DNA of 64,000 nucleotides from Labrenzia sp. 011 (GTDB taxonomy: Bacteria > Pseudomonadota > Alphaproteobacteria > Rhizobiales > Stappiaceae). Made by a program: the position numbers and the translations under genes. The DNA lies in contig NZ_QCYM01000006.1 in assembly GCF_003075075.1 (NCBI RefSeq), forward strand, positions 62,001-126,000, written 5' to 3'. Positions 1 to 64,000 of this stretch are shown here, one piece after another; position 1 is the stretch's first letter, and every line of letters begins with the position of its first letter. The notes beneath the pieces were generated by a model. The model searched no databases, was not told the origin of the DNA, and was given only the letters and a program-made list of their open reading frames with translations.

Positions 1-123
1 CCCTGCCACAGGGTGCTCGCCAAGGGCGGCAAGCTGGGCGGTTATCACTGGGGTCTGACCCGCAAGCGCGCCATTCTCGGCTGGGAAACCGGTCTGTCCG
101 GGCCGGTCCTGGAATGTGTCTGA
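1..123 (+). CDS. Methylated-DNA--protein-cysteine methyltransferase, C-terminal end (partial)
   Basis: The left edge cuts this gene, and only the last 40 codons and the TGA stop are present. They begin with P-C-H-R-V, the active-site motif of O6-methylguanine-DNA methyltransferases, whose Cys (residue 2 here) takes the alkyl group irreversibly. A G-G-Y-H-W-G segment and K-R-A-I-L then follow, as in the Ada/Ogt C-terminal domain. The enzyme repairs O6-methylguanine directly. Whether this is a stand-alone Ogt or the C-terminal half of an Ada-type regulator cannot be told, because the N-terminal part lies outside the window. Confidence 0.9.
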   Translation, partial: PCHRVLAKGGKLGGYHWGLTRKRAILGWETGLSGPVLECV

Positions 124-166
124 AGGATCTGTTTTCCCAACCGGATAATCACGACTTCCTGCCGGG

Positions 167-1429
167 TCAATGCACCGGCCCGGCCGGCATGGGATAGCTG
201 CCGGTGATCGACCAGCCGAAGGAGGCGAGGCGTTCGGCTGCCATGGGGGTCAGGTCGCCGGTGATCAGGAAATCCACGCCGGAGGGAGGGAACGGCAGAC
301 TGCCAAGGCCTTCATGCATGGCGGAAAAGGCCTGCGCCACGGTCTGCGTCCAGGCCACCATGTCGAGCGGCATGACAATGGCCGCGAGTCCATCGCGCCT
401 GATGGCGACCGGGATGCCCGAGACCAGCTTGATCTGGCCGAGACCTGAGACGGTCCTGTTGTAGGTTTCCAGCAGGACGACCCGCCGAAGTTGAAAATAG
501 GCGACCTCCCGACTTTCCGCCTCGGCGGCCTTCGCGGCGACGATGTCGAGATCCTGAACCCCCGGCATGGCCAGAAGCTGATAGGCGATGACCGCCTTTT
601 CGCCCTCCGTGAAGAACGGATTTGCGGCGATCTTCCCGATCGTCACCTCGGAAACCCCTGCCTTGCGCAGTGTTTCCGCCGTGCGTTGCTCCAGTTCGGC
701 CGGGGAGCTGTCGACGATCATCGTACGGAAATTGTCCGCGGTGCGGGCGGTGTTCACGATCAGACCGCCCGGCAGCAGGCTGGTGATCGCCGTGACCGTC
801 CAGTTTCCCGCCGTGGTGACGCTGGCGGTTTCATCGAGTTTTTCCGAAAGCGGACGGTAGAACGTATAGGGATCCATACCCAGATCGACCGCCAGTTCGC
901 GCCGGGCACGGGCCTGACCGGTGATCGCCTTCGCCAGGTCCGCCGGAGAGCCTCCCTTGCCGCTCACCACCGACTCCACGCCTTTTGTCAGACGCCCGAA
1001 CATGCGCCCCACGCCGGTCACCGTGCTCTTCGCCGTGCCGACCGGGTCGGTCACCGTGCTTTCGACGAATTCGACCGGCTTCATTGCCGCCTGCTTGAGA
1101 CCGTCCACGAAACTCGCATCATTCTTGAGGCTTTCCAGTCCGACCAGGGCGGCGATCTCGGCCAGCCTGAGTTTCAGCAGACCGTCGCCTTCGACCCGCT
1201 CGACGCCGAGATCCGTCTGAAGCTGGTAAATGCGCAGGAACCCGTCACCGCGGACCGGGGCCAGAACGGCGTAGCCCGGGCCCTGGTCCTTGCCGTGCAG
1301 CACCACGGCCGGGTCCTGTTCCGGCGGGGTCTCATACTGTCCGGTCAGTGCCAGGGAAACGCCGACTGTCGCCACGGCGCCGGCAGCCAGTCCGGCAAAC
1401 CAGACCGGTACCTTGAACAAGGAATGCAT
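167..1429 (-). CDS. Conserved membrane-anchored protein of unknown function
   Basis: I do not recognise this 420-residue protein. The ATG at 1429 is chosen because AAGGAG lies about 8 bases upstream; a longer in-frame reading to 1528 has no such site and would run into folC. Residues 5-30 form one hydrophobic segment (V-P-V-W-F-A-G-L-A-A-G-A-V-A), a signal anchor or uncleaved signal peptide. The rest appears soluble and helical, with no catalytic motif that I can name. A stretch around residues 120-165 is rich in Val, Thr and Gly and alternates V-T-D-P-V-G-T-A-K-type turns. The gene lies just downstream of folC on the same strand, so it may be the last gene of the trp-acc-fol unit. The topology is fairly sure and the role unknown. 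Confidence 0.75.
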   Translation of the reverse strand: MHSLFKVPVWFAGLAAGAVATVGVSLALTGQYETPPEQDPAVVLHGKDQGPGYAVLAPVRGDGFLRIYQLQTDLGVERVEGDGLLKLRLAEIAALVGLESLKNDASFVDGLKQAAMKPVEFVESTVTDPVGTAKSTVTGVGRMFGRLTKGVESVVSGKGGSPADLAKAITGQARARRELAVDLGMDPYTFYRPLSEKLDETASVTTAGNWTVTAITSLLPGGLIVNTARTADNFRTMIVDSSPAELEQRTAETLRKAGVSEVTIGKIAANPFFTEGEKAVIAYQLLAMPGVQDLDIVAAKAAEAESREVAYFQLRRVVLLETYNRTVSGLGQIKLVSGIPVAIRRDGLAAIVMPLDMVAWTQTVAQAFSAMHEGLGSLPFPPSGVDFLITGDLTPMAAERLASFGWSITGSYPMPAGPVH

Positions 1430-1484
1430 CAAGTTGATCTCCTTCGCGCCACAGCAAGCTCCGGCACCATGAACGCACAGGTCT

Positions 1485-2840
1485 TCACTCGGGCGCCGTC
1501 CCGTTGCGCGCCAGAGCCTCGCCGGCAAGATAGAGCGATCCGCAAATCAGGATCCGCGGCGGCTCGCCGTCTTTCGCGGCACAGGCTGCCACATCGGCAA
1601 GCGCTGCGTCCAGTGTCTGGAACGGCGTTGCCTCCAGGCCCGCGCATCGCGCGTGGTCGGCGAGGTCTTCCGGCGTTCTTGCCGTCGCTGTCGAGGAAAT
1701 CGGCACGGTGCAGACATGGCGCACCAGACCGTGAAAGGGGCGGAAGAAACCAACCGGATCCTTGGTGGTCAGCATGCCGGAGACGAGATAGAGCGGGCGG
1801 GGAGCGCGTTCCTCCTGCTCGCCCATGAACTGAGCGATGGAAATACCGGCTCCCGGATTGTGGCCGCCGTCCACCCAGACTTCCGCATCCTCCGGACACA
1901 GATCGTGGAGCGGTCCATGGGTGACCGGCTGGAGGCGTCCCGGCCAGTTGACCGACTTCAGGCCGCCGGCAATGACCGCCTCTTCCGGCAGAAGTCCGGC
2001 AGCCTTGAGGGTTGCCAGCGCCAGACCGGCATTGGCGAACTGATGGCGGCCGTTCAGCACCGGCGGCGGCAGGTCGATCAGCTCGTCGTCGTCCTGGTAG
2101 ATCATTCGGCCCTGATCCTCCAGGGCCACGAAATCCTGACCGAAAACCTCGAGAGGTGCCCGGTTGCGCGCCGCCTGACGCCCGATCACCCTGAGAGCCG
2201 CGTCTTCCTGCGCCGCGCAAACGACCGGCACACCCTGCTTGATGATGCCGGCCTTTTCAGCGGCGATGTCGGCCACATCATTGCCAAGAAACTTCTCGTG
2301 ATCCATGGACACCGGCGTAATGACGGTTGCCAGCGGCCGGTCGATGACATTGGTCGCGTCCAGGCGCCCGCCAAGGCCGACTTCCAGAAGCAGCACATCG
2401 GCCGGATTGTCGGCGAAGAGCACAAAGGCGGCGGCGGTGGTGATTTCGAAAAAGGTGATTTCCTCGCCGCCATTGGCTTCCTCGCAACGCTGCAACGCGT
2501 CCTGAAGCATGGGGTCGGAGACGAACCGTCCGTCCGTGCCGAGCCGAATACGCTCGTTGAAGGAGACCAGATGCGGCGAGGTGTAGACGTGGCAGCGCTT
2601 TCCGGAGGCTTCCAGTACGGCCCGCATGGTGGCGGTCACGGAGCCCTTGCCGTTGGTTCCGGCGATATGGATGACCGGCGGCAGATGCCTTTCCGGGTGG
2701 CCGAGCGCCGCAAGCAGCCGATGCATGCGCCCGAGCGAGAGATCGATCTCCTTCGGGTGCAGCGCGAGCAGGCGATCGAGGATTTTGGTGATTTGATCCA
2801 ATGCGCCCTCCGCGGGACTGTCCGGGCCCGTGTTCAGCAT
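1485..2840 (-). CDS. folC: Bifunctional folylpolyglutamate synthase / dihydrofolate synthase
   Basis: FolC is a cytosolic ATP-dependent ligase. It joins glutamate to dihydropteroate to make dihydrofolate and then extends the polyglutamate tail of folates. The 451 residues match the usual length. The Mur-ligase-type P-loop G-T-N-G-K-G-S-V is at residues 61-68, and the family motif L-E-V-G-L-G-G-R-L-D-A-T-N is at 152-164. A C-terminal Mur-ligase domain with D-G-G-H-N-P-G follows. It is transcribed with accD and the trp genes upstream, an order (trpF-trpB-trpA-accD-folC) that is common in alphaproteobacteria. The ATG at 2840 has only a weak ribosome binding site. Confidence 0.96.
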   Translation of the reverse strand: MLNTGPDSPAEGALDQITKILDRLLALHPKEIDLSLGRMHRLLAALGHPERHLPPVIHIAGTNGKGSVTATMRAVLEASGKRCHVYTSPHLVSFNERIRLGTDGRFVSDPMLQDALQRCEEANGGEEITFFEITTAAAFVLFADNPADVLLLEVGLGGRLDATNVIDRPLATVITPVSMDHEKFLGNDVADIAAEKAGIIKQGVPVVCAAQEDAALRVIGRQAARNRAPLEVFGQDFVALEDQGRMIYQDDDELIDLPPPVLNGRHQFANAGLALATLKAAGLLPEEAVIAGGLKSVNWPGRLQPVTHGPLHDLCPEDAEVWVDGGHNPGAGISIAQFMGEQEERAPRPLYLVSGMLTTKDPVGFFRPFHGLVRHVCTVPISSTATARTPEDLADHARCAGLEATPFQTLDAALADVAACAAKDGEPPRILICGSLYLAGEALARNGTAPE

Positions 2841-2940
2841 GAGATACGCGTTTACGAGATGACCGGCCAGCTGACAAGCGGACAGCGCGAATTTGTCCTC
2901 TCATGCCGCTTTCGCGACACTACAGGGTAAACGGAAGCGC

Positions 2941-3903
2941 CTATTTGGCCGCTTCGGCTTCCTTGACAGCGGATTCAGCCGGTACGGCCGGATCCACCTC
3001 GGTCTCGGACTCCGTCTGTTCCGGCGCCTCGAGCGCCATTTGCGGAAGCTGGATTTCCCGCTTCATGAGAATGCCGCAGATCCGGGCAACGGTGTCCTTC
3101 ATCTGCTGGCGCGGCACCACCATGTCGATCATGCCGTGATCGAGAAGATATTCCGCGGTCTGGAAATCGTCCGGCAGTTTCTCGCGCACCGTCTGTTCGA
3201 TCACCCGGCGGCCGGCAAAGCCGATCTGGGCTCCGGGTTCGGATATCTGCACATCGCCGAGCATGGCATAGGAGGCGGAAACGCCGCCGGTGGTCGGATT
3301 CGTCAGCACCACGATATAGGGCAGTCCGGCTTCCCGCAGCATCTGTACACCGACAGTCGTGCGCGGCATCTGCATCAGCGACAGGATGCCTTCCTGCATG
3401 CGGGCGCCGCCGGAGGCCACGAACATGACAAACGGAGTCTTGTCTTCCACGGCCTTGAGCATGCCGGTCAGTATGGCTTCGCCGACCGCCATGCCCAGAG
3501 AACCACCGATAAAGGCAAAGTCCTGAACGGCAGCGGTGATGTCCATTCCGTTGACCTTGCCCTGGGCAACATGAATGGCTTCGTCCTCACCGGTCTTGGA
3601 CCGGGCTTCCTTCAGGCGGTCGGTGTAACGCTTGCTGTCGCGAAACTTGAGCGGATCGGCGTGGACCTCCGGCGTCTGGAGACGCGTGTACTGGCCATCG
3701 TCGAAAAAGGACTCCAGCCGCCGGCGCGCCGGCATGCGCATGTGGTGACCGGAATTGGGAATGACCCAGAGATTGGCTTCCAGATCCCGATGGAACACCA
3801 TCTCGCCGGTTTCCGGACACTTGATCCAGAGGTTCTCCGGAACTTCACGTTTTTTCCAAAGATCCCGGATCTTGGGGCGTACGATAGAATTGATCCAGTT
3901 CAC
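2941..3903 (-). CDS. accD: Acetyl-CoA carboxylase carboxyltransferase subunit beta
   Basis: AccD forms the carboxyltransferase with AccA and moves CO2 from biotin to acetyl-CoA, giving malonyl-CoA for fatty acid synthesis. The 320 residues include the crotonase-fold core with [16 protein letters not shown] and T-N-P-T-T-G-G-V. The start is GTG at 3903, giving the family N-terminus M-N-W-I. The N-terminal zinc ribbon is degenerate: of the four Cys positions expected for C-x2-C-x15-C-x2-C only Cys29 remains, the others being Thr32, Ile48 and Ser51. From memory, other rhizobial AccD proteins have also lost these cysteines, so this is a lineage trait and not damage. A charged, Glu/Ala-rich tail closes the protein. 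It lies between trpA and folC. Confidence 0.97.
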
Positions 3904-4038
3904 GTTTCACGTGTCCGTTTCTTTGAGCTTTTCCGGGATCCGCCCGGCCCACCGGCCCGGCTGTCTCCGCAATCGCTTCGGTTACCAACTGGCGGAAATA
4001 TGGGGTCCGCCGCAATTCCTTCAATTCCGGCAGCCGGA

Positions 4039-4872
4039 TCAGGCCCTGCGGGCCCGGGCGCAGCCGGCGGCGAGACCGGTGACAACGTCCGCAACCGCCT
4101 GAACGGTTCCGCCGGTCGCCTTGCCGGTGTCGTCCAGGCTCTCGCGAATTGCATTGACCAGAACCGAACCGACGACCACACCGTCGGCATCCTTGCCGAT
4201 CACGGCCGCCTGTTCCGCCGTCTTGACGCCAAAACCGACGGCTACGGGCAGGTTCGTATGGCTCTTGATCCGGTTGACCGCATCCGCGACCCGGCCCGTA
4301 TCGGCGATATCGGCGCCGGTAATGCCGGTGACCGATACGTAATAGACGAAACCGGAGGTGTTGGCCAGAACGGCAGGAAGCCGCTTGTCGTCCGTCGTGG
4401 GCGTCGCCAGGCGGATGAAATTCAGTCCGGCCTCCATTGCCGGAATGCACAACTCGTCATCGGCCTCCGCCGGAATATCGACGATAATGAAACCGTCGAC
4501 GCCGGCATCCCTGGCAACCTGCACGAATTTCACCGGTTCGCGCACATAGATCGGATTGTAGTAGCCCATCAGGATGATCGGCGTGTCCTGATCCTGTTCG
4601 CGGAAGGCGCGCACCATGTCGAGGGTCTTTTCCATGGTCTGGCCGGCGGCCAGCGCGCGCTGGTTGGCGAGCTGGATCGGTATGCCTTCGGCCATGGGAT
4701 CGGAAAAGGGCATGCCGAGCTCGATGACGTCGGCACCGGCGGCCGGGAGCGCCTTCAGAACGGCCAGGGACGTGTCCGGATCCGGATCGCCTGCGGTAAT
4801 AAAGGTGACGAGAGCCGGCCGGCCTGCGTCCGCACAGGCCTTAAAACGGCGGTCGATGCGCGTTTGCGTCAT
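4039..4872 (-). CDS. trpA: Tryptophan synthase alpha chain
   Basis: TrpA cleaves indole-3-glycerol phosphate to indole and glyceraldehyde 3-phosphate and passes indole through a tunnel to TrpB. The 277-residue TIM barrel has the signature [13 protein letters not shown] starting at the catalytic Glu51. The second acidic catalytic position (Asp60 in E. coli) is Glu62 here, within the PROSITE [DE] tolerance, and the following Pro-Thr is Ile-Pro. The phosphate-binding G-F-G-V-K-T loop is present near residue 220. The ATG at 4872 follows GGAAGGG. trpB lies upstream across a gap that holds a small gene on the opposite strand, and accD lies downstream. Confidence 0.97.
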
Positions 4873-5142
4873 GCACTGCTACCCTTCCTGCGCCCGCTTC
4901 AATTCCCGCAGGCCTGATTTCGTCCCTGCGATGTACGGGGGGCACATGCGCCCTGTCAATCTATCAATGCGCAAACCGGTGCGTTCCGGGCGGCAGACCG
5001 GAGGATCGGGCGGCCGGGAGCAGCCTTGCCTTTCCTGCATGGCTGATCGTCGCACCAAGCAAAAATTTTGACTGGAAAAATGCACTATGTGCGCCTATTT
5101 TAGGTGCAGTCGTTAGCCATCAACCAAAAAACGGAGCTGAAA

Positions 5143-5415
5143 ATGGCCCATTCCCTCTTCGAGCCTGCCCCCACGCCCCTGGGTGAAAAACTCTGGCGGC
5201 GCATGAAGGACTTCCGTTCGGGATTTTCCGCACACTCCGGCCAGAACCGCGCTTCGGACCGGACCACGGCGTCCAACCCGCTCCGGCAGGCAGAGCATCT
5301 GGATGCCCGTGGACGGCAACAGCTTCTTGAAGAGGTGATGATCGCCCGACCGATCCCGGCAAGGCAAGGGCCGCGCGTTGCCAGAACGCACGGCCCGATC
5401 CGGTCCGGAAAATAG
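5143..5415 (+). CDS. Small hypothetical protein (90 aa)
   Basis: This short open frame lies on the plus strand between trpA and trpB, which are both on the minus strand. The ATG at 5143 has CGGAG six bases upstream. The product is basic, with an opening M-A-H-S-L-F-E-P-A-P-T-P-L-G-E-K-L-W-R-R-M-K, followed by Arg/Gln-rich sequence. It has no membrane segment or signal peptide. It ends 10 bases from the trpB stop, in convergent orientation. A TTGACT at 5068-5073 could be a -35 element, but I see no good -10 at the right distance. I do not recognise it. The ribosome binding site and intact frame favour a real gene, but chance in GC-rich DNA is not excluded. Confidence 0.45.
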   Translation: MAHSLFEPAPTPLGEKLWRRMKDFRSGFSAHSGQNRASDRTTASNPLRQAEHLDARGRQQLLEEVMIARPIPARQGPRVARTHGPIRSGK

Positions 5416-5425
5416 GGCCGATGCC

Positions 5426-6640
5426 CTAAAGGTCGAAGCCCAGCATTTCGCCCACAGCGAAGACATCCTTGTCGCCGCGGCCGCACAGGTTCATGACCAG
5501 GATCTGATCCTTGTCCATCTGCGGCGCCAGCTTGACCACATGGGCCAGGGCATGGGCGGGCTCGAGCGCCGGAATGATGCCCTCGACGCGGGTCAGAAGC
5601 TGGAAGGCCTCCAGCGCCTCGGTATCCATTATCGGCACATATTCGACGCGACCGATCTCCTTCAGCCAGGAGTGCTCCGGCCCGATGCCCGGGTAGTCGA
5701 GACCGGCGGAAATCGAGTGGCCTTCGAGAATCTGGCCGTCGTCATCCTGCAGCAGATATGTCCGGTTGCCGTGGAGAACCCCGGGTTTTCCCGCCGTCAG
5801 CGAGGCGCAATGCTCTTCGCCCTGCAGACCGCGGCCGCCGGCTTCGACACCGTAGATCTTTACGTTCTTGTCATCGAGGAAGGGGTGGAACAGGCCGATG
5901 GCGTTGGAACCGCCGCCGACGGCGGCCACCAGCGCGTCCGGAAGACGGCCTTCGGCTTCCATCATCTGCTCGCGCAGCTCCTTGCCGATCACCGACTGGA
6001 AATCGCGCACCATTTCCGGATAGGGATGGGGGCCGGCCGCGGTGCCGATCAGGTAATAGGTGTCATCGACATTGGTGACCCAGTCGCGCAGGGCCTCGTT
6101 CATGGCGTCCTTGAGCGTGCCGGCTCCGGCGGTCACCGGAACGATTTCCGCGCCCAGAAGCTTCATGCGGAAGACGTTGGGTTTCTGCCGCTCCACGTCG
6201 GTCTTGCCCATATAGACGACACAGGGAAGTCCGAAGCGGGCGCAGACCGTGGCCGTGGCAACGCCATGCTGGCCGGCGCCGGTTTCCGCGATGATGCGGG
6301 TCTTGCCCATGCGCTTGGCCAGAAGAATCTGGCCCAGGCAGTTGTTGATCTTGTGGGATCCCGTGTGGTTCAGCTCGTCGCGCTTGAAATAGATCTTCGC
6401 TCCGCCGAGTTCTTCCGTCAGACGTTCGGCGAAATAGAGTGGCGAAGGGCGGCCCGTGTAATGCTTGTTGAGATTCTCGATCTCGGCATGGAAGGCCGGG
6501 TCGTTCCGGGCGTCCTTGTAGTGCTGTTCCAGATCCAGGATCAGCGGCATCAGGGTCTCGGCCACATAGCGGCCACCGAAAATGCCGAAATGCCCGCGTT
6601 CGTCCGGACCGGTCCGGATGCTGTTCGCCATGTCGTTCAC
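5426..6640 (-). CDS. trpB: Tryptophan synthase beta chain
   Basis: TrpB is the PLP enzyme that condenses indole with L-serine to make tryptophan in the alpha2-beta2 complex. Its 404 residues include H-T-G-S-H-K-I-N-N with the PLP-binding Lys97, the phosphate-binding G-G-G-S-N-A-I-G loop near residue 240, and the catalytic E-T-G-A-G-Q-H-G segment. The start is GTG at 6640 with AAGGAG upstream at good spacing; an internal ATG three codons later has no site of its own. trpF lies 40 bases upstream on the same strand, so the two are likely cotranscribed. Confidence 0.98.
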
Positions 6641-6680
6641 GCTAAATCTCCTTGCCGCCGGCAGATATCGTGCCCGGATA

Positions 6681-7325
6681 TCAGGCGTTTTTGGCCGCAG
6701 CTACAAAAGCGCGGATCAGATCGTTGTCCTTGACGCCGCGTTCCCGCTCGACAGCGGAGGAGGCGTCGACCGCCCTTGCCCCGCTCAGCCGGATGGCGTC
6801 CGCGACATTTGCCGCATTCAGTCCCCCGGAAAGCATATAGGGCTTCTTCAGGTCAAGATCTTTCAGCAGCGTCCAGTCGAAGGAGACGCCGTTGCCGCCA
6901 GGCAGATCCGATCCCTGCGGCGGCTTGGCATCAAACAGGATCCTGTCCGCGACGATGGCATAATATTGCGCCTCTTCGAGATCCGCCTTTTCCGAAACCG
7001 CCACGGCCTTCATGATCCCGGTTCCCTGCATCACCTTGACCGCGGCGCATGCTTCCGGGGTTTCACTGCCGTGAAACTGGAAGGTATCGGGTGCAACCAG
7101 TTCGTTGATCCGCGACAGTCCATCCAGATCCATATTGACGGTCACCGCAACGATTTCCGCCCTGCCGCGGGCCATGTCGGCCAGTTTGCACGCCTGGGTA
7201 AGAGACACATGCCGCGGGCTTTTCGGATAGAACATCAGCCCGACCATATCCGCCCCCGCGTCAAGCGCGGCTTCCATGGTTGCTTCGGTCGAAAGACCGC
7301 AGATCTTGACTTGAATATCAGACAT
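6681..7325 (-). CDS. trpF: Phosphoribosylanthranilate isomerase
   Basis: TrpF makes the Amadori rearrangement of N-(5-phosphoribosyl)anthranilate to CdRP in tryptophan synthesis. The 214-residue TIM barrel begins [10 protein letters not shown] with the general-base Cys9, and carries [15 protein letters not shown] and a C-terminal D-A-S-S-A-V-E phosphate-binding segment. The ATG at 7325 is chosen because the family starts there; the 40 extra in-frame codons upstream are Arg-rich and not family-like. It heads the trpF-trpB-trpA-accD-folC group. Confidence 0.96.
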
Positions 7326-7501
7326 GGTTCGAGGTATCGCCGCTCGAAAGACAATTGTCAAAGCAGAACGGACTTTCCGGCGCCGGCAGCCACCCGGCCC
7401 GGAAAGAAACTGCAAACCGATCGCGGATTTCCGGCCAAAGCGCACGAAAATGCGCTACAAGCCCGACCCGACAGAACTACGGATACGGGCGGTCAGAAAG
7501 A

Positions 7502-8269
7502 ATGTTGCATTTCAGCCAAACGAAACCCGGAGACGGCCCGGCGATCGTCTTTCTGCATGCCGCGGGATTCGACCGGCGCATGTGGATTGCCGCCACCGAA
7601 CGGCTTCCGGAGTTCAATTGCATCTGCATCGATCTGCCGGGACACGGAAAGAGCAAGGCAGTCGAGGTCACCGATTTTGCTCAGGCAGGCGATGCCGTGG
7701 CCGACGTCATCGGGTCGCTCGGCGGCGCGCCTGTCGATATCGCCGGTCTGTCGATGGGCTCCTACATCGGCTTCAAGCTCATGGCGCGGCATCCCGGCCT
7801 CGTGCGGACCGCCGTCCTGAGCGGGTTTCAATGCGATCCCATTCCCTCCTCGGCATTTCTGCGCACCATGATGCATGTGTCTTCCTGGATGATGGCGTCG
7901 AAGCGCTCCCGGGAGAAGATGGCCCGTTCGATGGGGATCATGGATGTCCGGCTGATCAGTCAACCGGACAGAAGAGCGAACGCCTCCGCCGCCACCATGC
8001 GGAAAATCGGCGCGGATGCTCTGGCGTTCGACGTCCGGGCGGATCTGCCGGACGTCCCGGTCCGGACGCTCGTGATTGCCGGCGAGAAGGAACACAGCGC
8101 GATCAATGCGTCCCTGCCGGTCTTTCAGGACAGGATGCCGAACTGCACGGCGCGCCTGGTTCCGGGGCTCGGGCACGGCTGGATCGCCAGAGACCCGGAC
8201 CTGTTCGCCGCAACGATGAAAGCTTGGATCCGGCAGGAGACCCTGCCGGAGCGCCTTGCCGGCGTTTGA
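7502..8269 (+). CDS. Alpha/beta-fold hydrolase
   Basis: This is a 255-residue cytosolic alpha/beta hydrolase. The oxyanion region F-L-H-A-A-G-F-D is at residues 18-25, D-L-P-G-H-G-K-S follows, and the nucleophile elbow is G-L-S-M-G-S (Ser about residue 87). The catalytic acid is likely in V-I-A-G-E-K-E-H and the histidine in G-L-G-H-G-W. The ATG at 7502 is preferred because M-L-H-F begins the fold; 49 in-frame codons upstream have unlike composition and would run into the trpF promoter. Substrate cannot be told: esterases, lactonases and enol-lactone hydrolases share this layout. It converges with maeB, 19 bases away. Confidence 0.85.
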   Translation: MLHFSQTKPGDGPAIVFLHAAGFDRRMWIAATERLPEFNCICIDLPGHGKSKAVEVTDFAQAGDAVADVIGSLGGAPVDIAGLSMGSYIGFKLMARHPGLVRTAVLSGFQCDPIPSSAFLRTMMHVSSWMMASKRSREKMARSMGIMDVRLISQPDRRANASAATMRKIGADALAFDVRADLPDVPVRTLVIAGEKEHSAINASLPVFQDRMPNCTARLVPGLGHGWIARDPDLFAATMKAWIRQETLPERLAGV

Positions 8270-8288
8270 TGGTCCGCAGTCCCTGAGA

Positions 8289-10571
8289 TCACGTCACGTT
8301 GAATGCCGCGATCACCGCCATGTTGACGATATCGCTGTCCTTGGCGCCCAGGGGCACGATCTGCACGGGCTTGTCGAAGCCGACGAGCAGCGGGCCGATG
8401 ACGGTGGCTCCGCCCAGCTCCTGGAGCATCTTCGTGGAAATGGATGCGGAGTGGAAAGCCGGCATGACGAGGACGTTGGCAGGCGCGGTGAGGCGGCAGA
8501 AGGGATAGGCTGCCATTCGGTCCATGTTGAGGGCCACATCGGCCGCCATATCGCCGTCATATTCGAAATCCACCCGGCGCCGGTCGAGGATCTTCACCGC
8601 TTCCAGCACCTTTTCGGAACGTTCGCCCTTCGGGTGCCCGAAGGTGGAATAGGCCAGCATGGCGATCCGCGGCTCGTAGCCCAGCTTGCGGGCGACGTGA
8701 GCTGCCTCCTCGGCTATGTCGGCAAGTTCCTCCGAAGTCGGCATGTCGATCACCGCCGTATCGGCGATCAGCACCGTGCGGCCGCGCACCAGCGCCAGCG
8801 AAACGCCGATGACCCGGTGGCCGGGCTTGGGATCGATGGTGGCCTTCACGGTATCCAGCGCCACGGAATAGTTGCGGGTGACGCCGGTGACCATGGCATC
8901 GGCGTCACCGCGCGCCACCATGATGGCACCCCAGTAGTTGCGGTCGTTGTTGACCATGCGCTGGCAGTCGCGCAGCAGATAGCCCTTGCGCTGCAGACGG
9001 CCGTAGAGATATTGCGCATAATCCGTGTTGCGGTCGGAAAGCCGGGCGTTCTGGATGGAGATGCCGACGCGGTCAATATCGATGCCGGCCCGTTCCGCCA
9101 CGGATTTGATCTCGTCTTCACGGCCGATCAGAATGGCTTCGCCCAGTCCCTGTGAAACGAAACTGGTGGCGGCGCGGATCACCGGTTCCTCTTCGCCTTC
9201 CGCAAAGACCACCCGCTTGGGCTGCTGACGGACCTTGGAGAAGATCCGCTGCAGGGTGCCGGCCACCGGATCGCGGCGCGCGGACAGCTGTTGCCTGTAG
9301 GCTTCCATGTCCACGATCGGCCGGCGGGCCACGCCGGAATCCATTGCCGCCTGGGCAACGGCGGGCGGAATCGCGTGGATCAGCCGCGGGTCGAAGGGAA
9401 CGGGAATGATGTATTCGGGCCCAAATTTCGGCCGGTTGCCGCGATAGGCTGCGGCGACCTCGTCCGGAACTTCCTCCCGGGCGAGCTCGGCCAGCGCATG
9501 GGCACAGGCGACCTTCATGTCCTCGTTGATGGTGGTGGCATGAACGTCCAGGGCGCCGCGGAAGATATAGGGAAAGCCCAGGACGTTGTTGACCTGATTG
9601 GGATAGTCCGAGCGGCCCGTGGCAACGATGGCGTCGTCGCGGACGCTGGCAGCCTCTTCCGGCGTGATTTCCGGATCCGGGTTCGCCATGGCGAAGATGA
9701 TCGGGTTCGGCGCCATGACCCGCAGCATGTCCGTGGTGAGCGCTCCCTTGGCCGACACGCCGAAAAAGACGTCAGCCCCCTTCATGGCGTCTTGGAGCGA
9801 GCGGTCCTGCGTCTCGATGGCATGCGCGGATTTCCACTGGTTCATGCCCTCCTCGCGACCCTTGTAGATCACCCCCTTGGTGTCGCAGAGGGTGACGTTC
9901 TGATGGGGAACGCCCATCGCCTTGATCAGCTCGATACAGGCTATGCCCGCCGCACCGGCGCCGTTGCAGACGACCTTGGTGTCCTTCATGTCCCGGCCCG
10001 TCAGATGCAGGGCGTTGATGAGACCGGCGGACGCGATGATCGCCGTACCGTGCTGGTCGTCGTGGAAGACCGGAATGTCCATCAGCTCGCGCAGGCGCTG
10101 CTCGATGATGAAGCATTCCGGCGCCTTGATGTCCTCAAGATTGATGCCGCCGAAGGAAGGGCCGAGATAACGGACGGAGTTGACGAATTCCTCCACGTCC
10201 TGGGTATCGATCTCGAGGTCGATGGAATCGACGTCGGCGAAGCGCTTGAAGAGGACCGCCTTGCCTTCCATCACCGGCTTTGAGGCCAGAGCGCCGAGGT
10301 TTCCCATTCCCAGGATCGCGGTTCCGTTGGTGATCACCGCAACGAGATTGCCCTTGGTGGTGTAATCGTAGGCGCGGCTCGGATCGTCCGCGATGGCCTG
10401 CACCGGAACCGCCACGCCGGGAGAATAGGCCAGCGACAGATCGCGCTGCGTGGCCATCGGTTTGGTCGGCGTGATTTCCAGCTTGCCGGGCCGGCCTTCC
10501 TGGTGGAACTTCAGCGCTTCCTGATCGGTGAAGCTGACGGACGTATTGGGCGAATTCTTATCGGCGGACAT
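8289..10571 (-). CDS. maeB: NADP-dependent malic enzyme with phosphotransacetylase-like C-terminal domain
   Basis: Malic enzyme decarboxylates malate oxidatively to pyruvate. The 760-residue protein has the large-form architecture. Residues 1 to about 430 are the malic enzyme, with Y-S-P-G-V-A near residue 49, H-D-D-Q-H-G-T-A near 160 and the nucleotide-binding G-A-G-A-A-G. About residue 435 to the end is a phosphate acetyl/butyryltransferase-like domain that is regulatory, without known transferase activity, in the rhizobial Dme/Tme enzymes and E. coli MaeB. Dme (NAD-preferring) and Tme (NADP-specific) look alike at this level, so cofactor preference is not settled. It is divergent from mutS across a 236-base gap. 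Confidence 0.95.
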
Positions 10572-10807
10572 GACGCGGGCGCTTCCTCTAGAAAACCCGC
10601 TCTTGGCGGCGGGATCTTGACCTTATCTGCTGAAAATTGAAGCCTCAACCCGCGACGCAGTACCCACTTTGCACAATGACGGACAAGCAGCGCCGAAACA
10701 GTCCGGGCCGGCAAGATTCGCGCTCAGGGCTCTTTCTCCTTTGGATCGATCAACTTAACCGCATTCAGGCGCTTTCCCTCGAAAGCCGGTTGATCTAGGT
10801 ATCAGGC

Positions 10808-13519
10808 ATGAGTGGACGGAGCGCGCAACAGGGAGCCCCGGCGGACGCCAAGGTCACGCCGATGATGGCCCAGTATATCGAGATCAAGACCGCCAATCCG
10901 GACAGCCTGCTGTTCTACCGGATGGGGGACTTCTACGAGCTGTTCTTCGAGGATGCGGAGATCGCCTCGCAGTCGCTCGGCATCACGCTGACCAAACGCG
11001 GCAAGCATCAGGGCGAGGACATCCCGATGTGCGGTGTGCCGGTTCATGCCGCCGACGACTACCTGCAGAAGCTGATCGCCAAGGGCCACCGGGTTTCCGT
11101 TTGCGAGCAGACGGAGGATCCGGCCGAGGCCAGGAAACGCGGTTCCAAATCCGTGGTCCGGCGGGATGTGGTCCGTCTGGTGACGCCCGGTACGCTGACG
11201 GAAGAGCGTCTGCTGGACGCGGGCGCCAACAATTACCTGATGGCGCTGACGCGCCTGAAAGGCGGCTCGCTGGAAGGCGACGCGATTTACGGCCTTGCCT
11301 GGATCGACATGTCGACGGGGTCCTTCCAGGTCTCCGAAACCGACCACCAGCGGCTGGCCGCGGATCTGGCGCAGGTGATGCCGCGCGAACTCATCCTGCC
11401 GGACAACCTTCTCCAGGAAAGCGAGCTGCGCCAGATCGCCGAGCAACCGGGCGGCGCGCTGTCGCCGGTGCCGCGCGCCTTTTTCGACAGTTCGACCGCG
11501 ACCGACCGGCTGGGACACTATTTCGGCGTGAAGACGCTGGACGGGTTCGGCACCTTCAGCCGGGCCGAACTGTCAGCCGCCGCAGGCATTCTCGCCTATG
11601 TCGAAAAAACCCAGCTTGGCGAGCGCCCGCCGCTCGACCCGCCGACGCGCGAGGCCGGTGCGGGCCGCATGCTGATCGACCCGGCCACCCGGGCCAACCT
11701 CGAACTGTCGAGAACCCTGTCCGGCGAAAAACAGGGCTCCCTGCTTGCCACGATCGACCGTACGGTGACCGGGGGCGGATCACGGCTTCTTGCCAGCCGT
11801 CTCGCCGGCCCGCTCGTCGATGTGGCCGCAATTCACCGCCGGCACGATGCGGTCGCCTTTTTTCTCGAAAACGAAATCATGCGCGAGGGGCTGCGCCAGA
11901 CCCTGAAGGGCGCGCCGGACATGGCCCGGGCACTGTCGCGCATCGCGCTGAACCGGGGCGGCCCGCGCGACATCCTTGCGGTTGCCCAGGGGCTTGAAGC
12001 GGCCCGCGCGGTTCTCGATCAGACCGGCTCGGTCAAGGACGCGATTCCGGCGGAAATCGCGGCGGCCCGGGCAAGCCTGGAGCAGGCGCCGCACGACCTG
12101 GGTGCGGAGCTGGTGTCCGCGATCAAGGAAGATCCGCCTCTCCTGAAACGGGACGGCAATTTCATCGCCACCGGTTACAACGCCGATCTCGACGAGTTGC
12201 GCGCCCTGCGCGACGAAAGCCGCAAGGTGATCGCCAGGCTGCAGGCCAGCTATTCGGAAGAACTCGGGCTGCGTTCCCTGAAGATCAAGCACAACAACGT
12301 GCTCGGCTGGTTCATCGAGGTTCCCTCCGCCCAGACCGAGAAAATGACCGCGGATCCGGCACGGTTCATCCACCGGCAGACCATGGCCGGCGCCATGCGC
12401 TTCACCACGACGGAACTGGCCGAGCTGGAATCCAAGATCGCCAGCGCCGGCGAACGGTCGCTCGCCATCGAGCTCGAGATATTCGACCGGCTGGCCCAGG
12501 CGATCATCGGCACGGGCGAGGCCATCAAGGCGGCGGCGCAGGGACTAGGCATCCTGGATGTCTCGGCGGCGCTGGCCAAGCTCGCGCAGGAAGAGAACCA
12601 TGTGCGCCCGACCGTCGACGACAGCCGGGCCTTCGAGATCAAGGGCGGGCGCCATCCGGTCGTCGAAAAGGCACTGAAAAAGGCCGGTGGTGACAGCTTT
12701 GTCGCCAATGACGCCAGTCTCGGTCCCGACAAGGACGGGGACACCGGCCACATCTGGCTGATCACCGGGCCGAACATGGCCGGTAAGTCGACCTTTCTGC
12801 GCCAGAACGCGCTGATTGCCGTTCTGGCCCAGATGGGTGCCTTCGTGCCGGCGACGGCTGCGCATATCGGCGTCGTGGACCGGCTGTTTTCCCGTGTCGG
12901 CGCCGCCGACGACCTTGCCCGCGGCCGCTCCACCTTCATGGTGGAAATGGTCGAAACGGCCGCCATCCTCAACCAGGCCGGCGACCGGTCGCTGGTCATT
13001 CTCGACGAGATCGGCCGGGGGACGGCCACGTTCGACGGTCTGTCCATCGCCTGGGCGACCATCGAGCATCTTCACGAGGTCAACAGGTCCCGCGCCCTCT
13101 TCGCCACCCATTATCACGAACTTACCGCGCTTTCGGCCAGGCTCGAACGCCTGTCCAATGCAACCGTTTCGGTCAAGGAGTGGAACGGCGACGTCATCTT
13201 CCTGCACGAGATCGTGCCGGGCGCCGCCGACCGGTCCTATGGCATCCAGGTCGCCAAGCTCGCCGGGCTTCCGGCCTCGGTGGTGGAGCGCTCCAAGCAG
13301 GTTCTCAGCCAGCTTGAAGAACAGGACCGCGGGTCTCCCGCGGAGAACCTGATCGACGAACTGCCGCTGTTCGCCAATCTGGTGCCCGCTGCCGCTGCTT
13401 CCGCCGAGCCGGACCCGGTGCTGGACTGCCTCAGGGACATCGATCCGGACGACATGACCCCGCGCGAAGCCCTGGAAGCGCTTTACAGGTTGAAGACACT
13501 CAGCGGAAAGTCAGGCTGA
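10808..13519 (+). CDS. mutS: DNA mismatch repair protein MutS
   Basis: MutS recognises mismatches and small loops in new DNA and, with MutL, starts excision. At 903 residues it is a normal alphaproteobacterial length. The mismatch-contacting F-x-E motif lies in M-G-D-F-Y-E-L-F near residue 40. The connector, lever and clamp domains follow, then the ATPase with Walker [10 protein letters not shown] near residue 655, S-R-V-G-A-A-D-D, Walker B L-D-E-I-G-R-G-T and A-T-H-Y-H-E-L. A short Leu-rich C-terminal helix could be the tetramerisation segment. The gene appears monocistronic, and a 9-base-pair hairpin follows its stop. Confidence 0.98.
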
Positions 13520-13539
13520 CTTCCTGCCGTCGCAGAACG

Positions 13540-13568
13540 GGGAACGGCGCCGCCGTTCCCTCTTGACG
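13540..13568 (+). terminator. Hairpin after mutS, probable terminator
   Basis: GGGAACGGC (13540-13548) and GCCGTTCCC (13552-13560) form a perfect 9-bp stem with a 3-base loop, followed by TCTTG. The T-run is short, so this is a modest intrinsic terminator at best. Confidence 0.5.
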
Positions 13569-13730
13569 CCAATTTCATTCCGCTGGCAGTATTCCCGAAA
13601 TCCGTACCCCGTTTGCGCCTTCACCCGCTTGCTCCCGCAAACGGCCTTTCGTTCAGTCCTTCCAAACTTCCGAACTGCGGCCGACGCCGGAAGCTACCGG
13701 CCTGCCGCGCATCCATTGGCGCAATTCCTC

Positions 13731-14918
13731 ATGTTCTCATCCATCCAGTTGCGCCGCCAGGAGGTGCTGATCCTCCTGCTGCAGTTCACGAACAGCCTCG
13801 GTACATCCGCGCTCGTTCCGATGATGAGCTTCTTCATCGTTGAAGGCCTCGGCGCGCCGCCCTGGAAGGTCGGCGTGTATACAGGTCTGGTCCTGCCGCT
13901 GACGCTGGTTTCCAACCGCTGGGCCGGCGAGCGGCTGGATCAGGGATTTCCGGTCAAGAGCCTGCTCCTGTTTTCCGTCTGCGCCTTCATTGTGGCCAGC
14001 GCGCTGCTGACGCAGACGTCCAGCTTTGTCATGTTGCTCGTCGCCGTCGCGCCGCTGATGGGTGTCGCCAACATGGGAGCCGGCATCATCTTCACGTTCG
14101 GGCGGCTCAATGCCGAAAAACGGGGCCTGGATATCACCCGCATCAATTCCTGGCAGCGCATGACCGTTTCCCTGGCGTGGATGATCGGCCCGGCGGTGTC
14201 CTTCATGCTCGTCGCGCAATTCGGTTTCCGGACCGCCTTCATGTGCGCCTTCGGGATCGGGCTGACCTATCTGACGCTCTGGCAGATCGCCGTGCCCAAG
14301 GAATTCAGGACCGACAGGAAAAGAAGGACCAGCACCAACCGCGAACCCGTCAACTGGGGACTTCTGATCGCCGGGCTGACCTGTCTGGGTTTCGTGATCA
14401 CCAACTCCCTGTTCGTGTCCGCCATGCCGCTGTTCTTCGTGCGGGAAACCGGCCTGCCCGGCGCGACCCCCGGTCTGTCCCTTTCGGTCAAATGCCTCGT
14501 GGAGGTGTTCGTCATTTTCGGTTCCGTCCGGCTGGCGGAACGCATCGGCATCCGTCAGGTGCTGCTGCTCGCGGCCTGTCTTGCGGCGGCAAGCATGCTG
14601 CTGTTCGCTCAGGTCACGGCAGTCTGGCAGGTGCTGACGATCTCGGTGCTGGAAGGCACCTATTACGGTCTGTTTGCCGGAGTAGCGATCAGTTTCGTGC
14701 AAAGTTTTGCGCCGGACAGGCCCGGGCGCGCCACGGCGATCTACATGAACAGCCTGTTTCTCGGCGGCATGATCGGCAGCGTCTCCATGGGGTTCATCGC
14801 CAGTGCCACCGATTTCAGGACCGTGCTTTACACGGCAGCGCTTTCCTCGGTCGCGGCACTGATCGTGCTGATCGCCACCTTCAGGGTGCGCCCGCAGCCC
14901 TCACAGCCTGAATCCTAG
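13731..14918 (+). CDS. MFS transporter
   Basis: This is a 395-residue integral membrane protein of the major facilitator superfamily with about 12 hydrophobic segments, for example L-I-L-L-L-Q-F-T-N-S-L-G-T near residue 15 and the Val/Leu-rich segment ending the protein. The S-N-R-W-A-G-E-R-L-D-Q-G loop resembles the motif A region between helices 2 and 3. The fold resembles sugar-efflux (SetA-like) members, but substrate is unknown. The ATG at 13731 starts at the first membrane segment and has no clear ribosome binding site; an upstream in-frame start at 13563 would add 56 residues that do not look like protein. The last four bases overlap the 3' end of the convergent DUF2244 gene. Confidence 0.82.
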   Translation: MFSSIQLRRQEVLILLLQFTNSLGTSALVPMMSFFIVEGLGAPPWKVGVYTGLVLPLTLVSNRWAGERLDQGFPVKSLLLFSVCAFIVASALLTQTSSFVMLLVAVAPLMGVANMGAGIIFTFGRLNAEKRGLDITRINSWQRMTVSLAWMIGPAVSFMLVAQFGFRTAFMCAFGIGLTYLTLWQIAVPKEFRTDRKRRTSTNREPVNWGLLIAGLTCLGFVITNSLFVSAMPLFFVRETGLPGATPGLSLSVKCLVEVFVIFGSVRLAERIGIRQVLLLAACLAAASMLLFAQVTAVWQVLTISVLEGTYYGLFAGVAISFVQSFAPDRPGRATAIYMNSLFLGGMIGSVSMGFIASATDFRTVLYTAALSSVAALIVLIATFRVRPQPSQPES

Positions 14919-15436
14919 ACGCCGCCGGCCTTTGCCACCGCAAGCGCGTTGGCCATTGCTCCGGCGAAACTGGTGCGGTCGACGGGATTGAGGAAATTGC
15001 CGAGATCGACCGTTTCACCCCGGCCTGTCAGACAGATCTTCACGACACCTTCATCATCGATCCGCTCGACCGTGAGCCGGGTCCAGGACGGATTGAAGCG
15101 GTATTCGTGATATTTCTTCCCGGGGCCGACCTTGCGGATGGCGATTTCATGGCGGGAGATCGCAACTTCCTCGAAGAGCCGCGCCGAGCGGTAGTTCATG
15201 CGGAAGGCGAACCACATGAGCGCCATGTCCAGACCGAAAAATCCGAACACGGGCCAGGCACCGATACGCCAGAACAGAAAGCCGGATATGAAACTGACGA
15301 CCCCGAAACAGGCCATGAGAATCAGAAAGCCGTTTGACCCGAGCGACCGGTAGGGCGTAAGGACCGCGGAAAAGAACGGTCGATCGTCCTGCGGTGAATC
15401 GTCGATTTTCTCGGGTTTCAGATTGTTCTCGCTCAT
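14915..15436 (-). CDS. DUF2244 domain-containing integral membrane protein
   Basis: This is a 173-residue membrane protein with two hydrophobic helices, near residues 33-52 and 58-76, in the arrangement of the DUF2244 family. After the membrane pair comes a soluble domain with R-N-Y-R-S-A-R-L-F-E-E-V and E-Y-R-F-N-P-S-W-T-R-L-T-V-E, a segment typical of the family. From memory the family often neighbours nth in alphaproteobacteria, as here. The role is unknown. It starts at ATG 15436, 22 bases from the nth start and divergent from it, so the two must share overlapping promoter DNA. Confidence 0.85.
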   Translation of the reverse strand: MSENNLKPEKIDDSPQDDRPFFSAVLTPYRSLGSNGFLILMACFGVVSFISGFLFWRIGAWPVFGFFGLDMALMWFAFRMNYRSARLFEEVAISRHEIAIRKVGPGKKYHEYRFNPSWTRLTVERIDDEGVVKICLTGRGETVDLGNFLNPVDRTSFAGAMANALAVAKAGGV

Positions 15437-15458
15437 GCGCTCGGATTATAGAGTGAAT

Positions 15459-16268
15459 ATGACTCAAGCAAAGAGCTCAATTTCCGGCAAGGGAGCCGGG
15501 CGGTCCACCCGATCCTCCCGTTCCCGCACACCCTCCGTCGACAATCCCGGCAAGGTGCTGAAACGGTCCCGCTACAGCAAGGCGGAGACTTATGCGATCT
15601 TCCAGCGGTTCCACGCCGACAATCCCGAACCGAAGGGGGAGTTGAACTATGTAAACGCCTTCACGCTGCTGGTGGCTGTGGTCCTGTCCGCGCAGGCAAC
15701 CGATGTCGGGGTGAACCGGGCGACCCGGCACCTGTTCCAGATCGCCGACACGCCGGAAAAGATGGTCGCGCTCGGCGAAGACCGGCTGCGCGAGGAGATC
15801 AGGACGATCGGCCTTTACAAGACCAAGGCCAGGAATGTCATCCTTCTGTCCCAGCAGCTTATCCGCGACCACGGCGGCGAGGTTCCCGACGACCGCGAGG
15901 CGCTGGAAAAGCTGCCCGGTGTCGGCCGGAAAACGGCGAATGTCGTGCTGAACATCTATTTCGGCCATCCGACGATTGCCGTCGACACGCATCTCTTCCG
16001 GCTGGGAAACCGGATCGGCATCGCACCGGGAAAGACTCCCCTGGAAGTGGAAAAAGCGCTTGAAAAAGTGGTGCCGCCGGAATTTGCGCTGCATGCCCAC
16101 CACTGGCTGATCCTGCACGGACGCTACATCTGCAAGGCCCGCAAGCCCGAGTGCCGGCGTTGCGTCATCTACGATCTTTGCAAGAGCCCCGAGAAGGAAA
16201 AATTCGACGCGATTCCCGAAATCGCCCTGCGCACAAAAGCCCTGATCGACAAGGATACCGCAGCTTGA
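15459..16268 (+). CDS. nth: Endonuclease III (DNA glycosylase/AP lyase)
   Basis: Nth removes oxidised pyrimidines and cuts at the resulting abasic site. In this 269-residue protein the helix-hairpin-helix L-P-G-V-G-R-K-T-A-N is followed by the catalytic Asp region V-D-T-H-L-F-R-L. The [4Fe-4S] site C-x6-C-x2-C-x5-C is complete near residues 225-241. The N-terminus carries about 35 extra basic and Ser-rich residues before the fold. The ATG at 15459 is preferred over 15423, which would run into the divergent DUF2244 gene. Its stop overlaps the TTG start of the next gene. Confidence 0.95.
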   Translation: MTQAKSSISGKGAGRSTRSSRSRTPSVDNPGKVLKRSRYSKAETYAIFQRFHADNPEPKGELNYVNAFTLLVAVVLSAQATDVGVNRATRHLFQIADTPEKMVALGEDRLREEIRTIGLYKTKARNVILLSQQLIRDHGGEVPDDREALEKLPGVGRKTANVVLNIYFGHPTIAVDTHLFRLGNRIGIAPGKTPLEVEKALEKVVPPEFALHAHHWLILHGRYICKARKPECRRCVIYDLCKSPEKEKFDAIPEIALRTKALIDKDTAA

Positions 16269-16813
16269 GTTTCCCCCTGGGTCCCTATCCGACGAGCGAA
16301 CGTCTGCGCTTCCGGCTGCCGTCCCCCAATGATGCCGGCTTTTACCTGAAGCTCATGAACGAACCGGATTACATCCGTTACATTTCCGACGCAGGCATCC
16401 GTACGACAGAACAGGCGGTGCAATATATCAAGGGCAAGACGCTGGCGCGCTTTGCGGCGAATGGCGTCGGGCTCTGGCTGGTGGAGCTGAAGGAGACGGG
16501 TCAGCCGATCGGTGTCTGCGGGATCGTCGTGCGCAAGGAGCTCGACCATCCGGATCTCGGTTTCGCCCTGCTTGAAGAGTTCCGCGGCCAGGGTTTCGGA
16601 CAGGAAGCCGGCCAGGCGGTACAGGAGTTCACGCAGAAGGAACTGAAGCTGCGCACGCTGTGCGCCATCACCCATCCGCAAAACACGCGTTCGGCCAATC
16701 TGCTCCGCAAGATCGGTTTCGAAGCGGACGGTCAGCGTCACCTCAGCGAGATCGGTGAGACGTCGGATTATTTTGTCTGGAAACTACGCTACGTCGACAA
16801 CGGTCTGGCGTAG
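16265..16813 (+). CDS. GNAT family N-acetyltransferase
   Basis: This is a 182-residue acetyltransferase of the RimJ/RimL-like branch (Acetyltransf_3). It opens with S-E-R-L-R-F-R-L-P-S, and the acetyl-CoA pyrophosphate loop is probably F-R-G-Q-G-F-G-Q-E-A near residue 106. N-T-R-S-A-N-L-L-R-K-I-G-F is the usual C-terminal motif. No ATG fits the N-terminus; the TTG at 16265 does, with AAGGA upstream and a TTGA overlap with the nth stop, which suggests translational coupling. The substrate is unknown. Confidence 0.85.
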   Translation: MSFPLGPYPTSERLRFRLPSPNDAGFYLKLMNEPDYIRYISDAGIRTTEQAVQYIKGKTLARFAANGVGLWLVELKETGQPIGVCGIVVRKELDHPDLGFALLEEFRGQGFGQEAGQAVQEFTQKELKLRTLCAITHPQNTRSANLLRKIGFEADGQRHLSEIGETSDYFVWKLRYVDNGLA

Positions 16814-16822
16814 AGCCGGGGG

Positions 16823-17254
16823 TTATTGCTTCTCGCGCACCCGAACGACCACCTCGACCCGCACCACTTCCATGCCCTCGGGCACTTCGGGAAGACGGCC
16901 GATACCGACGCCTTCACCGGGAATATCGATCACCCGGTTTTCGCCTTCGATGAAGAAATGGTGATGGTCGGACACGTTGGTGTCGAAATAGGTCTTGTTG
17001 CCGTCGATCGCGACTTCACGCAGGAGACCGGCCTCGGTGAACTGGTGCAGCGTGTTGTAGACGGTGGCCAGGGAAACCGGAACATCCGCCTGCACGGCTT
17101 CCTCGTGAAGGTGCTCCGCGGAAATGTGACGGTCACCCTTCGAGTAAAGCAGCTCCGCCAGGGAAACACGCTGGCGTGTCGGCCGCAGACCCGCGGTCCG
17201 CAGGATGTCGGTTACGTTCTTACCGGCAGATTCCGTCGCCATATGCGTCGTCAT
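16823..17254 (-). CDS. irr: Iron response transcriptional regulator Irr (Fur family)
   Basis: Irr is the haem-sensing Fur-family regulator of alphaproteobacteria that represses haem synthesis and iron-storage genes and activates uptake when iron is low. The 143-residue protein has the winged helix with G-L-R-P-T-R-Q-R near residue 22 and A-T-V-Y-N-T-L near 63, and a triple His (97-99) in the D-H-H-H-F-F segment that Irr uses for haem. The extra N-terminal haem regulatory motif of Bradyrhizobium Irr is absent, as in other rhizobia. AGAGGA abuts the ATG at 17254 directly; the ATG at 17242 (M5) is an alternative start. The position next to fabA, divergent, is conserved in the order and supports Irr over Fur. 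Confidence 0.9.
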   Translation of the reverse strand: MTTHMATESAGKNVTDILRTAGLRPTRQRVSLAELLYSKGDRHISAEHLHEEAVQADVPVSLATVYNTLHQFTEAGLLREVAIDGNKTYFDTNVSDHHHFFIEGENRVIDIPGEGVGIGRLPEVPEGMEVVRVEVVVRVREKQ

Positions 17255-17595
17255 TCCTCTGTAGATCCATATGCAAGGTCACGTTCATAAACAGCAATTT
17301 CCGGGTTTGCGCCCGCAGTTCAAACCGCTGATTTACCGGACATCTCCTTATATCTGCCATTTCTTGCACCCGGGATGCAAGTTTTAAACGCCTCGTTGAA
17401 TTTCCGACCGGCGTCACCATCTGCGCTGTTATGAAGCAGAAATCCTGAAACATGTCCCGGAAAAGCCAGCAGGTTCGGGCACGTGACATCTTTCGGTCGG
17501 GGTTCCCCTGTGTTAGGAAGGCGCCTCAAACGACCAGAAAACCAACCCGTTCCGCCTTCGGGAGGGCCCGGGCAGGAAACAAAAACGGACCTTGC
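17255..17595. promoter_or_regulatory. irr-fabA divergent intergenic region with inverted repeat
   Basis: This 341-base gap must hold the promoters of irr and fabA. Within it CTTGCA (17363-17368) and TGCAAG (17376-17381) form an inverted repeat around CCCGGGA, next to a T-rich stretch with TTTTAAA. That is the size and symmetry of a dimeric repressor operator, but it is not the known ICE box or Fur box, and I cannot name the protein. Nothing else was identified. Confidence 0.35.
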
Positions 17596-18102
17596 ATGAC
17601 CGAACGCCGCTCCAGCTACGATTACGAAGACCTTCTCGCCTGCGGCCGAGGCGAGCTTTTTGGCCCGGGCAATGCGCAGTTGCCTCTTCCGCCGATGCTG
17701 ATGTTCGACCGGATTACCGAGATTTCCGAAACCGGTGGCGAATTCGACAAGGGATATGCCCGCGCCGAATTCGACATCAAGCCGGATCTCTGGTTCTTTC
17801 CGTGCCATTTTCAGGGCAACCCGATCATGCCGGGCTGCCTCGGTCTCGACGCCATGTGGCAGCTGACAGGCTTTTTCCTCGGCTGGCTGGGTCTCGAAGG
17901 CAAGGGCATGGCCCTGTCGACCGGTGAAATCAAGTTCAAGGGCATGGTCACGCCCGACGTGAAGCTGGTGGAATACGGTATCGATTTCAAACGCATCATG
18001 AAGGGCCGCCTGGTGCTCGGCACCGCGGATGGCTGGCTGAAAGCCGACGGCGAGCAGATCTACAAGGCGACCGATCTGCGCGTGGGCCTGGCGAAGTCCT
18101 GA
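17596..18102 (+). CDS. fabA: 3-hydroxyacyl-[ACP] dehydratase/isomerase FabA
   Basis: FabA dehydrates 3-hydroxydecanoyl-ACP and isomerises the trans-2 product to cis-3-decenoyl-ACP, the entry to unsaturated fatty acids. The 168 residues match the family. The hot-dog fold has the catalytic His71 ([11 protein letters not shown]) and Asp85 (G-L-D-A-M-W-Q). A-T-G at 17596 begins M-T-E-R-R-S-S-Y, the normal N-terminus; a longer in-frame reading upstream is not family-like. fabB follows in the same direction, the usual pair, but a strong inverted repeat lies between them. Confidence 0.97.
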
Positions 18103-18128
18103 CGCCCTTCCTGCGGGTTTATTTTCAG

Positions 18129-18163
18129 ACCGGCGCTTCTTTTTCATTGGAAGCGCCGGTTTG
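18129..18163 (+). terminator. 11-bp inverted repeat between fabA and fabB
   Basis: ACCGGCGCTTC (18129-18139) and GAAGCGCCGGT (18150-18160) pair perfectly over 11 bp around a T-rich 10-base loop, followed by TTTG. It starts 27 bases after the fabA stop. It can act as a weak terminator, attenuator or RNA-stabilising stem between fabA and fabB. Confidence 0.5.
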
Positions 18164-18328
18164 CGCATTATCCTGATCAACCTGTCGTCACGTGGAAGAA
18201 CGAAGGCGGGCGAGTTGATCGAGTTCAAGGTGCCGGATCATCGGCACACCAATTCCGATTGGCTTTCCGGCTTCCCGTGGACCCACGCGAACGCAGGCTG
18301 ATCCAGAGAGAAAAGGTAGGAGACCGCA

Positions 18329-19552
18329 ATGAGACGCGTTGTCGTCACCGGTATGGGAATCGTTTCGTCCATCGGATCGAACGTCGAGGAAGTGCTGACA
18401 AGTCTGCGAGAAGGCAAGTCCGGCATCAGTTTTGCACCCGATTATGCGGAACACGGATTCCGCAGCCAGGTTCACGGCAAACCGGATATCGACATCCCCT
18501 CGCTTGTCGACAAGCGCCAGCTCCGTTTCATGGGCGATGGCGCGGCCTACAACTTCATCGCCATGCAGCAGGCCATCAGCGACAGCGGACTGGAGGAAAC
18601 GGATGTTTCCAATGTCCGTACCGGGCTCATCATGGGATCGGGCGGCCCCTCGACCAAGAATCTGTTCCAGGCGCACCGGATCGTTCTGGAAAAAGGCTCG
18701 CCGAAGCGCATGGGGCCGTTCATGGTCACCCGCGGCATGAGCTCGACCAATTCGGCCTGCCTTGCGACTCCCTTCAAGATCAAGGGCATCAACTATTCCA
18801 TCACCTCGGCATGCTCCACCTCCGCCCACTGCATCGGCGCGGCGACGGAACAGATCCAGTTCGGCAAGCAGGATGTGATGTTCGCCGGTGGCGGCGAGGA
18901 ACTGGACTGGACCCTGTCCTGCCTGTTCGACGCCATGGGCGCCATGTCTTCCAAATACAACGACACGCCGCAGACAGCGGCCCGGGCCTATGACGCGACC
19001 CGCGACGGCTTTGTCATCGCCGGCGGCGGCGGGGTTGTCGTGCTGGAGGAACTGGAACACGCCAAGGCACGCGGCGCCAAGATCTATGCCGAAGTGACCG
19101 GCTATGCGGCCAATTCGGACGGCTATGACATGGTCGCCCCGTCCGGCGAGGGCGGCGAGCGCTGCATGCGCCTTGCCATTGAAACCCTGGGCGAGCGCAA
19201 GGTCGACTACATCAATTCACATGGTACATCGACGCCAGTGGGCGATATCGGCGAAATCGAGGCCATCCGCCGCGTCTTCGGCGAAAACCAGCCTCCGGTG
19301 TCCTCGACAAAGTCGCTGACCGGGCACAGCCTCGGCGCAACGGGCGTGCAGGAGGCAATCTACTGCCTGCTGATGCTCCAGAACGATTTCATCACGGCTT
19401 CCGCCAACATTACCCAGCTCGATCCCGCGCTCAAGGACGGCGAGATCGTCAGGGAGCGTGTCGACGACGCCGGACTTGATACCGTGCTCTCCAACAGCTT
19501 CGGCTTCGGCGGTACAAATGCCTCCCTTGCGCTGTCGCGCTACCACGGCTGA
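18329..19552 (+). CDS. fabB: Beta-ketoacyl-ACP synthase I
   Basis: FabB elongates acyl-ACP by condensation with malonyl-ACP and is needed to elongate the cis-3-decenoyl product of FabA. The 407-residue thiolase-fold protein has the nucleophile in A-C-S-T-S-A-H-C (Cys about 162), the first active-site His in [11 protein letters not shown] and the second in G-H-S-L-G-A-T-G. The C-terminal [11 protein letters not shown] motif is intact. The ATG at 18329 has TAGGAG upstream. fabI begins 10 bases after the stop, so fabB and fabI form one unit. Confidence 0.97.
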
Positions 19553-19562
19553 GGAGTTTTAT

Positions 19563-20375
19563 ATGACTGAACTGATGAAGGGCAAACGTGGCCTGATAAT
19601 GGGTGTTGCCAATGACCATTCCATCGCATGGGGCATCGCCAAGACTCTCTCGGACCACGGTGCGGAACTTGCCTTCACCTATCAGGGCGACGCCTTCGGG
19701 CGGCGTACCAAACCGTTGGCGGATTCCATCGGATCGAAGATCCTGTTGCCCTGCGATGTCGAGGACATCAATTCAGTCGACAGCGTCTTCGACACGCTGA
19801 AGGAAGAATGGGGCAGCATCGACTTTCTGGTTCATGCCATCGCATTTTCCGACAAGTCCGAACTGCGCGGCAAATACGCTGACACGACCCGGGAAAACTT
19901 CTCCCGCACCATGCTCATCTCCTGCTTTTCCTTCACGGAAATCGCCAAGAGGGCGGCGGCCATCATGCCCAATGGCGGCGCGATGGTGACATTGACCTAC
20001 GGCGGCTCCACCAAGGTGATGCCGAACTACAATGTCATGGGCGTTGCCAAGGCGGCGCTGGAATCATCCGTGCGCTATCTGGCGGTCGACTACGGCGAAC
20101 AGAATATCCGCGTCAACGCGATCTCCGCCGGACCCGTGCGTACGCTCGCCGGATCAGGCGTCTCCGACGCAAGGCTGATGTTCAATTTCCAGAAACGCAA
20201 TTCGCCGCTGTGCCGGACGGTTTCGCTGGAGGAAATCGGCGGGACGGGTCTTTATCTCCTGTCCGGCCTGTCGGGCGGGGTCACCGGGGAAATCCATTTC
20301 GTCGACAGTGGCTACAACATCATGTCCATGCCACGGCTGGGAGAACTCAAGGCCCAGGAAGTGACGGCGGACTAG
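19563..20375 (+). CDS. fabI: Enoyl-[ACP] reductase (NADH) FabI
   Basis: FabI reduces trans-2-enoyl-ACP in each elongation cycle and is the triclosan target. The 270-residue short-chain dehydrogenase has the FabI N-terminus G-K-R-G-L-I-M-G-V-A-N-D-H-S-I-A-W-G and a catalytic Tyr-x6-Lys within Y-N-V-M-G-V-A-K near residues 156-163. The substrate loop is S-A-G-P-V-R-T-L-A. The ATG at 19563 follows GAGGAG. It closes the fabA-fabB-fabI group and is followed by a terminator. Confidence 0.97.
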   Translation: MTELMKGKRGLIMGVANDHSIAWGIAKTLSDHGAELAFTYQGDAFGRRTKPLADSIGSKILLPCDVEDINSVDSVFDTLKEEWGSIDFLVHAIAFSDKSELRGKYADTTRENFSRTMLISCFSFTEIAKRAAAIMPNGGAMVTLTYGGSTKVMPNYNVMGVAKAALESSVRYLAVDYGEQNIRVNAISAGPVRTLAGSGVSDARLMFNFQKRNSPLCRTVSLEEIGGTGLYLLSGLSGGVTGEIHFVDSGYNIMSMPRLGELKAQEVTAD

Positions 20376-20403
20376 ATTTCTCTTCAGTCGCGCGACAAGA
20401 CAG

Positions 20404-20431
20404 AAAAGGCGGCCGGCGGGTCGCCTTTTTT
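20404..20431 (+). terminator. Intrinsic terminator after fabI
   Basis: AAAAGGCG and CGCCTTTTTT flank a GC-rich loop 28 bases after the fabI stop, with six T residues at the end. It is a good intrinsic terminator for the fab unit. Confidence 0.75.
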
Positions 20432-20502
20432 CATGCGTGGAATCGTGTGTTTTCGATCCTCCAGCACACAATGACGTCCTGCTGCGGTTCCCCGAACGGG
20501 GA

Positions 20503-21066
20503 TCAATCCTCGATCAGCTCGTCAGGATAGACACCGAAAAGCCTGGTCTGGTCCAGCCAGCCGTCATAATTCTCGCCATTGACCCGGCACCAGCCACCGG
20601 CGCATTCCGTCACCGACGTCAGGACGAAGGGCTCGAGCTCGGCGACAATATCCGCGTCCGAACGGGACCGGGCGCGCAGCGGTGTGAGATCGCTCTTTTC
20701 CCAGGGCGTGACGAGAGCCGTCCTCCGGCCGGACAGCAGCGAGTGAAACACCCAGCCCTGTTTTCCCTCCCAGTCGCGAATTCGCCGCCAGTTCTCAAAT
20801 TCCTGAATGATTTCAACCGGAAGACCCGACTGGACAAAGGTCCAGGCAATGTCGTGATCGCGCGAGGGGCCGACACGGACATTCACCCGGTCCGATTTCA
20901 GGCTCACGAAGCGCGGCACGGGAAGCCCGCTGGCACCGGTCGTCGTTCCCTGGGCGGCGCCGGGAAGGGCCGTGTTGCCCAGTCCCGCGAAAAGAACCAT
21001 CGCGCCAAAAAGCAGCCTGGCGGCGAGACTGAAGGGAATTCGGGCACCTGAGATCGAACGAGCCAT
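20503..21066 (-). CDS. Secreted protein with tandem bacterial SH3 domains
   Basis: This 187-residue protein has a Sec signal peptide (hydrophobic core about 10-30, likely cut after A-L-P-G-A-A-Q). Two SH3-like repeats follow. The first, about residues 55-110, has V-N-V-R-V-G-P-S near its start and G-W-V-F-H at its end; the second, about 125-180, has L-R-A-R-S and G-W-L-D-Q-T in the same places. Bacterial SH3 domains usually bind peptidoglycan stem peptides, so the likely site is the periplasm or cell wall. There is no enzyme domain. A TCCCCG/CGGGGA stem lies just past its stop on the minus strand. It is divergent from the dehydrogenase gene. Confidence 0.85.
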   Translation of the reverse strand: MARSISGARIPFSLAARLLFGAMVLFAGLGNTALPGAAQGTTTGASGLPVPRFVSLKSDRVNVRVGPSRDHDIAWTFVQSGLPVEIIQEFENWRRIRDWEGKQGWVFHSLLSGRRTALVTPWEKSDLTPLRARSRSDADIVAELEPFVLTSVTECAGGWCRVNGENYDGWLDQTRLFGVYPDELIED

Positions 21067-21313
21067 ATTGTCCGGTAGTCCAATTGTTATTGGTTGTTAA
21101 CTTGTGGCAAATCATTACCGAAAAACCTGCGCAAAAACCAGCGGGCCGAGACCGGCTCCCCGGCAATGCGCGGCGAATGTAGCCGATCCCTTGTTTCTGG
21201 CGGACCATCTGCTAGGAAAAGGGTATGGTCTTATCCGCTCGCGCTACGCGCAGCGTCAAGGTGGAACCGTTGAGGTTAACAAACCTTCAACGAAGCGCGA
21301 AAGGCAATTTGGT

Positions 21314-22300
21314 ATGGTGAAAAAGAAGCCTGTCGTCGTTGTCACCCGGAAGCTTCCGGACGTCGTCGAAACGCGGATGCGGGAGCTCTTCGAGACACGT
21401 CTGAATGAAAATGACAGGCCTTTCAGCCAGGCGGAACTGGTGGAGGCTGTCAGATCCGCGGATGTGCTGGTACCCACCGTGACCGACCGTATCGATTCCT
21501 CGATCCTGTCCCAGGCGGGGGAGAACCTGAAGCTGATCGCCAACTTCGGGAACGGCGTCGACAACATCGATGTCGTGACCGCCAACAACCGGGGAATCAA
21601 TGTCACGAACACCCCCGGCGTACTGACCGAAGACACGGCAGACATGACCATGGCCCTGATGCTCGCCGTGCCGCGTCGTCTTGCCACAGGCATCAAGGCC
21701 CTGGAAGCAGGAGACTGGGCCGGCTGGTCGCCGACCTGGATGCTCGGCCACCGGATCTGGGGCAAGCGGCTCGGCATCATCGGCATGGGCCGGATCGGCC
21801 AGGCCGTGGCCCGGCGGGCCAAGGCCTTCGGCATGTCGATCCATTATCACAATCGCCGCCGCGTCTCCGACAGCATCGAGGAAGAGCTGGAAGCGACCTA
21901 CTGGGACAGCCTCGACCAGATGCTGGCGCGCATGGATGTGGTCTCCATCCATTGCCCGCATACGCCCGGCACGTTCCATCTTCTGTCCGCCCGGCGCCTG
22001 AAGCTCATGAAAAAGGGCGCCTATGTGGTCAACACCGCCCGTGGCGAGGTCATCGACGAAAACGCCCTGATCCGCATGCTGGAATCAGGCGATCTCGCCG
22101 GGGCCGGCCTGGACGTTTTCGAGCATGAGCCCGCGGTCAATCCAAAGCTGGCGAAGATGGACAATGTGCTGCTGCTGCCGCACATGGGATCGGCAACGAT
22201 AGAAGGCCGGATCGAGATGGGCGAGAAGGTGATCATCAATATCAGAACCTTCATGGACGGCCACCGTCCGCCCGACCGCGTCCTGCCGTCCATGCTCTAG
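21314..22300 (+). CDS. D-isomer specific 2-hydroxyacid dehydrogenase (glyoxylate/hydroxypyruvate reductase type)
   Basis: This 328-residue NAD(P)-dependent dehydrogenase reduces 2-oxo acids such as glyoxylate or hydroxypyruvate. The Rossmann motif is G-M-G-R-I-G-Q near residue 157, the substrate Arg is in N-T-A-R-G-E, the Glu in D-V-F-E-H-E-P and the catalytic His in L-P-H-M-G-S-A-T. The ATG at 21314 (M-V-K-K-K-P) is chosen since 70 in-frame codons upstream are basic and not family-like; SD is weak (AATTTGGT). It lies 13 bases ahead of the phosphotransferase gene. The exact substrate is not fixed by the sequence. Confidence 0.93.
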   Translation: MVKKKPVVVVTRKLPDVVETRMRELFETRLNENDRPFSQAELVEAVRSADVLVPTVTDRIDSSILSQAGENLKLIANFGNGVDNIDVVTANNRGINVTNTPGVLTEDTADMTMALMLAVPRRLATGIKALEAGDWAGWSPTWMLGHRIWGKRLGIIGMGRIGQAVARRAKAFGMSIHYHNRRRVSDSIEEELEATYWDSLDQMLARMDVVSIHCPHTPGTFHLLSARRLKLMKKGAYVVNTARGEVIDENALIRMLESGDLAGAGLDVFEHEPAVNPKLAKMDNVLLLPHMGSATIEGRIEMGEKVIINIRTFMDGHRPPDRVLPSML

Positions 22301-22313
22301 GTCGGAACCGCGG

Positions 22314-23186
22314 TTGACGGTGCCTGAAGTTGTCATCCCGGATAACCTGTCCTGGCTGAATCAGTCGGAGGATGGGCGCAGGTGGCTGTCGTTGCTTCCT
22401 GATCTGGTTGCCGCCACATGCCGGCGCCTTGATCTGCAGATCTGCGGACCGCCGTTTCCCGGAGGCAGCGTTTCCTACGTGGTGCCCGTGAAACGGGCCG
22501 ACGGGGAGGCTGTGCTGAAATGCCAGTTCATCGACCGGGAGTCCCGCCACGAGGCGGAGGCCCTCCTGGCCTGGAACGGTACGGGCGCCATCCGTCTGCT
22601 CGACCACGCAGCCGAAACAGGGGTTCTTCTGCTGGAGCGCTGCCGGCCGGGACGGTTTCTGGCCGATGACCCATGCGCCGACAAGCTCGGAGTCATGGCA
22701 GATCTTCTGCGCAAATTGCTGGTTCCGGCCGCAGGTCCCTTCAATTCCCTGAAAGACGAAGCGACACTCTGGATACACTCCCTGGACCGGGACTGGCGGC
22801 GGGCCGGCAAACCGTGCGAACACCGCCTGGTAGAGGCCGCCATCGATGCCCTTTCCGGCCTGACATCGCAGGAAACCGCCTGTGTTCTTCTTCATCAGGA
22901 CCTTCACGGCCACAATGTGCTGGCAGCCGAACGGGCACCATGGCTGGCGATCGATCCGAAACCGCTGGTGGGGGATCCGGCCTTCTGCCTGAGCCCGATC
23001 GTGAGAAGTTTCGAATTCGGCCACTCGGAGGCAGAAGTGCTCTATCGGCTGGACCGGTTGTCCGGGGAACTGGATATCGATCGCGAGCGGGCGAGACTGT
23101 GGACCATCGGACAGACGATGGCCTGGGCTTTCAGCAGTTCCTGGTCATGGCGCCATTTTGACACTTCGCGCTGGCTGCTGGGGTAA
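22314..23186 (+). CDS. APH(6)-type aminoglycoside/hydroxyurea phosphotransferase family protein
   Basis: This 290-residue kinase-fold protein belongs to the APH_6_hur family (streptomycin 6-kinases, hydroxyurea resistance). The catalytic loop H-Q-D-L-H-G-H-N-V-L (HxDxxxxN) is near residue 196 and the magnesium segment is I-D-P-K-P-L-V-G-D-P-A near 212, the family layout. The lysine in V-L-K-C-Q may bind ATP. Start is TTG at 22314; GTG at 22320 is equally likely. Base composition matches its neighbours, and no mobile element is near, so this is probably a chromosomal homologue and not a recently gained resistance gene. The physiological substrate is unknown. It converges with dnaQ. Confidence 0.85.
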   Translation: MTVPEVVIPDNLSWLNQSEDGRRWLSLLPDLVAATCRRLDLQICGPPFPGGSVSYVVPVKRADGEAVLKCQFIDRESRHEAEALLAWNGTGAIRLLDHAAETGVLLLERCRPGRFLADDPCADKLGVMADLLRKLLVPAAGPFNSLKDEATLWIHSLDRDWRRAGKPCEHRLVEAAIDALSGLTSQETACVLLHQDLHGHNVLAAERAPWLAIDPKPLVGDPAFCLSPIVRSFEFGHSEAEVLYRLDRLSGELDIDRERARLWTIGQTMAWAFSSSWSWRHFDTSRWLLG

Positions 23187-23201
23187 TACCGGCCGCGCGT
23201 G

Positions 23202-23915
23202 TCAGCTCTCGTATTTCGTCCAGATGGAATCGTCACCCATGCCCGCGATAAAGGCCTTGTGGGCTTCATATTCCGACCCGGACAGGAGCGGGGCTAGCGG
23301 CTCGGGACGACGCCTGGCGTTGAAGGGACCGAGTTCCCCCGCTTCCATGGTCATGCCCGAAGAAGATGTCTCCTCTTCCTCGAGCACCAGACCGAGTGCG
23401 GTCTGCCGTCCGCCGATCAGTTCCAGATAGACCTCGGCCAGGATTTCCGCATCGAGCAATGCGCCGTGCTTCACGCGCCTGGAGTTGTCGATGCCATATC
23501 GCGAACAGAGCGCGTCGAGGGAATTCGGCCCGCTCGGATGCTTGCGCCGGGCAATGTCCAGCGTATCGATCACCTGGCTTCCCGGAATCGGTCCCCGGCC
23601 GGCACGCTCCAGTTCCATGTTGATGAAACCCATGTCGAAGGCGGCATTGTGAATGACCAGCGTGCCGTCTCCGACAAATTCCAGAAATTCATCAACGATG
23701 TCGGGAAACAGCGGCTTGTCCGCCAGAAACTCCGCCGACAGACCGTGCACGCGGAACGCTTCTTCCGGCATGTCGCGCTGCGGGTTGATGTAGACGTGAT
23801 AGGCGTTGCCTGTCGGAATGTGGTTGATGAGCTCCACACCGCCGATTTCAACCAGCCGATCGCCGCCGCGCGGATTGAGGCCCGTGGTTTCCGTATCGAA
23901 GGATATTTCACGCAT
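23202..23915 (-). CDS. dnaQ: DNA polymerase III subunit epsilon (3'-5' proofreading exonuclease)
   Basis: DnaQ proofreads newly made DNA within the polymerase III core. The 237 residues have Exo I F-D-T-E-T-T-G-L (Asp7, Glu9), Exo II H-N-A-A-F-D-M-G-F and Exo III-epsilon H-G-A-L-L-D-A, so it is of the DEDDh type. The C-terminal tail after about residue 180 would bind DnaE. It is in the dnaQ-coaE-aroE-maf cluster, found beside alphaproteobacterial origins, and is 83 bases past coaE. Confidence 0.96.
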   Translation of the reverse strand: MREISFDTETTGLNPRGGDRLVEIGGVELINHIPTGNAYHVYINPQRDMPEEAFRVHGLSAEFLADKPLFPDIVDEFLEFVGDGTLVIHNAAFDMGFINMELERAGRGPIPGSQVIDTLDIARRKHPSGPNSLDALCSRYGIDNSRRVKHGALLDAEILAEVYLELIGGRQTALGLVLEEEETSSSGMTMEAGELGPFNARRRPEPLAPLLSGSEYEAHKAFIAGMGDDSIWTKYES

Positions 23916-23998
23916 GATTTCGCCTGCCTGTCTTTAAAATCCAGTGTGACGGCTGATCCCGGCGAAGCCAAGGACGCGGGAGGTGTTTTCCCCGTGCT

Positions 23999-24586
23999 TC
24001 AGCCGCAACCGGCCAGAGCCTTCAGAATTGCCCGCACGCCGCGCCGGGCCGGCTCCATGCCATGCCCGGTGTCGAGCAGAAAATGCGCACGCCGGCGTTT
24101 TTCGGCATCCGGCATCTGCTTTTGCAGGATCGAGTGGAACCGGTCCTCCGTCATGCCGGGCCGGGCAAGGACCCGCTGGCGCTGAATCCGTGCGTCGGCG
24201 GTCACGACAACGGCCACATCCACCCGGCGCATGCTGTCCGTCTCGAACAGCAAGGGAATATCCATCACGACAAGACGCCGCCTCGCGGCTCTTGCCTTTT
24301 CCAGAAACTCTTCCTCCACCTCGCGCACCAGCGGATGAACAATCGCTTCCAGCCGCTTCATGGCCTCCGGCTTGTCCAAAACCCGGGGCGACAGCAGTTT
24401 GCGGTCCACCTTGCCGTCGGTGACGGTGCCGGGAAAGGCGGCTTCGATCAACGGAGCAGCGCGGCCGCTGTAAAGGGCATGAACGGCAGCATCGGCGTCA
24501 TGAACCGGCACGCCCTCCGCAGCGAACATCTTCGCGGTCACCGATTTTCCCATGCCGATCGAACCGGTCAGGCCCAGGCGGATCAT
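23999..24586 (-). CDS. coaE: Dephospho-CoA kinase
   Basis: CoaE phosphorylates the 3'-hydroxyl of dephospho-CoA in the last step of CoA synthesis. The 195-residue P-loop kinase has G-S-I-G-M-G-K-S at residues 8-15, followed by D-A-D-A-A-V-H near residue 34. L-V-V-M-D-I-P-L-L-F-E-T and Q-R-V-L-A-R are typical of the family. Its start overlaps the aroE stop by four bases (24583-24586), which suggests coupling. Confidence 0.96.
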   Translation of the reverse strand: MIRLGLTGSIGMGKSVTAKMFAAEGVPVHDADAAVHALYSGRAAPLIEAAFPGTVTDGKVDRKLLSPRVLDKPEAMKRLEAIVHPLVREVEEEFLEKARAARRRLVVMDIPLLFETDSMRRVDVAVVVTADARIQRQRVLARPGMTEDRFHSILQKQMPDAEKRRRAHFLLDTGHGMEPARRGVRAILKALAGCG

Positions 24587-25431
24587 GATCGTCCTCCCAG
24601 ATCCTCAACGATCAGCGCGCGCAGGGCCTCATCCACCTGCGGGCGCACACCGAACCAGCGCTCGAATCCGGGAACCGCCTGATGGAGCAGCATGCCGAGG
24701 CCGTCAATGACGGGATTGCCGCGTTGTTCCGCCTGTTTCAGGAGATCGGTTTGCAACGGCACATAGACGATATCGGTCACCAGGGCGTCTTTCCGCAGGG
24801 GGGAGAGATCGATCCCGAGCGGCGGGTTGCCGGTCATGCCGAGAGAGGTGCTATTCACGAGGAAATCGGCTTCTTCAAGCAGGATCCCCAGATTATCCCA
24901 GCCATGCCCGATCGTTCCGGTTCCAAATTCAGCGGCGATTTTCCTGGCCTTTTCCGCTGTCCGGTTGACGATATGCACAGTTGTGAATTTCCGGGAAAGC
25001 AGCGCGAAGACAATTGCCCGCGCGGCACCTCCCGCACCCAGAACGACCGCTGTGCGGGAGGTGTCATCCCACCCTGGGGCACGCTGGTCGAGGTTTCCCA
25101 GAAATCCCGTCCAGTCCGTATTCGACCCGTGCAATGCGCCGTCATCATCCAGCCAGATGGTGTTGGCCGCCCCCATGACCCTGGCGGCTTCGTCCAGCCG
25201 GTCGCAGGCGGCGGCGGCGGTTTCCTTGTGCGGAACCGTGATATTGGCGCCGACCAGACCGCTTTGCGAAAAATTCCGGAAAAACCTGTCGGCCTCTTCG
25301 GGCGCCACATCCAGACATCCGTATTCACCGGCGATACCGTGCTTTTTCAACCAGTAGCCATGAATGAGCGGCGACCGGGAATGGGCAACAGGATGGCCGG
25401 TGACGGCGGCCTTTCTGGTGACTGCAGTCAT
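24583..25431 (-). CDS. aroE: Shikimate dehydrogenase (NADP+)
   Basis: AroE reduces 3-dehydroshikimate to shikimate in the aromatic amino acid pathway. The 282 residues have the shikimate-binding S-R-S-P-L-I-H at 18-24, catalytic Lys and Asp in V-P-H-K-E and N-T-D-W-T-G, the Rossmann G-A-G-G-A-A-R and N-R-T-A-E-K. It overlaps maf by four bases upstream and coaE by four bases downstream, so the three genes are translationally coupled. Confidence 0.97.
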
Positions 25432-26021
25432 GTTTCGATCACTTCCAGTGCGCGCAAGCGGGCCAGGAGAGGCAGCATCGGCAGGCCGAGGATGGTGAAA
25501 TAATCGCCGTCAATCTTTTCGAAAAGCTGCACGCCAATGCCTTCTAGCTGATAGGCACCGACGCTTGAAAGAACGTCATCGCCGGCGGCGGCGAGGTAAT
25601 GGCCGACAAACTGCGGTGTCAGGCCGCGCATGGTCAGACGGGCGGTGGAAACGTGGCGCCAGAGAGCTTCTCCATTGCGGGAAATCACCACCGCGGACAG
25701 GAGTTCGTGCGTCTTTCCGGAAAATGCCAGCAACTGACGGCGGGCGGCTTCCATGTTTTCGGGTTTCGTGCGCCGCTCGCCCTCGAAAGCCAGGATCTGA
25801 TCCGCTCCGATCACAAGATCTCCGGGACGGCGGGCGCTGACATCATTCGCCTTCGCTTCGGCAAGAATGCCCGCCAGATCTTCCGGCGGGAACCCCGCTT
25901 TCAGAAGCGGGGCCTCAACGGCCCGTTCGTCCACATCGGCCGGATCGACCTCGATCCGCAGTCCGGCGTTTTTGAGCAGCTCGGCCCGGATGCTGCTGCC
26001 GCTCGCAAGTACAAGTGCCAT
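25428..26021 (-). CDS. maf: Maf-like nucleotide pyrophosphatase (YhdE/YceF type)
   Basis: Maf proteins hydrolyse dTTP/UTP or m7GTP and related nucleotides and have been linked to septum control. This 197-residue protein has [12 protein letters not shown] at the start, the metal- and phosphate-binding region with V-D-E-R-A and V-I-G-A-D-Q-I-L, and [12 protein letters not shown]. The ATG at 26021 is the family start; 51 in-frame codons upstream run into the PPDK regulator gene. It sits between the PPDK regulator and aroE on the same strand. Confidence 0.94.
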
Positions 26022-26050
26022 GGAAGTCCTCTGCTGTGCGTTGCGGAAGC

Positions 26051-26899
26051 TCACCTTCCGTGGCTGTCTTCCCGCTCGGTCCGGTGGGTCTTGAAAAGAG
26101 TCATGATTTCCGCGGCTGTTTCCTCGACCGAACGCCGGGTGACGTCGATCAGCGGCCATTCGTTCTCGGTGCACAGTCTGCGGGTCATGTTGATCTCCTG
26201 GGAGATTTCCTTCCGGTCCACATAGGTGTCGTTATAGCCATCCGAATTCAGCGACAAGACCCGATTGCGGCGTATTTGCTGGATGCGCTCAACGGATGCG
26301 ATCAGGCCGACGATCATCGGCCCTTTCAGCTTCTTCACGTGTTCCGGAAGGGGAATGCCTGGAACCAGCGGGACATTCGCCGCCTTGATGCCCCGATTGG
26401 CGAGATAGATACAGGTCGGGGTCTTGGAGGTTCTGGATATGCCGATGAGCACGATATCCGCGGATTCCAGATCGTCCCAGACCTGGCCGTCGTCATGCAA
26501 CATGGTGTAATTGAGCGCTTCCATACGCCGGAAATACTCGGCGTCCAGTTCGTGCTGCCCGCCAATGCGGTGGGTCTGCGTCACATTCAGATAGGACTGG
26601 AAGACGGCAAAGACCGGGTCCAGGATATTGACGAAGGGAACACCGAGTTCGCGGCATTTGAGTTCCAGCCGCTTGGCGATGTCCACGTCAACGAGCGTGT
26701 AGAGCACGATGCCCGGTGCCTTCTCGATTTCGCTGATGACCCGGTCGAGCTGTTTCTGGGAGCGAACGAGCGGATAGACATGCTCGATTTCCTGAACATT
26801 TTCATACTGCACGGTGGCCGCACGCGCCACGGTCATGAGGGTTTCGCCGGTGGAGTCGGACACCAGATGCAAATGGAAATAGTGTCTCGACTTGTTCAC
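26051..26899 (-). CDS. Pyruvate, phosphate dikinase regulatory protein (RP001 homologue)
   Basis: These proteins are bifunctional ADP-dependent kinases and phosphorylases that switch pyruvate phosphate dikinase (or PEP synthase) off and on. The 282-residue reading begins with GTG at 26899 (GGGGA 6 bases upstream), giving [20 protein letters not shown], the family start; a TTG at 26935 would add 12 residues. The P-loop G-I-S-R-T-S-K-T is near residue 150, and [11 protein letters not shown] near the C-terminus is also typical. It is the gene that bounds one side of oriC in Caulobacter and Rickettsia (RP001), and does so here. Confidence 0.95.
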
Positions 26900-26935
26900 G
26901 CTGTCATCCCCAGGGCTGTTGATGAATTGGGGCAA

Positions 26936-27326
26936 AGCCCATTCGGCCTCTGCCTAGCACGAAGTTTATGCCCGCTCAGCATGATTTATTAACAAAACCT
27001 AAACGCGGGCAAACCGATCCCGAAACGGTTCCCGGTGAATGTGGATTCACAGGAACTCTGTGACATATCGACAGATTGTCCACTAGCGCCCAATTTCCTA
27101 ACGAAAGGTTAACACCTGTTTAAGTATCTGTAATTTAACTGATAATCGTTTTATCGACTCTTGGGGAGAGATTCAGCTAAACAAGGGGCCGGATTTATCC
27201 CGGCGAGAAATTCAAGCGGACGGATTGTGGATAGAAATTGATCCCTGTAATCCACGCTCAAACAATAAAAACAGATTCAAATAAAGACTCTTTATTAGAA
27301 TCGAAAAGTGGGAAAGGCGCTGCCTC
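26936..27326. other. oriC: Predicted chromosomal replication origin (oriC) between the RP001 homologue and hemE
   Basis: This 391-base, unusually AT-rich gap has the alphaproteobacterial origin position, between the RP001 homologue and hemE. DnaA-box-like nonamers (against TTATCCACA) are at 27226-27234 minus (CTATCCACA, 8/9), 27040-27048 minus (GAATCCACA, 7/9), 27076-27084 plus (TTGTCCACT, 7/9) and 27248-27256 plus (TAATCCACG, 7/9). An AT-rich stretch at about 27091-27160 could unwind. Six GANTC sites occur at 27044, 27156, 27170, 27274, 27286 and 27298. parS sites and parAB follow 3-10 kb away. The placement is inferred from position and motifs; I could not compute GC skew. Confidence 0.8.
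27098..27123 (+). promoter_or_regulatory. Tandem CtrA-type binding motif in oriC
   Basis: CTAA (27098-27101), TTAA (27109-27112) and TTAA (27120-27123) are spaced by seven bases each, giving one perfect TTAA-N7-TTAA and an overlapping 7/8 site. A further TTAA-N7-TAAA lies at 26989-27003. CtrA binds such sites in the Caulobacter origin and blocks initiation. Confidence 0.6.
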
Positions 27327-28355
27327 ATGAAGTCTCAAGACAGAACCGTGATGAGGGTTCTCAAGGGCGAAAAGATCTGGCCACCTCCCGTCTGGATGAT
27401 GCGGCAGGCCGGACGCTATCTGCCCGAATACCGGGAACTCAGGGCCAAGGCATCGAATTTCCTGGAGTTCTGCTATTCTCCGGATCTCACCACGGAAGCC
27501 ACACTCCAGCCGATCCGCCGTTACGGTTTTGATGCAAGCATCCTGTTCTCGGACATCTTTGTCGTTCCGGACGCCATCGGATATCCGGTTCGTTTTGAAG
27601 AAGGGCGTGGTCCTGTGCTGGAACCGCTGTCTTCCAGTCTCATAGACCGGCTGGAACAGGAACGGGCCGAGGATCATCTCAAACCCGTCATCGAGACGGT
27701 TTCCCGCCTTCGGGCAGAGCTGCCTGAGGAAACGACGCTACTCGGCTTCTGCGGCGCTCCCTGGACGGTTGCTTGCTATTCGGTTGCCGGACACACCACC
27801 CCGGACCAGGTCGCCGCGCGAGTGGGCGCCTATCGCGATCCGGATCTGATGCAGCGTTTCATCGACGAACTGGTTACCGCTTCCATCCGGTATCTTGTCC
27901 GGCAGCTGGACGCGGGTGCGGACGCGGTACAGATCTTCGATACCTGGGCCGGGGTTCTGGACGATGCCGGGTTCCGGCGCTGGTCGATCGAACCGACCGG
28001 CCGAATCGTATCGGGCGTCAAGGCGGCGCGGCCGGATGCCACCATCATCGGATTTCCCAAGGCGTCCTCGGCCCGCATGAAAGCCTATATCGAGGGAACC
28101 GGTGTCGATGCGGTCGGTCTGGACTGGACGGCTCCCGACGAGCTTGCTCTGGACATCCAGAAACAGGTTCCCATCCAGGGCAATCTCGATCCCATGAGAC
28201 TGGTCGCCGGCGGACGGGCTCTGGAAGAGGGCGTGGAACACATTCTCAGAACATTCGACAAGGGTCCGCTGATTTTCAACCTCGGCCACGGTGTGACACC
28301 GGATGCGGATCCTGAAAATGTGGCGCGCATGGTCGATCTGGTGAAGAAGGGTTAA
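27327..28355 (+). CDS. hemE: Uroporphyrinogen decarboxylase
   Basis: HemE removes four acetate carboxyls from uroporphyrinogen III to make coproporphyrinogen III, for haem. The 342-residue TIM barrel opens with the signature P-P-V-W-M-M-R-Q-A-G-R-Y-L-P near residue 22, continues with F-S-D-I-F-V-V-P-D (catalytic Asp) and has F-C-G-A-P-W-T. Gene order hemE-hemJ-rho continues downstream. The ATG at 27327 follows a weak GGGAAAGG. Its promoter must lie within the predicted oriC. Confidence 0.97.
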   Translation: MKSQDRTVMRVLKGEKIWPPPVWMMRQAGRYLPEYRELRAKASNFLEFCYSPDLTTEATLQPIRRYGFDASILFSDIFVVPDAIGYPVRFEEGRGPVLEPLSSSLIDRLEQERAEDHLKPVIETVSRLRAELPEETTLLGFCGAPWTVACYSVAGHTTPDQVAARVGAYRDPDLMQRFIDELVTASIRYLVRQLDAGADAVQIFDTWAGVLDDAGFRRWSIEPTGRIVSGVKAARPDATIIGFPKASSARMKAYIEGTGVDAVGLDWTAPDELALDIQKQVPIQGNLDPMRLVAGGRALEEGVEHILRTFDKGPLIFNLGHGVTPDADPENVARMVDLVKKG

Positions 28356-28360
28356 GACGG

Positions 28361-28789
28361 ATGGATCTCTTTCTCTGGATCAAATCGCTGCACGTCATTT
28401 CGATCATCGCCTGGATGGCGGGCATGCTCTATCTGCCGAGACTGTTCGTTTATCACGCCGAGGCGCAAACGGGATCCGTGCAGTCGGAGACCTTCAAGGT
28501 GATGGAACGGCGTCTGCTCAAGGGGATCATCAATCCCTCCATGATCGCCGCCTGGATTTTCGGGCTGTGGTTGGCCTATGAGCTGGATGCGTGGCGGGAC
28601 GGCTGGTTTCATGCGAAGTTCACGCTGGTGATTGTCATGTCGGGCGTTCACGGCTATCTGAGCCGCTGCGTGAAGACCTTCGCTCGGGACGAGAACACCC
28701 GGTCACCGCGCTTCTACCGTTTCCTGAACGAAGTTCCGACAGTGCTGATGATCGGAATCGTGATCCTTGTGATCGGCAAACCTTTCTGA
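28361..28789 (+). CDS. hemJ: Protoporphyrinogen IX oxidase HemJ
   Basis: HemJ is the membrane-bound, oxygen-independent-type protoporphyrinogen oxidase of most alphaproteobacteria. The 142-residue protein has four predicted helices, with S-L-H-V-I-S-I-I-A-W-M-A-G-M-L-Y-L-P-R-L first, carrying the conserved His10. K-F-T-L-V near residue 87 and the final N-E-V-P-T segment are family motifs. It lies 5 bases after hemE, in one unit; ferrochelatase (hemH), which is between them in some relatives, is not here. Confidence 0.92.
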   Translation: MDLFLWIKSLHVISIIAWMAGMLYLPRLFVYHAEAQTGSVQSETFKVMERRLLKGIINPSMIAAWIFGLWLAYELDAWRDGWFHAKFTLVIVMSGVHGYLSRCVKTFARDENTRSPRFYRFLNEVPTVLMIGIVILVIGKPF

Positions 28790-29090
28790 GGCAACGCGTG
28801 TGTGAAACGGATCGGCCGCCGTTTCGGCGGCCGCTTGCCGGCATGGCTGGAAGGACCGTATCGGGCCCGGAGAAATCGGCAGAAATCCGGGCTTGCGATT
28901 CATTCGAAAAGAACGTATCTTCCGGCCACTTCCAAACGGCGCTGTAGTTTGTTTTCAGTCACTCAGCAATCGCCGTACAATCTGGACACGTCTAAAAGTC
29001 TTTCAGATACATTCTGGCCGGGCGAACCCATGCGGCTCAGAACGACCTCCCAAACCATATCTCCATAACAACATCAAAGACCCCAATTCC
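28790..29090 (+). promoter_or_regulatory. hemJ-rho intergenic region: hairpin and rho leader
   Basis: This 301-base gap begins with a perfect 8-bp stem, CGGCCGCC (28813-28820) with GGCGGCCG (28826-28833), loop GTTTC, that may end the hemE-hemJ message; it lacks a T-run. The rest, A/T-richer towards 28920-29080, should hold the rho promoter and its leader. Rho genes commonly autoregulate in such leaders, which is general knowledge and not shown here. No open frame with support was seen. Confidence 0.45.
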
Positions 29091-30356
29091 ATGCGGGAAA
29101 TGAAACTTAAAGATCTAAAAGCAAAAACACCGACCGAGCTGCTTCAGACAGCTGAGGAGCTCGAAGTCGAAAACGCCAGCACCATGCGCAAGCAGGAGCT
29201 GATGTTCGCTATCCTGAAAAATCTGGCTGCCCAGGATGTGGAAATCGTCGGCGAAGGTGTCGTCGAGGTTCTGCAGGACGGATTCGGATTCCTCAGGTCT
29301 CCGGATGCGAACTATCTGCCGGGACCGGATGATATCTATGTCTCCCCCTCGCAGATCCGCCGCTTTTCCTTGCGGACGGGCGATACCGTCGAGGGCCAGA
29401 TTCGCAGTCCGAAGGAAGGAGAGCGGTATTTCGCCCTTCTCAAGGTCAGCACGATCAATTTCGAAGATCCGGACAAGGCCCGGCACAAGGTTCATTTTGA
29501 CAACCTGACGCCGCTTTATCCCGATGAACGTTTCCGGATGGAAATCGAAGATCCCACCAACAAGGATCTGTCTTCGCGTATCATCGATCTGGTGGCACCT
29601 CTCGGCAAGGGTCAGCGTGCGCTGATCACCGCGCCGCCGCGGACAGGTAAGACCGTCTTCCTGCAGAACATCGCCAGGTCGATCACCCGGAACCACCCGG
29701 AATGCTATCTGATCGTTCTTCTGATCGACGAGCGTCCGGAAGAAGTGACGGACATGCAGCGAACGGTTGACGGCGAAGTGGTGTCGTCCACATTCGACGA
29801 ACCGGCGTCGCGGCACGTGCAGGTCGCGGAGATGGTGATCGAGAAGGCCAAGCGTCTGACCGAACATGGTCGGGATGTCGTCATCCTGCTGGATTCCATT
29901 ACCCGTCTCGGCCGTGCGTACAATACGGTCGTGCCGTCATCGGGCAAGGTCCTGACCGGTGGTGTCGACGCCAACGCCCTGCAGCGGCCGAAGCGTTTCT
30001 TCGGGGCGGCCCGAAACATCGAAGAGGGCGGGTCGCTGACGATCATCGCGACCGCACTGATCGATACCGGCAGTCGCATGGACGAAGTCATCTTCGAGGA
30101 ATTCAAGGGTACGGGTAACTCCGAAATCATCCTTGACCGGAAGATTTCCGACAAGCGTGTCTACCCGGCAATCGACATTCAGCGCTCCGGTACCCGGAAG
30201 GAAGAGCTGCTGGTTCCGCATGAACGTCTCAAGAAGACCTTCGTGCTGCGTCGTATCCTCAACCCCATGGGCACGGTCGATGCGATCGAGTTCCTGCTCG
30301 ACAAGCTCAAGCAGACCAAGTCTAACGATGAATTCTTCGACAGCATGAATACCTGA
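29091..30356 (+). CDS. rho: Transcription termination factor Rho
   Basis: Rho is the hexameric RNA helicase that ends transcription at unstructured C-rich RNA. The 421 residues match the usual 418-421. Residues 1-46 form the helical N-terminal domain ([14 protein letters not shown]), about 50-125 the RNA-binding cold-shock-like domain with G-F-G-F-L-R-S, and then the ATPase: Walker A P-P-R-T-G-K-T near 183, Q loop, and R-A-Y-N-T-V-V-P near 283. ATG at 29091 is family-typical; 66 in-frame codons upstream are leader. It is followed by an intrinsic terminator. Confidence 0.98.
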
Positions 30357-30382
30357 TCGGCAGCTGCCAGTCAGGAAATGGA

Positions 30383-30417
30383 AGGCGCGACCCGAACGGG
30401 TTCGCGCCTTTACTTTT
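30383..30417 (+). terminator. Intrinsic terminator after rho
   Basis: GGCGCGA-CCC (30384-30393) pairs with GGG-TTCGCGCC (30398-30408), one bulged T, then TTTACTTTTT. A strong terminator 27 bases past the rho stop. Confidence 0.8.
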
Positions 30418-30427
30418 TGGTAAGATT

Positions 30428-30443
30428 TGTTTCACGTGAATCA
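30428..30443 (+). other. parS: parS-like site 1
   Basis: TGTTTCACGTGAATCA, 15/16 to the parS consensus TGTTTCACGTGAAACA bound by ParB. It lies 11 bases after the rho terminator, outside coding sequence. Confidence 0.8.
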
Positions 30444-30479
30444 GCCATTTTGATTCGGAACCGTATTCATGGAATGGAC

Positions 30480-31076
30480 ATGCCCGTATTTCTGGAAACC
30501 GATCGATTGCTATTGCGGGCCTGGCGGGATGAAGACATCGATCCTTTCGCGGAGATATGTGCGGACCTGGAAGTCATGCGCTATTTTCCGGAACCGTTGT
30601 CGCGGGAAAAAAGCATATTGCTGATTTCCAGAAGCCGCGAAAAGCAGGAGCGCGACGGCTTCTGCATAGCGCCGGTGGAGCTGAAAGAGACAGGTGCCTT
30701 CCTGGGTTTTGTCGGCTTGAACCGTCCGGACTATCCGAAACCCCTGCCTTTCGATCCGTGTGTGGAGATAGGCTGGCGGTTGAAACAGTCGGCCTGGGGA
30801 CAGGGCTACGCGAGTGAAGCTGCCCGGGCGTGGCTTCGATTCGGTTTTGAAACCATTGGTCTGGACGAGATCGTCGCCTTTACCATCCCGGATAACGCGC
30901 CCTCGCAGAATGTCATGCGACGTCTTGGCATGACGCGGGACCACGAAGGCGATTTCCTTCATCCCAGCATTCCGGAGCACCATCCTTTCGCGCCCCATAT
31001 CCTCTATCGGCTGGGCCGCACCGCCTGGAATCGAAGCCCGGATGGGCGCGCGGGTGATGGTCCGGGATTCACGTGA
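30480..31076 (+). CDS. GNAT family N-acetyltransferase (RimJ/RimL-like)
   Basis: This is a 198-residue acetyltransferase, beginning M-P-V-F-L-E-T-D-R-L-L-L-R, the usual GNAT_3 opening. The acetyl-CoA loop is Q-S-A-W-G-Q-G-Y-A-S-E-A near residue 106, and N-A-P-S-Q-N-V-M-R-R-L-G-M is the C-terminal motif. ATG 30480 has GGA seven bases upstream; ATG 30474 in the same frame is possible. The TGA stop lies inside parS-like site 2. The acceptor is unknown. Confidence 0.85.
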   Translation: MPVFLETDRLLLRAWRDEDIDPFAEICADLEVMRYFPEPLSREKSILLISRSREKQERDGFCIAPVELKETGAFLGFVGLNRPDYPKPLPFDPCVEIGWRLKQSAWGQGYASEAARAWLRFGFETIGLDEIVAFTIPDNAPSQNVMRRLGMTRDHEGDFLHPSIPEHHPFAPHILYRLGRTAWNRSPDGRAGDGPGFT

Positions 31077-31080
31077 AACA
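31065..31080 (-). other. parS: parS-like site 2
   Basis: On the minus strand this reads TGTTTCACGTGAATCC, 14/16 to the consensus and identical to site 5. It overlaps the TGA stop of the GNAT gene (31074-31076). Confidence 0.75.
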
Positions 31081-31536
31081 TGATCCGTAAGCTCAGACAG
31101 CCGGGAGACGCAGGGAAGGCCACCGTTTTGAATCGGACCCGGTCCGAACCCTGGACGACGGACATCGGCCTTGTGCCTGTAAGGGCCCCTGATCCGGCTA
31201 CCCTCGTCGCAGCGGCTGGATAGCTCCCTGCGGATAGGGCCGGAGGGAACCGCCCGGTGTTCATTTCTGTCGAGTTCATTCTTTTTTGGAAATCCGGAAG
31301 AAGACTTCCCGGGAACGGGAGTGGGCCATCGGTCGGGCTGTTCAGAGATTGATTCACGTGAAACAGAGATAGTCGCGGTTGCGATGTTTACCCATGTAGC
31401 GGCGGGGCATTTGATTCGCTGGCGGAACGGATCCGGCCGGTGTCTTTAAGTCGGTGGGCATAGTTGATAAAGAGGCAATCCGAATCCGGCCTGGCCGGAG
31501 AGGCAGGAAATGACCGGGTTCGTCGGAAGGGTACTC
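31077..31536. other. Intergenic region with parS site and a 15-bp palindrome
   Basis: This 460-base gap before mnmE has parS-like sites 2 (left edge) and 3 (31350-31365). At 31133-31147 TCGGACC-C-GGTCCGA is a perfect odd palindrome of unknown role. The sequence beyond is GC-rich without a supported open frame. The mnmE promoter must lie at the right end. Confidence 0.5.
31350..31365 (-). other. parS: parS-like site 3
   Basis: On the minus strand this reads TGTTTCACGTGAATCA, 15/16 to consensus and identical to sites 1 and 4 but inverted. Intergenic. Confidence 0.8.
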
Positions 31537-32886
31537 ATGACAGATACGATCTATGCGCTCTCCAGCGGGGCTGTGCCCTCCGGCGTTGCGGTGATCCGGG
31601 TCTCGGGACCAGGGACCAGGGAGATCGTCCAGGCCCTGTGCGGGCGGCTGCCCCAGCCGCGCAAGGCGATGCTGACCCGTCTGCATGAACCGGGGACACA
31701 GGATGTGCTGGACGAGGCCCTGGTGCTTCTTTTCGAGGGCCCTGCGAGCTTCACGGGGGAGGATGTTGCCGAGTTCCAGTGCCATGGTGGCAGGGCCGTG
31801 GTGAGCGGCCTTCTCAGGGTTCTGGGATCCTTCGAGGCCTGCCGGCCGGCGGAACCCGGAGAGTTCACCCGCAGGGCGTTTCACCATGGCCGCATGGACC
31901 TGACGGAGGTTGAGGGCCTTGCCGATCTTATTGCCGCGGAAACGGAAGGCCAGCGCCGACAGGCCCTGCGCCAGATGGGAGGTGCGCTTGGCAGCCTTTA
32001 TGAAGGGTGGCGCAAACGCCTGATCCACATGCGGGCGATGATCGAGGCGGACTTCGATTTCGCCGATGAAGAGGACGTTCCGGGCAGTGTTGCCGATGAA
32101 GTCTGGGCAGGGGCGCGGGAGCTTCAAACGGAAATCGCCGATCATCTGGCGCGCTCCAGGAGCGGAGAGCGTCTGCGATCCGGTCTTCAGGTCGTTCTGA
32201 TGGGCGCTCCCAATGCCGGCAAGTCCAGCCTGCTGAACGGGATTGCCGGACGGGACGTGGCCATCGTTACCGAGGAAGCCGGGACAACCCGGGACGCTAT
32301 CGAAGTGCATCTGGACCTGGGAGGCTATCCGGTCACACTGGTCGATACGGCCGGGTTGCGGGAGACGGAGGGAGTCGTCGAGCGGGAAGGGATTCGCAGG
32401 GCAGAAGAAAAAGGACGGGGGGCCGACCTGATCCTCTGGGCCATGGAGCCGGGCGGTCTTGCTGCGGATGATCCTGTCGCGGGTTTGCCGGAGGATCTGC
32501 GCAGCAATGTTCCTCTCTGGACGGTTCACACGAAGAGAGATCTTGAGACTCTTCCGAAACAAGACTCTTCCGGAACGATCGAGGAAATTGCCTGCTCTAC
32601 CAGGAAACCGGATGGTCTGACCCCCCTTCTTCACCGCTTGACCCGTTTTGCCGAGGAAACGATTTCCGTTGGCGAAGCCCCTCTTGCGACCCGTGACCGG
32701 CACCGGCATTACCTTGAAGAATGCCTGGCCGGTCTGCAGGCGGCGGTGGAGGCGAAGCAACTGCCGGCCGAATTGCGGGCCGAGGATCTGCGCCGGGCAG
32801 CGGATGCCCTCGGTCGCATCACGGGGCGGATCGATGTGGAGGATCTGCTCGACGTGATCTTCCGGGATTTCTGTATCGGCAAGTGA
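31537..32886 (+). CDS. mnmE: tRNA modification GTPase MnmE (TrmE)
   Basis: MnmE works with MnmG to put the 5-carboxymethylaminomethyl group on U34 of tRNAs. The 449-residue protein has the tetrahydrofolate-binding N-terminal domain (about 1-120, F-T-G-E-D and C-H-G-G), a helical domain that holds the GTPase: G1 G-A-P-N-A-G-K-S-S near 225, G2 A-G-T-T-R-D, G3 D-T-A-G-L-R-E, G4 T-K-R-D. The C-terminal C-I-G-K, whose Cys is needed for modification, is intact. ATG 31537 follows GGAAGGG. In the mnmE-mnmG-rsmG-parA-parB order typical of the origin region. Confidence 0.97.
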   Translation: MTDTIYALSSGAVPSGVAVIRVSGPGTREIVQALCGRLPQPRKAMLTRLHEPGTQDVLDEALVLLFEGPASFTGEDVAEFQCHGGRAVVSGLLRVLGSFEACRPAEPGEFTRRAFHHGRMDLTEVEGLADLIAAETEGQRRQALRQMGGALGSLYEGWRKRLIHMRAMIEADFDFADEEDVPGSVADEVWAGARELQTEIADHLARSRSGERLRSGLQVVLMGAPNAGKSSLLNGIAGRDVAIVTEEAGTTRDAIEVHLDLGGYPVTLVDTAGLRETEGVVEREGIRRAEEKGRGADLILWAMEPGGLAADDPVAGLPEDLRSNVPLWTVHTKRDLETLPKQDSSGTIEEIACSTRKPDGLTPLLHRLTRFAEETISVGEAPLATRDRHRHYLEECLAGLQAAVEAKQLPAELRAEDLRRAADALGRITGRIDVEDLLDVIFRDFCIGK

Positions 32887-32888
32887 CC

Positions 32889-32904
32889 TGTTTCACGTGA
32901 ATCA
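32889..32904 (+). other. parS: parS-like site 4
   Basis: TGTTTCACGTGAATCA, 15/16 to consensus, identical to sites 1 and 3. It starts three bases after the mnmE stop. Confidence 0.8.
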
Positions 32905-32940
32905 TTCAGGCCAACTGGGGATCGATTCATATCCGGAACA

Positions 32941-32956
32941 TGTTTCACGTGAATCC
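32941..32956 (+). other. parS: parS-like site 5
   Basis: TGTTTCACGTGAATCC, 14/16 to consensus and identical to site 2. Confidence 0.75.
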
Positions 32957-33194
32957 AATATGATGCATTTTGCGTGCCGCCGATTCATTGGTCCTGATGC
33001 TTTCCGGTGGCCGGATCCTTGCAGGGATTTCCGCTTTGACCTCGAAGGGTCTGGGTCTTATAAGTCTCGCGAATATGGGCCGGATGCACGGCCTGTGATA
33101 ATCTGGCGCAAGGCGCCGGTAAGCGATCCAGAAAAACGATCCGGATATTGCGCGCGGCGGGTGCCGCCGAATTGCCTTGCAGGCGGTAGAGATC

Positions 33195-35081
33195 ATGAGC
33201 GAGCAGAACCTGAAATTTGATGTGGTGGTCATCGGCGGCGGTCATGCGGGTTGCGAGGCGGCTGCGGCTGCGGCGCGGCTCGGTGCGGCGACGGCTCTTG
33301 TTACCCACCGCGCCGATACGATCGGTGTGATGTCCTGTAATCCGGCCATCGGCGGCTTGGGGAAGGGGCATCTGGTTCGCGAGATCGATGCGCTGGACGG
33401 ACTCATGGGCCGTGTTGCCGACCAGGGCGGTATCCAGTTTCGTATGCTCAATCGCCGCAAGGGTCCAGCTGTGCGCGGTCCCCGGGCACAGGCCGACCGG
33501 AAGCTCTATCGCGAAGCCATGCAGCGGGAGATTGCTGCCATCGCCAATCTGACGGTGGTGGAAGGTGAGGCGCACAGGATCCGTTTTGACGGCGGAGATG
33601 AAGAGCGCAGCGTCGCCGGTATCGAGCTGAGCGACGGGCGCGGCATCTCCTGTGCGGCCATTGTTCTCACGAGCGGCACCTTTCTGCGAGGTCTGATCCA
33701 TATCGGTGACAGGAAGATTCCTGCTGGCCGGTCCGGTGAGGCGCCGGCCATGGGATTGTCGGACTCGCTTGAAGAGATCGGCTTCGAGCTTGGCCGGCTG
33801 AAAACCGGGACACCAGCCCGTCTCGACGGCCGGACGATTCACTGGGACCGGCTGGAGGAGCAGCCCGGCGACGACGATCCCGTGCCTTTCTCCACGCTGA
33901 CGGACAGGATCACGACGCCGCAGATCCCGTGTCACATCACCCGGACCACGCCGGAAACCCATCGTATCATCCGGGAGAACCTCTCCCGGTCGGCAATGTA
34001 CTCCGGCGATATCAAGGGCCGTGGCCCGCGCTATTGCCCGTCGATCGAAGACAAGATCGTCCGGTTCGGGGACCGGGACGGTCATCAGATTTTCCTTGAG
34101 CCGGAGGGTCTGGACGATCACACGGTCTATCCCAACGGCATATCAACCTCGCTGCCCGAGGATGCGCAGATCGCCTTTCTGAAGACCATTCCCGGTCTGG
34201 AGGATGTGGTTGTTCTGCAGCCGGGCTATGCGATCGAATATGACCATGTGGATCCGCGCGAGTTGCGGCAGACTCTTGAGGCACGGCGTTGTGCGGGTCT
34301 TTATCTCGCAGGGCAGATCAACGGAACGACCGGCTACGAGGAAGCCGGGGCGCAGGGTCTGGTGGCAGGTCTCAATGCGGCCTTGCAGGTCGCGGGAAAG
34401 CCGGCTTTCGTAGTGGATCGTTCCCAGGGCTATATCGGAGTGATGATCGACGACCTGGTTACCCGGGGCATCACCGAGCCCTACAGGATGTTTACCTCCC
34501 GGGCGGAGTACCGTTTGTCTCTGCGCGCCGACAATGCTGATCAGCGGCTGACGCCGTTGGGTATGGATCTGGGGTGCGTATCTCCAGCCCGGCGCAGGTC
34601 CTTTGAGGCCAAGCTGGCGCGCATCGCCCATACGCGGGAATTGCTGGAGCGCCTGTCCGTAACGCCTTCCGAAGCACAGAAGAGGGGACTGCCGGTCAAT
34701 CAGGACGGTATTCGCCGGTCGGCTTTCGATCTGCTCTCCTATCCGAATGTGACCTTCGACGCGCTGACAATGGTCTGGCCGGAGCTCAAGGAGATTGATC
34801 CGGCGATCGCCGAGCAGGTGGCGACCGATGCGCTTTACGCGGTCTATCTCGATCGGCAGAAGGCGGATATCGATGCCCTCAAGCGCGATGAAGCCCTGCA
34901 GATCCCGGATGGTTTCGATTACGAAGCAATTTCCAGCCTGTCCAATGAAGTGCGTCAGAAGCTGCTGGATGTCCGTCCGGCTACCCTTGGCCAGGCCTCG
35001 CGCATGGACGGGATGACGCCGGCCGCGCTGACCCTGATCCTGTCGTATCTGAAACGGAACGGTCAGCGGGGAGCTGCGTGA
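33195..35081 (+). CDS. mnmG: tRNA uridine-5-carboxymethylaminomethyl modification enzyme MnmG (GidA)
   Basis: MnmG is the FAD/NADH partner of MnmE in modifying wobble uridine. The 628 residues begin with the FAD dinucleotide fold [10 protein letters not shown] near residue 14. [12 protein letters not shown] near residue 47 and the second family motif [14 protein letters not shown] near 375 follow. The C-terminal helical domain binds MnmE. ATG 33195 (M-S-E-Q-N) fits the family; the upstream in-frame start at 33177 adds six residues. The stop TGA and next start overlap as TGATG, coupling it to rsmG. Confidence 0.98.
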
Positions 35082-35737
35082 TGACCCGGTCCGCGGTGTT
35101 GAATGCCTCTGGAAAGGTTGTGCATAAATATGGGGATGTTTCACGTGAAACGTTGGAACGTCTGCAGGTCTATGTGGATCTGGTTCTCAAGTGGCAACCC
35201 GCACAAAACCTGATTTCTCCATCGACGATCCCGGATATCTGGACCCGCCATGTGGTCGACAGTCTGCAGACCCAGTGGAGTTATCCAGAAGCCAGGGTCT
35301 GGGTGGATGTGGGCAGCGGCGCCGGCTTTCCGGGCGTGGTCACGGCGATCCTGCTGGCGGACGATCCAGAGGCCCATGTCCACATGATCGAGAGCAATCA
35401 GCGCAAGGCGGCCTTTCTGAGAACTGCCCTGCGAGAGACGGGGTCCAGGGGGACCGTGCATCCGGGCCGGATCGAATCGGTTGCGAAAGACTGGTCGCTG
35501 GGCAGGGTCGATGCGGTTTCGGCACGCGCGCTGGCGGCGCTGGATCCGCTTTTTCAACTTTGCGAACCGTTTACCCGGCAGGGTGCAAAGGCTGTTTTCC
35601 ACAAAGGTCAGGATTTTAAGAGAGAAGTTAACGAAGCCTCTGCCCGTTGGGACTTCGATCTGGTAGAAAAGGTAAGTCTTGTCGATCCAATGAGCCGGAT
35701 GCTTCTTTTTTCCAATATATCAGCCCGGCCTGAGTAG
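35081..35737 (+). CDS. rsmG: 16S rRNA (guanine(527)-N(7))-methyltransferase RsmG (GidB)
   Basis: RsmG methylates G527 of 16S rRNA with SAM; loss gives low-level streptomycin resistance. The 218 residues have the SAM site V-D-V-G-S-G-A-G-F-P-G near residue 69 and S-A-R-A-L-A-A-L-D near 146. ATG 35081 overlaps the mnmG TGA and has GGGGAG upstream; a GTG at 35078 is possible. Codons for D-V-S-R-E-T (about residues 18-23) coincide with parS-like site 6. Confidence 0.96.
   Translation: MTRSAVLNASGKVVHKYGDVSRETLERLQVYVDLVLKWQPAQNLISPSTIPDIWTRHVVDSLQTQWSYPEARVWVDVGSGAGFPGVVTAILLADDPEAHVHMIESNQRKAAFLRTALRETGSRGTVHPGRIESVAKDWSLGRVDAVSARALAALDPLFQLCEPFTRQGAKAVFHKGQDFKREVNEASARWDFDLVEKVSLVDPMSRMLLFSNISARPE
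35137..35152 (+). other. parS: parS-like site 6 (inside rsmG)
   Basis: TGTTTCACGTGAAACG, 15/16 to consensus, within rsmG coding sequence for V-S-R-E-T. It is the one site nearest the perfect palindrome on its right arm. Confidence 0.85.
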
Positions 35738-35757
35738 CCCAGGAAGGTGTGGTGGCA

Positions 35758-36582
35758 ATGAACATGCTTCCCGAAACACCGCGCGTTCTCGCGCTTGCGA
35801 ACCAGAAGGGCGGCGTGGGTAAAACCACGACGGCCATCAACCTCGGGACGGCGCTCGCCGCCATCGGGGAAAAGGTTCTGGTGATCGATCTCGATCCCCA
35901 GGGCAACGCGTCGACCGGGCTCGGTATCGAGCGGCGGGATCGTGGTCTGTCGACCTATGAGGTGCTGAGCGGCGACTGCTCGCTTGCGGAAGCCGTACGT
36001 GAAACCACCGTACAACGGCTTTGGGTTGCGCCGTCGACCATGGATCTTCTGGGGCTGGAACTTGAGATCGCGTCGACCAGCGACCGGGCCTTCCGGTTGC
36101 GGGCTGCGATCGAGTCGCTGACCAAGTCACGGCTGTTTCAGGAAATCGGCTTCAGCTATGTTCTCATCGATTGTCCGCCGTCCCTTAACCTCCTGACGAT
36201 CAACGCCCTGTCCGCGTCGCATTCGATCCTGGTGCCGCTGCAGTGCGAATTCTTCGCGCTGGAAGGTCTCAGCCAGTTGCTCAGCACGGTGGAGCAGGTG
36301 AAGAACGCCCTCAATCCGGAGCTGAGCATTCATGGCATTGTCCTGACCATGTATGACAGCCGCAACAATCTTTCCAGCCAGGTGGTTGCCGATGTGCGCG
36401 AGACCATGGGCGATGCGGTTTACGATACAATCATCCCTCGGAACGTCCGCATTTCGGAAGCACCGTCCTACGGCAAACCGGCCCTGCTTTATGATCTGAA
36501 ATGCGCAGGCAGCCAGGCCTATCTGCGCCTTGCCTCCGAGATCATTCAGCGTGAACGGGAGTTGCGGCGGGTTGCTGCCTGA
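35758..36582 (+). CDS. parA: Chromosome partitioning ATPase ParA
   Basis: ParA is the dynamic ATPase that moves ParB-parS and so the origin regions to the poles. The 274-residue protein has the deviant Walker A K-G-G-V-G-K-T-T at residues 17-24, L-I-D-C-P-P-S-L-N-L-L (Walker B) near 135 and the C-terminal I-P-R-N-V-R-I-S-E-A-P-S of the chromosomal family. ATG 35758 is preferred, AGGAAGG lying 10 bases upstream; GTG at 35749 is possible. parB begins 104 bases later. Confidence 0.97.
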   Translation: MNMLPETPRVLALANQKGGVGKTTTAINLGTALAAIGEKVLVIDLDPQGNASTGLGIERRDRGLSTYEVLSGDCSLAEAVRETTVQRLWVAPSTMDLLGLELEIASTSDRAFRLRAAIESLTKSRLFQEIGFSYVLIDCPPSLNLLTINALSASHSILVPLQCEFFALEGLSQLLSTVEQVKNALNPELSIHGIVLTMYDSRNNLSSQVVADVRETMGDAVYDTIIPRNVRISEAPSYGKPALLYDLKCAGSQAYLRLASEIIQRERELRRVAA

Positions 36583-36686
36583 GCCGGTTCGAATCGGAAC
36601 CGAATTGTCGGAAAAGGTGCGTGACGGCTTCCTGGGAGGCTGTGACGTTATAAGATATTGATATATAAGAAGAAAAAAGGTGCGGT

Positions 36687-37592
36687 ATGGCGGAAAAAGA
36701 GGTCAAGAACAAGCGTTTGGGCCGTGGACTTGCGGCCCTGATCGGAGATTCTGCTCCGGAAGCCGCGCCGCCGCCGGAAAAATTCATTCGTGATACGCGC
36801 AAGGTGCCGATCGAGCATATCGAACCGAATCCGCGTAACCCACGCAAGACCTTTACCGAGAAGGATCTTGCGGACCTTGCCGAATCCCTGAAGGCAAAGG
36901 GCATTGTCCAGCCGATCCTCGTGCGGCCGGCGGCAGGCAAGGCCGATCGCTTCGAGATTATCGCCGGGGAACGCCGCTGGCGGGCGGCGCAGCGTGCGGG
37001 CCTGCATGAGGCGCCGATCATCATCCGGGACGTCACCGACCAGGAAGCGCTTGAGCTTGCCATCATTGAAAACGTTCAGCGCGCCGACCTGAATCCGATC
37101 GAGGAAGCGATGGGCTACGAGCAGCTCACAGCCGATTTCAGCTACAGCCAGGGTGAGCTGGCAAAGGTGATCGGCAAGAGCCGCAGCCATGTCGCCAACA
37201 CGATGCGTCTGCTCAAGCTTCCGAATTCGGTGAAGGACTATCTGGCCGAAGGACTTCTGACCGCCGGGCATGCGCGGGCCCTGATCACCGTGGAAGACCC
37301 CGCGGCGCTGGCCGAGCTGATCGTCGAGAAGGGCCTGACGGTTCGCGACGCGGAAAAGATCTCCCAGGATCCGGATGCGCTTTCCAGGATGAAGGGCGAA
37401 AAAACTCCCGGCGAGAAGCCGCAAAAGGATGCCGATACCAAGGCGCTGGAAAAACGCCTCAGCGACACGCTGGGTCTCAAGGTGAGTGTGGGTCACAAGC
37501 CGGGCAAGGAAACCGGCGACCTCAAAATCAAGTACACCTCTCTCGAACAGCTCGATGAGCTGTGCCGCAAACTCGGCGTCGAAACCCGTTAG
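36687..37592 (+). CDS. parB: Chromosome partitioning protein ParB
   Basis: ParB is the CTPase clamp that loads at parS and slides along DNA, recruiting ParA and SMC. The 301 residues begin with a basic K-R-L-G-R-G-L-A-A-L-I-G helix that stimulates ParA. The CTP motif G-E-R-R-W-R-A is at 94-100, and the helix-turn-helix has G-K-S-R-S-H-V-A-N-T-M-R-L near 175. A Lys-rich linker (about 225-255) leads to the C-terminal dimer domain. AAAAAAGG lies before the ATG. Its six candidate sites lie 1.5-6 kb upstream. Confidence 0.97.
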   Translation: MAEKEVKNKRLGRGLAALIGDSAPEAAPPPEKFIRDTRKVPIEHIEPNPRNPRKTFTEKDLADLAESLKAKGIVQPILVRPAAGKADRFEIIAGERRWRAAQRAGLHEAPIIIRDVTDQEALELAIIENVQRADLNPIEEAMGYEQLTADFSYSQGELAKVIGKSRSHVANTMRLLKLPNSVKDYLAEGLLTAGHARALITVEDPAALAELIVEKGLTVRDAEKISQDPDALSRMKGEKTPGEKPQKDADTKALEKRLSDTLGLKVSVGHKPGKETGDLKIKYTSLEQLDELCRKLGVETR

Positions 37593-37815
37593 GGACCAGA
37601 CGCGCAAGGGTCTGCCATCGACCGCTTTTCCTGCATGTTTCTCAGGTGGGTCGGGGCAGGGTTTTGTTTCTTGCCGCCGAGCTGAATTGCGACCGGAAAC
37701 AGGGGTATCGGCCCGTCATCGTGTCGGGAAAACGATACCGCTGAGAGAGAGACCGGGTGAAGTCGCGACAGCACGATGGCTCGGGGTCAGCGCCGGAGCC
37801 GGTCCGCGTGTGCCG

Positions 37816-38856
37816 TTATCGCCGCTGGTTGCGGGCCCTTGCAGCCCGCCCCAGCGTCAGCAGGGCTTCGGACAGCACAGGGACGCCGAGAGGATCGTTC
37901 AGGCGCGAGATCCTTGTGGCTTCTCCCAGGATACCCATCGCGCGCTCCAGATCCTTCAGGGACCAGATTCTGAGCTGCTGCGCGAAACCTGCCTTGCGCG
38001 TGAAGAAGACCGGCGGGCGCTGCGAATCGATGACCTGCTGGGCATTTTTGCCCTGGTCGATATCGATTCGCATCCGGTGCAATTGCTGAAAATGTTTCAG
38101 CGCCTGATTGGCGATCACCGAAGCCTTGGAACCGGCCTCGGCCAGACGTTCAAGCCCGTGATCGAGCAGGCCGAGGTTGCCCGAGGCGGCGGCATCGATG
38201 AGTTCGGATGTTTCAAAGGCCGAGGCGTCGCCGATAATGGCTTCGATATCCTCGCTCTCGATGCGGCCCTTGCCGAGGGTATAGAGGCAGAGTTTCTTGA
38301 GCTCACCGCGGCTGGCCATACGGTCGCCGCCCAGCAGGCTGTGCAGTGCCGATCGCGCCTCGCGGGTAATCGTCAGACCGGCTTCCCGTGTCTCCTCGTC
38401 GATCAACTGGTCGATGCCACGATCGTTGTCCGCATAGCAGGGCAGTGCGATGGCCCGCTTGTGCGTTTCGATGAGTTTCCGCAGGCCGACACCCTTCTTG
38501 ATGTCGCCGGCCTCCAGAACGACGAGGGTCTGCCAGTCCTCGAGCTTGAGAACCGGGTCCACGGCCGGATTGAGGTTTTTCCCGCTGGCGTCCTTCACCC
38601 AGACGATCCGCCGTCCGCCGAAAAGCGGCACTGTCAGGACTTCGTCGATCAGTCGATTCGGATCCGAGCTGATGTCCGATGCGTCGATCTTGATGAGGTT
38701 GAAGGGGTCGTCATCGCCTTCGGTAGCCTTTTTCACCAGCCGGGCCGCGCGTTCGGAGACAAGCCCCGTGTCGGGACCGAAAATCAGCACGACACCGCCA
38801 CTTGCGGGCGGATTGGCAAGGTATCGGTCGATTTCCCCGGCTTTCAGGACGGTCAA
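37816..38856 (-). CDS. holA: DNA polymerase III subunit delta
   Basis: HolA (delta) opens the beta clamp within the clamp loader. The 346-residue protein has the three-domain delta layout, with V-L-I-F-G-P-D-T-G near residue 22 (a degenerate P-loop), a clamp-binding segment with V-P-L-F-G-G-R-R and the helical collar domain at the C-terminus. Start is TTG at 38856 with GAGGAG 10 bases upstream, giving M-T-V-L-K-A-G-E-I-D, the family N-terminus; 27 more in-frame codons extend up to another TTG. It is the last gene of leuS-lptE-holA. Confidence 0.92.
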   Translation of the reverse strand: MTVLKAGEIDRYLANPPASGGVVLIFGPDTGLVSERAARLVKKATEGDDDPFNLIKIDASDISSDPNRLIDEVLTVPLFGGRRIVWVKDASGKNLNPAVDPVLKLEDWQTLVVLEAGDIKKGVGLRKLIETHKRAIALPCYADNDRGIDQLIDEETREAGLTITREARSALHSLLGGDRMASRGELKKLCLYTLGKGRIESEDIEAIIGDASAFETSELIDAAASGNLGLLDHGLERLAEAGSKASVIANQALKHFQQLHRMRIDIDQGKNAQQVIDSQRPPVFFTRKAGFAQQLRIWSLKDLERAMGILGEATRISRLNDPLGVPVLSEALLTLGRAARARNQRR

Positions 38857-38973
38857 GACCGGTGGGCTCCTCAGTTGGCTGGTTTTCTCGACATCTCCGT
38901 GACCGGATGATCGCGGAGGATTGTTCGGCACTTCCAAACAGGCCGGTTCACGGGGCCCGGGTCGGCGTCCAAC

Positions 38974-39549
38974 CTAGGACCGGCTGGCGAAATAGCCGGC
39001 GATCCGGGCCGCGATATCATCGGCAACCGCCTTTGCGACCCGTTCCTGCGCATTCCGATAGGCCCGCTGGTTGGCGAAACGCTGATCGGAAAAATCATAG
39101 GATGCGGATTTGAAGGCGCGGCCCGTCATGAGCGTTTCGTCGGAGTTGATATCGCTGAGAACAAAGGTCGTGTTCATCGTGGTGGTGTAGGCGGAGGGAA
39201 CATCCGCGAACTGTTCGACACCGACTTCCGAATTTCCCACATCCATCAGGATCTTCAGGCGGTATCTCTTGGCCGGCGATCCCGCGCCGCGTTCAAACCG
39301 GTAGGTGAGTTCGTTGTAGAGGACGCGGGAGGCGTCCTCGTTGGCGAACTTGCTGTCGATGGAATCGAGATCGATCGCCGCCATCTCCGTGGTGACAGGC
39401 GAGGAGGTGGTGCCGAACTCACCCGTGCCGGAGCCGTAAAGGGGGCGTACCTGGCATGCACTCAAGGTCATGGCCAGTCCGAAGGCGGCGCAAAGGGCAA
39501 CGCGGCGGAGCAGGTTGCTGCTCTCGAAGATGTTGTCAGACAACGACAT
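38974..39549 (-). CDS. lptE: LPS-assembly lipoprotein LptE
   Basis: LptE plugs the LptD barrel in the outer membrane and helps to insert lipopolysaccharide. The 191-residue protein has a lipoprotein signal with lipobox L-S-A-C (Cys about 32) and the P-L-Y-G segment that follows in the family. The rest is an alpha/beta sandwich with no enzyme motif. It overlaps the 3' end of leuS by 14 bases and precedes holA, the order leuS-lptE-holA that is also in E. coli. Confidence 0.9.
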
Positions 39550-42157
39550 TCACGATCCTTTGCGGTACCACGATGAGCTTCTTCGGCGAATTTCCGGCCA
39601 GTGCCTTCTGGACGATATCAAGCGCCAAGGTAGCCGCTTCGACCTCCTCTTTGGAAGCCTCTTTTGCAATGGTCAGTTCGCCGCGCCGCTTTCCGTTGAT
39701 CTGGATCGGGTAGGTGACCGAATCCTCGACAAGAAGCGCCTCGTCCGCTTCCGGCCAGCCGGCTTCCGATATCAGGTTGTCGTGACCGAGGGCCGACCAG
39801 CATTCCTCCGCCAGATGCGGCATCATCGGTGCCATCATATGGACCAGAAAATCGGCTGCCTCACGGACCGCATATTCCATCGCGGTTTCGTCAATGCCGT
39901 CATGGAGAGCCTTGCCGATCGTGTTGACAAACTCGTAGAGCCTTGCCACCGCACGGTTGAACCCGAGGGACTCGAGATCGCCGGAAACCGCGGCCAGGGT
40001 CTTGTGGCTGGCGCGGCGCAGTTCCAGCGCCTTGCCGGCAACTTCAGGGGCCTTGCCACCGCGCGGTTCACTCTTTTCCGCTATGTCGCCGATCAGGCGC
40101 CAGACACGCTGCACGAAGCGCCAGGCACCCTGAACGCCGTCTTCCGTCCAGATGACATCGCGTTCCGGGGGACTGTCGGACAGCATGAACCAGCGGGCCG
40201 TATCGGCGCCGTAGGTGTCGATGATGTCGGTCGGGTCGACGGTGTTCTTTTTCGACTTCGACATCTTTTCGATCGAGCCGATGGCGACTTCATCGCCGCT
40301 TTCCAGCAGAACGGCCCGCCGTCCGCCGTCGGTATCCTCGATACGGATTTCGGCGGGGGAGACCCAGCGGCTGTTGGCGCCTTCTCCGAGACGATAGGTC
40401 TCGTGCGTGACCATGCCCTGGGTGAAAAGTCCCTTGAAAGGTTCCTTCAGGTCGAGCGCGCCGACCTTCTGCATCGCCCGGGTGAAAAAGCGGGAATAGA
40501 GCAGGTGCAGGATCGCGTGCTCGATGCCGCCGATATACTGGTCGACCGGCAGCCAGCCGTTGGCGGCCTCCGGGTCAGTCGGCTGGTCGCAGTCCGGGGC
40601 GGTGAAGCGGGCGAAATACCAGGAGGAATCCACGAAGGTATCCATGGTGTCGGTTTCGCGCTTCGCCGGCTTGCCGCATTTCGGGCAGGTGGTCTCTCGC
40701 CAGGTCGGATGGCGGTCGAGCGGATTGCCGGGCTTGTCGAAATTGATGTCTTCCGGCAGTTCGACCGGCAGGTTCTCGTCCTTTTCCGGAACAACCCCGC
40801 AATCGTCGCAGTGGATGATCGGGATCGGGCAGCCCCAGTAGCGCTGGCGCGAGATGCCCCAATCGCGCAGGCGGTAGTTCACCTGGCGTGCGGCCTGCGG
40901 GGCACCGTCCACCGTGACGGCCTCCAGCCTGGCGGCAATGGCTTCCTTGGCCTCGGGAATGGGCAGACCGTCCATGAAATCCGAATTGAAGATGGTGCCT
41001 TCATCGGTAAAGGCGTCGTCGCCGATCTCGAAAGTTGCCGGATCGGCCCCGTTCGGCAGGATGACCGGTTTGACCGGAAGGCCGTATTTGCGGGCAAAAT
41101 CGAGGTCGCGCTGATCATGGGCCGGACAGGCGAAGATCGCACCGGTGCCGTAGTCCATCAGGATGAAGTTGGCGACATAGACCGGCAGCTCGATGGAGCT
41201 GTCGAGGGGATGCTTGACGCGAAGCCCGGTATCGATACCCTTTTTCTCTGCCTTTTCAATAGCTTCTTCGGAGGTTCCGACCCGGCGGCATTCCTCGATG
41301 AAGGCCTTGAGCTCCGGATTGTCCTCCGCGAGGCTCACCGAGATGGGGTGATCGGGGGAAAGACCCATGAAAGATGCGCCGAACAGGGTGTCCGGGCGCG
41401 TTGTGAAGATCTCGAGGGTCTTGTCGCCGGTCGGCGCCGGACGGGTGAACTCGAAGCGGATGCGCAGGCCTTCGGAGCGGCCGATCCAGTTCTTCTGCAT
41501 CAGGCGGACCTTGTCCGGCCAGCGGTCCAGAGAGTCGATGGCTTCCAGAAGCTCTTCCGAATAATCGGAAATGCGGAAGAACCACTGGGTCAGTTCACGC
41601 TGCTCGACAAGCGCGCCGGAACGCCATCCGCGCCCGTCGATCACCTGTTCGTTGGCGAGCACGGTCATGTCGACCGGGTCCCAGTTAACCTTGGCGTTCT
41701 TGCGGTAGACGAGCCCGGCTTCGAGAAATTTCAGGAAGAGCCGCTGCTGCTGGGTGTAATATCCGACATCGCAGGTCGCGAATTCCCGGCTCCAGTCGAG
41801 GGACAGACCCATGATCTTGAGCTGGTCGCGCATGGCGGCGATGTTTTCGTAAGTCCAGTCCTTCGGGTGGACCTTGTTCTGCATCGCGGCGTTTTCCGCC
41901 GGCATGCCGAAGGCATCCCAGCCCATCGGATGAAGAACGTTGAATCCCCTGGCGCGCTTGTAGCGGGCGACGACGTCGCCCATGGCATAGTTGCGCACAT
42001 GGCCCATGTGAATACGGCCGGACGGATAGGGGAACATTTCCAGGACGTAATATTTTTCGCGCGGATCGTCATTGTGGGTGACGAAAACGTCCTTGTCGTT
42101 CCAGATCTTCTGCCAGCGCGCTTCCACTTCGCGCGCGTTATACCGTTCCGTTGCCAT
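39536..42157 (-). CDS. leuS: Leucyl-tRNA synthetase
   Basis: LeuS charges tRNA-Leu and edits misacylated products. The 873-residue class I enzyme has the HIGH-type motif P-S-G-R-I-H-M-G-H near residue 47, a large editing domain with T-R-P-D-T-L near 250, the zinc region C-P-K-C-G-K-P and K-M-S-K-S near 625. ATG 42157 gives M-A-T-E-R-Y-N; 23 in-frame upstream codons are leader. It is the first gene of the leuS-lptE-holA unit. Confidence 0.98.
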
Positions 42158-42309
42158 CAAATGCGCCGTCTGTTCCTGCCGCCTGAACCGGCGGAATTCC
42201 TGAATGATTGACTGCCGGACTGTCACCAGAAATCGGGCCCGGGGTCAACATGTGAGAGGAGATTGATCTCGCTGTTGCCTGTTTATGTCGCAATGCCGCA
42301 TTCGTAAAG

Positions 42310-43050
42310 CTACCGGATGGCCGGTCGGGCGGAAGAAATGCGCGGCCGGTTCGCGAATGCATCCCAGATATTCTTCATTCGCAGCCCGTCCGGGTGGGTC
42401 CTGCTGAAAAGAACATAAAGCGGAAAGACGCGGATCGGTTCGGACATGGCGATGGATGCCGCCGCGTCCTCCAGGATGGAGCGGCTGTGGCGCTGGCCGA
42501 CACGGTCTATCTCGATATAAACGTCCGCCCGGCCGTGGGCGAGCATGTTCCATGCCCGCGCTTCCTCCGGGACCGCCTGAAAGACTACTCCGGTCTTTTC
42601 CAGCGGTGCCTGGTACCAGTATCCGGGAATGCCGACGACGGTCAGTCCTCGGGCCTTGATATCCTCGAAGCTCATGGCCTCCAGACCGTCCGGAAACCGG
42701 TCCCGGCGGTAGAAATAGACGTATCGGGCCAAGTCTATGGGCGTTTCCGGATAGAGGAAATCCTCCGCTCTTTCCTCTTCGAAGATCCAGGAAAAAGTCG
42801 CCGGCATGCTGCCGTGGCGGGTCATCTCGAAAGACCGGAGCCAGGGAAAGAACTCGAAGCGCACGTCATGTCCGGCTGCCTGGAAAGTCTCGCGAACCTT
42901 CTGCGCGTGCTGTCCGAAGCCGGGAGCCCCGGGGGACGTGAAGGGCGGCCAGTCACCGATCGCGAAGGTGAAGGTCTCCGACTTCGCAGCGACGCCCTGC
43001 AAAGCGAGCGCGAGGACAACGGCAAATGCGCGCAGTCCGAATGCGGTCAT
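42310..43050 (-). CDS. Extracellular solute-binding protein, family 3
   Basis: This 246-residue periplasmic protein has a Sec signal peptide (core F-A-V-V-L-A-L-A-L, cut about residue 22) and the SBP_bac_3 layout of polar amino acid binding proteins: F-A-I-G-D-W-P-P-F at the start, G-L-T-V-V-G-I-P near residue 135 and D-V-Y-I-E near 180. It stands alone with no ABC permease or ATPase nearby, so it may work with a distant transporter or act as a sensor-type orphan. It is divergent from yggS. The ligand is unknown. Confidence 0.85.
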   Translation of the reverse strand: MTAFGLRAFAVVLALALQGVAAKSETFTFAIGDWPPFTSPGAPGFGQHAQKVRETFQAAGHDVRFEFFPWLRSFEMTRHGSMPATFSWIFEEERAEDFLYPETPIDLARYVYFYRRDRFPDGLEAMSFEDIKARGLTVVGIPGYWYQAPLEKTGVVFQAVPEEARAWNMLAHGRADVYIEIDRVGQRHSRSILEDAAASIAMSEPIRVFPLYVLFSRTHPDGLRMKNIWDAFANRPRISSARPAIR

Positions 43051-43285
43051 TCGGGATGCAGGGAGTTGTAGTGGTTCATGCGGTGGATCGTGGGCAAAAC
43101 AAATGAACAAATGCGTAATATCAACGGCAGTTCCGGGGGGCTTTCCGGCAGGGAGACGGGGCGTCGAAGAAGGGTTTGAAGAGAATTTCATGAATCTGCT
43201 AAGAGGGACAGGGCCGGTTCCGGCCTCTCGTCCCGTCGCCGGCAAGGGGACCTGGATCACAATCGCCGTCCAACTGGAGCATTTC

Positions 43286-43948
43286 ATGGTGTCCGCAACC
43301 GATCGTCTGGAAGAGATAAAGGCCGATATCCGCAATGCCGAGACTGCCTGCGGCCGAGGGGAAGGGGCGGTCACCCTGATCGCGGTTTCGAAGACCTTTG
43401 ACGCGGAGGCGATCCTTCCGGTTCTTGAGGCCGGCCAGCGGGTGTTCGGTGAAAACCGGGTCCAGGAGGCGATGGGCAAATGGCCGGGGCTGCGCGCAGA
43501 GTATGACGGGGTCGAGCTGCACCTCATCGGCCCTCTGCAATCGAACAAGGCAAAGGAGGCGGTTGCGACCTTCGATGTGATTCACACGATCGATCGGCCG
43601 AAAATCGCCAGGGCGCTGAAAGCGGAAATGGACAGACAGGGACGGCAGCTTCCGTGTTTCATCCAGGTCAATACGGGCGAGGAGCCGCAAAAGGCGGGCA
43701 TTGCGCCGAAGGAGGTCGATGCCTTCGTGAAGGACTGCCGGGACGAAATCGGTCTGGATATCGTCGGTCTGATGTGCATTCCGCCGGTGGACGAGGCTCC
43801 GGGTGAACATTTCGCGCTTCTGGAAAAGATCGCCGGCCGCAACGGACTGAGCCAGCTCTCCATGGGCATGTCGTCCGACTACAGGGTGGCCATCGGCTTC
43901 GGCGCCACCTGCGTGCGGGTTGGCTCGGCGATCTTCGGTTCACGCTGA
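43286..43948 (+). CDS. YggS family pyridoxal phosphate homeostasis protein
   Basis: YggS/PLPBP proteins bind PLP without known enzymatic activity and keep vitamin B6 and amino acid pools balanced. The 220-residue barrel has the PLP-lysine in I-A-V-S-K-T near residue 36, F-G-E-N-R-V-Q-E and H-L-I-G-P-L-Q-S-N-K, and S-M-G-M-S-S-D near the end, all signatures. ATG 43286 has TGGAGC upstream. A long in-frame upstream extension is out-of-gene. Confidence 0.96.
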   Translation: MVSATDRLEEIKADIRNAETACGRGEGAVTLIAVSKTFDAEAILPVLEAGQRVFGENRVQEAMGKWPGLRAEYDGVELHLIGPLQSNKAKEAVATFDVIHTIDRPKIARALKAEMDRQGRQLPCFIQVNTGEEPQKAGIAPKEVDAFVKDCRDEIGLDIVGLMCIPPVDEAPGEHFALLEKIAGRNGLSQLSMGMSSDYRVAIGFGATCVRVGSAIFGSR

Positions 43949-44236
43949 GAGTCCTGCCGGTGTAAGGACAGACGCTCAGGCGCAGTCCAAAATCCGCCTG
44001 AAATCGTCAAAAATGACATTAATTTGACCAACCGATGGCTGAGCAGGATTGTCAGTCACAACAATGCCGCGAGTTTTCCCCGGAGCGGCCTTTTGGCCGT
44101 CGGGATCCCGAAGCACTGTCAGCCCGTTCCGGTTCAGCGGGTCGCAGGGGCTCGCCGGACGGACGGAACAACGGGCGCCGATCAACGCTCAATAGCGCGG
44201 AAAAGCCCGGGAAACCAAACCCTTGGAGGTTAAATC

Positions 44237-44467
44237 ATGTCCAAACGTCTTACAGCTGCTCTTCTTGTCGGTGCGTTCACGGTGTCCACCGCGGCGCTCG
44301 CCCAGGGCATGTCGTTTGATGCTGTCGACAGCAATCAGGACGGGTTCGTCACCTTCGAAGAAATCTCGGCTGCCGTGCCGAGCCTGTCCGAAGATGTCTT
44401 CAACGCCGCCGACATGAACCAGGACAGCCTCCTGGACCCGGACGAATTCGAAGCCGTCCAGCCGTAA
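44237..44467 (+). CDS. Small secreted EF-hand protein
   Basis: This 76-residue protein begins with a Sec signal peptide (L-L-V-G-A-F-T-V-S-T-A-A-L-A) likely cut after residue 22, then has two EF-hand loops: D-S-N-Q-D-G-F-V-T-F-E-E and D-M-N-Q-D-S-L-L-D-P-D-E. The first matches the 12-residue calcium loop fully; the second has Ser for the usual Gly at position 6. It would be a periplasmic or secreted calcium binder of about 54 residues. CTTGGAGG stands at good spacing before the ATG. The partner and role are unknown. It is convergent with trkH. Confidence 0.85.
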   Translation: MSKRLTAALLVGAFTVSTAALAQGMSFDAVDSNQDGFVTFEEISAAVPSLSEDVFNAADMNQDSLLDPDEFEAVQP

Positions 44468-44568
44468 TTTCTGTTTCGGGCAATCACCTCCTCTGCTGTG
44501 CGCACAGCCGGATTGCCTGACCGGGACCACCGCCGGACACACTGTCCGGCGGTGGTCTTCCGGTGCGG

Positions 44569-46008
44569 TCAGTCGAGCCAGAAATCGGGGGTCAGGAGCA
44601 GAAACGCCGCGATGATCTCAAGCCGTCCGATGATCATTTCCACGGCCAGGAACCATTTGGCCACGTCCGGCAGTGACTGAAAGGTTCCGGAGGGACCGAT
44701 GATGTTGCCGACGCCGGGACCGACATTCGCCAGTGCGGTGATCGAGGCGCTCAGGGCGGTCTCCAGATCGAGTTCCAGCATCATGTAGATGACGGAAAAT
44801 GCCGCGAATGTGCCTGTGTAGAGCACCGCGAAGACCAGAATTCCCTCAAGAACATTGCCGGACACGGCATGACCCTGATACCGCGGTTCGGCGACCCGGT
44901 GCGGGCGGACGAACCTGCGCAGGAGCGAGCGGATGTAGCTGAGGAGGATCGCCACGCGGAACATCTTGAAACCGCCGGCCGTGGAGCCGCTGCAGCCGCC
45001 GAAGAAGGTCAGCACGAAAAAGATCGCGATCACCGCCGGCCCGAACTGCAGGTAATCGTTGGCCGCATAGCCGGTGGTGGTGATGACGGACACGACATTG
45101 AAAACCGCCAGGGTGAACATGTGGAGCGGTGTGTCATGGACGATGAAGCGTTCGAAGTAAAAGACCCCCAGAGATGCGGCGGTCACGAAGAAAAACAGAA
45201 AGCCGATCTGGGCGTCCCGGTCGAACTGCCGGCGTTCCAGGCTTCTGATCAGATACAGGAACGGTACGCTCGACAGCAGCATGAACACGGTCGCGACCCA
45301 GTAGACGGCGATGCCGGGAAACTGGCCGAAGGACTGATCCGAGGTGGAAAAGCCGCCGGTGGACACCGTGGTCATGGCATGGATGACGGCATTGAAGAAA
45401 CTCATTCCGCAGAGCCGGTAGAGCAGCAGGCAGCTGAATGTCAGGGTGCCGTAAAGCAGTAGCAGCCGATAGACGAATGGCGCGATCTGGCCGTAGGGCT
45501 TGCTGGTCTTTTCAGAGGATTCCAGCGCAAACAGCTGGCTTCCGCCCACCCTCAGGCCCGGCAGCAGCCAGATTCCGAGGGCGATGACGCCAATTCCCCC
45601 GATCCATTGCAACAGGCCGCGCCACAGCAGGATGCCCGGCGGAAAACGGTCGAGGCCGGTCAGAACCGTGGAACCGGTCGTCGTCAGTCCGGAGACCGTT
45701 TCGAAAAAGGCATCCGTAAAGCTGATGCCCAGGCCGCTGAAATAGAAGGGGACGGCTCCGGCGAGGGAAAAAGCAAACCAGGCGGCGTTCACGAACAGGA
45801 TCGCTTCGCGAAAATGAATCGGTGGACGTTCTCCGCGAAAGGCCATTGTCGTCAGAACACCGGCGGTTCCCAGCACGAGGCCGGAGACGAGAAAGACCCG
45901 CCAATCGGGATTGGCCGCGAATGCGTCGGCAACCGCGGGAAGGATCATCAACAGGGAAATCAGGATGAGCAAACGGCCGATCGGCAGGGCAATGGCTCGA
46001 AAATTCAT
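44569..46008 (-). CDS. Trk-type potassium uptake protein TrkH
   Basis: This 479-residue membrane protein forms the potassium channel of the Trk system. It has four pore repeats: T-T-T-G-S near residue 90, S-T-G-G-F-S near 215, T-T-T-G-Y near 305 and N-V-G-P-G-V-G near 430. Each has the TGF-type filter glycine. No trkA (gating subunit) is adjacent, so it must be encoded elsewhere. It ends convergent with the EF-hand gene and starts divergent from the TRAP operon. Confidence 0.94.
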   Translation of the reverse strand: MNFRAIALPIGRLLILISLLMILPAVADAFAANPDWRVFLVSGLVLGTAGVLTTMAFRGERPPIHFREAILFVNAAWFAFSLAGAVPFYFSGLGISFTDAFFETVSGLTTTGSTVLTGLDRFPPGILLWRGLLQWIGGIGVIALGIWLLPGLRVGGSQLFALESSEKTSKPYGQIAPFVYRLLLLYGTLTFSCLLLYRLCGMSFFNAVIHAMTTVSTGGFSTSDQSFGQFPGIAVYWVATVFMLLSSVPFLYLIRSLERRQFDRDAQIGFLFFFVTAASLGVFYFERFIVHDTPLHMFTLAVFNVVSVITTTGYAANDYLQFGPAVIAIFFVLTFFGGCSGSTAGGFKMFRVAILLSYIRSLLRRFVRPHRVAEPRYQGHAVSGNVLEGILVFAVLYTGTFAAFSVIYMMLELDLETALSASITALANVGPGVGNIIGPSGTFQSLPDVAKWFLAVEMIIGRLEIIAAFLLLTPDFWLD

Positions 46009-46238
46009 TTACCGAGCATCCGGGATGGACGGCTGTCTGCAGGGCAGTCGTGCGGTTTCAGATGGGGTTTTATCTGCTTGTGCATCGCAAAATGCAAGGT
46101 TCCGGATAGCGTTGAGGGTGCAGACAGTCCCGCTTGCACGTTCTTTGAGGCGTATTGACCCAGAAATCGGCTTTTGCAAGAGTGGCTGCCGGAATCTTTC
46201 GTGACTGAAGCGAAAGGCTTTTTGGGAGGAATAATAAT

Positions 46239-47231
46239 ATGAAAGCATTTTCCTGGGCGCTTGGCGCCGCAGTGGCCCTCGGCCTGTCAGCCGGGTCGGC
46301 ACAGGCCGCCGACACGACCCTGCGCATTTCGCTGCAATTGCCGCTGACGAGCCACCTGGGTCAGAACCTTCAGCTCTTCAAGGAAGAGGTGGAAAAGACC
46401 TCGAATGGCGATATCGCCGTTGAAATCTACGATTCCGCGCAGCTCTTCAAGGACAAGGAAGTCCCGGCGGCCGTCGGCTCCGGGACCATCGAGATGGGTG
46501 TTGCTTCGCTGACGCGCTATGTCGGCGACGTGGCCGCGGTTGATATCTTCTACCAGCCGTTCCTCTTCGATACGGAAGAAAAGGTACGTGCGGCCGTGGC
46601 GCCGGGCTCGCCGGTACGCGGACCGCTCGATGAGGCGATCGCGGAAACCGGCTCCACTGTGTTGTGGTGGCAGGCCTATGGCGGGGCGATCATGATTTCC
46701 AACGGCGGCCCGGTCAAGACGCCGGCCGACATGAAGGGCAAGAAGGTCCGTGTCTTCGGCAAGACGCTTGGCGATTTCGTTACGGTTGCCGAGGGTGCAC
46801 CGACGCTGATTTCCGGTTCCGAACAATATCTGGCCTATCAGCGTGGTACGGTGGATATCGGCATGACGGGCGTTTCCGGTGTGAAATCCCGCAAGCTGTG
46901 GGAGGTGATGGACACGATCACCGTGACCAACAACGCCGATATCGAGTTCATCGTCGTGGTGAACACGGACTTCTGGAACGGACTGCCGGAAGAGCACAGG
47001 GAAATCATCCACGCCGCGGCGCTGAAAGCCGAGGCGGATGTGCGGGACCGGATGTCCAAGATCGAGGCCGCAGCCTATGCGGAAGCCGAGAAGAACGGCA
47101 TGACCATCTACACCCCGTCAGAGGATGAGATGAAAGCCTGGAAAGAAGTCAGCCAGCCGGTTTACGATGCCTATATCGAAAAATCCGGCCCCCTCGGCAA
47201 GAAGGTGATGGACGCGGCTCAGAAACTCTGA
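46239..47231 (+). CDS. TRAP transporter solute-binding protein, DctP family
   Basis: This 330-residue periplasmic protein has a cleaved signal peptide (L-S-A-G-S-A-Q-A-A). A DctP fold follows, with F-Y-Q-P-F-L-F-D and the ligand-Arg-type region G-K-K-V-R-V near residue 168. It binds an organic acid and delivers it to the DctQM membrane pair downstream. ATG 46239 has GGGAGGAA at good spacing, the strongest start nearby. A GGCGGC/GCCGCC stem lies between this gene and dctQ (47251-47278), which can give more binding protein than membrane subunits. Ligand unknown. Confidence 0.93.
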   Translation: MKAFSWALGAAVALGLSAGSAQAADTTLRISLQLPLTSHLGQNLQLFKEEVEKTSNGDIAVEIYDSAQLFKDKEVPAAVGSGTIEMGVASLTRYVGDVAAVDIFYQPFLFDTEEKVRAAVAPGSPVRGPLDEAIAETGSTVLWWQAYGGAIMISNGGPVKTPADMKGKKVRVFGKTLGDFVTVAEGAPTLISGSEQYLAYQRGTVDIGMTGVSGVKSRKLWEVMDTITVTNNADIEFIVVVNTDFWNGLPEEHREIIHAAALKAEADVRDRMSKIEAAAYAEAEKNGMTIYTPSEDEMKAWKEVSQPVYDAYIEKSGPLGKKVMDAAQKL

Positions 47232-47338
47232 CGCGAACTCGACATCTTTGGGCGGCGACCGGATGTTTCCCGGCCGCCGCCGGTATCCTTTCTTTCTGAA
47301 CCCTCCGGTGGCCGCAGGTCCCGGTGCCGGGAAATGTC

Positions 47339-47848
47339 ATGAAACCCTTTTCTCATCTGTTGAAGGCGCTGGCCTGGATCGCGGCGCTGCTGTTTTTCGC
47401 TGCCGGTGCCATGCTGACCTATGAGGTCACGGCGCGGTACCTGTTCGTGGCCCCGACCATCTGGGCTGCGGAACTGTCCCAGCTCTGCCTGATCTGGGGA
47501 ACCATGATCGCCATGCCCTGGCTGCTTCAGGCCAACCATCACATTGCCGTTGATGTCATGACCGACAGGATGGGTCCGCGCGCGCGCACTGTCTGCCGGG
47601 TGCTGTCGATGGCCGCCATTGCGCTGCTGAGCGCCATGGTTGCCTGGAAGGGTGGCGACATCTTCCTTGAGTCCTTCGAACGCGGACGCACCACCGGTTC
47701 CATGCTGGACATGCCGACCTGGGTCTCTGAACTGGCGATCCCGTTCGGATTTTCGCTGCTGTTCGTGCAGGCGCTGATCGAACTGGCGCGCACACCCGCT
47801 TCATATGGCGACCTGAAAGACAACCGGGACGGCGGGGCTTCGGCATGA
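47339..47848 (+). CDS. TRAP transporter small permease, DctQ family
   Basis: This 169-residue membrane protein has four hydrophobic helices of the DctQ type. W-A-A-E-L-S-Q-L-C-L-I-W-G near residue 43 and the cytosolic end of helix 3 are conserved. It forms the membrane complex with DctM. ATG 47339 is preferred; GTG 47324 is possible. It overlaps dctM by four bases. Confidence 0.92.
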   Translation: MKPFSHLLKALAWIAALLFFAAGAMLTYEVTARYLFVAPTIWAAELSQLCLIWGTMIAMPWLLQANHHIAVDVMTDRMGPRARTVCRVLSMAAIALLSAMVAWKGGDIFLESFERGRTTGSMLDMPTWVSELAIPFGFSLLFVQALIELARTPASYGDLKDNRDGGASA

Positions 47849-49116
47849 CGGTCGTGCTCATTCTCGTTGCGCTGTTCGCGCTGCTGCTGATCCGGGTGCC
47901 GGTGGCCTTTGCGCTGGCCGGACTTGGTCTGGCCCTGCTGATGCTGGGCGGGTTTTCACCGCTGATGGCGCCCCAGGCGATCCTGTCGACTCTCGACGGC
48001 TTCATCCTGCTGGCCGTGCCGCTGTTCCTGCTGATGTCGAACATTCTGCTGAAGGGAGGGGTCGGCCGGGACCTGTTCGCGGCGGTTCACGCCTGGGTCG
48101 GTCATTGGCCCGGCGGCCTTGCGATTGCCACCATCATCTCCTGCGGTATCTTCGCGGCGATTTCCGGGTCTTCCGTCGCCACGGCGGCGACCATCGGCAC
48201 CGTTGCGATCCCGGAAATGATCAGCCGCGGCTATGAGCGGCGGTTCGTCTATGGGCTGCTCGCCGCCGGCGGCACCCTTGGCATTCTGATCCCGCCCTCC
48301 ATTCCGATGATCGTTTATGCCTTCGTTACCGAACAGTCGGTGCTGGATCTGTTTCTGGCCGGTATCGGGCCGGGAATCCTGCTGGTGGTGCTGTTCATTG
48401 CCTTTTCCATGATCTATGCGCGCTGGTTTGGCGGGTTCACGCCGGAACCGGCGACGGAATGGCCCGAACGGTTCCGGGCGACGCTGCGGGCCCTGCCGGC
48501 GGTCGTGCTGGCCGCCTATGTCATCGGGGTGATCTATACCGGTGCGGCAACGCCGACAGAGGCGGCCGCGCTGGGCCTTGCCGGTGCACTGGTGATCACG
48601 CTGGCGATGCGCCGGCTGAACTGGACCGGCTTTCGCGAGGCGATTTTCGAGAGCATGGCGACGACCGTCGCCATCCTTCTGATCGTCGCCGGCGCCAAGG
48701 TGTTCGGCAAGGCGATCACGCTCTACCGGATTCCGCAGGAGATTTCGGTCTTCATCGGCCAGAACATCGACACGCAACTTGGCTTCATCCTGGTGGTTTC
48801 GGTGGTGCTTCTGATCATGGGACTGGTCTTCGAGGCGCTGTCGATGGTCCTGATCATGACACCGGTGCTGTTGCCGGCGGCGATGCTGCTCGGGTTCGAC
48901 CCGATCTGGTTCGGTGTTTTCATGGTGGTGATGGTGGAATGCGCGCTGATCACGCCGCCGGTCGGACTCAATCTCTATGTCATCCAGTCGGTTGCCAAGG
49001 CCAGTCTGACGGATGTGTCGCGCGGCGTGCTGCCGTTCCTGCTCCTGATGCTGTTTTCGGCGGCCATTCTCTACGTATGGACCGACCTGGCGCTGTATAT
49101 CCCGTTCAAACTCTGA
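47845..49116 (+). CDS. TRAP transporter large permease, DctM family
   Basis: This 423-residue protein has about 12 membrane helices and is the sodium-driven transport subunit. G-S-S-V-A-T-A-A-T-I-G near residue 105, L-A-A-G-G-T-L-G-I-L-I-P-P-S near 145 and the final T-P-P-V-G-L-N are DctM signatures. It overlaps dctQ and ends 12 bases before the next gene. Confidence 0.95.
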   Translation: MTVVLILVALFALLLIRVPVAFALAGLGLALLMLGGFSPLMAPQAILSTLDGFILLAVPLFLLMSNILLKGGVGRDLFAAVHAWVGHWPGGLAIATIISCGIFAAISGSSVATAATIGTVAIPEMISRGYERRFVYGLLAAGGTLGILIPPSIPMIVYAFVTEQSVLDLFLAGIGPGILLVVLFIAFSMIYARWFGGFTPEPATEWPERFRATLRALPAVVLAAYVIGVIYTGAATPTEAAALGLAGALVITLAMRRLNWTGFREAIFESMATTVAILLIVAGAKVFGKAITLYRIPQEISVFIGQNIDTQLGFILVVSVVLLIMGLVFEALSMVLIMTPVLLPAAMLLGFDPIWFGVFMVVMVECALITPPVGLNLYVIQSVAKASLTDVSRGVLPFLLLMLFSAAILYVWTDLALYIPFKL

Positions 49117-49128
49117 GGTCTCACGATC

Positions 49129-50007
49129 ATGCCGTCTCCGGCCGAAATGCTCCGCGCCCTGCTGGCGCAAGACACGCTTCATGTCATGCCGTGCTGCTAT
49201 GACGCGCTGTCGGCAAAGCTGATCGAACAGGCGGGTTTCGATCTGACCTTCATGTCCGGTTTTGCCGCTTCGGCATCGCGCATCGGTCAGCCGGATCTCG
49301 GTCTGATGTCCTACGGGGAGGTGCTCGACCAGGCGCGCAATATCACCGATGCGGTGCGGATCCCGCTTCTGGCCGATGGGGATACGGGGTACGGAAATGC
49401 CATGAATGTGCGCCGGACAGTCACCGGACTGGCCAAGGCCGGGGCGGCGGCGGTGATGATCGAGGATCAGCTCGCTCCAAAGCGGTGCGGTCATACGCCC
49501 GGCAAGGCGGTGGTGGCGCGCGAAGAGGCCTTCGACCGGATCCGTGCGGCGCAGGACGCCAGGGAAGCGGGCGCCGACATCCTGATCCTGGCGCGTACCG
49601 ATGCGCGTCATGACCACGGGCTGGGCGAAGCGATCGCGCGGGCCGCAAAGTTCAAGGAACTCGGCGCCGATATCCTGTTCGTCGAAGCGCCGAAGACCGT
49701 TGCCGAGATGACGGAAATCTGTCGTGAGCTGCCCGGTCCGAAGATGGCGAATATCGTCGAAGGTGGCGAGACACCGGACCTGTCGCACCGGGAGCTTCGG
49801 GAGATCGGTTATGCAATCGCCGCCTATCCCTTGACCCTGATGGCCAGTGCCATGAAGGCGATGACCGCGACGCTGGAGAAACTGAAAACGGATCAGGACC
49901 GCACGCCCGATCTGATGGATTTCAAGGAGCTTCGGCAGAGGATCGGTTTTGACGATTACTACCGGATCTCGGCGGCCTATGAGTCGTCGCGGCGGGATGC
50001 GGAATAA
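49129..50007 (+). CDS. Isocitrate lyase/PEP mutase family enzyme (carboxyvinyl-carboxyphosphonate phosphorylmutase/2,3-dimethylmalate lyase-like)
   Basis: This 292-residue TIM-barrel enzyme breaks or forms C-C bonds next to a carboxylate. It has D-G-D-T-G-Y-G near residue 84, the catalytic loop E-D-Q-x4-K-R-C-G-H near 113-121 (Cys as in isocitrate and methylisocitrate lyases) and L-A-R-T-D-A-R near 160. The Cys points to a lyase, not a PEP mutase. It lies 12 bases after dctM, so it probably acts on the acid that the TRAP system imports, splitting a substituted malate into pyruvate or glyoxylate and a smaller acid. The substrate is an inference. Confidence 0.88.
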   Translation: MPSPAEMLRALLAQDTLHVMPCCYDALSAKLIEQAGFDLTFMSGFAASASRIGQPDLGLMSYGEVLDQARNITDAVRIPLLADGDTGYGNAMNVRRTVTGLAKAGAAAVMIEDQLAPKRCGHTPGKAVVAREEAFDRIRAAQDAREAGADILILARTDARHDHGLGEAIARAAKFKELGADILFVEAPKTVAEMTEICRELPGPKMANIVEGGETPDLSHRELREIGYAIAAYPLTLMASAMKAMTATLEKLKTDQDRTPDLMDFKELRQRIGFDDYYRISAAYESSRRDAE

Positions 50008-50308
50008 TTCAGGTGATCCCGGCAGGGCTGTGAGAGGCAGGGCTGCTGCGTGACAGCGGGCCGCTTTCCTTGACTCTCCCTGTGCTTTCAGGCATAGACC
50101 CTCGAACTCCATATGAGTGAGCAACAATTCGATCCGCCGACCGGGACCCGTACAGGTCTAAAGAGTTCCCGGAGGTCACCACCCGACAGCGCGATGCGCC
50201 CTCGGGTGCGAAACTGCTTTGTGCAGTTCGATCCGGCTGGAAATGAGGGACGGCGGCCCATATGGTTCGGGAGATTTCCCGAAACCGACGATGTTCAAGG
50301 ACCCTTTG
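50008..50308 (+). promoter_or_regulatory. ffh upstream region: candidate promoter and 7-bp hairpin
   Basis: This 301-base gap holds TTGACT (50070-50075) and CATAGA (50093-50098), 17 bases apart, a candidate sigma-70 promoter with a weak -10. TTCGGGA (50266-50272) and TCCCGAA (50277-50283) make a hairpin 25 bases before the ffh ATG. I looked for a 4.5S RNA here and found no match to its conserved stem-loop. No supported gene. Confidence 0.45.
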
Positions 50309-51868
50309 ATGTTTGAAAGCCTGTCCGATCGATTAAGCGGTATTTTCGACAAGCTCACCGGCCGCGGGGCGCTGTCGGAAAATGACGTCAACGAAGCGCT
50401 GCGCGAAATCCGCCGCGCGCTGATCGAGGCCGATGTTGCCCTGCCGATCGTGCGGTCCTTCACCGACAAGGTCCGCAACCGGGCCGTGGGCGCGGAAGTC
50501 GTCAAGTCCGTGACGCCGGGCCAGATGGTCGTGAAGATCGTTCACGATCAGCTTGTCGAAATGCTCGGCGAAGAGGCCCAGCCGATTGATCTGAACGCGC
50601 CGGCGCCGGTTGCGATCATGATGGTCGGCCTGCAGGGGTCCGGTAAAACGACGACCACGGCGAAACTGGCCAGACGTCTCACCCAGCGGGACAAGCGCAA
50701 GGTGCTGATGGCCTCGCTGGACACCCGTCGCCCGGCTGCCCAGGAACAGCTGAAGGTGCTGGGCGAACAGAACGGCATCGACACACTGCCGATCATCGAG
50801 GGCCAGGGACCAGTCGAAATTGCCAGGCGGTCGATGTCTGCCGCCAAGCTCGGCGGTTACGACGTGGTGATGCTGGATACCGCCGGCCGCATCCATATCG
50901 ACGAGCCGCTGATGATGGAGATGGCCGACGTCAAGGCCGCCGCCCAGCCGCATGAGATCCTGCTGGTCGCCGACTCCCTGACCGGTCAGGATGCGGTCAA
51001 TCTGGCCAAGAGTTTCGACGAACGGGTGGGCATCACCGGTATCGCACTGACCCGTATGGACGGTGACGGCCGCGGGGGCGCGGCGCTGTCCATGCAGGCG
51101 GTCACGGGCAAGCCGGTCAAGCTGATCGGGACGGGCGAAAAGTCCGATGCGCTGGAAGATTTCCATCCCAAGCGGATCGCCGACCGCATTCTGGGCATGG
51201 GCGATATCGTTTCGCTGGTTGAGAAGGCGGCTGAAGCCATCGATGCGGAACAGGCCGCGAAGATGGCGAAAAGGATGCAGAAGGGTCAGTTCGACCTGGA
51301 CGATCTCGCCGAACAGCTCAAGCAGATGGAAAAACTGGGCGGCATGTCCGGGATGATGGGCATGCTTCCCGGTGTCGGCAAGATGAAGAAGCAGATCGAG
51401 GCGTCCAACATCGACGACAAGATGTTCAAGCGTCAGGTCGCGATCATCCAGTCGATGACGCCCACGGAGCGCCGCAAGCCGGATCTTCTGAAGGCAAGCC
51501 GCAAGAAGCGCATTGCCGCCGGTTCGGGTGTCCAGGTGGCCGAGGTCAACAAGCTCCTGAAGATGCATCGCCAGATGGCCGACATGATGAAGGCCATGGG
51601 CAAGAAAAAAGGCATGCTCGGCAAGCTGATGGGCGGCATGGGCGGCGGCATGCCGGATGTCGATCCGAAGGCGCTCGAGGAGATGGCCAAATCCGGCCAG
51701 CTGCCGGGTGGCATGGAGCTGCCGAAAGGCCTTCCGGGCGGTATGGGCGGCGGACTTCCCGGTGGACTGGGCGGTGCCGGTCTGCCGCCGGGCATGCCGG
51801 GTCTTCCGGGCCTCGGCGGAGCGAAACTGCCCGGGTTGCCGGGACTGGGCAAGGGCAAGAAGCGATGA
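50309..51868 (+). CDS. ffh: Signal recognition particle GTPase Ffh
   Basis: Ffh binds 4.5S RNA and carries nascent membrane proteins to FtsY. The 519-residue protein has the N domain (1-90), the G domain with G-L-Q-G-S-G-K-T-T-T near residue 108, D-T-A-G-R near 190 and T-R-M-D-G near 248, and the Met-rich M domain (about 300-430). A Gly/Pro/Leu/Met-rich tail of about 80 residues, much longer than in E. coli (453), follows; rhizobial Ffh often has it. ATG 50309 is the family start. It overlaps the next gene by four bases. Confidence 0.97.
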   Translation: MFESLSDRLSGIFDKLTGRGALSENDVNEALREIRRALIEADVALPIVRSFTDKVRNRAVGAEVVKSVTPGQMVVKIVHDQLVEMLGEEAQPIDLNAPAPVAIMMVGLQGSGKTTTTAKLARRLTQRDKRKVLMASLDTRRPAAQEQLKVLGEQNGIDTLPIIEGQGPVEIARRSMSAAKLGGYDVVMLDTAGRIHIDEPLMMEMADVKAAAQPHEILLVADSLTGQDAVNLAKSFDERVGITGIALTRMDGDGRGGAALSMQAVTGKPVKLIGTGEKSDALEDFHPKRIADRILGMGDIVSLVEKAAEAIDAEQAAKMAKRMQKGQFDLDDLAEQLKQMEKLGGMSGMMGMLPGVGKMKKQIEASNIDDKMFKRQVAIIQSMTPTERRKPDLLKASRKKRIAAGSGVQVAEVNKLLKMHRQMADMMKAMGKKKGMLGKLMGGMGGGMPDVDPKALEEMAKSGQLPGGMELPKGLPGGMGGGLPGGLGGAGLPPGMPGLPGLGGAKLPGLPGLGKGKKR

Positions 51869-52188
51869 GCGAAGCGGAAAGCCGGCTGGGCGAAAGCCGG
51901 GCGGTCGAAGAACTGAAAGCGCTCAGGGCGTCCATCGACAATATCGACGCGGCGCTGGTTCACATGCTGGCCGAACGGTTCAAATGCACCCAGAAAGTGG
52001 GTGTCCTGAAAGCAAACAACGACCTGCCGCCGGCTGATCCGGCGCGGGAGAAGATTCAGATCGAACGGCTGCGGCAGCTTGCCTGCGACGCCAATCTCGA
52101 TCCTGATTTTGCCGAGAAATTCCTGAACTTCATCGTTCGCGAAGTGATCCGGCATCATGAAGCCATTGCCGCTGAAGCCGGCAACTGA
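51865..52188 (+). CDS. Chorismate mutase, AroQ type
   Basis: This 107-residue helical protein rearranges chorismate to prephenate for phenylalanine and tyrosine. It has L-R-A-S-I-D-N-I-D-A-A-L near residue 20 with the Arg of the first helix, K-V-G-V-L-K near 46 and the R-E-V-I-R-H segment at the end. It begins inside the ffh stop (four-base overlap) and rpsP follows 18 bases later. This place in the ffh-rpsP unit is common in alphaproteobacteria, as far as I recall. Confidence 0.93.
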   Translation: MSEAESRLGESRAVEELKALRASIDNIDAALVHMLAERFKCTQKVGVLKANNDLPPADPAREKIQIERLRQLACDANLDPDFAEKFLNFIVREVIRHHEAIAAEAGN

Positions 52189-52206
52189 AAAACTGGAGAA
52201 AACAAC

Positions 52207-52608
52207 ATGGCTACGAAAATTCGCCTGGCACGCGGCGGTTCCAAGAAGCGCCCGTATTACCGCATCGTGATTGCAGACATCCGCTCTCCGCGCGATGGCC
52301 GTTTCATCGAGAAGGTCGGTTCTTACGATCCGATGCTGCCGAAGGACTCCGAAGACCGCGTCAAGCTGGATGTCGAGCGCATTCAGTACTGGCTCGGCAA
52401 CGGCGCCAAGCCGACCGACCGTGTTCACCGGTTCCTGGATGCCGCCGGCCTCCTGAAGCGCGAAGCGCGCAACAACCCGAAGAAAGCCGAGCCGGGTGCG
52501 AAGGCGAAAGAGCGTCTGGAAGCCAAGCGTCTGGCCGAAGAGGAAGCCGCTGCTGCCGCAGCCGCGCCCGCCGAAGAACCTGCTGCTGAGGAAGCGGCCG
52601 CTGAATAA
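52207..52608 (+). CDS. rpsP: 30S ribosomal protein S16
   Basis: S16 binds 16S rRNA in the body of the small subunit. Its 133 residues have the family start [18 protein letters not shown] and V-G-S-Y-D-P near residue 38. After about residue 95 a tail rich in Ala and Glu extends the protein by some 40 residues beyond the E. coli form, a trait of alphaproteobacterial S16. AACTGGAG stands before the ATG. Confidence 0.98.
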
Positions 52609-52649
52609 GCACCATGATCATGGCCGCAATGGTCTGTTCACAGGAGCAA

Positions 52650-52678
52650 CCGGTTCGCGCCCTGAGGGGCGCGGACGG
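52650..52678 (+). other. rpsP-rimM intercistronic hairpin
   Basis: CGCGCCC (52656-52662) and GGGCGCG (52667-52673) form a 7-bp stem with loop TGAG; CCG/CGG extend it beyond a small internal loop (52650-52678). There is no T-run, so it is probably not a terminator. It lies between rpsP and rimM and may lower rimM expression relative to rpsP. Confidence 0.5.
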
Positions 52679-52695
52679 TTCAGGAGCGTGCTGAG

Positions 52696-53238
52696 ATGAG
52701 TACATCGGATGACCGCAAGGTTCTGATGGCCATGATCGGCGCGGCCCACGGCATTCGTGGCGAAGTGCGGGTCAAGCCGTTCGGCGACGATCCGCTTTCC
52801 TTCACCGACTACGGTGTGTTGACGACGAAGGATGGCAAACGTTCCTTCGAGGTTGAACATGCACGGGTGAAGAAGACGGTCGTGATCACCAGGTTCAAGG
52901 GGATCACGGATCGCAACCAGGCGGAGGAACTCAATGGTGTTGAGCTTTATATCCGCCGGGATCAGCTTCCCGAGACCGAAGATGACGAATTCTATTATTC
53001 GGATCTGAACGGTCTGGATGTGTTCGACCAGTCGGGAGACATGCTCGGCAAGATCGTTTCCGTGCAGGATTTCGGTGCCGGGGATCTGCTGGAGATTCGT
53101 CCGAAGCGGGGCGGGACCTTCTACGTTCCGTTCACGAAGGACTTCGTGCCCGACATCAGTCTGGCGGAAAAACGCGTGAATGTGGTTCTGCCGGACGATT
53201 ACTTTTCCGAAGGCGAGCCGGAGCCGTCCGGGGACTGA
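52696..53238 (+). CDS. rimM: Ribosome maturation factor RimM
   Basis: RimM helps the maturation of the 30S head and binds S19. The 180 residues have the N-terminal barrel with G-A-A-H-G-I-R-G-E-V-R-V near residue 16 and the PRC-barrel-type domain with Y-Y-S-D-L-N-G-L-D-V near residue 94. The ATG follows GGAG at 11 bases. Its last 40 bases overlap the convergent VanZ-like gene. Confidence 0.96.
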   Translation: MSTSDDRKVLMAMIGAAHGIRGEVRVKPFGDDPLSFTDYGVLTTKDGKRSFEVEHARVKKTVVITRFKGITDRNQAEELNGVELYIRRDQLPETEDDEFYYSDLNGLDVFDQSGDMLGKIVSVQDFGAGDLLEIRPKRGGTFYVPFTKDFVPDISLAEKRVNVVLPDDYFSEGEPEPSGD

Positions 53239-53756
53239 CCGGAAAAATAGCGCGTGCGCACCGGCTCAAGACCAATCTTGTCCAGATTCAGTTCTTCCTG
53301 TTCATCCTGCACGGCCTGCGTTTTCTCCGAGCGGATCAGTGCGATCAGCGCGACGATCAGCGCCACGCCGACGCCGTTGGCAACCGTATCGGGGAGCGAC
53401 ATTTCGTGATGAGGCAGGAGCCCCTGCACGATCTCGCCGGCAATCCCCATGCTGAAGGCCACGACGGCCGACATGCGCAGGCGGCAGCAGAACAGGGCAT
53501 GGATGGCCAGGGTCAGCAGGGCGAAGAAGCCGATATGGATGACCTTGTCGTAGGGGTGGCCGACACCGGTGTTGAACACCAGCCCGACCAGCACGCCGAA
53601 GATCACCAGCACCGCCAGCGGAGCGACCCGGCTGAAGGAAATGTCCAGATACCGCCGGTCGATCCGGTCCTGCAGGACGGCGGGGAGTTTCAAGCGAAAT
53701 GAGGGGAACTTGACCACGGTGGCGTATCCGGTTGACTCAGTCTTGCAAACTTGCAC
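53199..53756 (-). CDS. VanZ-like family membrane protein
   Basis: This 185-residue membrane protein has four predicted helices in its centre and the VanZ-like pattern: D-K-V-I-H-I-G-F-F-A-L-L near residue 70 and G-E-I-V-Q-G-L-L-P-H-H-E-M-S-L-P-D-T-V-A-N near 108-128. VanZ proteins affect teicoplanin resistance in Gram-positives; the role in Gram-negatives is unknown. It is inserted between rimM and trmD on the opposite strand and overlaps rimM by 40 bases. An acidic, Glu/Asp-rich tail follows the last helix. Confidence 0.85.
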   Translation of the reverse strand: MQVCKTESTGYATVVKFPSFRLKLPAVLQDRIDRRYLDISFSRVAPLAVLVIFGVLVGLVFNTGVGHPYDKVIHIGFFALLTLAIHALFCCRLRMSAVVAFSMGIAGEIVQGLLPHHEMSLPDTVANGVGVALIVALIALIRSEKTQAVQDEQEELNLDKIGLEPVRTRYFSGQSPDGSGSPSEK

Positions 53757-54006
53757 GGCGACCCTTAATCAGAGCTTTCTTTCCGGAAAATATCCTGTTG
53801 ATGGCGCCTCCTCTTGCGGATCTGGTTAACAGGTCGCCTGAGCAGACAGCGGCTCCTTGAAGCCTTTCGGGATGCGCCGTCGCTTCTCGAACAACAGTCT
53901 TTCGGATGTCCAGGCGATTCCGATATGTCATCCAATGATGTATGGGTTTACGCCCTAGCCTGAGCCGGACTGGAATGCCGGCGTGCGATTACCGACAGGG
54001 ACAGCC

Positions 54007-54717
54007 ATGGTCTTCAACGCAACCGTTCTGACGCTCTATCCGGACATGTTTCCCGGCCCCCTGGGACAGAGTCTTTCCGGGCGGGCGCTTGAAAAGGGTC
54101 TGTGGCGGCTGGCGACCAGCCAGATCCGCGATTTCGCCACGGACAGGCACCGTTCGGTGGATGACACGCCGGCCGGCGGCGGCGCCGGGATGGTTCTCAG
54201 GGCAGATATTCTGGCAAAGGCGATCGACGCGGCCGCGCCGGCGGACGATCCGCGTCCGAAACTCCTGATGAGTCCGCGTGGGCGGCCGTTCACGCAGGCC
54301 CGTGCCCATGAGCTGGCGGACGGACCGGGTGCGGTCATTGTCTGCGGCCGGTTCGAGGGAGTGGACCAGCGCGTCATCGACGCGCGCGGCCTGGAGGAAG
54401 TCTCCATCGGCGATTACATCCTCTCCGGCGGTGAAATCGCCGCGATTACGCTGCTCGATGCGGTCGTCCGGCTGATCCCCGGGGTGATGGGCAACATGGA
54501 AAGCGCCGAAACCGAGAGCTTCGAGACGGGATTGCTGGAACATCCGCATTATACCCGCCCGGCGGACTTCGAGGGCCTGTCCATTCCGGAGGTTCTGACC
54601 TCTGGCAACCACGGCAGGATTCATGAGTGGCGCATGGCGGAAGCCGAACGCCTGACCCGCGAACGCCGTCCGGATCTCTGGGAAGCCTATATGGCGGACG
54701 AGGACGACGTGGATTGA
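54007..54717 (+). CDS. trmD: tRNA (guanine(37)-N(1))-methyltransferase TrmD
   Basis: TrmD methylates G37 of tRNA with SAM, which stops frameshifting. The 236-residue SPOUT protein has G-A-G-M-V-L-R near residue 60, [10 protein letters not shown] near 115 and the trefoil-knot Y-I-L-S-G-G-E-I-A near 138. ATG 54007 fits the family. rplS follows, 223 bases away, as in other bacteria (rpsP-rimM-trmD-rplS). Confidence 0.97.
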
Positions 54718-54940
54718 AGAATCCGCATGACAGTGAGACGCTTTTCCTGTATACGCCCGCGGAAGCTGGGTGAAGGTATGTCTCTTTTCGTGGGGCCTGC
54801 TTTTCGACAATGGGCTCCGGACATTCCGGAAATCTCATGAAAATCCGGCGGATATGCAACATGGCCCAGAGCTGGTGAATTCGTTCCCTGACTTTCGGAG
54901 AACGCTCTGACCGCTTTGTAATTGAAAAGGGAAAAATGCC

Positions 54941-55411
54941 ATGAACATCATCGAAGAGCTGAATGCCGAGGAAATGGCGAAAATCGAAGCGCAGCGCAAG
55001 CTGCCGGTATTTTCGCCGGGTGACACCGTTCGCGTCAACGTGAAGGTCACCGAAGGCACCCGTACCCGTACCCAGGCCTACGAAGGCGTCTGCATTGCCC
55101 GTTCCGGCGGCGGCATCAACGAAAGCTTCACGGTTCGCAAGATCTCCTACGGTGAAGGTGTGGAACGTGTGTTCCCGATCTTCTCGCCGATGCTGGAAGG
55201 CGTAGAGGTTGTCCGCCGCGGTAAGGTCCGTCGTGCGAAGCTCTACTACCTGCGCGACCGTCGCGGCAAGTCTGCCCGTATCGTTGAAAACACCAATGTG
55301 CGCTCCAAGCGCCTCAACGATGAAATGCGTGCCGAAGCTGCTGCAGCCAAGGTCGCAAAGGCCGAAGCGAAAAAGGCCGAGCAGGAAGCTGCAGAGACCG
55401 CAGCCGAATAA
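54941..55411 (+). CDS. rplS: 50S ribosomal protein L19
   Basis: L19 sits at the interface of the two ribosomal subunits. The 156 residues contain P-G-D-T-V-R-V near residue 27, the family R-T-Q-A-Y-E-G-V and [13 protein letters not shown] near 105. A tail rich in Ala, Lys and Glu after about residue 120 is absent from E. coli L19 (115 residues). GAAAAGGGAAAAATGCC lies at the ATG, with GGGA eight bases upstream. It is followed by a terminator. Confidence 0.98.
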
Positions 55412-55435
55412 GCCCACCGGGCAATTCCGGTTTCG

Positions 55436-55463
55436 AAAGGCGGCCTCCCGGGGCCGCCTTTTT
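55436..55463 (+). terminator. Intrinsic terminator after rplS
   Basis: GGCGGCC (55439-55445) and GGCCGCC (55452-55458) pair over 7 bp, loop TCCCGG, with AAA before and TTTTT after. Strong. Confidence 0.85.
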
Positions 55464-55588
55464 GATATGGACCGGCATGCAGGGCGCGGCCGACCGGTCA
55501 ATGCCAGTTGAATTCAGCTCAACTCGCAATGCTTGACCTTGATGCACGGCTGCGTCATTCACTATCTGAATTCTATCAAATGCCGCTC

Positions 55589-55608
55589 TGCCGCCTCATA
55601 GGGCGGCA
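55589..55608 (+). other. Hairpin in the leuC leader
   Basis: TGCCGCC and GGCGGCA pair around TCATAG, about 70 bases before the leuC ATG, without a T-run. It lies in the 266-base rplS-leuC gap. Its role, if any, is unknown. Confidence 0.35.
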
Positions 55609-55677
55609 AGCACACAGGCCGGATGCGAACGTCATGAGACATGGCGCGGCCGAACCGGACGGAGTGAGGAGAGACCC

Positions 55678-57090
<1,413 letters not shown>

Positions 57091-57482
57091 TTCGGGACGG
57101 TAACCGGAATTTCGAAGGGCGCCTGCGGGCGCCCTTTTGCGTCGGGCCGGGGAAATCCTGCGCCGGATGCGGGCGGTTCAGGGTTTGATCAAACGATTCA
57201 TGGCGTTACGAAAACAGCCATGTAGCGAAACCGTTTTCGACTCCCGCGCTCAGAAATGATTCTCACGGGCTTCACAAGACTGTCATCTCGGCACTACAAT
57301 ACTTCCGTCGCAAAAGGACATTTTCCGCTGTCCGATTGACCGGGCGACGGAAAATCCGGCAAGATCAACCCGGCTTCCAGGTGGGATCACAGGAAGTCTG
57401 AGGGGTGATCGGGCATGAGATGTGAGAGCATCCGATCCGTGTTCATCCGAATGCGGGGTGCTCTGGGTTTGAGGAGCGGAAG
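57091..57482. other. leuC-HNH intergenic region with inverted repeats
   Basis: After the leuC terminator this 392-base gap holds TTTGATCAAA (57185-57194), CGAAAAC/GTTTTCG (57210-57216 and 57234-57240) and ATTTTCCG/CGGAAAAT (57320-57327 and 57348-57355). Three such repeats in 170 bases are unusual for the window. They could be operators or weak terminators. No supported open frame. Confidence 0.4.
57115..57138 (+). terminator. Intrinsic terminator after leuC
   Basis: GGGCGCC (57117-57123) and GGCGCCC (57128-57134) form the stem, loop TGCG, with AA before and TTTT after, 24 bases past the stop. Confidence 0.8.
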
Positions 57483-58040
57483 GTGACGATAGCGGTTTCG
57501 TCGGGAGCCCATCCGGCGTTGGTGCTCAATGCGGATTACCGGCCTTTGAGCTACTATCCATTGTCCTTGTGGTCCTGGCAGGACACCATAAAGGCGGTGT
57601 TTCTGGATCGGGTGAACATCGTTGCTGAATATGACGCAGCGGTCCGAAGTCCGAGCTTCGAATTCCGATTGCCGAGCGTCGTCTCGCTCAAGACCTTTGT
57701 CAAACCCAGCCGATATCCTGCCTTCACACGCTTTAACGTTTTTCTGCGCGACAAGTTCCAGTGCCAGTATTGTGGTGCCAAGGACGAACTGACCTTCGAT
57801 CATCTCATTCCGCGCTCGAAGGGTGGCCTGACCACCTGGGACAATGTCATTACGGCCTGCTCGCCCTGCAACCTGCGCAAATCCAACAAGTCCTGCAAAC
57901 AGCTGAACATGTGGCCGATGCACATGCCGTTTCAGCCGACCATTCAGGACCTGCACAACAACGGCCGCGGGTTTCCGCCCAACTATCTTCACGACAGCTG
58001 GCTCGACTTTCTCTACTGGGATACCGAACTGGAGCCGTGA
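57483..58040 (+). CDS. HNH endonuclease
   Basis: This 185-residue protein has an HNH/McrA-type nuclease fold near its centre: C-Q-Y-C-G then F-D-H-L-I-P-R-S-K-G-G and N-V-I-T-A-C-S-P-C-N. The two C-x2-C pairs should bind zinc and the D-H segment the catalytic metal. A conserved N-terminal region (L-N-A-D-Y-R-P-L-S-Y-Y-P) shows it is of the common stand-alone chromosomal type and not a restriction enzyme. Start is GTG at 57483 after GAGGAGCGGAAG. The DNA substrate is unknown; no mobile element or methylase is near. Confidence 0.9.
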   Translation: MTIAVSSGAHPALVLNADYRPLSYYPLSLWSWQDTIKAVFLDRVNIVAEYDAAVRSPSFEFRLPSVVSLKTFVKPSRYPAFTRFNVFLRDKFQCQYCGAKDELTFDHLIPRSKGGLTTWDNVITACSPCNLRKSNKSCKQLNMWPMHMPFQPTIQDLHNNGRGFPPNYLHDSWLDFLYWDTELEP

Positions 58041-58404
58041 TCGGCGCAGTCTGCGGCAGATCCCGGAGAACGGACCGATCTGCGCCCGGGCCGGGCTGGC
58101 CGCTGGAAATTCTGCGCCGGAGACTGGGGGCGTTGAATTGACGTCAAAAAATTTGCGCAACGGATATGCAAACCAATTGCTGCGCCATGCCATTTCCTGA
58201 GTCCATGAAACCGCCTGAAAGCAACATGCTGCAGTTCGCATTTCTCTCGCAGCGCGGTTGATTGCGCGCATTCGGGAGCGGATTATGGCAGTCTTGCGGA
58301 CAATTCTTGCTGAATTTAACTTTCTGTTAATAGTTTATCTAAGTTCAGCTTAAGACAAATGGTACCTTTTTGTAATAACTGTCTCTTCTTACCGTGAGGC
58401 AGAC
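58041..58404 (+). promoter_or_regulatory. Upstream region of the vWA gene
   Basis: This 364-base gap is increasingly AT-rich towards its right end and should hold the promoter of the vWA gene. It has a perfect CtrA-type box (58316-58330), listed separately, and no supported open frame. Confidence 0.5.
58316..58330 (+). promoter_or_regulatory. CtrA-type box upstream of the vWA gene
   Basis: TTAACTTTCTGTTAA is a perfect TTAA-N7-TTAA, the consensus that CtrA binds, ending 74 bases before the ATG of the Tad-type vWA gene. Such sites drive flagellar and pilus genes in Caulobacter. Confidence 0.6.
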
Positions 58405-59820
58405 ATGTACAATCATAATCCAAATTCGCGCCGGAACCCGTTGAAGCGCCTGATCGCTGACCAGGACGGTGCCGTGTTGCCGCTCTTCGGGATCATGGTG
58501 ATCCTCCTGATCGTGATCATGGGAGCGGCGGTGGACGTCTCCCGATCGGTGAATGCGCGGGAAAAACTGTCTTATGCTCTCGATTCGGCAGCCTTGTCGC
58601 TTGCCGCGCAGCTGTCGACGACCCGCATGGATACCGACGATATCCAGGAAGCCCTCACCGATTCCTTCGAGGCCAATCTGGAAGGCGAGGATTTTCTGCA
58701 CGAAGCGATCGAGAATCTCGACTTCGTCGTCGATACTACCAACGGACTGGTAACCGTCACGTCATCTGCGACCCTGGGCAACTATTTTGTCGATCTTGGC
58801 GGATACATGAAAGAGAGCTTTGGGCCGGCGTTCTTCGCCTTCGGCACGAAATCGCAAGTCACCTTTTCCAGATACGATGTGGAGCTGGCTCTTGTCCTCG
58901 ATGTGACGGGCTCGATGCGAAACGACATGGATACACTCCGCGAGGCCTCCACCAGTCTTGTCAATATCCTCATCCCCGAAGACCAAGATGTGGAAGCCAG
59001 CAAGGTCCGCATCTCCCTTGTCCCCTACAGCCAGGGCGTCAATCTGGGAGACTATGCCGATAAGGTGAAGGGCGATGCCTACGGCTATTCCGACGGCAGC
59101 GTCTGCGTCACCGAACGGCAGGACTACGATGACGGAAGCGAGACCTACGAGGTCAGATTTACCGACGAATCCTACGACTATTACGACGAGAGCGCGCCCC
59201 CGCCGAAGGGCACGTTTTACGGAGGCGGCAGCACCAGCTGCTCGAAGGATTCGGAAATGATCCCGCTGACTTCGGACCGCGATACGCTGATGGATGCGAT
59301 CGACGATCTGGACGACAACGGCGGAACGGCCGGCCAGACAGGTATCGCCTGGGGCTGGAACAGCCTGTCACCGAATTACGCCGATGTCTGGCCATCGGAC
59401 AGCGTCGGGGATTCCTATGACAATGATGATGTCCTGAAGTTCGCCGTCATCATGACGGACGGCGACAACAACCGGTATTACGATTTCATCGAGACGGAAT
59501 GGCAATGCACGCTTGAGAAGCGTGGAAGCTGCAAGAAATATGAAGAGGTTGACGTTTACGAATGGCAGGAAAAAAGCGAGAGCGAATCCTACTCCAACGA
59601 ATCCTCGACGGCGTCCCGGGCCCTCTGTGACGGTATGAAAGCGGCGGGAATCGAGGTATTCGGAGTTTATTTCGGCAGCAGCACAAGTTCTGCCGGCGCA
59701 AAGAACATGCAGTACTGCGCCAGTGACGACAATTATTTCCAGGCGACGAGCTCGGCAGACCTCATTGACGATTTCTCGAACATCGCCCGGAAGATCCAGC
59801 AGATCTATCTGTCCAAATAG
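58405..59820 (+). CDS. Tad-type pilus-assembly protein with von Willebrand factor A domain (TadG-like)
   Basis: This 471-residue protein has the TadE/TadG layout. A basic N-terminus precedes one membrane helix (about residues 22-45, with a pilin-like G-A-V-L-P-L-F-G-I start). A vWA domain begins near 155 with D-V-T-G-S-M (Asp166, Thr168, Ser170) as the metal site. An insertion at about 215-285 is rich in Tyr, Asp, Ser and Gly, with a C-T-S-C-type pair, and M-T-D-G-D-N near 352 continues the fold. It would be bound to the inner membrane with the vWA part outside. No other tad or cpa gene is near. A CtrA-type box lies upstream. Confidence 0.85.
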   Translation: MYNHNPNSRRNPLKRLIADQDGAVLPLFGIMVILLIVIMGAAVDVSRSVNAREKLSYALDSAALSLAAQLSTTRMDTDDIQEALTDSFEANLEGEDFLHEAIENLDFVVDTTNGLVTVTSSATLGNYFVDLGGYMKESFGPAFFAFGTKSQVTFSRYDVELALVLDVTGSMRNDMDTLREASTSLVNILIPEDQDVEASKVRISLVPYSQGVNLGDYADKVKGDAYGYSDGSVCVTERQDYDDGSETYEVRFTDESYDYYDESAPPPKGTFYGGGSTSCSKDSEMIPLTSDRDTLMDAIDDLDDNGGTAGQTGIAWGWNSLSPNYADVWPSDSVGDSYDNDDVLKFAVIMTDGDNNRYYDFIETEWQCTLEKRGSCKKYEEVDVYEWQEKSESESYSNESSTASRALCDGMKAAGIEVFGVYFGSSTSSAGAKNMQYCASDDNYFQATSSADLIDDFSNIARKIQQIYLSK

Positions 59821-59845
59821 GGCCCGGTTCGGGCCGAGACGGGTC

Positions 59846-59880
59846 AAAAAAAACGGCCTGCCGAACCGGCAGGCCGTTTC
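59846..59880. terminator. Bidirectional terminator between the vWA gene and acs
   Basis: ACGGCCTGCC (59853-59862) and GGCAGGCCGT (59868-59877) form a 10-bp stem. A run of A on the left and TTTC on the right let it end transcripts from both convergent genes; the minus-strand version has the better T-run. Confidence 0.8.
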
Positions 59881-59900
59881 TGTTCAGTAGGAAGCGGGTG

Positions 59901-61835
<1,935 letters not shown>

Positions 61836-62149
61836 GTGAGAACCTCCCAGAAACCACAATGGGACCGGCGGCAGGCGGATGCCTTCAACGCCGGTCTGTT
61901 TGTCGGGGCCATTATGCGTATGGCCCCATAAAGCGTCCAGAACCAAGAATTGGTACTTTAGTCGGCAGGTCAGCAGGCCTGTCCGACCTTCAACGTCCCG
62001 CTCATCTTATCTGTATTCATCTGTATGCAAAATGCCGTAGATCAAATCGCGAGCCTCGGCAGAGGGACGGATTGCGCCGTCCGGTGGGGCCGGACGGGTT
62101 CTCCGGAGCGCTCTGGACAATCGTTCTGTTGATCGTGTGATGGCCCGGT
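61836..62149. other. acs upstream gap with a short repeat and a hairpin
   Basis: This 314-base gap should hold the acs promoter and the end of the DUF1761 message. ATCTGTATTC and ATCTGTATGC are near-copies 10 bases apart at about 62010-62029. CCGTCCGG (62077-62084) and CCGGACGG (62090-62097) form an 8-bp stem with no T-run on either side. I see no supported open frame. Confidence 0.4.
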
Positions 62150-62548
62150 TCAATAACTCAGCCAGCCGATCAGGAAGCCCTGCAGCAGGAGCACGCCAAG
62201 CCAGTGGCCGCCGTCGATCAGCGTCAGGGACCAGGGCTTTCCCTGGAAGCGGTGATTGACGATCTGGGTGGTCATGACAATGCCCACCCAGACCATGACC
62301 GCGGAAATGATGCCGTTGCGGATGCTGGTTTCGCCGCTGTGGTAGATGATTCCGGCAAAGACGAAGGCCATGATCACCTGGCAGAAAAAGGCCGTGCCGA
62401 GAATGGCCGGAGACGGTCTGGTCTGCGTCCTTTCGATATCCGCCGCCTTCATCCAGGCCTTGCCGAGCAGGCCGTACCAGAGCGATCCGAATATGAAGGA
62501 TGCAATCGCGGCGGATGCGACCGCGACCAGATTGATACCGTCAAACAT
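62150..62548 (-). CDS. DUF1761 family membrane protein
   Basis: This 132-residue protein has four hydrophobic segments and the DUF1761 features F-G-S-L-W-Y-G-L-L-G near residue 20 and D-G-G-H-W near residue 112. It is probably in the inner membrane. The role is unknown. ATG 62548 has GGAGGA upstream; a longer reading to 62605 would add 19 unlike residues. Confidence 0.85.
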   Translation of the reverse strand: MFDGINLVAVASAAIASFIFGSLWYGLLGKAWMKAADIERTQTRPSPAILGTAFFCQVIMAFVFAGIIYHSGETSIRNGIISAVMVWVGIVMTTQIVNHRFQGKPWSLTLIDGGHWLGVLLLQGFLIGWLSY

Positions 62549-62699
62549 GTCTGTTTCCTCCGCATTCCTGCGGAGCAGGTTGGAAGCAAATCCGGGAAAG
62601 ATCAAGCATTCGCCGCCGGTGCCGGTGTGAAGACGGCGGGAGCGCGCGGCAAATCGGGCCTTCCGCCTGCCCGAATGCGGGCAGAGATCCGGTGGCTGC

Positions 62700-63317
62700 T
62701 CAGACCTCGAGCCCGCCCTTTTCGACGATGAAGCTCACCACGGTTTCGATCCCCTCGCCCGCTTTCATGTTGGCGAAGACGAAGGGCCGTTCCTTGCGCA
62801 TTTTTTTCGCGTCCCGGTCCATCACGCCGAGGTCTGCGCCGACATAGGGCGCCAGATCGGTCTTGTTGATGATGAGAAGGTCGGACCGGGTGATGCCCGG
62901 GCCACCCTTGCGCGGGATTTCCTCGCCGGCGGCAACATCGATGACATAGAGCGTCAGATCGGCAAGTTCGGGCGAAAAGGTCGCCGCCAGATTGTCGCCA
63001 CCGGATTCAATCAGGATGAGATCCAGATCGGGAAAGGCATGGGCAAGATCATGCACGGCGGCCAGGTTGATCGAGGCATCCTCGCGAATGGCGGTATGCG
63101 GACAGCCGCCGGTTTCGACGCCGCGGATGCGGTCGCTGGACAGGGCCTGGGAGCGCATCAGCGCCTCGGCGTCCTCGCTGGTGTAGATGTCGTTGGTGAT
63201 GACGGCGAGCGACCAGGAGTCGCGCATGGCCTTGCACAGCCGGTCTGTCAGGGTGGTCTTGCCGGATCCGACCGGACCGCCGATTCCGACGCGCAGGGGA
63301 CCGTTTTTTGAACTCAT
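62700..63317 (-). CDS. ureG: Urease accessory GTPase UreG
   Basis: UreG hydrolyses GTP to drive nickel insertion into urease with UreD, UreF and UreE. The 205 residues have the P-loop [10 protein letters not shown] near residue 12, the metal-binding C-P-H near residue 68, the [11 protein letters not shown] region and N-K-T-D near residue 148. It overlaps ureF by four bases. Structural urease genes must lie past the right edge. Confidence 0.98.
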
Positions 63318-64000
63318 GAGCGAAACAGCCTCGAATACTGGGTTTCATGCGCCATGGAGGCGATGTCTGCGAGAAAGGTGGAAGTGCCGAGATCGTCCAG
63401 GCCGCAGGCTGCGGCTTCGGCCGCGGTCGCGGCAACGACCGGCTCCAGTGCGGCCAGAACCTTCTGGCCCTCGTTCTGACCGAGGGGAACAACCCGCACG
63501 GCCACCGAAATGAGATTGGCCGAAAAGGCATGCAGGAAGGCCGGCAGGGCCGCCGCTTCCGGGATGGCATGGGCCGCGCAGGTCAGGCCCAGGGCCACCG
63601 GATAGGGCCAGGGCTCCGGGTCCTTTGCGGCAAGCTCCGCGAACAGGCGGCCTGCCGGTGTGGCGCTGGTGGGCACCCAGCTTGCGGTGACCGTCTGCAG
63701 GAACGCGGTTCCCTGGGCGCTCGATTCCAGATGTCTTTCCCTGGACGGCTGCAGCGCCAGACCCAGATCCCGCAGGTCCGAAACCGTATCTCCGTCGCCG
63801 CGAGCGGCGGCCCGGAGGGTTTCCTTCATGAGGATCGCATCGCCGCGTCCGGCGCCGAAGCGCAGGATATCCCCGATCCAGTCCTGAAGACCGCCGGCAT
63901 CGGACAGGCTACCGCTGTCGATCACCTGTTCGAGCCCGTGGCTGTAGGTAAAGGCGCCGATCGGGAAGGCCGGGGACAGAAAGGTCAGGAGCCGGTAAAG
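63314..64000 (-). CDS. ureF: Urease accessory protein UreF (partial)
   Basis: UreF helps UreD and UreG to load nickel into urease. The right edge cuts the 5' end. The visible 228 codons include [15 protein letters not shown] just inside the edge, the UreF signature, and S-R-L-F-R-S at the C-terminus. A GTG at 63925 would give a short start but lies within the family-conserved region, so the true start is outside the window. Confidence 0.95.

Follow-up and report, generated by a model that had tools for sequence, protein, structure and literature searches.

Cori, the chromosome origin of Caulobacter crescentus, is bordered by hemE and a gene of the PPRP family (RP001/COG1806), and holds weak DnaA boxes, CtrA sites of the form TTAA-N7-TTAA and an AT-rich stretch (partial texts of PMC1914354 and PMC4468827). 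All of these features are found again in the locus described here. Structurally, Cori contains five CtrA sites, its G-boxes are overlapped by such sites or lie beside them, and an IHF site overlaps one CtrA site (PMC4285127, in part). CtrA is thought to exclude DnaA from this origin (partial texts of PMC4468827 and PMC4285127). In the available portion of PMC4468827, weakening all five CtrA sites changed replication only mildly, and the sites are described as mattering most under stress.

The oriC of Sinorhizobium meliloti has the same gene order as our locus, and Ensifer and Sinorhizobium loci are included in our named comparison set. Unlike the gap described here, it reportedly lacks a CtrA motif and is not bound by CtrA (PMC4433202, in part). 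CtrA is also not reported as binding the origin of B. abortus in the accessible part of PMC2877005. In Hyphomonas neptunium, a stalked budding alphaproteobacterium outside Stappiaceae, a CtrA ChIP-seq peak adjoins the origin (PMC7200025, in part), and the obligate intracellular Rickettsia prowazekii has the same hemE/COG1806 origin boundary as here (PMC1914354, in part); both are compared by description. A 2015 review states that CtrA sites had not been seen in origins other than that of Caulobacter, with Rickettsia as a possible exception. Our literature search, of partial coverage, found no previous description of origin CtrA sites for Roseibium or other Hyphomicrobiales. CtrA sites are reportedly present in the origin of R. 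prowazekii, judging from a paper's title. Origins bearing CtrA sites are already known; what is new is the comparison, in which the site is common in the hemE-PPRP gaps of Hyphomicrobiales outside most Rhizobiaceae and Pseudovibrio.

This report addresses the hemE-PPRP gap of Labrenzia sp. 011. The window is the whole stretch of DNA that was analysed, 64,000 nucleotides (G000:C6:62001-126000) of a 5.1 Mb genome in 65 contigs. The closest named matches of its HemE are from Roseibium (88%), and the source organism is a marine Roseibium (Stappiaceae, Hyphomicrobiales). Among the sampled relatives, 24 of 40 belong to the same genus.

The gap between PPRP and hemE as probable chromosome origin

The gap between PPRP and hemE is very probably the Roseibium chromosome origin. 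This reading, which the initial annotation had also made, is supported by the gene neighbourhood, the GC skew, the DnaA-like boxes and an AT-rich stretch. Domain matches confirm the RP001 homologue and hemE as the two divergent genes that border the gap. Left of the gap, dnaQ, coaE, aroE, maf and PPRP were recognised, and right of it hemE, hemJ, rho and mnmE. The gap had been drawn at 26936-27326; its right edge holds, and its left edge depends on a TTG start of PPRP at 26935. A GTG start at 26899 is in our view likelier, and the gap is thus probably 26900-27326. It includes blocks conserved across 24 Roseibium gaps. The main elements of the locus are:

26051..26935, minus strand: PPRP (PF03618/DUF299, RP001/COG1806 homologue), from the ORF list and a domain match
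26900..27326, no strand: very probable chromosome origin (oriC) between PPRP and hemE, from the gene pair, skew, DnaA-like nonamer excess and conserved blocks
27260..27299, no strand: AT-rich stretch containing two GANTC sites, possibly an unwinding element or the hemE promoter, from composition
27327..28355, plus strand: hemE, uroporphyrinogen decarboxylase (TIGR01464), from the ORF list and a domain match

The skew is strong evidence that the origin is at the gap or very near it. Read in 2-kb bins, the GC skew of the window mostly stays close to zero or weakly negative up to 26 kb (below zero in 10 of 13 bins), and the 19 bins beyond are all positive. The cumulative minimum of the contig, covering positions 1-146000 of 208,764 bp minus 2 kb, falls at window 25352, about 1.5 kb from the gap. 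Because the genome is split into many contigs, the congener G007 was used as well, with 36 stretches of 20 kb spread around its whole 5,300,256-bp contig. There, every stretch between 1.4 and 3.84 Mb has a negative skew and all others a positive one, giving two sign changes, one of them at hemE. The fine minimum of G007 lies at hemE-494 bp, about 70 bp past the left edge of its 425-bp gap. The skew minimum had been proposed as a check on the origin, and in both genomes it agrees with the claim.

DnaA-like nonamers were searched with TTATCCACA, allowing up to 2 mismatches, and 500 dinucleotide shuffles served as control. The DnaA-box-like nonamers announced for the gap are indeed there, 7 in the 391 bp as originally drawn. 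Within 26900-27326 there are 9 against 1.24 expected, about sevenfold, and 0 of 500 shuffles reach this number. Just one nonamer comes within a single mismatch, at 27226-27234 on the minus strand; taken by itself this is unremarkable (0.11 expected, and 52 of 500 shuffles do as well). The boxes that enter the argument are as follows:

27040..27048, minus strand: DnaA-like box GAATCCACA, reading TGTGGATTAACA in several deep-branching Roseibium
27076..27084, plus strand: DnaA-like box TTGTCCACT, with the conserved CtrA-type site 13 bp to its right
27151..27159, plus strand: DnaA-like box TTATCGACT, running into GANTC at 27156-27160, with the CtrA-type site 38 bp to its left
27226..27234, minus strand: best DnaA box CTATCCACA, left arm of the conserved TTGTGGA...TGATCC...TAATCCAC module
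27248..27256, plus strand: DnaA-like box TAATCCACG, right arm of the same module

The TTGTGGA-N-TGATCC-N-TAATCCAC module (27226-27256) is strongly conserved in Roseibium. GGAT-N11-CACA, the commonest spaced tetramer pair in our set from the order (21/59), fits this module, which may be a core DnaA arrangement of Hyphomicrobiales origins. Beside it, A+T reaches 80% at 27260-27299. GANTC occurs 6 times in 26900-27326 against 1.98 expected (reached by 6 of 500 shuffles), and each of the four gap sets examined shows roughly a twofold excess of it. This excess hints at CcrM methylation of these origins, and a CcrM-type methylase (N6_N4_Mtase and RAMA) is encoded in the genome.

CtrA-type sites and their conservation in Stappiaceae

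The motifs CTAA-N7-TTAA-N7-TTAA at 27098-27123 and TTAA-N7-TAAA at 26989, named in the initial annotation, are present as described. The sites read CTAACGAAAGGTTAA (27098-27112), TTAACACCTGTTTAA (27109-27123) and TTAACAAAACCTAAA (26989-27003):

26989..27003, no strand: second CtrA-like site, TTAA-N7-TAAA, from a motif match and partial conservation
27098..27112, no strand: conserved CtrA-type site, reading CTAA-N7-TTAA in the window, while most relatives have TTAA-N7-TTAA or TTAA-N7-TAAA, from conservation
27109..27123, no strand: perfect TTAA-N7-TTAA, overlapping the conserved site and sharing its left half-site with it, from a motif match

Within 26900-27326, exact TTAA-N7-TTAA occurs once against 0.004 expected (reached by 2 of 500 dinucleotide shuffles), and three sites carry at most one mismatch against 0.33 expected (3 of 500 shuffles).

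Conservation was followed in distinct hemE-PPRP gaps, 42 from Roseibium and 42 from other Stappiaceae. Of the latter, 26 belong to the genera g18-g21 and g23, and the other 16 to g22, which we assign to Pseudovibrio. Identical gaps were counted once, and 10 of 182 loci were dropped for want of a detectable adjacent PPRP or sufficient length. At the equivalent of 27098-27112, the Roseibium gaps contain 5 exact sites, 36 with one mismatch and 1 with two, so that 41 of 42 have at most one. The site lies 226-233 bp before hemE and reads TTAA-N7-TAAA in most of them. In the five sister genera, all 26 gaps carry exact TTAA-N7-TTAA, 223-236 bp before hemE. Entropy in these 26 gaps is 0.00 bits in the half-sites, 1.14 in the spacer and 1.26 in the flanks, and the corresponding averages for the 42 Roseibium gaps are 0.24, 0.82 and 1.15. 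A MAFFT alignment of the sister gaps places 8 of 8 half-site columns among the 37 invariant columns of 467 (hypergeometric 7e-10, assuming independent columns and species, which they are not). TTAA-N7-TTAA is also the commonest spaced tetramer pair in these gaps at spacers 4-14. When spacers from 0 to 15 are scanned, spacer 7 is present in 26 of them, spacer 14 in 11, spacer 3 in 9 and the others in none; the spacer-3 matches arise because an extra TTAA stands 7 bp before the site in 9 of the 26. The same scan of the 42 Roseibium gaps finds 12 with spacer 7 and 8 with spacer 6, plus a single gap for each of spacers 11 and 14. One further genome of the genus (G084, locus L191) has no PPRP that we could find beside hemE, and an exact TTAA-N7-TTAA 322 bp before hemE.

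The perfect copy at 27109-27123 was considered as the main CtrA element and rejected. It is private to the source species among the 42 Roseibium gaps, and the closest relatives (L083-L085) have ATAA as the right half of its equivalent. Only 4 of 42 Roseibium gaps have an exact third half-site, located 22 bp beyond the first; allowing one mismatch raises this to 24 of 42, and 5 of the 26 gaps from the sister genera then have it too. The CtrA site proposed at the outset is therefore kept as the imperfect, conserved 27098-27112, and not as the perfect copy. The 26989 site is present with at most one mismatch in 32 of 42 Roseibium gaps, in 6 of 6 from g20/g21 and in 0 of 36 other Stappiaceae gaps. 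Exact TTAA-N6-TTAA, found in 8 of 42 Roseibium gaps, overlaps the position of this site in those gaps read in the alignment. The 26989 site is a weaker claim because its conservation is partial and because of this overlap in some Roseibium.

The term Caulobacter-like, used for this origin in the initial annotation, fits its flanking genes and its CtrA motif, and does not fit in other respects. In contrast to the five sites of Cori, the Roseibium gap has one strongly and one moderately conserved site. Unlike Cori, it holds no exact match to the IHF consensus WATCAANNNNTTR, with one match at 1 mismatch (27066-27078). The overlap of CtrA and DnaA sites had been put forward as the hallmark of Cori in this gap. 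At 27098-27112 none was found: the nearest DnaA-like boxes are neighbours of the conserved site, one 13 bp to its left and the other 38 bp to its right. Overlap does occur at the 26989 site, where the only overlapping DnaA-like nonamer (26986-26994) is a poor one with 2 mismatches.

Pseudovibrio departs from the family pattern. Exact TTAA-N7-TTAA is found in 0 of its 16 gaps, and the sole one-mismatch match lies elsewhere in the gap. The regulator itself is kept, as ctrA is present in 10 of 10 Pseudovibrio genomes searched, at 93-97% identity to Roseibium CtrA; across the 15 Stappiaceae genomes searched outside Roseibium, CtrA is 93-98% identical to that of Roseibium. The source genome encodes ctrA at G000:C7:129848, with 85% identity to Caulobacter CtrA. 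In the PPRP tree, Pseudovibrio is nested within Stappiaceae with the site-bearing g18 outside, and the fork above g18 has support of 96/78. Because Pseudovibrio nests inside site-bearing Stappiaceae, loss of the site is the simpler reading. The origin of Pseudovibrio G063 is likely at hemE. Its skew is -0.010 to +0.015 in four 20-kb stretches before hemE and +0.074 to +0.083 in four after; in this 160-kb stretch the skew minimum is not at hemE despite the sharp break in slope, and the left arm looks rearranged.

Distribution in the order and controls on the motif

Loci from other families were chosen to spread over families (60 from 155 genomes with a match, 20 from 72, and 13 more). These 93 loci gave 77 with an adjacent pair, 59 in Hyphomicrobiales and 18 in the class outside the order, and 16 were dropped as lacking a detectable PPRP or being too short. 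Exact TTAA-N7-TTAA is present in 20 of the 59 other Hyphomicrobiales gaps, and each other spacer from 0 to 15 in 0-3. With one mismatch allowed, spacer 7 is found in 34 of 59 against 5-19 for other spacers. Dinucleotide shuffles of the 59 give a mean of 0.62 gaps with an exact site and a maximum of 3, and the motif ranks tied second among 168,485 spaced tetramer pairs. Conservation throughout the class was considered and is not supported, since only 1 of 18 hemE-PPRP gaps outside Hyphomicrobiales has an exact site.

A named set of 70 distinct Hyphomicrobiales gaps, rich in Rhizobiaceae/Phyllobacteriaceae, holds 5 exact sites against 0.54 in shuffles (maximum 4), and the site is above chance there, yet mostly absent. 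The five are from Nitratireductor, Pleomorphomonas, an Ancalomicrobiaceae MAG, a Phyllobacteriaceae MAG and Agrobacterium vitis. The locus had been framed as a rhizobial one; the organism is a Roseibium of Stappiaceae, and most of the Rhizobiaceae-type gaps examined are without the site. Exact-site presence is clustered on the PPRP tree, with 21 changes against 32 for shuffled labels, and involves many gains or losses. The distance of the site from hemE varies between families. As positions differ in this way, a single ancestral site is plausible within Stappiaceae and more conjectural for the order. A record titled Bacillus subtilis strain SK6B4 (L071) contains an alphaproteobacterial-type hemE-PPRP locus with a HemE identity of 57%, and is probably mislabelled.

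A search of 385 genomes of the class found three that match Caulobacter CtrA at the strict cut-off, with 89-95% identity. Two of the three have the hemE-PPRP pair, and exact sites are present in both, two in one and one in the other. In the third, whose CtrA identity is the highest of the three, PPRP gave no match and the 0.9 kb upstream of hemE contain no site. Genome-wide, the own genome shows no excess of exact TTAA-N7-TTAA over the reversed control (39 sites each), and the control tetramer AATT is commoner than TTAA, 2.6x in the G007 stretches and 4.8x in the own stretches. In the G007 stretches, paired TTAA tetramers are most often separated by a spacer of 7 (8 cases, against 1-3 for each other spacer from 4 to 12). 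By crude gene calling, 11 of the 15 exact sites read are intergenic. Gaps of 250-700 bp seldom contain an exact site: 0 of 81 do in G007, and 2 of 18 in the stretches of the own contig, the origin being one of the two.

A possible CtrA gate on initiation and its alternatives

We consider it about two in three (0.66) that the gap is an oriC where DnaA acts on its boxes, and where phosphorylated CtrA at the TTAA-N7-TTAA-type site hinders DnaA and delays initiation. DnaA would assemble on the weak boxes to either side of 27098-27112, as well as on the module TTGTGGA/TGATCC/TAATCCAC, and would open the AT-rich stretch before hemE. Phosphorylated CtrA, as a dimer, would bind the site between the two DnaA-like boxes and hinder their joint occupation, and initiation would wait for CtrA dephosphorylation or degradation. 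The location of the origin, the excess of DnaA-like boxes, the conserved CtrA-type site, and the presence of ctrA and a CcrM-type methylase are supported. We infer the binding of CtrA at 27098-27112, the blocking of DnaA by it and the resulting timing of replication, the exclusion of DnaA by analogy with Cori (partial texts of PMC4468827 and PMC4285127). Counting against gating, the conserved site of the window has one mismatch (CTAA) and is overlapped by no DnaA box, and the PPRP-hemE gap doubles as the promoter region of both genes. As the Caulobacter sites matter most under stress, a Roseibium site mutant may look normal in steady growth.

The same origin could be bound by CtrA for another purpose, namely the control of hemE or PPRP transcription and not of initiation, which we regard as unlikely. 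The site does sit between two divergent genes, and promoter activation has been discussed for Cori too (PMC4468827, in part). Additionally, 8 of 22 loci without a detectable adjacent PPRP have an exact site at most 450 bp before hemE, about as often as paired loci, and the CtrA-type site may be tied to hemE no less than to the gene pair. This count cannot separate an origin from hemE control, so that our figure for gating was lowered from 0.68 to 0.66 and that for transcription was raised slightly. However, a position 223-236 bp before hemE would be far for an activator acting at -35, unless the leader were about 190 nt; the site is flanked by DnaA-like boxes; and the exact motif is absent from the 81 gaps of similar size in G007.

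It is quite improbable that a protein other than CtrA recognises the conserved TTAA-N7-TTAA. TTAA-rich dyads could suit another dimeric regulator, but the spacer of exactly 7 is that of the published CtrA consensus (partial texts of PMC1914354 and PMC4285127), CtrA is nearly the same protein in the 15 other Stappiaceae genomes searched (93-98%), and both genomes that have a Caulobacter-like CtrA and the hemE-PPRP gap carry the motif in it. Chance matches in AT-rich DNA seem the least credible source of these motifs, at a few per cent or so. One TTAA makes overlapping one-mismatch sites easy, and the perfect 27109-27123 is private to one species among the 42; against this stand the conservation at one place across the family around a variable spacer, the spacer specificity and the shuffles. 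For 27098-27112 this conservation argues against chance, which could still account for 27109-27123 as an independent site.

Beyond the window organism, the gating proposed here could be ancestral in Stappiaceae and perhaps in much of the order, with an origin CtrA site that is old and common in Hyphomicrobiales and was lost in Pseudovibrio and most of the Rhizobiaceae/Phyllobacteriaceae clade; we hold this to be an even bet. If true, S. meliloti, forced to an indirect route, would represent a derived exception. Roseibium and Pseudovibrio would then form a natural experiment, with a near-identical CtrA and an origin with or without the site. With a CtrA-type site conserved in Stappiaceae origins and absent from Pseudovibrio, direct gating can be tested by setting genera of this family that share the regulator against each other.

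Some minor observations were made outside the gap. An Rfam match to RF01793 (ffh sRNA) is present at window 50165-50216 (66.8 bits). Two one-mismatch CtrA-like sites (TTAACCTCTCATTCA, TTAACATCTGATTTA) lie directly upstream of the CcrM-type methylase gene (L326:529-613). Another exact TTAA-N7-TTAA, at window 58316-58330, lies in the gap preceding L146, a gene whose product has a TadE/G-like domain of Tad/Flp pili, and is a plausible further CtrA target.
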